Part shown: positions 1 to 42,162 of the stretch, one piece after another
How the letters are laid out: each line of letters begins with the position of its first letter
How positions within the stretch are numbered: position 1 is the first letter of the stretch
From: Marmoricola sp.
GTDB taxonomy: Bacteria; Actinomycetota; Actinomycetes; Propionibacteriales; Nocardioidaceae
NCBI RefSeq assembly: GCF_025965085.1
Contig: NZ_JAOPXP010000089.1
Coordinates: 1-42,162 of the forward strand
Length of the DNA stretch: 42,162 nucleotides
Direction: 5' to 3'
Position numbers and translations under genes: made by a program
Notes under the pieces: generated by a model
Databases searched by the model: none
Told to the model about the DNA's origin: nothing
Seen by the model: only the letters and a program-made list of their open reading frames with translations

Positions 1-845
1 CCGGCGTAGAGGCAGACGGCGGCGGCCGTGGAGAGGTTGAGGCTCTCGGCGCGGCCGTAGATCGGGATCGAGACCCGGTGGTCAGCCAGTGCCGCCAGGT
101 CGTCAGGCAGGCCCCAGGCCTCGTTGCCGAACAGCCAGGCGACCGGCTGGTCGAGCAGCCCGCTGGTCTCGGCCTCGAACAGGTCGGTCTCCCCCGCTCC
201 GTCAGCCGCGAGCACGACGAAGCCCGCGGCCTGCGCCCGACGCACGCACACGGCCGGATCGTCGACCACGGCGATCGGAAGGTGCCACATGCTGCCCACG
301 CTCGCGCGGACGGTCTTGTCGTTGTAGAGGTCGACGCTGTTGCCGGCCAGGACGACACCGTCGGCCCCGGTCGCGTCGGCCGTCCGGATCACCGTGCCGG
401 CGTTGCCCGGGTCGCGGACGTCAGCGCAGATGACGACCGTCGCCCGGGAACGAGGTGCCGAGGCTTCCCCGGGCAGTCGATCCTCGACCACGGGACGGGT
501 GAGGACGACATCCAGGTCGACGTCGAGGAAGCGGCACACCGCGACGATGCCCTGGGGCGCGACGGCGCCACTGAGAGCAGTGATCGCGTCGTCGCCGACG
601 GAGAACCACGAGATGCCCATGTCGTCGACGGCCTTGCGGAGGGCGGCGTACTGCTCGCTCGCGGCCTCGGTGGCGAACACCTCGACCACGCCGCCGGGGA
701 GGTGCAAGGCCTCGGAGAGCGCCTTGGCTCCCTCGGCGAGAAACAGCCGGTCCTCGGCCCGAGAACTGCGACGGGCGAGCCTCCGCGCGGTCTTGACGCG
801 TCCACTCCTCGCGGAGAGTGGACGCTCGACAGGGAGGCTCGCCAT
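1..845 (-). CDS. TrmH/SpoU-family RNA methyltransferase (3' end beyond window start)
   Basis: Manual minus-strand reading from ATG at 845: MASLPVERPLSARSGRVKTARRLARRSSRAEDRLFLAEG...VRDPGNAGTVIRTADATGADGVVL...WLFGNEAWGLPDDLAALADHRVSIPIYGRAESLNLSTAAAVCLYA; SpoU motifs DPGNAGTVIRTADA, GNEAWGL and IPIYGRAESLNLSTAA. Not in the ORF track because no stop lies inside the window. Confidence 0.93.
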   Translation of the reverse strand, partial: MASLPVERPLSARSGRVKTARRLARRSSRAEDRLFLAEGAKALSEALHLPGGVVEVFATEAASEQYAALRKAVDDMGISWFSVGDDAITALSGAVAPQGIVAVCRFLDVDLDVVLTRPVVEDRLPGEASAPRSRATVVICADVRDPGNAGTVIRTADATGADGVVLAGNSVDLYNDKTVRASVGSMWHLPIAVVDDPAVCVRRAQAAGFVVLAADGAGETDLFEAETSGLLDQPVAWLFGNEAWGLPDDLAALADHRVSIPIYGRAESLNLSTAAAVCLYA

Positions 846-879
846 CGTCGGATGCTGCGACTCGAGGGCCGGCGTCAGG

Positions 880-1263
880 TCAGGCCGTGACCGGCGCGTT
901 GACGTCCTCGGGCAGGTTCGCCTTCGCGGTCTCGACGAGGGCGACGAAGGCGGGCGCGTCGTTGACGGCCATGTCGGCCAGGATCTTCCGGTCGACCTCG
1001 ACACCGGCTGCCTTGAGGCCCTGGATGAAGCGGTTGTAGGTCAGGCCGTTGGCGCGGGCACCGGCGTTGATGCGCTGGATCCACAGCTTGCGGAAGTCAC
1101 CCTTGCGCTTCTTGCGGTCGTTGTAGCTGTAGACCAGCGAGTGGGTGACCTGCTCCTTGGCCTTGCGGTAGAGGCGCGAGCGCTGGCCCCGGTAACCGGA
1201 GGCGCGCTCGAGGACGACCCGGCGCTTCTTGTGGGCGTTTACTGCCCGCTTGACGCGTGCCAT
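880..1263 (-). CDS. rplT: 50S ribosomal protein L20
   Basis: 127 aa [38 protein letters not shown]..., typical L20. Confidence 0.98.
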
Positions 1264-1352
1264 TTCTGTACTCCTTCAACGATTCTTTCGTGGTCGAGAC
1301 GCGACCACCCGGGCGTGGGCACCCGGTGTCCCAGGGCCCACAGATTGGTGCC

Positions 1353-1547
1353 TTACAGGCCGAGCAGCCTCTTCGCGCGGGGAACGTCGGCCTTGGCGAC
1401 CTCGGCGGTGCCCGACATCCGGCGAGTGACCTTCGAGGACTTCTTCTCGAGGTTGTGGCGCAGACCGGTCTTCTGGCGACGGATCTTGCCCGTGCCGGTC
1501 ACGCGGAAGCGCTTCTTGGCACCGGAGTGCGTCTTGTTCTTCGGCAT
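1353..1547 (-). CDS. rpmI: 50S ribosomal protein L35
   Basis: 64 aa [39 protein letters not shown]..., between infC and rplT. Confidence 0.98.
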
Positions 1548-1568
1548 CTGTGTCTTGTCCTTTTCTCG

Positions 1569-2246
1569 TTACGCTTCGATCTCGGGGTCGAGGTTCTCGG
1601 AGCGGCCGCGCTCCTTCTTCGGCGAGGGAACCGGGTGCGCCGCCTTGAGCTCGGCACGCTCCGCCTCGCGCTCGGCCTCACGGTCTGCAGCGCGCTGGTC
1701 CCGCTCGGCCTTCACCTCGGCCTTGGCCTCGGACTTCTTCTTGTGCGGCCCGATCACCATGGTCATGTTGCGGCCGTCCTGCTTGGGCGAGGACTCGACG
1801 AAGCCCAGATCCGTGACGTCCTCGGCGAGGCGCTGCAGCAGCCGGTAGCCCAGCTCGGGGCGGTGCTGCTCGCGTCCGCGGAACATGATCGTGATCTTGA
1901 CCTTGTCGCCCGAGCGGAGGAACCGCACGACGTGACCCTTCTTGGTCTCGTAGTCGTGCTGGTCGATCTTCGGCCGGAGCTTCATTTCCTTGATGACCGT
2001 GTTGGTCTGGTTGCGGCGGGCTTCACGGGCCTTCTGGGCGTTCTCGTACTTGAACTTGCCGTAGTCCATGAGCTTGCAGACCGGGGGTCGGCCCATCGGC
2101 GCGATCTCGACGAGGTCGAGGTCCGCCTCTTGGGCAAGCCGCAGCGCGTCGCTCGTGGAGACGATGCCGACGGTTTCGCCATTGGGTCCAACGAGCCGGA
2201 CTTCCGGGACCCGGATCCGATCGTTGATTCGCAGCTCGGTGCTGAT
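1569..2246 (-). CDS. infC: translation initiation factor IF-3; likely ATC start at 2246 (ATG alternatives at 2270 and 2318)
   Basis: [68 protein letters not shown]... is IF-3. AGGAGG (2256-2251) sits 4 nt before ATC (2246-2244), at the point where IF-3 homology begins. Confidence 0.93.
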
Positions 2247-2319
2247 GTGTCCTCCTGGGGTGGTCTTCATGGTCAACCCTGGGAGAACAAGTCCGGCGGC
2301 GCATTTCTGCCCCGGCATG

Positions 2320-2351
2320 AAAAACGGCTCCCGGCGCGACGCGCGGGAGCC
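2320..2351 (-). terminator. Rho-independent terminator/attenuator in the infC leader
   Basis: Minus strand GGCTCCCG-CGCGTCGCGC-CGGGAGCC-GTTTTTC: 8-bp perfect stem plus inner GCG/CGC pairing, followed by five U, upstream of infC in the same orientation. Confidence 0.75.
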
Positions 2352-2390
2352 TCAGTCGTCGAGTTGGTACGACGGCATGCGTCGCGCCAC
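2352..2390 (-). promoter_or_regulatory. putative leader ORF (GTG...TGA, 12 codons) overlapping an antiterminator arm
   Basis: GTG GCG CGA CGC ATG CCG TCG TAC CAA CTC GAC GAC TGA ends immediately before the terminator stem. GGCGCGACGC (2388-2379) is perfectly complementary to GCGTCGCGCC (2342-2333) inside the terminator. Confidence 0.45.
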
Positions 2391-2532
2391 TCTTCGACCT
2401 GACCCGACGACCTGGTGGAGCAACGGTCGATGCGGGTGGGAGGAGGCCTCCGCTTGTCGGACCAGCCACACCCTCACGGGCACCACTGATCGGTCACGCA
2501 CAAGGGTACAAGGCATCCGCCCGCAATGCACA

Positions 2533-3042
2533 TCAGCCCCCGGCCGACGCCCACCCCCAGTGGTCCTCCACGCGGACCAGCCGGTGACCGGAGGCCAGGG
2601 CGCCGAGCTCCTCCCCCTCGACGACGAACAGCACCGGGCCCGCTACGTCTAGGAGAAGCGCCGCGGCACCGTCTTGGAGCGCGGCCTGCGCCGCCTGGCG
2701 CAGCGGCACCGGGACCGGCCTCGCCTCGGGGTTCCAGCGGGCCAGGCTCGCGCTGCCGGTGAAGGCGAGCAGCGCCGTACGCCCGTCCCGGCCGGTCATC
2801 AGGACGGCGGCCATGTCGCTGGTCTTGTCGCGGGCGAGCCCCTGCTCGTCGTGCTCCACCTCGCCGAGCACCGCGACGACGGGGACGACGACGCGGGCGT
2901 CCTGCAGCACGGCGAGCGCGGCGTGGCGCCGATCGGCCTCGTCGGCCTCCGGCGCCTGGTCGTACGCCGCCAGTGCGGTCGACAGGCGGGGATCGACGCT
3001 GCCGTCGTCGCCGGCGAAGCCTGGATCGGGGAGGGAGCGCAT
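2533..3042 (-). CDS. SseB-family protein
   Basis: 169 aa MRSLPDPGFAGDDGSVDPRLSTALAAYDQAP...RVVVPVVAVLGEVE...DMAAVLMTGRDGRTALLAFTGSASLARWNPEARPVPV..., SseB-like pattern. Confidence 0.8.
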   Translation of the reverse strand: MRSLPDPGFAGDDGSVDPRLSTALAAYDQAPEADEADRRHAALAVLQDARVVVPVVAVLGEVEHDEQGLARDKTSDMAAVLMTGRDGRTALLAFTGSASLARWNPEARPVPVPLRQAAQAALQDGAAALLLDVAGPVLFVVEGEELGALASGHRLVRVEDHWGWASAGG

Positions 3043-3092
3043 CCAGGCGATCCTTCCAGACGGCGTGCCCCCCGCCTACGTAGGCTGGGTAC

Positions 3093-3593
3093 ATGCCCCT
3101 GGCCGCGAACGTCACCGTGGACTCCACCACCTGGGCCGCGCTCGCCCTCGTGCTGACCGTCATCGGCGCAGCCCTGAGCTGGGTCGCCTGGCGTCGCCGG
3201 GGGCTCGCCGCCGGGCTGCGCGGCCTGGCGTGGACGCTGGTCCCCGTCGCCGCCTGGCTCACCGGCACCCTCAAGCTCGCCGCGAACATCCTCAACGACG
3301 TCATCGACTGGGCGACACGCCTGGTGTTCTCCCCCACCGTCTGGCTCGGCATCGTCGTGGCGGGAGCCGCCGTGCTGCTGTGGGTGGTCTCGGGTGCCCT
3401 GCGTTCCCGCGGTATCGGCACCCGCGGCAGGGTGCGGGCGCCGGGAGGGGCGAAGCAGGTCTCCGCCGCCCCACCAGACGGCCAGTCAGGCGGCCGGTCA
3501 GGGCGGAAGTCGCCGAAGCGGAAGGCCAAGGACGACGAGGACCTTGACGACATCGACGACATCGAAGCCATCCTCAAGCGGCACGGCATCTAG
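3093..3593 (+). CDS. small membrane protein of unknown function
   Basis: 166 aa with several TM-like segments (WAALALVLTVIGAALSWVAW, WLGIVVAGAAVLLWVVSGAL) and a charged C-terminus; -10-like TAGGCT lies 6 nt before the ATG. Confidence 0.7.
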   Translation: MPLAANVTVDSTTWAALALVLTVIGAALSWVAWRRRGLAAGLRGLAWTLVPVAAWLTGTLKLAANILNDVIDWATRLVFSPTVWLGIVVAGAAVLLWVVSGALRSRGIGTRGRVRAPGGAKQVSAAPPDGQSGGRSGRKSPKRKAKDDEDLDDIDDIEAILKRHGI

Positions 3594-3595
3594 GC

Positions 3596-4813
3596 ATGCC
3601 CGCCGGCCCGGCCAGCAGTGATGCGGCACGCCATCACCTGGCACGGCGGCTGGGCAGGGCCGTCGCCGGGCTCGAGGATCCCACCACTCCGATGGTGGTG
3701 GTCGACCTCGACGCCTTCGACGCCAACGCCGCCGACCTCGTACGCCGGGCGGCCGGCAAGTCCATCCGGGTGGCGTCGAAGTCGCTCCGCGTCCCAGCAC
3801 TGGTGCAGCGGGTACTGGCCGGCCCCGGGTTCTCGGGGGTGCTGGCCTACACGCTGCGCGAGGCGCTGTGGCTGGTCGACCAGGACATCTCCGACGACGT
3901 GGTGATGGGATACCCGACCGTCGACCGGGGTGCCCTGCGCACGCTGCTGGCCGACAAGAAGGCGCGCTCGCTCGTCACGCTCATGGTGGACAGCCCCGCC
4001 CACCTGTCCCTGGTCGAGGCCTGTGGTGACGCGAAGGGCGCCCGGGTGGCGATCGACGTCGACGCCGGGCTGCGGATGGGTCGTTCCCACGTGGGCCCGA
4101 AGCGCTCGCCGCTGCACGACTCGAGCCAGGTCGTCGCCCTCGCGCGGGAGGTGCTGGACCGCGGGTTCACCCTGGTCGGGGTGATGACCTACGAGGGTCA
4201 GGTGGCCGGGGTGCCGGACGACGTGCCGAACCAGCGGGCGCGCTCCCTCGTCGTACGCAAGCTGAAGGCGGCCTCCGTCTCCCAGCTGGGGGAACGCAGA
4301 CGGCAGATCGACCGCGACCTGCGGCCGCTGGTCGAGCTCGAGGTCTGGAACGCAGGCGGGTCCGGCAGCGTCGAGACGACGGTGGCCGATCCGGTCGTCA
4401 CCGAGGTCGCGGCGGGTTCGGGGCTCCTGGCACCGGGACTCTTCGACCACTACCAGAGCTTCGAGCCTCGCCCGGCGGCGTTCTTCGGCATCCCGGTCGT
4501 ACGCCGTCCCGGCGGCGGCCTGGCCACCGTCGCGGGCGGTGGCTTCGTCGCGAGCGGACCCACCGGCAAGGACCGGTCGCCGATCCCCTGGGCGCCCCCT
4601 GACCTCCACCTGCTCGGGCTCGAAGGCGCGGGCGAGGTGCAGACGCCGTTGACCGGCCCGGGCGCCCGGATGCTGCAGATCGGCGACTGGGTGTGGTTCC
4701 GGCACGCGAAGTCGGGGGAGCTCGCCGAGCACACCAACGTGGTGCACCTGCTGGCCGGAGAGGCGATCGTCGAGACGGTGCCCTCCTACCGTGGGCTCGG
4801 CCTGGCCTGGTGA
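3596..4813 (+). CDS. amino acid deaminase/aldolase (alanine racemase N-terminal/D-threonine aldolase-like fold)
   Basis: 405 aa ...TPMVVVDLDAFDANAADLVRRAAGKSIRVASKSLRVPALVQRVL...GVMTYEGQVAGVPDD...VWNAGGSGSVETT... Confidence 0.8.
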   Translation: MPAGPASSDAARHHLARRLGRAVAGLEDPTTPMVVVDLDAFDANAADLVRRAAGKSIRVASKSLRVPALVQRVLAGPGFSGVLAYTLREALWLVDQDISDDVVMGYPTVDRGALRTLLADKKARSLVTLMVDSPAHLSLVEACGDAKGARVAIDVDAGLRMGRSHVGPKRSPLHDSSQVVALAREVLDRGFTLVGVMTYEGQVAGVPDDVPNQRARSLVVRKLKAASVSQLGERRRQIDRDLRPLVELEVWNAGGSGSVETTVADPVVTEVAAGSGLLAPGLFDHYQSFEPRPAAFFGIPVVRRPGGGLATVAGGGFVASGPTGKDRSPIPWAPPDLHLLGLEGAGEVQTPLTGPGARMLQIGDWVWFRHAKSGELAEHTNVVHLLAGEAIVETVPSYRGLGLAW

Positions 4814-5388
4814 GCGCCACCTCCAGGTCCGTCCTGCAGCTCGCCCTCGACCGCCCACCGACGCTCGGCCACGGCCGGCTGGTCTGCGTCGACGGCCCCG
4901 CCGGCTCCGGGAAGACGACGCTCGCTGCGGGCATGGGTGAGCTCTCCGGATGCCCGGTGGTGCACATGGACGACCTCTACCCCGGCTGGTCCGGGCTCGC
5001 CGAGGTCGACGCACAGCTGGAGAGCCTGCTGCGGCCGCTCGCCCAGGGACGGCCCGGTTCCTACCGCCGCTACGACTGGCTCGCCGAGCGCTTCGCCGAG
5101 ACGGTGACGGTGGACCCGGCTCCCCTTCTCGTGGTCGAGGGCGTCGGGTCGGGGTCCTCAGGGTTCGGCGACCTGACCACGCTGTTGGTGTGGGTGGAGG
5201 CGCCGTACGAGCTGCGCTTGGCCCGGGGACTGGCTCGCGACGGCGACACCTTCGCCCCGCACTGGGAGCAGTGGGCCAGGGACGAGACTGCGCTCTTCGA
5301 CCGGGAGCGGACCCGCGAACGGGCCGACGTGCATGTCGACGGGGACGCTGGGGGGCCCCTCGGCGGGAGCGCGCGCCACCAGCCGTGA
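4810..5388 (+). CDS. uridine kinase-like P-loop NTPase
   Basis: GTG at 4810 overlaps the upstream stop (GTGA). VCVDGPAGSGKTTLAAGMGE is a Walker A motif; DDLYPGW...LLVVEGVGSGS. Confidence 0.75.
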   Translation: MSATSRSVLQLALDRPPTLGHGRLVCVDGPAGSGKTTLAAGMGELSGCPVVHMDDLYPGWSGLAEVDAQLESLLRPLAQGRPGSYRRYDWLAERFAETVTVDPAPLLVVEGVGSGSSGFGDLTTLLVWVEAPYELRLARGLARDGDTFAPHWEQWARDETALFDRERTRERADVHVDGDAGGPLGGSARHQP

Positions 5389-5588
5389 GGGTGCGACGAC
5401 CTCGCCGTCCGGCTCCGCGAGGACCCGGTCACGCGAGAGGTCGATCATCATCGAGATCTCGAGGTTCTCGAGGACGTCGTCGAGTCGTGGTGCTCCCCGG
5501 CCCGGTCGACCGCCTCCGCCGCGACCAGCGGGTCGTTGACCGCTGCGGCGTCCGCCCGGGTGAACGGGCGGAGTGCGGGTTGGCTCAC
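5340..5588 (-). pseudogene. GNAT acetyltransferase remnant, frameshifted and truncated
   Basis: Minus frame A: VSQPALRPFTRADAAAVNDPLVAAEAVDRAGEHH; near 5484 the reading continues in another frame as LDDVLENLEISMMIDLSRDRVLAEPDGEVVAPSRLVARAPAEG; the C-terminal acetyl-CoA-binding half is missing. Confidence 0.6.
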
Positions 5589-5608
5589 GGCACCGGATCG
5601 TAGAACGC

Positions 5609-6082
5609 TCAGTCGTGCGGCGTGTTCGCAGCGATCGCGGCACGGATCTCGCGGATGGCCCGACGAGCCCGCTCGCCGTCGGACCCCTGCACCCCGATCA
5701 GCGAGATGGTGGTGCCGTCGGAGAGGTCGAGCGTCCCCCACGGCGCGCCGCGTCGCAGCGACACCCCGATGACCTGCGACCACTCGTAGGTGCGCGTGCG
5801 ATAGCCGTTGACCACCGTGAGTGATTCCTTCGAGGCCGTCACCCGGGAACGCACGAGCGCGTTCCACGTGCCGAAGAGGAGCAGCAGCATGAACACCAGC
5901 GTTCCGCGCTGGAACAGCGTGAACTCGGCACGCGTCTCCGCGCCGATGGCGATCCAGACGGCGCCGAACAGGGCGAGCAGCATGGACCCCAGCACCCACA
6001 CGGCCACGCGCACGCCGAGGGGACGCCACGTGTGTGGCAGCGGTGGCACGGGGGGGCGGACCCGCTCAGAGTCGGCAGGCAT
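5609..6082 (-). CDS. PH domain-containing membrane protein
   Basis: 157 aa with two TM segments followed by VTASKESLTVVNGYRTRTYEWSQVIGVSLRRGAPWGTLDLSDG, typical of actinobacterial PH-domain proteins. Confidence 0.78.
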   Translation of the reverse strand: MPADSERVRPPVPPLPHTWRPLGVRVAVWVLGSMLLALFGAVWIAIGAETRAEFTLFQRGTLVFMLLLLFGTWNALVRSRVTASKESLTVVNGYRTRTYEWSQVIGVSLRRGAPWGTLDLSDGTTISLIGVQGSDGERARRAIREIRAAIAANTPHD

Positions 6083-6956
6083 GGATGTCGGTGAGCAGGA
6101 TCGCCCGCGCCCCGACCTCGTAGAGGTCGTCCATCAGCTGCTGAGCGCCGTCGCGCGGCACCATCGCGCGCACCGCCACCCAGCCCTCGCGATGCAGCGG
6201 GGACATGGTCGGGCCCTCGAGCCCGGGAGTCAGGGCGACGCCCTGCTCGACCGCGGACTCGGGGATGTCGTAGTCCATCATCACGTAGGTGCGCGCCACG
6301 AGCACTCCGTCGAGGCGTCGCTTGAACACCTCGAAGCCGGTCGGTTCGGGGCCACCCGCGCGGGTGATCAGCACGGCCTCGGACTCCATGATCACCTCGC
6401 CGACGATCTCCAGCCCGGCCGCCTTGAGGGTGCTCCCGGTCTCGACGACGTCGGCGATCACATCGGCGACCCCGAGCTGGATGCTGGTCTCCACGGCGCC
6501 GTCGAGACGGACCACCTCGGCGTCGATCCCGCGCTCCTCCAGATGACGGCGCACCACCCCGACGTACGACGTGGCGATGCGCTTGCCGGCGAGCTCGTCG
6601 AGGCTCGAGAGGGTGCCCGGACGCGCCGCGAACCGGAACCGTGAGCGTCCGAATCCGAGCCGGCGGACCTCCTCGGCCTTGGAGCCGGAGTCGAGCAGCA
6701 GGTCACGGCCGGTGATGCCGACGTCGAGCGTGCCCTCGCCCACGTAGAGCGCGATGTCGCGCGGGCGCAGGTAGAAGAACTCCACCCCGTTGACGGCGTC
6801 GAGCAGGCTGAGCTCCTTGGAGTCCGCGCGCTGGCGGTAGCCGGCCTCGCGGAGGATGTCGGAGGCGGCCGTCGACAGGGATCCCTTGTTCGGAATCGCG
6901 ATCCGCAGGAGCGGCTGGTCGGCGGTGGTCCCGCCGGTTGAGCTTGTCGAAACCAT
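6066..6956 (-). CDS. hisG: ATP phosphoribosyltransferase (long form)
   Basis: 296 aa LLRIAIPNKGSLSTAASDILREAGYR...DVGITGRDLL...GVADVIADVVETGSTLKAAGLE. Confidence 0.96.
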   Translation of the reverse strand: MVSTSSTGGTTADQPLLRIAIPNKGSLSTAASDILREAGYRQRADSKELSLLDAVNGVEFFYLRPRDIALYVGEGTLDVGITGRDLLLDSGSKAEEVRRLGFGRSRFRFAARPGTLSSLDELAGKRIATSYVGVVRRHLEERGIDAEVVRLDGAVETSIQLGVADVIADVVETGSTLKAAGLEIVGEVIMESEAVLITRAGGPEPTGFEVFKRRLDGVLVARTYVMMDYDIPESAVEQGVALTPGLEGPTMSPLHREGWVAVRAMVPRDGAQQLMDDLYEVGARAILLTDIHACRL

Positions 6957-6963
6957 GATCCCT

Positions 6964-7227
6964 CTAGAGGTGTGCGTAGACGTCGTCGAGCGAGATTCCG
7001 GCGGCGAGCATCAGCACCTGCGCGTGGTAGAGCAGCTGGCTGATCTCCTCGGCCGCCCGCTCATGGCCCTCGAACTCGGCCGCCATCCACGACTCGGCGG
7101 CCTCCTCGACCAGCTTCTTCCCGATCGTGTGCACCCCGGCGTCGAGCGCCTGCACCGTCCCGGAACCCTCCGGACGGGTCTCGGCCTTCTCGCTCAGCTC
7201 GGCCCAGAGCTCCTCGAACGTCTTCAC
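6964..7227 (-). CDS. hisE: phosphoribosyl-ATP pyrophosphatase
   Basis: 87 aa [75 protein letters not shown]; immediately upstream of hisG. Confidence 0.96.
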
Positions 7228-7296
7228 GGGAACAGCCTAGGTGCAACAGGGAGGACCGGTCGCAGCCGACCGAGCACGTGGACAGTCACGTCGGTG

Positions 7297-7743
7297 TCAG
7301 TCGACCGCGACCTGCGGGAACGCGTCGACGAGCGCGCCGTACTGCTCGAGGTCGAGGTACGACGGGTTGCTGCCGGCCGGCATCCGGAGCACCTCGATCG
7401 ACGCCAGCCCGGGATGGGCGCGGATCTCCTCGCGGGTGACCGGCGGATCGATTGCCCGCAGGCTGACCGGCATCGACAGCTCGTCCCCGGCCTGCACCGG
7501 ACCCCGGGTGTGCCCGGCTGCGTGCAGGCCCGCCGGCAGGCGGGCGTTGCTGCCGCTGATCCAGAGCAGCACCGGCTGTCCTGCCCGGACCAGGTCGGCG
7601 CGGTAGCTGGGGCGCACGCACCTGCTCGTGATGGAGGCGAACCCGTGGCGGACGAGACGGTCGACCGCGAGGCCGGCTGGGCTCGCCTTGACCAGCCACG
7701 CGCCCAGCGTCGCCTCGCTGACCGCGGGACCACGCGCCGCCAC
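7297..7743 (-). CDS. EVE/PUA-like domain protein
   Basis: 148 aa GAWLVKASP...CVRPSYRADLVRAGQPVLLWISGSNARLPAGLHAAGHTRG...IEVLRMPAGSNPSYLDLEQYGALVDAFP; EVE-like pattern, family assigned from memory. Confidence 0.6.
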   Translation of the reverse strand: MAARGPAVSEATLGAWLVKASPAGLAVDRLVRHGFASITSRCVRPSYRADLVRAGQPVLLWISGSNARLPAGLHAAGHTRGPVQAGDELSMPVSLRAIDPPVTREEIRAHPGLASIEVLRMPAGSNPSYLDLEQYGALVDAFPQVAVD

Positions 7744-7757
7744 TCGCCGCCCCTCGC

Positions 7758-8245
7758 TCAGCGCGCGTCGACCGGGCGCGCGACCTCGCTCAGGGTCTGC
7801 GCGGTGCGCAGGGCAGCGGCCGTGGCCTCGTAGCCCTTGCTCTCCACGCTGCCCTCGAGACCGGCGCGGTCGAGCGCCTGCTGCTCGTTGTCGCAGGTGA
7901 GAAGCCCGAACCCGATGGGCACGCCCGTGTCCAGGGACACGCGGGTGAGCCCGTCGGTGGCGGCCGAGCAGACGTACTCGAAGTGGGGCGTGCCGCCGCG
8001 GATGACCACGCCGAGCGCCACGACGGCGTCGTACCCGTCCCGCGCGAGGGCCTGGGCGACCACCGGCAGCTCGAAGGCACCCGGCACGCGCACGATGTTC
8101 GGGCCTCCGACCTGGTAGCGCTCGAGGGCCTCCCGGGCGCCACCGATCAGGCCGTCCATGACCTGCTCGTGCCAGCTCGCCGCGACCACGGCCACCTTGA
8201 GGTGGCTGCAGTCGACCGGTCGGTCGGTGGGACTTCCGGCTCCGC

Positions 8246-8249
<4 letters not shown>
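7758..8249 (-). CDS. ribH: 6,7-dimethyl-8-ribityllumazine synthase
   Basis: From ATG 8249: [38 protein letters not shown]...[16 protein letters not shown]...[18 protein letters not shown] overlap with ribBA. Confidence 0.97.
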
Positions 8250-9546
<1,297 letters not shown>

Positions 9547-9550
<4 letters not shown>

Positions 9551-10134
9551 TTGTTCACCATCTTCTCGACGTACTTCGCGATCACGTCCACCTCGAGGTT
9601 GACGACATCGCCGGGTTGCTTGAAGCCCAGGGTGGTGCGGGCCAGGGTCTCGGGGATCAGGCTGACGGTGAAGCGGTCGGCACCGACCTCCACGAGCGTC
9701 AGCGAGATCCCGTCGACGGTGATGGAGCCCTTGGCCACCAGGTAGCGCTCGAGGTCGGCGGGCAGGGAGATCTCGACGAGCTCCCAGTGCTCGCTGGGGG
9801 TACGCCGCACCACGGTGCCGGTCCCGTCGACGTGGCCCTGCACGATGTGTCCCCCGAGCCGGGTCGTGGGGGTGACCGCCCGCTCGAGGTTGACCCGGGT
9901 GCCCGGCTCGAGGGCACCGAGCGAGGTCTTCGCGAGCGTCTCGCGCATGACGTCCGCGGTGAAGGTCCCCTCGCCCCGCGTGGCGACGGTCAGGCAGCAG
10001 CCGTTGACGGAGATGGAATCCCCCAGGTCCGCGTCGCCGGTGACCAGCGGGCCGCGCAGGGTGAGCCGGATCGCGTCGCCCTGGTCCTCCAGCGACTCGA
10101 CGGTGCCGAGCTCCTCGACGATGCCGGTGAACAT
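9547..10134 (-). CDS. ribE: riboflavin synthase alpha chain
   Basis: [26 protein letters not shown]...[12 protein letters not shown]...[13 protein letters not shown]. Confidence 0.97.
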
Positions 10135-10135
10135 G

Positions 10136-11194
10136 TCAGTCCCTCTCGATCGGGGTACGGGTGGGTGCCTGGAAGGTCATCGTCATCCGCACGTCGGCCT
10201 CGGCTCCCGTGCCGACGGTCGTCACGTCCTCGACCACCAGCCGACGGATGTCGGCGATCGTCGAGATGCCCAGGTCGGCGACCGCGTTCGACCCTGCGCC
10301 GAGCAGTGCGGGGGCGACGTAGGCCACGACCTCGTCGACCAGACCGGCCTCCACGAAGGCTGCGGCCAGGTGCGGGCCGCCCTCCAGGAAGACATGGTGG
10401 CGGTCCCGGGCGTGCAGCAGGGCCAGCGCCTCTCGGGGCTCGCGCGTCCGCAGCTGCTCGGTCTCTGCGCTGTCGTTGAACACCCGGCGGTCCCGACGAA
10501 GCGCCCGCACGCCCATGACGGCACGGAGCGGCTGGTGGGCCAGCAGCCCGTCGTACTCGTCGCGGACGGTGAGCTCGGGGTCGTCGGCCTCGACGGTGCC
10601 GGTGCCGACGAGCATCACGTCGCACTGGGCGCGCAGCCGGTGGCTGTCGACCCTGGCGGCACGCGAGGTGATCCAGCGACTGGTCCCGTCGGCAGCTGCA
10701 CTGCGGCCGTCCAGGGTGGCGGCGAACTTCCAGGTGACGAAGGGGCGGTGGTGCTCCAACGCGAAGGTCCACGCCCTGTTCAGGCGACGGGACTCGCGCT
10801 CCATCAGGCCGAACTCGACGTCGATGCCGGCCGCTCGCAGGGCGGCCTCGCCCCCCGTGGCCACCGGGTTGGGGTCCGGCTGCGCGAAGACCACCCGCTT
10901 CACGCCTGCGTCGATGAGGGCCCTGGTGCAGGGGCCCGTGCGCCCCGTGTGGTTGCAGGGCTCGAGCGTGACCACAGCCGTCGTACCCCGAGCATCCTCG
11001 CCGGCCTCGGCGAGGGCGGCGGTCTCGGCATGGAGCGTGCCCGCCCCGCGGTGGTAGCCCTCTGCCACTTCGGTGCCCTGGGCGGTGAGCAGCACGCAGC
11101 CGACGCGCGGGTTCGGGCCGAGGGGTACGCCGGGCGTGCTCGCCAGCTCGAGCGCACGACGCATCGCACGCTGCTCTGCTGGGGAGAAGCTCAT
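10136..11194 (-). CDS. ribD: diaminohydroxyphosphoribosylaminopyrimidine deaminase/reductase
   Basis: 352 aa with HAETAALAEAGEDARGTTAVVTLEPCNHTGRTGPC deaminase motif and a RibD reductase domain. Confidence 0.96.
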   Translation of the reverse strand: MSFSPAEQRAMRRALELASTPGVPLGPNPRVGCVLLTAQGTEVAEGYHRGAGTLHAETAALAEAGEDARGTTAVVTLEPCNHTGRTGPCTRALIDAGVKRVVFAQPDPNPVATGGEAALRAAGIDVEFGLMERESRRLNRAWTFALEHHRPFVTWKFAATLDGRSAAADGTSRWITSRAARVDSHRLRAQCDVMLVGTGTVEADDPELTVRDEYDGLLAHQPLRAVMGVRALRRDRRVFNDSAETEQLRTREPREALALLHARDRHHVFLEGGPHLAAAFVEAGLVDEVVAYVAPALLGAGSNAVADLGISTIADIRRLVVEDVTTVGTGAEADVRMTMTFQAPTRTPIERD

Positions 11195-11272
11195 CGTCCG
11201 TCCTCACTGGTCCTCAGCGGGCCCTGGGGACGGGACGGCTCACGACATCGCGTCGCGGACGGCCTGCGTGCG

Positions 11273-11390
11273 CCTTCCCATCCGGACTTTGACCGTCGGT
11301 CCAGGAGTTCCACCTGGTCAACCGGCCCCATGTGGGCGGCCGGGTCGCGGACTGTCACCGCCGGTGCGGAGTTCCACCGCCCCCAGAGCA
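11273..11390 (-). promoter_or_regulatory. FMN (RFN) riboswitch
   Basis: Minus strand CTCTGGGGGCGGTGGAACTCCGCACCGGCGGTGACAGTCCGCGACCCGGCC...CCAGGTGGAACTCCTGGACCGACGGTCAAAGTCCGGATGGGAAGG matches the RFN consensus; directly upstream of ribD. Confidence 0.95.
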
Positions 11391-11444
11391 CGCGAGTTCT
11401 CACTCGTCACTCCAAGTCTGCCACAGGGCCTCCCTGCCCGCCCG

Positions 11445-11555
11445 GTGACCTCTCTCACGGCCGCCGGACCCTGGGGCGGGTCGTGGGCCGCACTGGTGCT
11501 CGTCTCGCTCAGCCTGCGCGCGTCCTTCGTCGCGGTCGCGCCTATCTCCGAGGGG
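11445..11555 (+). pseudogene. possible N-terminal remnant of a CynX/NimT-like MFS transporter
   Basis: GTG at 11445: VTSLTAAGPWGGSWAALVLVSLSLRASFVAVAPISE looks like a first TM segment, then loses transporter character next to the rpe 3' end. Confidence 0.35.
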
Positions 11556-11567
11556 AGCGACCGGGGC

Positions 11568-12221
11568 TCAGGACCCGGCAGCCTCGCGCAGCCGCTGGAC
11601 CATCGCGTCGGGGTCCTCCGCGGAGTAGACGGCCGAGCCGGCGACGAACACGTCGGCACCGGCCTCGGCGCAGCGCTCGATCGTCTCCAGCGAGATGCCA
11701 CCGTCGACCTGCAGCCACACCTCGAGCCCGGCGGCCGAGATCAGCTCCCGGGCGCGGCGGATCTTGGGCAGGCACAGGTCGAGGAACCTCTGGCCCCCGA
11801 AGCCCGGCTCGACGGTCATCACGAGGAGCATGTCGAGCTCGCCGAGCATGTCGGCGTAGGGCTCGACAGGAGTGGCCGGCTTCAGGGCCATCGAGGCCCT
11901 CGCCCCCTTCGAGCGCAGCTCCCGGGCCAGCCGCACGGGCGCCCGGGCGGCCTCCGCGTGGAAGGTGACGGACCCGGCCCCCGCCTCGGCGTACGCCGGC
12001 GCCCAGCGGTCAGGCTCGTCGATCATCAGGTGCGCGTCGATCGGCAGGTCCGTCGACTTCGCCAGGCTCTCGAAGACCGGCAGCCCGATCGTCAGGTTGG
12101 GCACGAAGTGGTTGTCCATCACGTCGACGTGCACCCAGTCGGCACTGGGGATGCGGCCCACCTCGTCGGCCAGGCGGGACAGGTCGGCGTTGAGGATGCT
12201 CGGTGTGATCTGGATACCCAT
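11568..12221 (-). CDS. rpe: ribulose-phosphate 3-epimerase
   Basis: 217 aa [49 protein letters not shown]...[12 protein letters not shown]. Confidence 0.97.
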
Positions 12222-12251
12222 GGTGCGTTGATCCTAGGGCGCGGGGCGACG

Positions 12252-13589
12252 TCAAGTCCGACGGAGCAGTGCCATGAACATGGCGTCCGTGCCGTGCCGG
12301 TGCGGCCACAGCTGCACGGCACCCTCCAGGTGCGCCGACCCGGCGTCGTGGGCCTCCGGCACGAGTGGGCGCGCATCCTCCATCTGGGCGTCCGGACGGT
12401 TGGCGAGCACTTTCTCGACGACCCCGGCGGTCTCCTCGACCACAGGGGAGCAGGTTGCGTAGAGCACCACTCCCCCCGGCCGCACCGAGTCCAGGGCACT
12501 GGTCAGCAGGGCAACCTGCAGCGGCACCAGGCCCGCGACGTCCTCGGGCGTACGACGCCACCGGCTCTCGGGGCGGCGCCGCAGGGCACCGAGCCCGGAG
12601 CACGGCGCGTCCACCAGCACCCGGTCGAAGCTCCCCTCCGGCCAGGGCGGGCGCAGCCCGTCGCCCGTGACCACGTCACCCGTGGTGGCCCGCATCGCCT
12701 GCGCGACGAGCCTCGCCCGGTGCGGCTGGCGCTCGTTGGCCAGCAGCCGCGCGGCCTGCCCACCCGCCAGTGCCGCGAGCAGGGCCGCCTTGCCCCCGGG
12801 GCCGGCGCACAGGTCGAGCCAGCGCTGGTCGCGCCCGTCCACGGCTGCCCGCGACAGCGCGAGCGCCACGAGCTGGGAGCCGGCGTCCTGGACGCCGGCC
12901 CGACCGTCGCGGACGGCCGGCACCTCCCCCGGGTCCCCGGAGTCCATGACGGCCGCGAGGGGCGAGATGGCCAGCGGTTCACCCGGCAGCTCCTCGACCG
13001 AGGAGAGTCCCGGCCGGGCGACGAGGGTGACCCGGGGCCGTTCGTTGTCCGCGGTCAGCAGCGCGTCCAGCTCCCCGGGCCGGTCCAGGGCGCGACCGAG
13101 CGACTCCACGATCCAGTCCGGGTGGGAGTGACGCACGGCGGGCGGTGCGTCGAGCTCGTCCATCCAGCCGTCGAGGTCGTGGCCGGTGATCTTGCGCATC
13201 ACGGCGTTGGTGAAGCCCGCCGGCCGGTGGCCGACGCGGGCACGCACGAGCTCGACCGTGCTGGTCACCGCTGCGTGGTCGGGCACGCGCATGGCCAACA
13301 ACTGGTGCGCCCCCAGGCGCAGGGCGTCCCTCACGGCGGCGTCCGGTCTGCGCCCCACGACGTGGTCGATGATCGCGTCGTAGCTGCCCTGACCACGCAG
13401 CGTGCCGCCGACCAGCTCGGTCGCGAAGGCCGCGTCGCGCCCCCCGATCTGCCGCTCGCGCAGCACCTGCGGCAGCACCAGGTTGGCGTAGGCATCGTCC
13501 TCGCGCACCGCCGCCAGCACGTCGTACGCCGCCAGCCGGGCCGGGTCGACCTTCGGCCTGTCCGGCAGCTTCTTCGGAGCGCGGCTCAT
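12252..13589 (-). CDS. rsmB: 16S rRNA m5C967 methyltransferase (RsmB/Sun family)
   Basis: 445 aa: NusB-like N-terminus (ARLAAYDVLAAVREDDAYANLVLP), then DLCAGPGGKAALLAAL and VDAPCSGLGALRRRPESRW. Confidence 0.94.
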   Translation of the reverse strand: MSRAPKKLPDRPKVDPARLAAYDVLAAVREDDAYANLVLPQVLRERQIGGRDAAFATELVGGTLRGQGSYDAIIDHVVGRRPDAAVRDALRLGAHQLLAMRVPDHAAVTSTVELVRARVGHRPAGFTNAVMRKITGHDLDGWMDELDAPPAVRHSHPDWIVESLGRALDRPGELDALLTADNERPRVTLVARPGLSSVEELPGEPLAISPLAAVMDSGDPGEVPAVRDGRAGVQDAGSQLVALALSRAAVDGRDQRWLDLCAGPGGKAALLAALAGGQAARLLANERQPHRARLVAQAMRATTGDVVTGDGLRPPWPEGSFDRVLVDAPCSGLGALRRRPESRWRRTPEDVAGLVPLQVALLTSALDSVRPGGVVLYATCSPVVEETAGVVEKVLANRPDAQMEDARPLVPEAHDAGSAHLEGAVQLWPHRHGTDAMFMALLRRT

Positions 13590-14005
13590 GCGAGGAACTC
13601 GCGGACGAGCCTCTTCGGCGCGGTGGCCAGCCAGGCGTCGGTGATGACCTCGGCGAGCTCGTCCCTGGTGACCTCGCCGAGGCGCGACTGCTGCACGAGC
13701 ACGGCGTTGAAGCCGCGGAAGTGGTCGATGGTGAAGAACGGCCCGTCGGCCTCGACCAGGGCACGCGTGGCGTCCTCGTCGGCGGTGCGGACCACGAGCA
13801 GGTCGTCGTACGGCTCGCCGGTGCCGGGATCGATCGCGGACCGGTGGGGCTTGCGGTGCAGCACGAAGCCGCGGCCCTTGTCTCCCTTCACCCGCAGCGG
13901 CACCAGCCAGGTCGGGACGTCGCCCCAGGAGGTGCCGAACCAGGTCTCCGGCAGCCCCCGGCAGATCTCGTCGACGTCCTCGGGGCGCGCCCTGCGGACA
14001 TCCAT
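13586..14005 (-). CDS. MmcQ/YjbR family protein
   Basis: From ATG 14005: MDVRRARPEDVDEICRGLPETWFGTSWGDVPTW...GPFFTIDHFRGFNAVLVQQSRLGEVTRDELAEVITDAWLATAPKRLVREFLA; TAGCCT 7 nt upstream. Track start is 14035. Confidence 0.82.
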   Translation of the reverse strand: MDVRRARPEDVDEICRGLPETWFGTSWGDVPTWLVPLRVKGDKGRGFVLHRKPHRSAIDPGTGEPYDDLLVVRTADEDATRALVEADGPFFTIDHFRGFNAVLVQQSRLGEVTRDELAEVITDAWLATAPKRLVREFLA

Positions 14006-14015
14006 GGGCGCGAGG

Positions 14016-14942
14016 CTACTCGCCAAGACGGACACCGGTCTCCAGCCGGGCGCCGCGCGCCCAGTCGGCGGCGTCCATCTCCTTCTTGCCGAACGCCTTG
14101 ACCCTGCCCAGCTGCACGGGTCCGCTGCCGGTACCCACGAACACGGCCGTCTTGGTCACCTCGAGCTCACCGGGTGCCAACCGCTCACGACCGACGGGGC
14201 GCACGGGACCCAGCTTGAGGCGTTGGCCCTCGTGGGTCGACCAGGCACCGGGGGCGGGGGTGCAGGCGCGGACGCGGCGGTCGACCGCGACGGCGGGCTC
14301 GGTCCAGTCGACGTGGGCGTCCTCGACGAGGATCTTCGGCGCGTAGCTGACCCACTCGTCGGGCTGCTCGCGCGCGTCGATGGCGCCGTCCTCGAGGCCG
14401 TCGAGGGTCTGCACCAGCAGGCCCGCGCCGCCCTCGGCGAGCCGCTCGAGCAGGTCGCCGGCGGTGTCGGCGGGCCGGATCGTCTGGGTCATCAAGCCGA
14501 ACGTCGGTCCCGCGTCGAGCTCCTTGACGATGCGGAAGGTCGTCGCGCCGCTCACCTCGTCGCCGGCCCAGATCGCGTGCTGCACCGGAGCCGCACCCCG
14601 CCACGCAGGCAGGACGGAGAAGTGCAGGTTGACCCAACCGTGCTCGGGGATGTCGAGCGCCGACTGCGGCAGCAGGGCACCGTAGGCCACCACCGGGCAG
14701 CAGGCCGGACGCAGCTCACGCAGCGCCTGCTGGAACCCCGGCTCGCGCGGGTGGCTCGGCTTGAGCACTGGTACGCCGAGCTCCTCCGCGCGCTCCGCCA
14801 CCGGGGAGGCGACCAGCTTGCGGCCCCGCCCGGCCTGCGCGTCCGGACGGGTGACCACGCCGACGAGCTCATGGCGGCTGGCCGCGATCGCGTCCAGGGA
14901 GGGAAGGGCAGCCTCCGGTGTGCCGGCGAAGACGACGCGCAC
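14016..14942 (-). CDS. fmt: methionyl-tRNA formyltransferase
   Basis: 308 aa [43 protein letters not shown]...[27 protein letters not shown]. Confidence 0.97.
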
Positions 14943-14946
14943 CGCC

Positions 14947-15492
14947 TCAGATCCCCAGTCCGTTGGTGGCGTGGGGAGAGATCTTCACCTGCGTGGCCGG
15001 GTCGCCGAACCACTCGGACTCGCGGATGAACCTCATCGCCTCCTTGCGGGCCTCCCGGTCGAGGCGGTCCACGAAGATGATGCCGTCGAGGTGGTCGGTC
15101 TCGTGCTGGATGGCGCGCGCGAGCATCTGGGAGCCCTCGACGACGACCGGCTCGCCGTACATGTCGAAGCCGTGCGCGACCACCGAGAGGGCGCGCTTGC
15201 AGTCGATGCTGAAGCCGGGGATCGACAGGCAGCCCTCTGCACCGTCCTGGATCTCCTCGGAGAGGGTCAGCTGCGGGTTCACGAGGTGTCCGAGCTCGCC
15301 GTCGACCTGCCAGGTGAAGACCCGCAGTCCGACGCCCAGCTGTGGCGCCGCCAGACCGGCACCCGGCGCGTCGATCATCGTGTCGGTGAGGTCCGCGACC
15401 AGGGTGCGCAGCTCCTTGTCGAAGTCGACGACCGGCTTCGCCGGCGTGCGCAGCACCGGGTCGCCGAAGAGCCGGATCGGCCTGATGGACAA
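14947..15492 (-). CDS. def: peptide deformylase; likely TTG start at 15492
   Basis: [20 protein letters not shown]...[16 protein letters not shown]...EGCLSIPGF...[31 protein letters not shown] upstream supports a TTG start over the track ATG at 15522. Confidence 0.94.
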
Positions 15493-15693
15493 CGCATTCC
15501 TCCTGTGACGACGAAAGCACACAGTCTAGGGACACCTCCGTGAGGCGCCCGCGCCCCTGGTGCCGTGGCCGGGACACGACCGCCGGCTGTTCCCCCGACG
15601 GCTTCGCGCTCCCCCGGCTGCGCCTCATCGCCGCGCGCGCCGTCCGCTCGGGCGTCGCGTCCTGGACCACGCGGTCAGGTGAGCGGGACCGGG

Positions 15694-17757
15694 TCACCCC
15701 AGCTCGGCCGGGTCGACCTCCACCCGGACGTGCGGCAGCTTGCGTGTCGACCGCTGCGCCTGGAGCTCACCGAGGGCAGCCGACAGGGCGGGACCCGAGC
15801 TGCGGGGGACACGGACGACGTAGCGGACGGTCTCCTCGTCCAGGGCGCTCCCCGGCTGGCGTTCGACCGGAACCGGGCCCAGCACCTCGGCGACCTCCGG
15901 CAGGCGCAGCGCTGCCACCGCCTGTTCGAGGTCCTCGGCCTCCCCGGTGATCGTGGCCACCCGGGACGCCGGGGGCAGGTGGGCGGACTGGCGCTCCTCG
16001 ATCTCGCGGCGCGCCAGTCCGCTCGGGTCCCACCGCACCAGCGACTGCAGTCCCGGGTCGGCCGGGTCGCCGATGGCCAGCACGCGGCCGCCGTCGCTCG
16101 CGGGCCGGACGAGCGCCGCGGCGTTGGCCCAGCGACGCACCGCCTCCTCGGTGGCGCGCAGGTCGGAGCGCGCCAGCAGCAGCCAGGTGTCCATCAGCAG
16201 GACGGCGCTGTAGCCACCGAGCGCCACCGGCTCAGCGCCCGGCGTGGCCACGACGATGGCCGGGGTGCCCTCCACGGTCGCGAGCACCCGGTCACCGGAC
16301 GAGGACGTGCGAACGGGCACACCTGGCAGCGCGCGGCCCAGCTCCTCGGCTGTGCGGGCGTCCCCGAGCACGGGCGCGCGCAGCCCGTGGCCGCCGCACT
16401 CGGCGCAGCGCCAGCCGGGCGCGGAAGTCGCGCACCAGGCGCACTCGGGCGGATGTGTGGGCCCGCGAAGCCGCAGGGGCCCATGACAGACGGCGCAGGT
16501 CGCCGGCGTCCGGCACCGCTCGCAGGCCAGCCGCGTGGCGTAACCGGCGCGCGGTGTCTGCACGAGCACCGGGCCACCCTTGACCGCCTCGCGCAGCAGC
16601 GTGAGGGCCTCGCTGGGAAGGCGGGCCGACCGTGCGCCGGGGTCGCGGGCGAGGTCGTGGTCGGTGTCTCCCGTGAGACCCACCGAGATCCTCCGGCGTA
16701 CGACGTCGCGCGGAGCCACCACCTCCGCGGCCCAGCCGGTGCGCACGAGGTACTCCGCCTCGACGCTGCGCGCGTGCGCGGCCAGCAGGGCGGCGCACCC
16801 GGTCTCGTGGGCGCGCATGAGCAGGACCTCGCGGGCATGGGGGTACGGCGCCCGGGGCTCGTCGTGGAGGTCGTCACCGTCGTCCCAGATGGCCACCAGT
16901 CCGAGGTCGTGCACCGGGGCGAACGCGGCGGCGCGGGTGCCGATGACGATGCGGACCGCCCCCCGGCTGATCGCGAGGAACGCGCGATAGCGCCTGGCCG
17001 GCCCGGAGTCGGAGGCCAGCACGACGTGGCGGCCCTCCCCCAACCGGGCGGTGAGGGCTGCGTCGAGCCGGTCCACGTCGCGGTGGTCGGGGACGCAGAC
17101 CAGGGCGCCCCGCCCGGAGGCCGCGGTCGCGACGACCGCCTCGGCGAGGAGGTCGGCCCAGTCGTCGCCGGGGACGACCGTCCACACGGCGCGCGGGCAG
17201 TCACCCTTCGCCAGACCCAGGAGGAACGGCTCCGCCGCGGGGTAGTGAGCGGTCAGCTCCGGCCGTCGCGCGGCGGTGATCGGCGGCGTCGGCTCGGAGG
17301 GCTGCTTCTCGACGGTGGCATGACGGGGCGGAACGGCCAGCCGGAGCACGTCCGACCGGGTGCCGGCGTACCGCTTGGCCACGGCGCCGGTCAGTGCCGC
17401 GACGTCCGGGGCCAGCACCTGCTCGGCGCTGACCACCCGGCGCAGATGCTGCAGCCGACCGGTGTGCTCGGTGGTCGCGGCCCGCTCGATCACGAACCCG
17501 TCGACGTCCTGCCCGGCAAAACGGACCTTGACGCGGACCCCCGGCTGCGCATCGTCGGCCATCGTCTCGGGGACGGCGTAGTCGAAGGGCCGGTCGAGGT
17601 GCGCGAGCGCGACGTCCACCAGCACGCGCGCCACGGGGTCGGTCCCGGCCACCGGGATCGGCACCTTCTCCTGGGGCGGCTTCGCCCTCCGTGCCACCGC
17701 CTTGACCCGCTCGGGCGCCGGCAGCAGGGCCGGCTGCTCGTCCTCACCCGTCGTCAC
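15694..17757 (-). CDS. priA: PriA-like primosomal protein N' lacking recognisable helicase motifs
   Basis: 687 aa; N-terminal PriA domain and Cys-rich zinc region CERCRTPATCAVCHGPLRLRGPTHPPECAWCATSAPGWRCAECGGHGLR present; Walker A and DEEH degenerate. Confidence 0.88.
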   Translation of the reverse strand: MTTGEDEQPALLPAPERVKAVARRAKPPQEKVPIPVAGTDPVARVLVDVALAHLDRPFDYAVPETMADDAQPGVRVKVRFAGQDVDGFVIERAATTEHTGRLQHLRRVVSAEQVLAPDVAALTGAVAKRYAGTRSDVLRLAVPPRHATVEKQPSEPTPPITAARRPELTAHYPAAEPFLLGLAKGDCPRAVWTVVPGDDWADLLAEAVVATAASGRGALVCVPDHRDVDRLDAALTARLGEGRHVVLASDSGPARRYRAFLAISRGAVRIVIGTRAAAFAPVHDLGLVAIWDDGDDLHDEPRAPYPHAREVLLMRAHETGCAALLAAHARSVEAEYLVRTGWAAEVVAPRDVVRRRISVGLTGDTDHDLARDPGARSARLPSEALTLLREAVKGGPVLVQTPRAGYATRLACERCRTPATCAVCHGPLRLRGPTHPPECAWCATSAPGWRCAECGGHGLRAPVLGDARTAEELGRALPGVPVRTSSSGDRVLATVEGTPAIVVATPGAEPVALGGYSAVLLMDTWLLLARSDLRATEEAVRRWANAAALVRPASDGGRVLAIGDPADPGLQSLVRWDPSGLARREIEERQSAHLPPASRVATITGEAEDLEQAVAALRLPEVAEVLGPVPVERQPGSALDEETVRYVVRVPRSSGPALSAALGELQAQRSTRKLPHVRVEVDPAELG

Positions 17758-17814
17758 CCGCGCATGCTTTCACCCGGGGGTGACAGGGAGTGGACGGTCC
17801 CCGTCGGCCCCGCT

Positions 17815-19017
17815 TCAGACCCCCGCAGCAGCCTTGAGCTTCTCGGCGCGGTCGGTGCTCTCCCAGGTGAACTCGGGGAGCTCGCGGCCGAAGTGGCCGT
17901 ACGCCGCCGTCTGGGCGTAGATGGGGCGCAGCAGCTCGAGGTCGCGGATGATCGCGGCCGGGCGCAGGTCGAATACCTCGAGCACGGCCTGCTGGATGAT
18001 CTCGTCGGAGACGACGCCGGTGCCGAAGGTCTGGACGAAGACGCCGACGGGCTGGGCCTTGCCGATGGCGTAGGCGACCTGGACCTCGGCGCGGCGGGCG
18101 AGACCCGCGGCGACGATGTTCTTGGCCACCCAGCGCATGGCGTACGCCGCGGAGCGGTCGACCTTCGACGGGTCCTTGCCGGAGAACGCGCCGCCACCGT
18201 GACGGGCCATGCCGCCGTAGGTGTCGACGATGATCTTGCGACCGGTCAGGCCGGCGTCACCCATCGGACCGCCCACGACGAAGACGCCGGTGGGGTTGAC
18301 CAGCAGCCGGTAGTCGTCCGAGGGGATCTCGAAGGTGGCCAGGACGTGGTCGATGACGTGCTTCTTGACGTCGGACTCCAGCGTCTCGAGGGTGGTCTCC
18401 TCGGCGTGCTGGGTGGAGAGCACCACGGTGTCGACACGGACGGGACGGTCCTGGTCGTCGTACTCGATGGTGACCTGGGTCTTGCCGTCGGGCCGCAGGT
18501 AGTCCAGCGTGCCGTCCTTGCGGACCTCGGTCAGCCGCTCGGCCAGGCGGTGCGCGATCGTGATGGGCAGCGGCATCAGCTCGGGGGTGTCGTCGCAGGC
18601 GTAGCCGAACATCAGGCCCTGGTCACCGGCACCCTGCTTGTCCAGCTCGTCGTCGGAGGCACCGACACGCGCCTCGAAGCCCTGGTCGACCCCGGCGGCG
18701 ATGTCGACGGACTGGGCACCGATGGCCACCGTCACGCCGCAGGACTTGCCGTCGAAGCCCTTGTCCGAGGAGTCGTAGCCGATCGCGAGGATCTTCTTGC
18801 GGACCAGGTCCGCCACCGGCGCGTAGGCGTTGGTGCGGACCTCCCCGGCCACGACCACCAGACCGGTGGTCAGCAGGGTCTCGACCGCGACGCGCAGGTT
18901 CGCCTTGTCGTGGTCGTTCTCCAGCAGGTAGTCGAGCACCGTGTCGCTGATCGCGTCGGCGATCTTGTCCGGGTGACCCTCGGTCACGGACTCGGAGGTG
19001 AAAAGTCGTCCGGTCAC
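17815..19017 (-). CDS. metK: S-adenosylmethionine synthetase
   Basis: 400 aa [25 protein letters not shown]...[24 protein letters not shown]...[20 protein letters not shown]. Confidence 0.98.
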
Positions 19018-19149
19018 GTTCGTGTTCTCCTACGCGTGGGGGCAGGGCCTGTGGGGTTCAGCTGGCCGGTCCGGCGGTCCGAGCCCGGCTGATCGAGCCT
19101 AGCCGACCGTTCCCCCATCAGGGCGCGCGTCTCAACCGGGCGCGCATCG

Positions 19150-20397
19150 TCAGGATTGCGGGAGCAGGCCGAGGACGCGGTCCCAGATGACGTGGGCCAG
19201 CGCCGCCTTCGACCCCAGCGGGACACTGGTCGCGCTCCCGTCCTTGGCGAGTACGACGGCCTCGTTGTCCTCCGAGCCGAAGACGGCTCCGCCACCGACG
19301 TCGTTGACCACGAGCAGGTCGCAGCCCTTGCGGAGCAGCTTGGCCCGGGCATGGTCCAGCACGGAGCCGGTCGCGTCCCCGGTCTCGGCGGCGAACCCGA
19401 CCACGACGATGTGGTCGTTGGGCCGGTCCGCGGCCAGGCCCGCCAGGATGTCGGGGTTCTGGGTGAGCCGGATCTCGGGCGAGCCGCCGTCGTCGGACTT
19501 CTTGATCTTGTGGATGGACACGTCCACGGGTCGGAAGTCGGCCGGCGCGGCCGCCATCACCACGGCGTCGGCCGCAGTGGAGGCCTCGAGCACGTGCTCC
19601 TGCAGCTGGGCGGTGGTCTCGACCTTGACGACCTTGACCCCCGCGGGGTCGGGAAGCGTGACGTTAGCGGCCACCAGGGTGACCTCGGCGCCCCGCGCGG
19701 CCGCCGTACGCGCCAGCGCGTAGCCCTGGAGGCCGGAGGACCGGTTGCCGATGAAGCGAACCGGGTCGAGGTACTCCCGGGTGCCGCCTGCGGAGACCAC
19801 CACGTGCCTGCCGGCGAGGTCCTGGACGGTCGCACCGCCCAGCTCCTCACCGCGGGCGAGGAGGTCGGTGGCCAGGGCGAAGATCTCGCCCGGCTCGGGG
19901 AGCCGCCCCTTGCCGGTGTCGGCCCCGGTCAGTCGGCCCTCGGCCGGCTCGATGACGATCGCGCCGCGCGAGCGGAGCGTGGCGACGTTGGCCCGGGTGG
20001 CCGGGTGCTCCCACATCTCGGTGTGCATGGCCGGCGCGAACACCACCGGGCAGCGGGCGGTGAGCAGGGTGTTGGTGAGCAGGTCGTCGGCCAGACCGTG
20101 CGCGGCCTTGGCGAGCAGGTCGGCCGTCGCGGGGGCGACGACGACGAGGGCGGCCTCCTGGCCGATGCGCACGTGGGGCACCTCGTGGACCGACGCCCAC
20201 ACCTCGGTGCTGACCGGCTTGCCGGACAGGGCGGCCCAGGTGGGCGCCCCCACGAACTCCAGGGCGGCAGCGGTGGGGACGACGGTGACGTCGTGCCCGG
20301 ACTCGGTGAACCGGCGCAGCAGCTCACAGGCCTTGTATGCAGCAATCCCGCCGCTCACGCCGAGGACGACGCGAGGGCGGGACGCAGCGTGTTCCAC
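19150..20397 (-). CDS. coaBC: phosphopantothenoylcysteine decarboxylase/ligase; GTG start at 20397 or TTG at 20400 likely
   Basis: VEHAASRPRVVLGVSGGIAAYKACELLRRFTESGHDVTVVPTAAALEFVG...; the track extension to 20643 overlaps rpoZ and is unlikely. Confidence 0.94.
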   Translation of the reverse strand: MEHAASRPRVVLGVSGGIAAYKACELLRRFTESGHDVTVVPTAAALEFVGAPTWAALSGKPVSTEVWASVHEVPHVRIGQEAALVVVAPATADLLAKAAHGLADDLLTNTLLTARCPVVFAPAMHTEMWEHPATRANVATLRSRGAIVIEPAEGRLTGADTGKGRLPEPGEIFALATDLLARGEELGGATVQDLAGRHVVVSAGGTREYLDPVRFIGNRSSGLQGYALARTAAARGAEVTLVAANVTLPDPAGVKVVKVETTAQLQEHVLEASTAADAVVMAAAPADFRPVDVSIHKIKKSDDGGSPEIRLTQNPDILAGLAADRPNDHIVVVGFAAETGDATGSVLDHARAKLLRKGCDLLVVNDVGGGAVFGSEDNEAVVLAKDGSATSVPLGSKAALAHVIWDRVLGLLPQS

Positions 20398-20410
20398 CAA
20401 TGCCTGCCAG

Positions 20411-20761
20411 CTACTCGGCAGACTGGTCGGCGGCGGGTGCCTGCGGCGCGGGGACGCTGGCGGCGAGGGCCTCTGCGGCGATCTCGTCGGGGTCGATGTC
20501 CTCGCACGTGAGCAGGTCCTCGTTGATCTCGCGCAGCGCGATGGACAACGGCTTCTCCTGCACGTGGGTGTCCACGAGCGGGCCGACGTACTCCAGCAGG
20601 CCCTCGCCGAGCTGGGAGTAGTAGGCGTTGATCTGGCGTGCACGCTTGGCGCTGTAGAGCACCAGCTTGTACTTGGAGTCGGTCTTGGTCAGCAGGTCGT
20701 CGATCGGGGGGTTGGTGATCCCCAGTGCGACGGGCTGGGCGCCGGAACCGGACATGCTCAT
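20411..20761 (-). CDS. rpoZ: RNA polymerase omega subunit
   Basis: 116 aa ...[52 protein letters not shown].... Confidence 0.96.
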
Positions 20762-20813
20762 GGAGCCTCACTCACAAAGATTGGTTCTGCCAACGACGAC
20801 CCACGAGGGTCGG

Positions 20814-21413
20814 TCATTGCCCGGGGGACGCCCCGGACCGCATCAACTCTACCAATTCCTCGCCCGCATCGTGAATCTGACGGTTCACGATGGTGACGTC
20901 GAACTCCGACTCGGCGGCCAGCTCGCTCCGAGCGCTCTGCAGGCGGAGCTCCCGCTCGGCCTCCGTCTCGGTGCCACGGCCGACCAGACGGCGTACGAGC
21001 TCCTCCCAGGACGGCGGGGCCAGGAACACGAACAGTGCCTCGGGCATCCGCTCGCGGACCTGCCGGGCGCCCTGGAGGTCGATCTCGAGGAGGGCCGGAC
21101 GTCCCCCGGCCAGGGCCTCGACGACGGGCTGGCGGGGGGTCCCGTAGCGGGCACCGCGGTGCACCACGGCCCACTCCAGCAGCTCGTCCTCGGCCACCAT
21201 CCGGTCGAACTCCGTCTCGGAGACGAAGTGGTAGTGGACGCCGTCCTGCTCCCCCGGCCGGCGACGGCGGGTGGTCGCGGACACCGAGATCCAGATCTCG
21301 GGGTGGTGCTCACGCACCCACGCGGTGAGGGTGCCCTTGCCCACCGCGGTGGGACCGGCGAGAACGGTCAGGCGAGAGGCAGTCGGAGATCCGGGGAGGG
21401 ACACCCTCGTCAC
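20814..21413 (-). CDS. gmk: guanylate kinase
   Basis: 199 aa [59 protein letters not shown]. Confidence 0.97.
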
Positions 21414-21727
21414 TCGGAGGCGAACTCGGCCACGAGCGCGGCGACCTGCTTGGCGCCGAGCCCCCGGACGCGGCGGGTCTCGGAGATCTTCAGCTTCTCC
21501 ATCACCTGCAGCGCCCGGACCTTGCCGATGCCCGGCATGGACTGGAGGAGCTCCTTGACCCGCATCTTGCCGATGACCTCGTTCGACTGGGCCTCGGCGA
21601 CCACGTCTGCCAGCGACGCACCGGAGTGCTTGAGCCGGTTCTTGACCTCTGCTCGCTCGCGACGGGAGGCTGCTGCCTTGTCGAGAGCGGCCTGGCGCTG
21701 CTCAGGTGTGAGGGGTGGCAAGGCCAC
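21410..21727 (-). CDS. mihF: actinobacterial integration host factor (mIHF); GTG start at 21727 likely
   Basis: [94 protein letters not shown]. Confidence 0.93.
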
Positions 21728-21909
21728 TGCGGATTCCTCGACTTCCTGCTCGACTGCTTCGAGCGGGTGAATGTCTGGGGGGTGCCCGGCAAGTCCGGAC
21801 ACCGGCAATCTAGTCACGCCCAGCAACACCTGCAACGCGAGGGGGCCTCAGGTGGTCGACCAGAGACCAAGGTCACGGCGTGGGCCCACCCGGGGCCACG
21901 TCGGCCGGC

Positions 21910-22365
21910 TCAGCTCAGGCCGAGGTTGACCTTGCAGACGTCTCGACCCTGCTGCTCGATGCCGCTCACCGCTGCCACGACGTCCTCGGTGCCGATCTGC
22001 CCGGCCGCGTCCGCGATCAGCTTCCGGTCGGCGGCGGCCAGGCCCGCGGGCGGCTTGCCGTCCTTGAAGGCCGACGGCTTCACCCCCGCGTCGTCCAGGG
22101 CACCGTCGAGCGCCTCGAGCGCCCCGATGAAGACCTGCCACTCGTCGGTGAGGTCGGAGGGCGCCTTCTCCGCCAGGTCTCGCAGGAGAGGCAGGTTGCT
22201 CAGCAGCGCCGAGGGCGACCCGGACCCGACCATGTCCGCGATCTGCTGGTTGCCCGCCTCGAGAGCGCTGCAGTAGTCCCCACCCGGAGCGCCGCATCCG
22301 GCGAGAGCCACGAGCAGTGTGGACACCAGAGCCCCCGTCAGCCTGGCCGTTGCACCGCGCCTCAC
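21910..22365 (-). CDS. small lipoprotein of unknown function
   Basis: 151 aa; signal peptide with lipobox LVALAGC; ATGA-type overlap with the pyrF stop. Confidence 0.75.
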   Translation of the reverse strand: MRRGATARLTGALVSTLLVALAGCGAPGGDYCSALEAGNQQIADMVGSGSPSALLSNLPLLRDLAEKAPSDLTDEWQVFIGALEALDGALDDAGVKPSAFKDGKPPAGLAAADRKLIADAAGQIGTEDVVAAVSGIEQQGRDVCKVNLGLS

Positions 22366-23231
22366 CGCCCGCTCCGGAGGGCGCTGAAGGCGTCCAGGGA
22401 CCTGCCCACGGCGGCGTGCAGCGCTCCCTCGTCGGGCCCGGCACCCAGGATCTCGCGTGAGCTGGAGGGCAGGACGAGGTCGATGACGTCACCGAAGATG
22501 CGGCGTACGTCGTCGGTCGTGCCACCCTGGGCGCCTATCCCGGGCACCAGCAACGGACCGTTGATCGCGAGGTCCTCGGTGGTCTCGGAGATGGTCGCCC
22601 CCACCACGGCGCCCAGGAAGCCCATGGGCGCCTGCTCGGCGTTGAGGTCCCGGAGCTCGTCGAGCACGGCGCCGGCCACGGTCCGGCCAGACGATGTGCG
22701 GGCGTGCTGGAACTGCGGGGCCTCCGGGTTCGAGGTGAGCGCCAGCACGAACATGCCCTTGCCGTGCTCGCGGGCGGTCTCGACCATCGGGGTGAGACTG
22801 CCGAAGCCGAGGTACGGCGTCGCGGTGATCGCGTCCACCGCCATCGGCGACCTCGGGTCGAGGTAGGCGTCGGCGTACGCCTGGGCGGTCGAGCCGATGT
22901 CGCCCCGCTTCACGTCGAGCACGACGAGCGCGCCGGCCTCCCGGCAGGTCTCGACCACCCGCTCCAGGACCGCGATGCCGCGGGAGCCGAACCGCTCGAA
23001 GAACGCGGACTGCGGCTTCACCGCGGCGACCCGGGGGGCGAGCGCCTCAGCGGCGCCGAGGGCGAACTTCTCCAGTCCGTTGACCGAGTCGGTCAGGCCC
23101 CAGGCGTCGAGCAGCCCGGCGTGCGGGTCGATGCCGGCGCACAGGGGGCCGCGCCCGTCCATGGCCTCGCGGAGCCGCGCCCCGAAGCCGGGGGTCGCCT
23201 GGTGTGGCCGGCTCGTGCCCGACTCGGTCAT
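22362..23231 (-). CDS. pyrF: orotidine 5'-phosphate decarboxylase
   Basis: From ATG 23231: [41 protein letters not shown]...VVLDVKRGDIGSTAQAYADAYL; ATGA overlap with pyrD. Confidence 0.95.
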   Translation of the reverse strand: MTESGTSRPHQATPGFGARLREAMDGRGPLCAGIDPHAGLLDAWGLTDSVNGLEKFALGAAEALAPRVAAVKPQSAFFERFGSRGIAVLERVVETCREAGALVVLDVKRGDIGSTAQAYADAYLDPRSPMAVDAITATPYLGFGSLTPMVETAREHGKGMFVLALTSNPEAPQFQHARTSSGRTVAGAVLDELRDLNAEQAPMGFLGAVVGATISETTEDLAINGPLLVPGIGAQGGTTDDVRRIFGDVIDLVLPSSSREILGAGPDEGALHAAVGRSLDAFSALRSGR

Positions 23232-24408
23232 GGCTGCTCCCCCGTTGCCGTGCCTGTTCCCGGGCCTGTTCCCGGGCCTGTTCCAGAACCTGGCCCGGCT
23301 CCCGTTCCGGGGAGGTTGGTGGGGCGTGTCGCCCGGTCCGTCGTCGCCGGCTCCTGCACCAGCCTCCGGGAGAGCCGCGTGTTCATCCGGGCCGGCCACC
23401 AGGGCCCTTCGTACACGAAACCGGTGTAGGCCTGCAGCAGGTCGGCTCCGGCTGCCAGCCGCTCGACCATGTCGTCGGCTGTGGTGATGCCTCCGACCCC
23501 GATGAGCGTGAGGTCCGGGCCCACCCGGTCGCGCAGGAGCCGGATCACCTCGGTCGCCCGGCTGCGCAGAGGCGGTCCGGACAGTCCTCCGCCGCCTGCG
23601 GCCTCCACCTGCTGCGGGCTCGAGGAGAGCCCCTGGCGCGAGATGGTCGTGTTCGTCGCCACGATCCCGTCGAGGCCGAGCGCCACGGCCAGGTCGGCCA
23701 CCTCGAGCACGTCCTCGTCGCTCAGGTCGGGGGCGATCTTCACGAGGAGGGGAACGTGCCGGTCGGTGACGTCGTCGGCGCGGCGGCGTACCGCCCGGAG
23801 CAACGGATCGAGGCGACTGACGGCCTGCAGGTCGCGCAGCCCGGGGGTGTTGGGTGACGAGACGTTCACGACCAGGTAGTCGGCGTGCGGTGCCAGGAGC
23901 CGGGTGCTCTTCTCGTAGTCGGCCACCGCGTCGTCCTCGGGGACGGCCTTGGTCTTCCCGATGTTGATCCCCAGCGGTACGCCGCTGCGGCGCCCCGTGC
24001 GGTCCACGCGGCGGGAGGCAAGGCGTCCCGCGACGACCTCCGCACCGTCGTTGTTGAAGCCCATCCGGTTGACCACGGCCCGGTCGGCCGGGAGCCGCGC
24101 GAGCCGTGGCCTGGGGTTGCCGGGCTGCGGCTCACCGGTCACGGTGCCGATCTCGACGAACCCGAAGCCCATGTTGGCCAGCGCGTCGATGCCGACGGCG
24201 TTCTTGTCGAACCCGGCGGCCAGCCCGAGCAGTCCCGGGAAGTCCAGCCCCATCACCCGAGAGGTGCGCGCGGGGTCGACCCTGCTGACCCGCCCGCCGA
24301 CCAGCCGGGTGATCGGCTGGGCCGCCCGGATGGCACGGAAGGCGAGATGGTGGGCGCTCTCGGCGTCCGTGCGGGTCAGGACCCGGTCGAAGAGCTGCCG
24401 GTAGGCGC

Positions 24409-24412
<4 letters not shown>
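23228..24412 (-). CDS. pyrD: quinone-dependent dihydroorotate dehydrogenase
   Basis: From GTG 24412: [37 protein letters not shown]...[30 protein letters not shown]...[19 protein letters not shown]-rich repetitive C-terminus. Confidence 0.95.
23253..23284. repeat. 12-nt tandem repeat (CCTGTTCCCGGG x2 + 8 nt) inside the pyrD 3' end
   Basis: cctgttcccggg cctgttcccggg cctgttcc read directly; encodes the [11 protein letters not shown] tail of PyrD. Confidence 0.85.
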
Positions 24413-27696
<3,284 letters not shown>

Positions 27697-27697
27697 G

Positions 27698-28951
27698 TCA
27701 GTTGCCGCCTTCTTCGTCGGTGGATGAGGAGCGCGCTCCGGCGTGCGTCTCGACACCACTCGACCTCGTGGCCGAGACTGCTTCGCCGCTCACCGGGTCT
27801 CGAGACGGGTCTTGTCGACCCTTCTCGACCTCCTCGCTTCGCTGGGACATGAGAGAGGTGAACCGGTCGAAGAGGTACGCAGCGTCGTGCGGGCCGGCCG
27901 CTGCCTCCGGGTGGTACTGCACCGAGAAGCTCTTCAGCCGGCCCTCGTCGTCACGCAGCTCGAGGCCCTCGACGACGTCGTCGTTGAGGCAGACGTGGCT
28001 GACCGTGACCACGCCGTGGGGCGTCTCGGTGGCTCCCTCGAGCGGCGCGTCGACGGCGAACCCGTGGTTGTGCGCGGTGATCTCGACCTTGCCGGTGGTG
28101 CGGTCCATCACCGGCTGGTTGATGCCGCGGTGGCCGTACTTGAGCTTGTAGGTGCCGAAGCCCAGCGCCCGACCGAACAGCTGGTTGCCGAAGCAGATCC
28201 CGAAGTAGGGCAGGCCCGCGTCGAGGGCGCCCCGGAGCAGCTCGATCTGGTCGGTGGTGGCCGCCGGGTCCCCGGGCCCGTTGGAGAAGAACAAGCCGTC
28301 CGGTCGCACCGCCAGCACCTCGTCGAGCGTCGAGGTGGCCGGCAGCACGTGGACCTCGATACCGCGTTCGGCCATCATCCGCGGGGTGTTGGACTTGATG
28401 CCGAGGTCGACGGCAGCGACGGTGAACCGCTTCTCGCCGATCGCCGGGACGACGTACGCCTCCTGGGTGGAGACCTCGCCGGCCAGCTCGGACCCGGCCA
28501 TCTCGGCCGAGCCCCTGACCCGGGCCAGCAGCGCCTCGGCGTCAGCGGACTCGGAGGAGATCCCGACCCGCATCGCGCCGCGCTCGCGCAGATGGCGGGT
28601 CAGCGCTCGCGTGTCGACCCCGCTGATGCCGACCACGCCCTGCTCGCGGAGCTCGTCGTCGAGGGAGCGGCTCGAGCGCCAGCTGGAGGGGACCCGGGCG
28701 GGGTCGCGGACGACGTACCCGCTCACCCAGATGCGCCGCGACTCGACGTCCTCGTCGTTCATGCCGGTGTTGCCGATGTGCGGGCTGGTCATCACCACCA
28801 CCTGCCGGTGGTACGACGGGTCGGTGAGCGTCTCCTGGTAGCCGGTCATGCCGGTGGAGAACACCGCCTCGCCGAAGGTCTCGCCGGTCGCCCCGTAGGA
28901 CTCCCCGCGGAACACCCGCCCGTCCTCGAGGACGAGGATCGCCTCAGTCAT
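27698..28951 (-). CDS. carA: carbamoyl-phosphate synthase small subunit with unusual C-terminal tail
   Basis: 417 aa [47 protein letters not shown]...[16 protein letters not shown]...; about 48 extra residues after FTSLM. Confidence 0.97.
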
Positions 28952-28998
28952 GCATTGCTCCTTGGTGTCTGCAGGCTGTCTTCGAAGATGATGAGCAT

Positions 28999-30276
28999 TC
29001 AGGCCAGGCCTCCGTCGAGGACCGTCGGCACGCCGCGCAGTACCGTCGCGACGACGGCTCCGGTCAGCTTCCGCTCGTGCCAGGGGTTGTTGCGCGAGAG
29101 CGACGCCGAGGCGGCACGGTCGACCACCACGACTGCGGCTGGGTCGACGAGGGTGAGGTTGGCCGGCTGCCCCACGGCCAGCGTCCCGCCGTGGCCGTCG
29201 AGACCGGCGATGCGCGCGGGGTTCTGCGACATCACGCGGGCCACGTCGCTCCAGGTCATGGCGCCCGAGGTCACCATCACCTCGCTGACCACCGAGAGTG
29301 CGGTCTCCAGACCGAGCATCCCGAAGGCGGCGTCGACGAACGCGTGCTCCTTGTCGTGCCGAGCGTGCGGCGCGTGGTCGGTGGCGACCGCGTCGATCGT
29401 CCCGTCGGCCAGCGCGTCGCGCAGCGCGGCGACGTCCTCGTCGGGACGCAGCGGAGGGTTGACCTTGAAGACCGGGTCGTACCCCCTCAGCAGGTCGGCC
29501 GTCAGCAGCAGGTGGTGGGGCGTCACCTCGGCTGTGACGTCGATGCCCTGGCCTTTCGCCCAGCGCAGCACCTCGACCGACCCAGCGGTGGAGACGTGCG
29601 CGACGTGCAGCCGGCTGTTGGTGTGCCGCGCGAGCATCACGTCGCGCGCGACGATCGTCTCCTCGGCGATGCCGGGCCAGCCGGGGAGCCCGAGCCGGCC
29701 GGAGAGCTCACCCTCGTGGCAGCACGCGGTGGGGCCGGCGAGGTCGGGGTCCTGCGAGTGCTGGGAGATGACGCCGCCGAACGCCCGGACGTACTCCAGC
29801 GCGCGCCGCATCACCCGCGCGTCGTGCACGCACCTGCCGTCGTCGGAGAACACGCGCACCCTGGCCCGTGACCGTGCCATCAGGCCCAGCTCGGCGAGCT
29901 CCTGGCCGCCGAGCCCGTGGGTCACCGCGCCCACCGGCTGCACGTCGACGAGCCCGGCCAGCCGGCCGAGGTCGAGGACCCGCTCGGCGGCCTCCGCGGT
30001 GTCGGTGACGGGCGAGGTGTTGGCCATGGCGAGCACGGCCGTGAAGCCGCCGAGCGCAGCAGCCCTCGATCCGGTGAGCACCGTCTCCGCGTCCTCACGG
30101 CCGGGCTCCCGCAGGTGGGTGTGCAGGTCGACGAACCCGGGGAGCGCGACCAGGCCTTCGGCGTCGATGACCCGGGCGCCGGCAGGCGCCTCCCCGACGA
30201 GGACCCCGTTGTCGACGTACAGGTCCCGGGGCTCTCCCCCGAGGGGGGACGCACCCTTGATCACGAGCGCGGTCAC
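28999..30276 (-). CDS. pyrC: dihydroorotase
   Basis: 425 aa ...[46 protein letters not shown]...[15 protein letters not shown]. Confidence 0.97.
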
Positions 30277-31208
30277 TGGGCGCTCCCTTCGCCGGCGAGC
30301 AGGTGGTAGAGCACGGACATCCGGATCGCGACCCCGGCGGAGACCTGGTCGAGCACCGCGGACTGCGCGGCGTCGGCCGCGTCCGCGGCGATCTCGAGGC
30401 CGCGGTTCATCGGTCCCGGATGGCAGATGGGCGCGTCGGGCTTGAGCACCGCGAGGCGGTCACGGGTCAGTCCGTAGCCGACGGTGTACTCCCGTGCGCT
30501 CGGGAAGAACGCGCCGCTCATCCGCTCGCGCTGGACGCGGAGCATCATCACGGCGTCGGCGTCGGGCAGCACCTCGTCGAGGTCGTACGACGTCTCGAAC
30601 CCGGCGTCCTTCGACCAGGCGGTCACTCCCGCCGGCATCAGCGTCGGCGGGGCCACCACGGTCACGTGCGCCCCGAGCTTGGTGAGCAGCAGGACGTTGC
30701 TGCGGAAGACCCGGCTGTGCGTCACGTCGCCCACGATCGCGATGTGCCGGTCCTCCAGGGAGCCCATCCGGCGCTGCAGCGTGTAGGCGTCCAGCAGCGC
30801 CTGCGTGGGATGCTCGTGCGTCCCGTCACCGGCGTTGATCACCACGGCGTCGGTCCACTGGCTGACCTGCTGCGCGGCGCCGCTGGCCGCGTGCCGGATC
30901 ACCAGCCCGTCGACCCCCATCGCCGCGACCGTGAGCACCGTGTCGCGCAGGCTCTCGCCCTTGCTGACGCTGGACCCCTTGGCGGAGACGTTGATGACGT
31001 CGGCGGAGAGCCACTTGCCGGCGATCTCGAAGGACGAGCGAGTGCGCGTGGAGTCCTCGAAGAACAGGTTGACCACGGTGCGGCCGCGCAGGGCGGGCAG
31101 CTTCTTGACCGACCGCCTCTGCACGTCGTGCATCTCAGCGGCCGTGTCGAACAGGGTCGCGACGTCGGCCAGGTCCAGGTCGTCGATGGAGAGCAGGTGC
31201 TTGTTCAT
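30273..31208 (-). CDS. pyrB: aspartate carbamoyltransferase catalytic subunit
   Basis: 311 aa ...[46 protein letters not shown]...[15 protein letters not shown]. Confidence 0.98.
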
Positions 31209-31837
31209 GCCGGCCTCCCCTCGCCGGCGGCGGTCGGAGCTATGCGCACCTCGTCGTACCCGTCGGACTCCTCGAGCCGCACCATCACGCGCTCGGTGCG
31301 GGCACTCGGCAGGTTCTTGCCGACGTGGTCGGCGCGGATCGGGAGCTCGCGGTGCCCCCGGTCGACGAGTACGGCGAGCCGCACCGTCGCGGGCCGGCCG
31401 AGGTCGTTCATCGCGTCGAGGGCGGCGCGCACGGTGCGCCCGGAGAAGAGCACGTCGTCGACCAGGACGACGACCTTCCCGTCGACCCCACCGGGCGGCA
31501 TCACCGTGTGGTGCGGTCCGCGGGTGGGGTGCTTGCGCAGGTCGTCGCGGTACATCGTGATGTCGAGGGTCCCCAGCGGCACCTGGCCACCCTCCACCTT
31601 CGCGATCCGGTCGGCGATGCGGCTGGCGAGGTGGACGCCACGCGTCGGGATGCCGAGCAGGACGAGGTCCTCGAGGCCCTTGTTGCGCTCGAGGATCTCG
31701 TGGGAGATCCGAGTCAGTGCCCGGGAGATGTCACGGGCGTCGAGAACTGTGCGTCCCTCGAGGGCTCCCCCCCGGAAGGACCCGTCGGGCGACTCTTCAG
31801 GGGTGGTCGGGACAGATGCGGACTGGGCAGAAGCCAC
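31205..31837 (-). CDS. pyrR: bifunctional pyr operon regulator/uracil phosphoribosyltransferase
   Basis: 210 aa (GTG start) ...[51 protein letters not shown]...[21 protein letters not shown]. Confidence 0.97.
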
Positions 31838-31847
31838 CAGCGCCGGA

Positions 31848-31872
31848 CCTCCTTCTCCGCCTCACAGGACGG
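31848..31872 (-). promoter_or_regulatory. PyrR-binding-loop motif abutting the pyrR Shine-Dalgarno
   Basis: Minus strand CCGTCCTGTGAGGCGGAGAAGGAGG: CG-U-CC-UGUGA-GG-CG fits the UCCNGNGAGG PyrR loop; AGGAGG SD at 31853-31848. Confidence 0.7.
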
Positions 31873-32041
31873 CTCGTTAAAGGATGTCGATCGCTGCCGA
31901 CCCTAGCAGCCGGTCCTCCCACCCGAGCACCCGAGGCGACCCCCGTCCACCGACCGGGCACTTGTGTCCCGCCGTACGACGCCGACCGGGCACCCCTGGT
32001 TGGCCACATCGACTGCGAGTGCCGACCGGCGGCCCTGGGGG

Positions 32042-32536
32042 CTACTCCGGCAGCGGCGGACCCACCACCTGGAGTCCGTACCGGGGACCGACCTCGTTCC
32101 ACCGCCCGATCTCCTCCTCCATCGAGCGGCCCTCGCCGTCGCCGGGGAGGTGCATGCCCGCGGCCGGCACGCCGACCTCGTCGTACAGGCCCATCAGACC
32201 GCCCGGCGTGGTGAGGGCGAGGAATCGGGCCGGCGCATCACCACGGATCCGGAAGGCGTGCGGCAGACCGAGCGGGAGGAAGAGGAACGCGCCGCCGTAG
32301 AGCTCGTAGGTCGTCTCCCCCGCGCGGTACTCGATCTCGCCCTCCAGCACGAACAGCGCTTCGGCCTCGTTGGTGTGCCGGTGCAGCGGGGTGGCGATCC
32401 CCGGCGGTTGGGTCACGAGCGACATCGCGAGGCTGCCGCCTGTCTGGTCCGCGCTCACCAGGTGCTCGAACAGCGAACCCATGGCCCACGTCCCCGGCCC
32501 CTCGCCTGCTCGGTGTACGACGACGTCCTCGCTCAT
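32042..32536 (-). CDS. cupin-domain protein (quercetin 2,3-dioxygenase-like)
   Basis: From ATG 32536: MSEDVVVHRAGEGPGTWAMGSLFEHLVSADQTGGSLAMSLVTQPPGIATPLHRHTNEAEALFVLEGEIEYRAGE...FLFLPLGLPHAFRI. Confidence 0.83.
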   Translation of the reverse strand: MSEDVVVHRAGEGPGTWAMGSLFEHLVSADQTGGSLAMSLVTQPPGIATPLHRHTNEAEALFVLEGEIEYRAGETTYELYGGAFLFLPLGLPHAFRIRGDAPARFLALTTPGGLMGLYDEVGVPAAGMHLPGDGEGRSMEEEIGRWNEVGPRYGLQVVGPPLPE

Positions 32537-32554
32537 GCCGACTCCCACAAATGA

Positions 32555-32571
32555 TCCGAATTGACTTCGGA
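32555..32571. promoter_or_regulatory. inverted repeat TCCGAA-TTGAC-TTCGGA, candidate TetR operator
   Basis: Perfect 6-bp arms with 5-nt spacer, in the 58-bp divergent region between the cupin and tetR genes; overlaps a -35-like TTGACT. Confidence 0.6.
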
Positions 32572-32594
32572 CGAATACTGCTAGCGTAGGACTC

Positions 32595-33335
32595 GTGCCC
32601 GACCCCGTCAACGGTCCCCGTCGTTACCGCTCACCCCGACGCGAGGAGCAGGCCGCCGCCACCCGCCGCGCGATCCTGCGGGCTGCTCGCGACATGTTCG
32701 TCGAGCAGGGCTACCCGGACACCACCGTCGCCGCGGTCGCGCGACGGGCGGGGGTCTCGGTCGACACGCTCTACGCCAGCGTCGGGCGCAAGCCGCAGCT
32801 GCTGCTCGCCGTGCACGACATGGTGCTCGGCAGCGCGGACGAGCCCGTTGCCGCGGAGCAGCGCGACTACGTGCAGGCGATCCGGTCGGCGCCGGACGCG
32901 AGCTCCAAGATCGCGACGTACGCCGCAGCACTGGGCCGCCTGCTCCCGACCACCGTCCCGCTCGCGGAGTCGCTCCGTGTGGCCGCCCAGTCCGATCCCG
33001 AGTGCCGTGCGGTCTGGGACGGCCTGAACGCGCGCCGGGCCGCCAACATGCTGCTGTTCGCCCGCGACCTCCGCACGACCGGCGAGCTCCGGGAGGACCT
33101 CACCGACGAGGACGTCGCCCACCTCGTCTGGACGATGAACAGTCCCGAGTTCTACCTGCTCGCCACAGCCGGAGGCCGCACCCCCGAGCAGTACGCCGCC
33201 ACCGTGGCCGACGTCTGGACGCGGGGCCTGCTGGCCCGAACCGTCCCGTCTCCTAGGGTGACCGCATGTCCACCAGCGCCTCCCCCACCGGCACCCAGCA
33301 CAGCACCGACGACCCCCGCAACGCGGAGATCCTGA
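32595..33335 (+). CDS. TetR-family transcriptional regulator
   Basis: RREEQAAATRRAILRAARDMFVEQGYPDTTVAAVARRAGVSVDTLYASVGRKPQLLLAVHD HTH; GTG start, C-terminus overlaps the next gene by 70 nt. Confidence 0.88.
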   Translation: MPDPVNGPRRYRSPRREEQAAATRRAILRAARDMFVEQGYPDTTVAAVARRAGVSVDTLYASVGRKPQLLLAVHDMVLGSADEPVAAEQRDYVQAIRSAPDASSKIATYAAALGRLLPTTVPLAESLRVAAQSDPECRAVWDGLNARRAANMLLFARDLRTTGELREDLTDEDVAHLVWTMNSPEFYLLATAGGRTPEQYAATVADVWTRGLLARTVPSPRVTACPPAPPPPAPSTAPTTPATRRS

Positions 33336-34210
33336 TCTGGGTGAACGGCGAGCTGCTGCCTCGGGACCGCGCGGTCGTCTCGGTCTTCGACTCCGGTTTC
33401 GTCCTGGGAGACGGTGTGTGGGAGGGCCTGCGGGTCTCCGCCGGGCATCCGGCCTTCCTCGACCAGCACCTCGACCGGCTCGAGGAAGGTGCCCGCGCGA
33501 TCATGCTCGACCTCGGGCTGGGCCGCGAGGAGCTGACCGAGGCGATCTACGCGACGTTGCGCGCCAACGAGATGACGGACGGCGTGCACGTCCGCCTGAT
33601 GGTGACCCGGGGGGTGAAGTCGACGCCGTACCAGGACCCCCGGATGACGATCGGGCCCGCCACCGTCGTGATCATCGCCGAGCACAAGGAGCCGCTCCCC
33701 GCGACCGTCACCGAGGGGATCACGCTGTTCACCACGCACGTGCGCCGCGCCACCCCGGACACGCTCGACCCGAAGCTGAACGCGCACAGCAAGCTGAACG
33801 ACATCCAGGCGTGCATCCAGGCCTACACCGCCGGCGCCGACGAAGCCCTGATGCTCGACCCCCACGGGTTCGTGGCGACCTGCAACAGCACCCACTTCTT
33901 CATCGTCACCCGCGGCGGGGAGGTGTGGACCTCCGACGGCCGGTTCTGCCTCGCCGGGATCACCCGGGCCAACGTCCTCGAGGTCTGCCGGGCCAACGAC
34001 CTGCCCGCGCGCGAGACGACCTTCAGCCTCACCGACGTCTACAACGCGACCGAGGCGTTCGTGACCGGGACCTACGCCGGCGTCGTCCCTGTGCGCATGG
34101 TCGACGGCCGCACCATCGGCAGCGGCGGTCGCGGACCGGTCGTGCAGCGCCTGCAGGAGCTCTACCAGGACCACGTCGCCCACGACGTCGCCGGCCGGTC
34201 CCACCCATGA
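33266..34210 (+). CDS. class-IV PLP aminotransferase (BCAT/D-amino-acid aminotransferase-like)
   Basis: 314 aa WVNGELLPRDRAVVSVFDSGFVLGDGVWEGLRVSAGHPAFLDQHLDRL...KLNDIQACIQAYTAGADEALMLDPHGFVATCNSTHFFIV; K in LNAHSKLND context. Confidence 0.88.
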   Translation: MSTSASPTGTQHSTDDPRNAEILIWVNGELLPRDRAVVSVFDSGFVLGDGVWEGLRVSAGHPAFLDQHLDRLEEGARAIMLDLGLGREELTEAIYATLRANEMTDGVHVRLMVTRGVKSTPYQDPRMTIGPATVVIIAEHKEPLPATVTEGITLFTTHVRRATPDTLDPKLNAHSKLNDIQACIQAYTAGADEALMLDPHGFVATCNSTHFFIVTRGGEVWTSDGRFCLAGITRANVLEVCRANDLPARETTFSLTDVYNATEAFVTGTYAGVVPVRMVDGRTIGSGGRGPVVQRLQELYQDHVAHDVAGRSHP

Positions 34211-34917
34211 CCGTGCGCGTGGCCATGTGGTCGGGCCCCCGCAACATTTCCACCGCGATGATGCGGTCCTGGGAGAACCGGCCCGACACCGTCGTCGTCG
34301 ACGAGCCGTTCTACGCCGCCTACCTCGCCCGCACCGGGCTCGACCACCCCGGCCGCGACGAGGTGATCGCCTCCCAGCCGACCGATCTCGACGAGGCCGT
34401 CCGGCAGCTGGTCAGTGACGAGTCCGCGCCGGTCCACTACACCAAGCACATGACCCACCACCTCGCTCCCGGCATGGACCTCGGCTGGGTGGGGCAGTTC
34501 CACAACGTGCTCCTGATCCGGGACCCGGCCGAGGTGGTGGCCTCCTACGTCCGCTCCCGCGAGGCCTGCGAACCCGACGACATCGGCCTGCTCCAGCAGG
34601 TGCCACTCCTCGACGTGCTCCCGGCCGGCTCGCCGGTCATCGACGCCGGCGACTTCCTGCGCGACCCCGAGTCACACCTGCGCTGGCTGTGCGACTGGCT
34701 GTCGATCCCGTTCACCGGGAGGATGCTCAGCTGGCCCGCCGGGATCCGGGACTCCGACGGCGTCTGGGCTCCGCACTGGTACGACGCCGTCGCCCGCTCC
34801 ACCGGCTTCGAGCCGTGGCGTCCACGAGACGTCGAGCTGAACCCGCACGACGCCGCGGTGGCAGAGACCTGCCGGCCGGCGTACGAGGAGCTGCACGAGA
34901 GGCGACTCGTGCTCTAG
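34207..34917 (+). CDS. sulfotransferase-like P-loop protein, coupled to the aminotransferase
   Basis: 237 codons from ATG 34207 (ATGA overlap): MTVRVAMWSGPRNISTAMMRSWENRPDTVVVDEPFYAAYLARTG...FHNVLLIRDPAEVVASYVRSREA. Confidence 0.78.
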   Translation: MTVRVAMWSGPRNISTAMMRSWENRPDTVVVDEPFYAAYLARTGLDHPGRDEVIASQPTDLDEAVRQLVSDESAPVHYTKHMTHHLAPGMDLGWVGQFHNVLLIRDPAEVVASYVRSREACEPDDIGLLQQVPLLDVLPAGSPVIDAGDFLRDPESHLRWLCDWLSIPFTGRMLSWPAGIRDSDGVWAPHWYDAVARSTGFEPWRPRDVELNPHDAAVAETCRPAYEELHERRLVL

Positions 34918-34918
34918 G

Positions 34919-35994
34919 TGTACTCGGCAGGGACGTTGGTGACGTTTCGGGTCTTGTGAAGAGGGAGAACCTCCCGGCATAGTGGAGATGTCTAGGTCTT
35001 CACCAACCAGGAGGTCCTCGTGGCCCACGCTAACGCTCGCTTGAATCTGCATGGTCGTCGTTTGCTCGTCTCGCGCGTGATCGGTGACGGTCGACCGGTC
35101 GCCCACGTCGCCAAGGAACTCGGTGTCTCTCGCCAGTGCGCGCACCGGTGGGTCGCTCGTTTCCGTCTCGAAGGTGATGCCGGCCTGGCCGACCGGTCAT
35201 CACGACCGCGACGGTGCCCGCGGCGAACCCCGATCGAGATCGAGCGCCAAGTGCTCGAGCTGCGCCGCAGCCAACGCCGCGGCCAAGACTGGATCGGGCC
35301 CGAACTGGGGATCGCGGCCCGCACGGTCTCCACGATCCTGCGCCGCCACCGGGTGCCCTACCTGCGCGATTGCGACCCACTGACCGGGCAGCTGATCCGG
35401 GCCTCGAAGACCACCGCGGTCCGCTACGAACGCGACACCCCCGGCGACCTGGCGCACATGGACGTCAAGAAGTTGGGTCGCATCCCTGACGGTGGCGGTT
35501 GGCGGGCCCACGGCCGCAGCGAGGAAGTCCGCGGGCGAGGCGTCGGGTTCGACTACGTCCACTCACTGGTCGACGACCACTCCCGCCTCGCCTACTCCGA
35601 GATCCTGCCCGACGAGAAGGGCCCGACCTGTGCCGGGTTCCTGCTCCGGGCGGCCAGCTACTTCGCCGAGCACGGCATCACCACGATCCGTCAGGTGATG
35701 ACCGACAACCACCTCAGCTACCGCCGCTCCCACGACGTCCGCGACGCCATCACGACCCTGGCCGCCGAACACATCTTCATCCGCGCGCACTGCCCATGGC
35801 AGAACGGCAAGGTCGAGCGCCTCAACCGCACCCTGCAGGTCGAGTGGGCCTACCGGCAGATCTTCCTCAGCAACGCAGCCCGCACCGCGGCACTTGCACC
35901 CTGGCTGGAGCACTACAACACTCAACGACGCCACTCAGCCCTCGGAGGACTGCCCCCGATCAGCCGACTGTCATGAACGTGTCAGCCGAGTACA
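34919..35994 (+). mobile_element. IS481-family insertion sequence, 1076 bp, terminal inverted repeats, 6-bp TSD TCTAGG
   Basis: Left end TGTACTCGGCAGGGACGTTGGTGACG; reverse complement of right end TGTACTCGGCTGACACGTTCATGACA. TCTAGG at 34913-34918 and 35995-36000. Confidence 0.93.
35020..35976 (+). CDS. IS481-family DDE transposase (apparently intact)
   Basis: 318 aa; N-terminal HTH (VAKELGVSRQCAHRWVARFRLEGDAGLADRSSRP), catalytic D in HMDVKKLG, D in MTDNHLSYR, E in NGKVERLNRTLQVEWAY. Confidence 0.95.
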   Translation: MAHANARLNLHGRRLLVSRVIGDGRPVAHVAKELGVSRQCAHRWVARFRLEGDAGLADRSSRPRRCPRRTPIEIERQVLELRRSQRRGQDWIGPELGIAARTVSTILRRHRVPYLRDCDPLTGQLIRASKTTAVRYERDTPGDLAHMDVKKLGRIPDGGGWRAHGRSEEVRGRGVGFDYVHSLVDDHSRLAYSEILPDEKGPTCAGFLLRAASYFAEHGITTIRQVMTDNHLSYRRSHDVRDAITTLAAEHIFIRAHCPWQNGKVERLNRTLQVEWAYRQIFLSNAARTAALAPWLEHYNTQRRHSALGGLPPISRLS

Positions 35995-35995
35995 T

Positions 35996-37348
35996 CTAGG
36001 CCAGGGCCTCCACCGCCTGGCTCACCGCACGGTGCAGGGTCGGGTAGGCGTAGATCATGGACCCCAGGGTCGAGGTCGGCACCTCCGCGTGCACGGCTGT
36101 CGTCAGCATCGCGAGGATCTCGCCCCCGGCCGGACCCACCACGTTGGCGCCGACGAGGACTCCCCGGTCGGCGTCCTCCACCAGCTTGACCAGTCCTCGG
36201 GCCTGCGCGATCCAGCCCCGGGTGGAGGTCGCGAGGTCGATCGTCCCGACGCGCACGTTGAGCCCCCTGTCCCGCGCCTGCTTCTCGGTCATCCCGACGC
36301 CGCCGACCTCGGGATCGGTGAAGGTGACGTGCGGGACCGCCCGGTAGTCCGCCGCCGGGCCGTCCTGGCCCAGGATGCTCGCGACGGCGATCCTCGACTC
36401 GTAGACCGACATGTGCGTGAACGCCCCGTGGCCGGTGATGTCGCCGATGGCCCACAACCCGTCGCCGGCCCGCATCCGGTCGTCGACCTCGATGCTGCGC
36501 GCCGAGGGGTCCAGGCCGACGGTCTCCAGTCCGAGGTCGTCGAGGTTCGGCGTACGACCGGCGGCGACGAGGAGCTTCTCGAAGGTCAGCTCCTGCTCGT
36601 CCACCACGACGGTGAACCGGCCCTGTGCGTGCGACACGGAGGAGATGGTCACCCCGGTGAGCACCTGGATGCCCTCGTCGCCGAAGACGTCGGCGACCAA
36701 CATGCCGGCCTCCGGCTCCACCGGGCCGAGGAGGTGTGGTCCGACCTCGAGGACGGTCACCTGGACGCCGAACCGTGCGATCCCCTGGGCCAGCTCCGCC
36801 CCGATCGGGCCGCCGCCGACGACGCCGAGCGAAGCCGGCAGGACGTCGGTGCGCAGCACGTCACGATTGGTCCAGAAGGGCGTGTCCCCCAGCCCGTCGA
36901 TCGGCGGCGTCGCCGGCCTCGTCCCGGTGTTGAGCAGGATCCCCCTGGTTGCCTCGAAGACCTCGCCGCCGACCTCGACCCTCCTCGGTCCCGCCAGCCG
37001 GCCGTGCCCGCGCACGAAGCGAGCTCCCGCCTCCTCCAGGCGCTTCACGGCAACGGCGTCGTCCCAGTCATCGGTCGCCTCGTCACGGATCCGTGCGTGC
37101 ACCGGCGTCCAGTCCGGGTGCACCTCGGCCGTGCCCGCGACGTCGTCGATCCGGCGGCCGTCGGCCAGCAGGTTGGCGGCGCGGATGATCATCTTGCTGG
37201 GGATGCAGCCGAAGTAGGGGCACTCCCCGCCCACCAGCCGCTCGTCGATGCCGACCACCTCGAGCCCGGCCCTCGCCAGCTCGGCGGCCGCCGCCTCACC
37301 ACCGGGACCGAGTCCGATCACGACCACGTCACATGAGTTCGTCGCCAT
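35996..37348 (-). CDS. NAD(P)/FAD-dependent pyridine nucleotide-disulfide oxidoreductase (dihydrolipoamide dehydrogenase/mercuric reductase-like)
   Basis: From ATG 37348: MATNSCDVVVIGLGPGGEAAAAELARAGLEVVGIDERLVGGECPYFGCIPSKMIIRAANLL...; redox CxxxxC is present, shifted to GGECPYFGCIPSK. Confidence 0.87.
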   Translation of the reverse strand: MATNSCDVVVIGLGPGGEAAAAELARAGLEVVGIDERLVGGECPYFGCIPSKMIIRAANLLADGRRIDDVAGTAEVHPDWTPVHARIRDEATDDWDDAVAVKRLEEAGARFVRGHGRLAGPRRVEVGGEVFEATRGILLNTGTRPATPPIDGLGDTPFWTNRDVLRTDVLPASLGVVGGGPIGAELAQGIARFGVQVTVLEVGPHLLGPVEPEAGMLVADVFGDEGIQVLTGVTISSVSHAQGRFTVVVDEQELTFEKLLVAAGRTPNLDDLGLETVGLDPSARSIEVDDRMRAGDGLWAIGDITGHGAFTHMSVYESRIAVASILGQDGPAADYRAVPHVTFTDPEVGGVGMTEKQARDRGLNVRVGTIDLATSTRGWIAQARGLVKLVEDADRGVLVGANVVGPAGGEILAMLTTAVHAEVPTSTLGSMIYAYPTLHRAVSQAVEALA

Positions 37349-37380
37349 GAACGCCAGTCTGACAGGATCCGACCCAGCCG

Positions 37381-38019
37381 TCAGTGAGAGCCCGGGCCAG
37401 TTCGCTGCGGGAAGTCGATGGTGGTGACCAGCTCGGTCACCGAGGGCCGCTCCGGGGTTGAGCCGAAGCCGAACGCCGGTTCCGGGGAGACGGCCGCGAG
37501 GCGGCCGAGCTCCCTGCCCTGCCACGTGCCGGCGAGTCCGGTGATCCGGCGCAGGTCGGTGGCGCCGTAGTACTCGCGCCGGTCGTTGCCGGCCGTGCCC
37601 CGCGTGCGCACGCCGTGCAGCACCAGCCGGGCCACCGGGTCGGTCAGCCGCGTCCACCCCTGCGCCGTGGCCAGCCGTCGAGGCACCAGGCGGAGCAGCC
37701 AGCCGAGCGCGGACCGCGACCCGACCGTGAAGTCGAGGTCGAGCCCGGGCGCCCGGACGCGCCAGGTGTCGGCGTCGATCTGGGCGGTCACCTCTCCGAT
37801 CTCCACCCGGTCGAACCGGTAGGTCGCCGACACGAGCTCCGCGATCTCGTCACTCGGGGCGAGCAGGACCCGCGTGCCGTCGGGCTCGGCGAGCATGACG
37901 TCGGCGAACGCGCCCAGCGGGGACCGTTCCCAGCGGCCCACCACGATGCGCGTGCCGCTGCTGGAGCCGACCCCTGCGATGCTGCCGCTGAAACGGTGGC
38001 GCCCCCGCGGCAGGCTCAC
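37381..38019 (-). CDS. hypothetical protein
   Basis: GTG at 38019: VSLPRGRHRFSGSIAGVGSSSGTRIVVGRWERSPLGAFADVMLAEPDGTRVLLAPSDEIAELVSATYRFDRVEIGEV...; overlaps the upstream stop. Confidence 0.7.
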   Translation of the reverse strand: MSLPRGRHRFSGSIAGVGSSSGTRIVVGRWERSPLGAFADVMLAEPDGTRVLLAPSDEIAELVSATYRFDRVEIGEVTAQIDADTWRVRAPGLDLDFTVGSRSALGWLLRLVPRRLATAQGWTRLTDPVARLVLHGVRTRGTAGNDRREYYGATDLRRITGLAGTWQGRELGRLAAVSPEPAFGFGSTPERPSVTELVTTIDFPQRTGPGSH

Positions 38020-38825
38020 CTGGCAAGGTGCCGGGCGCGGGCGAAGCAGAACAACCCATAGCACACGATGCCCACGCCGATCGCGATCAGGAGGTAGGGA
38101 CCGAACGGCTGCCCGAGCACCGACTGGAGGCCAGCGTCCAGCCCGCCGGACTTGTTGGCCTGGTGCGTCACTCCGGCGCCGACGAAGAGCGCGCCGACCA
38201 GGGCGAGCGAGATGCCCTTCGCGACGTAGCCGACCTTGCCAACCAGGAGGTACGCCGCACCGCGGTTCCCGAGCTTTCCCTGGGTGTCGAGGTGCTCGGC
38301 GAACTTCTCCGTCCAGCCACGCCAGGCGATGTTGCCGGCGTACGCGATGATCGCCAGGCCGGCGGCGGCGACGAGCCACCGGCCCCCAGGAACGTCCATC
38401 AGCTGGGCGGTCCAGCCGGTCGACCCCTTGCCCGAGCTCGCGGACCCCGTGGCGACCCGGATGGCGGTCACCGCCAGCGCGACATAGATGACCGCCTTGC
38501 CTCCCGAGGCCACGCGCTTGCGCACCCGGTCGGAGCCCTCCTCCTCGCGGTGCCCGAAGGCGGCCTCGAGGACCCGCCAGAGGACGAGCAGCAGCATCCC
38601 CAGGGCGACCGCCCACACCATGACCTTGCCGAAGGGCTGCTGCGCGAGCTCGTGCAGGGCGCCCTTGGTGCTGGCCTGCTGGCTGTGGTCGCCCAGCGCC
38701 AGCTGGACGGCCAGCCAGCCGATGAGCAGGTGGACGACGCCGTACGCCACGAGACCTGCACGGACAGCGTGGTCGAGCCAGTCACTCGTCTCGGCCTGAC
38801 GGCCCATCACCTCGGGATCGTTCAC
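38016..38825 (-). CDS. DUF1206-like membrane protein
   Basis: GTG at 38825; ...DWLDHAVRAGLVAYGVVHLLIGWLAVQLALGD...GKAVIYVALAVTAIRVATG...; six TM-like segments in repeated pairs. Confidence 0.8.
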   Translation of the reverse strand: MNDPEVMGRQAETSDWLDHAVRAGLVAYGVVHLLIGWLAVQLALGDHSQQASTKGALHELAQQPFGKVMVWAVALGMLLLVLWRVLEAAFGHREEEGSDRVRKRVASGGKAVIYVALAVTAIRVATGSASSGKGSTGWTAQLMDVPGGRWLVAAAGLAIIAYAGNIAWRGWTEKFAEHLDTQGKLGNRGAAYLLVGKVGYVAKGISLALVGALFVGAGVTHQANKSGGLDAGLQSVLGQPFGPYLLIAIGVGIVCYGLFCFARARHLAR

Positions 38826-38889
38826 AGGCAGGACTCTGCCACTCGGGGAGGCCTCGTGGGGCACTCCCGGGTGACAGTCCGGGTCCCGG

Positions 38890-39978
38890 TCACGGAAGAC
38901 CCGCCGACGGTGAGGTGGAGAAGTCCACGTCCTTGAACCAGGACTCCAGCACGTAGTCGGTCTTCCACCCCATCGAGGAGTAGAGCCCGTCGGCACCGGT
39001 CGGCGAGTCGGCGTCGACCTCCAGCCCCACCCGGTCACGTCCGCGCTGCGCAGCGTCGGCGATCACGGCGTGCAGCAGGGCCTTGGCCACACCGCGGCCA
39101 CGGGCGTCGCGGTGCACGCCGATGTACTCGACGTAGCTGCCCTCATGGCCCTCGGCGTTCTCGCGCAGCACGGTGCCCACGAGGGCGCCGGCGGCCAGCG
39201 GCCGGCCGTCATCGCCCTCGACGAACGCCAGCCACCAGTGGTCCCAGCGATGGCCGGGGTCCTCGCGGAGCCGCTGGAGGAACTCCGGGAAGCTCTCGCG
39301 GTAGGAGTTGAAGTGGTCCTCGAAGGACGACTCGAGCATCTCGTGCACCAGGTGCAGGTCGCCTGCGACCGGCAACCCGTTCTCGTGGCTGGCGACCCGG
39401 CGCAGGGAGACCCCTTCGCGGGGGGCGGGGAGCGACGTCGCCTCCTCCGGCGTCACGGGGCGCGTCATCTGCGGCCACGTGCGCCGCTTGGTGTAGCCGG
39501 CGGCCGTCAGCCACTGCTGCTGGACCGTGTCGTCGGCGAACGGGCTCGCGTCCAGCCGGGTCTCGGTCACCTCCCGCAGCACGCAGATCTCACGGGCCTG
39601 CTCCTCGCCCCAGGCGTAGAGCGCAGCCGCGACGGTGGTGGACTCCTCGACGGTGCGGTCGACGTACAACGCCACCATCGTGCGCCCCGCGGCGCGGTCG
39701 TGGACGCTGATCCAGGCACGCGGCACGCCGTCCCGGTCGATCGCGAGCAGCTGGCGGCGGGTCCAGGACGCCGGACCCGCGATCTCGGACTCGATGGCCT
39801 CGCGGTCGACGGAGGCCGACCCGGTGTGCGCCAGCCGGTCGGCCCCGCGGAGCCTGAGGAGGACCGCGAGGTCGGTGAGCTCGGGGACGCGCGCAGTCCA
39901 GTCGGCGGGCAGCCCAGAGGGGACGGGAACGGTTGGCTGCGCGTGGTCAGAAGTCACGGGGCCATCTTGCCGGACCAC
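38890..39978 (-). CDS. tandem-domain GNAT acetyltransferase (start 39978 ATG or 39957 GTG)
   Basis: 362 aa; C-terminal ...SYVEYIGVHRDARGRGVAKALLHAVIADAAQRGRDRVGLEVDADSPTGADGLYSSMGWKTDY is a GNAT core. Confidence 0.87.
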   Translation of the reverse strand: MVRQDGPVTSDHAQPTVPVPSGLPADWTARVPELTDLAVLLRLRGADRLAHTGSASVDREAIESEIAGPASWTRRQLLAIDRDGVPRAWISVHDRAAGRTMVALYVDRTVEESTTVAAALYAWGEEQAREICVLREVTETRLDASPFADDTVQQQWLTAAGYTKRRTWPQMTRPVTPEEATSLPAPREGVSLRRVASHENGLPVAGDLHLVHEMLESSFEDHFNSYRESFPEFLQRLREDPGHRWDHWWLAFVEGDDGRPLAAGALVGTVLRENAEGHEGSYVEYIGVHRDARGRGVAKALLHAVIADAAQRGRDRVGLEVDADSPTGADGLYSSMGWKTDYVLESWFKDVDFSTSPSAGLP

Positions 39979-40119
39979 GGGACCGAGGAGAGTGACGCCC
40001 GCGAGAGATGGGCCACGTCGCGACCCCCGTGGGGCCGCGCAGCCACAGCAGCAGGGGTCCGGCGGATGCCCTGCGCGTCAACGGCGACCAGCGAGGCACC
40101 CTTCCTGCGCGAGGGCCCG

Positions 40120-40524
40120 TCAGCGGGTCAGCAGGTCACGATCCCGGACGATGTTCCCCAGGACACCGTTCACGAAGGCCGGCGACTCGTCGGTGGAGAG
40201 GTCCCGCACCAGGTTGAGCGCCTCGGAGACCGCGACCGCGTCGGGAACGTCGTCGACGTAGAGCACCTCGAAGGTCGCCATCCGCAGCACGTTGCGGTCC
40301 ACTGCCGGCATCCGGTCGAGCGTCCAGCCCTGCGCGTAGGTGGAGATGACCTCATCGAGACGGGTGCGGCGCTCGGTCACGCCCTGCACGAGCGTCACGG
40401 TGTACTCGTTGACCACGCCCGCCTCTGCCTGGTCCTCCAGCGCTTCGGCGGTCGAGCGGTTGCGCATCTCAGAGGCGAACAGGACGTCGAGCGCCCGCTT
40501 GCGAGCCTTGGAACGGGCGCTCAT
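40120..40524 (-). CDS. nusB: transcription antitermination factor NusB
   Basis: 134 aa MSARSKARKRALDVLFASEMRNRSTAEALED...TYAQGWTLDRMPAVDRNVLRMATFEVLYVDDVPDAVAVSEALNLVRDLS. Confidence 0.97.
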   Translation of the reverse strand: MSARSKARKRALDVLFASEMRNRSTAEALEDQAEAGVVNEYTVTLVQGVTERRTRLDEVISTYAQGWTLDRMPAVDRNVLRMATFEVLYVDDVPDAVAVSEALNLVRDLSTDESPAFVNGVLGNIVRDRDLLTR

Positions 40525-40558
40525 CGGGCGCCCCCGACGCGATGAGGTGGGGTCGCCA

Positions 40559-41122
40559 TCAGCTGCTGACGCGCCCCAGGTAGGAGGAGTCCCGGGTGTC
40601 GACCTTGATCCGCTCGCCGGTCGTGATGAACAGCGGCACCGAGATCTGGTGGCCGGTCTCCAGCGTGGCGGGCTTGGTGCCGCCCGTGGACCGGTCGCCC
40701 TGCAGGCCGGGCTCGGTGTACTGCACCTCGAGCTCGACGGAGGCGGGAAGCTCGATGTAGAGGACGGTGCCCTCGTTGGTGGCGACGATCGCCTCCTGGT
40801 TCTCCAGCAGGAAGTTCGTGGCGTCGCCGACGACCTCCGGGGAGACCTCGAGCTGCTCGTAGGTGCCGGTGTCCATGAACACGAAGGAGGTGCCGTCGTT
40901 GTAGAGGTACTGCATCGTCCGCTTGTCGACGTTGGCCACCTCGACCTTGACGTCGGCGTTGAAGGTGCGGTCGACGGTCTTGCCCGAGCTGATGCTCCGC
41001 AGCTTGCTGCGCACGACTGCGCCGCCCTTGCCGGGCTTGTGGTGCTGGAACCAGATGACCTGCCAGAGCTGGCCGTCGAGGTTGAGCACCATGCCGTTCT
41101 TCAGGTCGTTCGTCGTTGCCAT
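40559..41122 (-). CDS. efp: elongation factor P
   Basis: 187 aa [61 protein letters not shown].... Confidence 0.98.
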
Positions 41123-41344
41123 GCGGTTATCTCGCGCCTTCGTGGTGTCGGGGGGCTCGGGTGAGCAGCTTCGGGTCTCGGCCGTGGCCGGGCACAGCGC
41201 CCGAGTCTAACGGGTTTCCTCGCCGCGACCGCCCGGCGTGCCCGCTGCCCGGGGTCAGTCCAGAGACCGGTACGCCTGTGCCGGGAGCGACCGGACGTCC
41301 TGCAGCGCCGCAAGCGGACGTGACGTCGCACTAGCCTGCTCCCC

Positions 41345-42162
41345 ATGTCCTTTCGTCGTCGCCAGCTGGTCACCGCCGCGCTGACCGCCAACGCCCTGCG
41401 TCCGGTGCGCGGCCGCTACGCCTCGATCCCCGCGTTCGTCGCCGGCTGGCTCGCCGGAGAGCTCGCGCCCCAGCTGCTGGTCACCACGCTCGTCGACACC
41501 ACGGCGGAGCTGACCGTACGCCGCAACCGGAACCGCCCACGCAGTCGCATCGGTCTCGCCGCGGCGGCCGCATCGGGTGCCGGACTGGGCTACCTGATCC
41601 TCAACGCGACCCGGTCGGCCACCCACGTGGAGAGCACCCTGCGCGACGGCCTCGGTGAGGACTATCTCGACGACCTCGAGGAGCCGCCCACCGCCGAGGA
41701 CCTCAGGCTTCGGCTTCGCGAGGTCGCCCGCCCCTTCAAGATGGCGCAGCCCGACGTCGAGGTGATCCGCGACATCAACTACACCCGCGGCGGCAGGCGG
41801 GCCCGGCTCGACATCTACCGCCCGCGGGGCGTCGACCTCGAGCACGCACCGGTGCTCGTCCAGGTGCACGGCGGGGCCTGGACGATCGGCAGCAAGGAGC
41901 AGCAGGGCCTGCTCCTGATGAACCGGATGGCCCGGCGTGGCTGGGTCTGCGTGGCGATGAACTATCGCCTCGCCCCCAAGCACCCGTTCCCGTCCCAGAT
42001 CGTCGACGTGAAGAAGGCCATCGCCTGGACGCGCGAGCACATCGCCCCCTACGGCGGCGACCCGTCGTACCTCGTGGTCACGGGCGGCAGCGCCGGCGGT
42101 CACCTGGCCGCCTTGGCTGCGCTCACGCCCGGCGAACCGGAGTACCAGCCGGGCTTCGAGAG
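41345..42162 (+). CDS. alpha/beta hydrolase (HSL-like, HGG and GGSAGG motifs), 3' end beyond window
   Basis: MSFRRRQLVTAALTANALRPVRGRYASIP...LDIYRPRGVDLEHAPVLVQVHGGAWTIGSKEQQG...NYRLAPKHPFPSQIVDVKKAIAWTREHIAPYGGDPSYLVVTGGSAGGHLAALAA. Confidence 0.9.
   Translation, partial: MSFRRRQLVTAALTANALRPVRGRYASIPAFVAGWLAGELAPQLLVTTLVDTTAELTVRRNRNRPRSRIGLAAAAASGAGLGYLILNATRSATHVESTLRDGLGEDYLDDLEEPPTAEDLRLRLREVARPFKMAQPDVEVIRDINYTRGGRRARLDIYRPRGVDLEHAPVLVQVHGGAWTIGSKEQQGLLLMNRMARRGWVCVAMNYRLAPKHPFPSQIVDVKKAIAWTREHIAPYGGDPSYLVVTGGSAGGHLAALAALTPGEPEYQPGFE

Follow-up and report, generated by a model that had tools for sequence, protein, structure and literature searches.

The window, as we call the whole stretch of 42,162 nucleotides of Marmoricola sp. 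analyzed here (contig NZ_JAOPXP010000089.1), carries an operon in the order infC-rpmI-rplT, with an SseB-domain gene upstream that ends at 2533. The features of the operon and its leader are as follows.

880..1263, minus: rplT (L20, the proposed ligand), last gene of the operon
1353..1547, minus: rpmI (L35)
1569..2246, minus: infC (IF3; Pfam IF3_N and IF3_C)
2251..2256, minus: conserved Shine-Dalgarno AGGAGG of infC
2319..2351, minus: intrinsic terminator GGCTCCCG-CGCGTCGCGC-CGGGAGCC-GTTTTTC, folding at -20.2 kcal/mol
2343..2351, minus: 3' strand of the predicted antiterminator, identical to the terminator 5' arm
2352..2390, minus: 12-codon ORF, GTG GCG CGA CGC ATG CCG TCG TAC CAA CTC GAC GAC TGA, judged to lie outside the mechanism
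2402..2437, minus: P3 hairpin, ACCCG (2437-2433) with CGGGU (2406-2402); inner helix CGACC/GGUCG
2402..2456, minus: conserved core AAG-nGGAG...CUCC-C-ACC...GGGU; covariance model R1, 57.5 bits, E 1.2e-11
2439..2451, minus: P2 hairpin GGAGG-CCU-CCUCC, whose 5' strand doubles as an antiterminator strand
2445..2453, minus: 5' strand of the predicted antiterminator, part of AAG and P2
2454..2455, minus: invariant AA dimer, first half of the L20-binding signature
2460..2491, minus: P1 hairpin, GATCAG (2491-2486) with CTGGTC (2465-2460)
2492..2495, minus: GACC, 5' strand of the putative P0, which with GGTC (2399-2396) closes the leader domain
2319..2495, minus: sub-threshold match to RF02830, Scr1601 (Streptomyces RNA 1601); 18.2 bits, E 0.097, model 1-209
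2503..2508, minus: -10-like element TACCCT; most leaders have TANNNT upstream of GACC

infC most likely starts at the ATC codon at 2246-2244, behind AGGAGG. ATC, rarely ATT or ATA, occupies the same start position in nearly all Actinomycetes sampled, and an ATC start has been stated for Streptomyces infC (PMC5472188). Starts called at ATG 2318 or 2270 would be wrong if ATC 2246 is used. The non-canonical codon fits IF3 controlling its own start codon, and IF3 probably adds a second control here, of a known kind. A predicted hairpin at 2289-2250, CUCCCAGG with CCCCAGGAG, would cover the infC Shine-Dalgarno, and congeners seem to have comparable hairpins directly upstream of AGGAGG. Elsewhere in the window lies an FMN riboswitch (11266-11395, minus; RF00050, 87.9 bits).

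A folded leader domain before infC

From the position of the -10-like element, transcription would start at about 2495-2498. The segment 2495-2396 contains a compact conserved fold, P0-P3, just upstream of a hypervariable segment, and nearly every congener reads, in order, GACC, P1, AAG-nGGAGGCCUCCUCC (P2), CACCCGCAUCGACC...GGUCGUCGGGU (P3), and GGUC. The GTG directly after the -10-like element also opens a 49-codon frame (2501-2352, minus) that spans the entire leader and closes at TGA 2352; it may be read as leaderless.

Sequence comparison shows P2 to be a genuine helix. In 40 sequences from across the phylum, 98.9% of its cells are paired (shuffles, 78.5%), the closing pair, G-C in 25 of them and A-U in the other 15, has no exception, and four of the five pairs show compensatory changes on both sides; the signal is lost when the partner strand is slid as a control. 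The pairing agrees in the CM-fitted alignment A2 (99 sequences), although alignments fitted in this way favor the structure they are built on. The AA dimer before P2 is invariant in alignments A1 (66 sequences) and A3 (40, phylum-wide). In P3, the outer A-U, C-G, and C-G pairs are invariant in 99 of 99 sequences, and C2436-G2403 and C2435-G2404 form two invariant consecutive G-C pairs. MAFFT misaligned the inner P3 helix, and to this we attribute a weak alifold result and the low pairing of that helix in A2 (only 70.6%). In family f4 (L120, L121, L108, L116, and L117), P3 opens with ACCG...CGGU rather than ACCCG...CGGGU, a lineage-specific variant.

For P1, the automatic finder settled on another helix in roughly half of the leaders, and we therefore relied on visual inspection of the genus sequences; congeners carry GATCAG/CTGATC, GACTGG/CCAGTC, GATTGT/GCAATC, and GATCGG/CCGATC. 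P0 is proposed from illustrative swaps only: the GACC/GGUC pairing also occurs in RF02830, GGCC/GGCC and GATC/GATC replace it in some families, and a 5-mer swap test was not significant.

A terminator and a predicted alternative pairing

The terminator consists of GGCTCCCG (2351-2344), the loop CGCGTCGCGC (2343-2334), CGGGAGCC (2333-2326), and GTTTTTC (2325-2319), and terminator-like hairpins occur in 140 of 153 infC leaders. A simple promoter/terminator scan listed neither the leader promoter nor the infC-leader terminator; its loop limit (3-8) probably excluded the 10-nt loop found here.

The terminator 5' arm is predicted to have a second partner far upstream. Positions 2453-2445 and 2351-2343 form eight pairs with one mismatch (computed at -15.2 kcal/mol), an antiterminator that would exclude both P2 and the terminator. 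It is predicted for each of the 23 leaders of the genus, window included. For all 23, a transcript ending with the terminator 5' arm is computed to favor the antiterminator over the P2 state (by 6.3 kcal/mol on average), and the complete leader to favor P2 with the terminator over the antiterminator (by 5.4 kcal/mol on average). Across the phylum-wide leaders, RNAduplex of P2 against the whole downstream region gave a present but diluted signal, and the terminator-arm test was therefore used instead. The best duplex of P2 (5' strand and loop) falls in the terminator 5' arm or loop in 77 of 140 leaders (21.1 expected by length), with a mean z of -1.46 compared to -0.07 for the 3'-arm control and about 0 for control duplexes with P3 or upstream sequence. 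Families f3 (Streptomyces) and f4 give a weak signal in this automatic test.

Comparative pairing and computed energies together make the infC leader a well-supported candidate transcription attenuator. In this respect the original prediction, which placed an attenuator before infC, stands with its intrinsic terminator and a mutually exclusive structure, but the partner of the terminator differs: the antiterminator 5' strand lies about 100 nt further upstream, at 2453-2445, in place of the arm then proposed (2388-2379).

Distribution across Actinomycetota and relation to Rfam families

We sampled the 23 genus leaders and the infC upstream regions of 120 further genomes across the phylum. The search pattern AAG-nGGA...UCC-C-ACC...GGU recovers the core in 133 of 143 leaders, R1 adds three and RF00558 one, and the core thus precedes infC in 137 of the 141 readable leaders (L037 and L131 are incomplete). 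R1, which was trained on Actinomycetes, finds one strong place in the genome of the window, 2402-2456 (next match, E 0.026), and matches before infC at E<=1e-4 in 41 of 43 named genomes, among them Nocardioides, Kribbella, Aeromicrobium, Streptomyces, Saccharopolyspora, Streptosporangium, and Actinomadura.

Two Rfam families bear on this element. The window match to RF02830 is full length and stops exactly at the terminator, which leaves 73 nt to the ATC start, but at its score it does not reach the gathering cut-off of 100 bits, which only Streptomyces passes; two congeners score 33.1 bits (L019) and 30.2 bits (L018). In Streptomyces, the match exceeds the cut-off; in six of six genomes it is located 84-88 nt upstream of infC. 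Scr1601, in Rfam a small-RNA gene, is the Streptomyces infC leader (L084, 148-373, minus). The scr1601 RNA was catalogued as a small RNA with expression confirmed in S. coelicolor, and its S. ambofaciens homolog is located in a UTR (PMC8388888).

The second family is RF00558, the L20_leader. The window does not match this model (gathering cut-off, 58.7 bits), yet it has the arrangement that defines the family: a 5' leader of infC-rpmI-rplT; AAG, hairpin, [A/G]CC, hairpin, and GG, with the AA dimer and two G-C pairs; and a 3' Rho-independent terminator with a computed alternative antiterminator. Early-branching actinobacterial classes do match RF00558 directly before infC. Across 198 genomes, 42 match at E<=0.01, one of them over the Rfam cut-off (58.7 bits). 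In the early-branching leaders the sequence is AAG-n-AGAAGC...GCUUCU-C-ACC...GGU, and the terminator that comes next has a 5' arm again complementary to P2. As a detector of RF00558-type leaders R1 fails, barely scoring them and giving a single weak match. In place of a single model, intermediates (L132, L137, and L144; L137 is detected by both models) and the core they have in common link the two types.

The L20 leader structure of B. subtilis has been described as narrowly distributed, in Firmicutes (PMC6097659), or as occurring in Firmicutes and Thermotogales, with a suggestion to re-examine other lineages (PMC3766115); a limited literature search returned no paper placing it in actinobacteria. 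The actinobacterial leader looks like a diverged, phylum-wide relative of this Firmicutes/Thermotogales switch. This corrects the original prediction on one point, as it had held that other phyla regulate the operon by different leaders; the leader here looks to be of the same kind as that of Firmicutes. Common descent of the R1-type and RF00558-type leaders is likely, as opposed to convergence on an L20 site. We lean towards a broader scenario in which the L20 leader is ancient and was inherited, not re-invented, by Firmicutes, Thermotogae, and all Actinomycetota; in Actinomycetes it would have diverged beyond the existing model and gained P0 and P1, and Scr1601 would be its terminated product.

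L20 as the proposed ligand

Leaders that bind L20 have a published signature, an AA dimer with two consecutive G-C pairs (PMC7247131), to which the invariant AA (2455-2454) and C2436-G2403 and C2435-G2404 correspond. In B. subtilis, L20 stabilizes the terminator in the infC-rpmI-rplT leader (PMC10931766, PMC6097659). By this resemblance and by analogy, L20 would be the ligand of the actinobacterial leader, and the direction of the response, with L20 leading to termination, would be the same. Our literature search found neither L20 binding, termination, or reporter data in any actinobacterium nor a paper linking infC to Term-seq data. We consider it quite probable that the infC leader is an attenuator of the L20-leader kind that controls infC-rpmI-rplT by the B. 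subtilis mechanism.

Under this proposal, RNA polymerase would first make the folded domain P0-P3. Without ligand, the emerging terminator 5' arm (2351-2343) would pair with AAG and the P2 5' strand (2453-2445), and this antiterminator would let the polymerase continue into infC-rpmI-rplT. When L20 is in excess over 23S rRNA, it would bind P2/P3 at the AA dimer and the CC/GG pairs; P2 would then stay closed, the antiterminator would be blocked, and the terminator would form, ending transcription at about 2319.

Three other accounts were weighed against this proposal. The original prediction paired GGCGCGACGC (2388-2379) with GCGTCGCGCC (2342-2333), its exact reverse complement, and had a ribosome on the 12-codon ORF (2390-2352) control that pairing. 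A reading of the sequence bears out the terminator at 2351-2319, the 10-nt complement, and the ORF in letters and coordinates, and within this genome the complement is above chance (0 of 200 linker shuffles reach 10 nt; mean, 5.5), with a duplex energy of z = -1.8 only. Conservation in relatives tells against both elements, which are private to this genome when compared with 22 congeners. The longest such complement in those congeners is 3-7 nt, and the duplex (mean z, +0.36) is no better than shuffled; over the 23 genus leaders, the long complement exists in the window only, and the competing helix is absent in every relative tested. The ORF is absent from both nearest relatives (IF3 98-100% identical), recurs with the same stop in only one of the 22 congeners, and lacks a run of control codons. 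Moreover, it forms the end of a 59-codon open frame from GTG 2531, which makes its start codon arbitrary, and the segment between P3 and the terminator that holds both ORF and 10-nt arm is hypervariable in the genus alignment. Control by a ribosome or leader peptide at this pairing is accordingly very hard to sustain, and we regard it as the least probable of the accounts.

The remaining two retain the terminator. If the same attenuator responded to IF3, L35, or another factor, the operon itself would offer candidates, as it encodes both proteins; the invariant positions nevertheless fit the L20 signature and the Firmicutes L20 leader model detects the early-branching members, so we judge a ligand other than L20 unlikely. 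More doubtful still is a constitutive terminator whose leader is stable, or a small RNA acting in trans, with no regulated antitermination. The catalogued and expressed scr1601 of S. coelicolor speaks for it, but the linkage of the element to infC is phylum-wide, the alternative pairing is conserved, and the S. ambofaciens homolog sits in a UTR. The L20-responsive attenuator remains the reading we prefer.

On that reading, the leader is a candidate regulator of an essential operon (IF3, L35, and L20) throughout Actinomycetota, a phylum for which few intrinsic terminators have been predicted (PMC2965389). The range of the L20 leader would extend to a third phylum, and an Rfam "small RNA" family, Scr1601, would be explained as an attenuated leader. 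If it is true that the leader was inherited and did not converge, it would be an unusually old RNA switch.

Finally, the proposed switch can be set beside known systems. Leader-peptide attenuators such as those of trp and his likewise have mutually exclusive terminator and antiterminator structures, but here there is no conserved ORF; we considered this class and set it aside because a short ORF overlapping the switch is not conserved in the congeners. RF02830 is filed as a small-RNA gene of Streptomyces only, and the papers that our search returned draw no link between it and L20. The L20 sites of E. coli rpmI-rplT share the ligand logic and the signature of AA dimer and two G-C pairs (PMC7247131), but control there is translational, through a pseudoknot and a hairpin and without a terminator (PMC10931766). 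The closest likeness is to RF00558 of B. subtilis, which serves the same operon and has AAG just 5' of a hairpin, C-A/G-CC, a second hairpin closed by CC/GG, and a terminator. Relative to it, the Actinomycetes leaders, among them the one in the window, have nGGAG/CUCC instead of AGAAGC/GCUUCU in P2, are GC-rich, and add P1 and P0, and these differences place them below detection by the RF00558 model.
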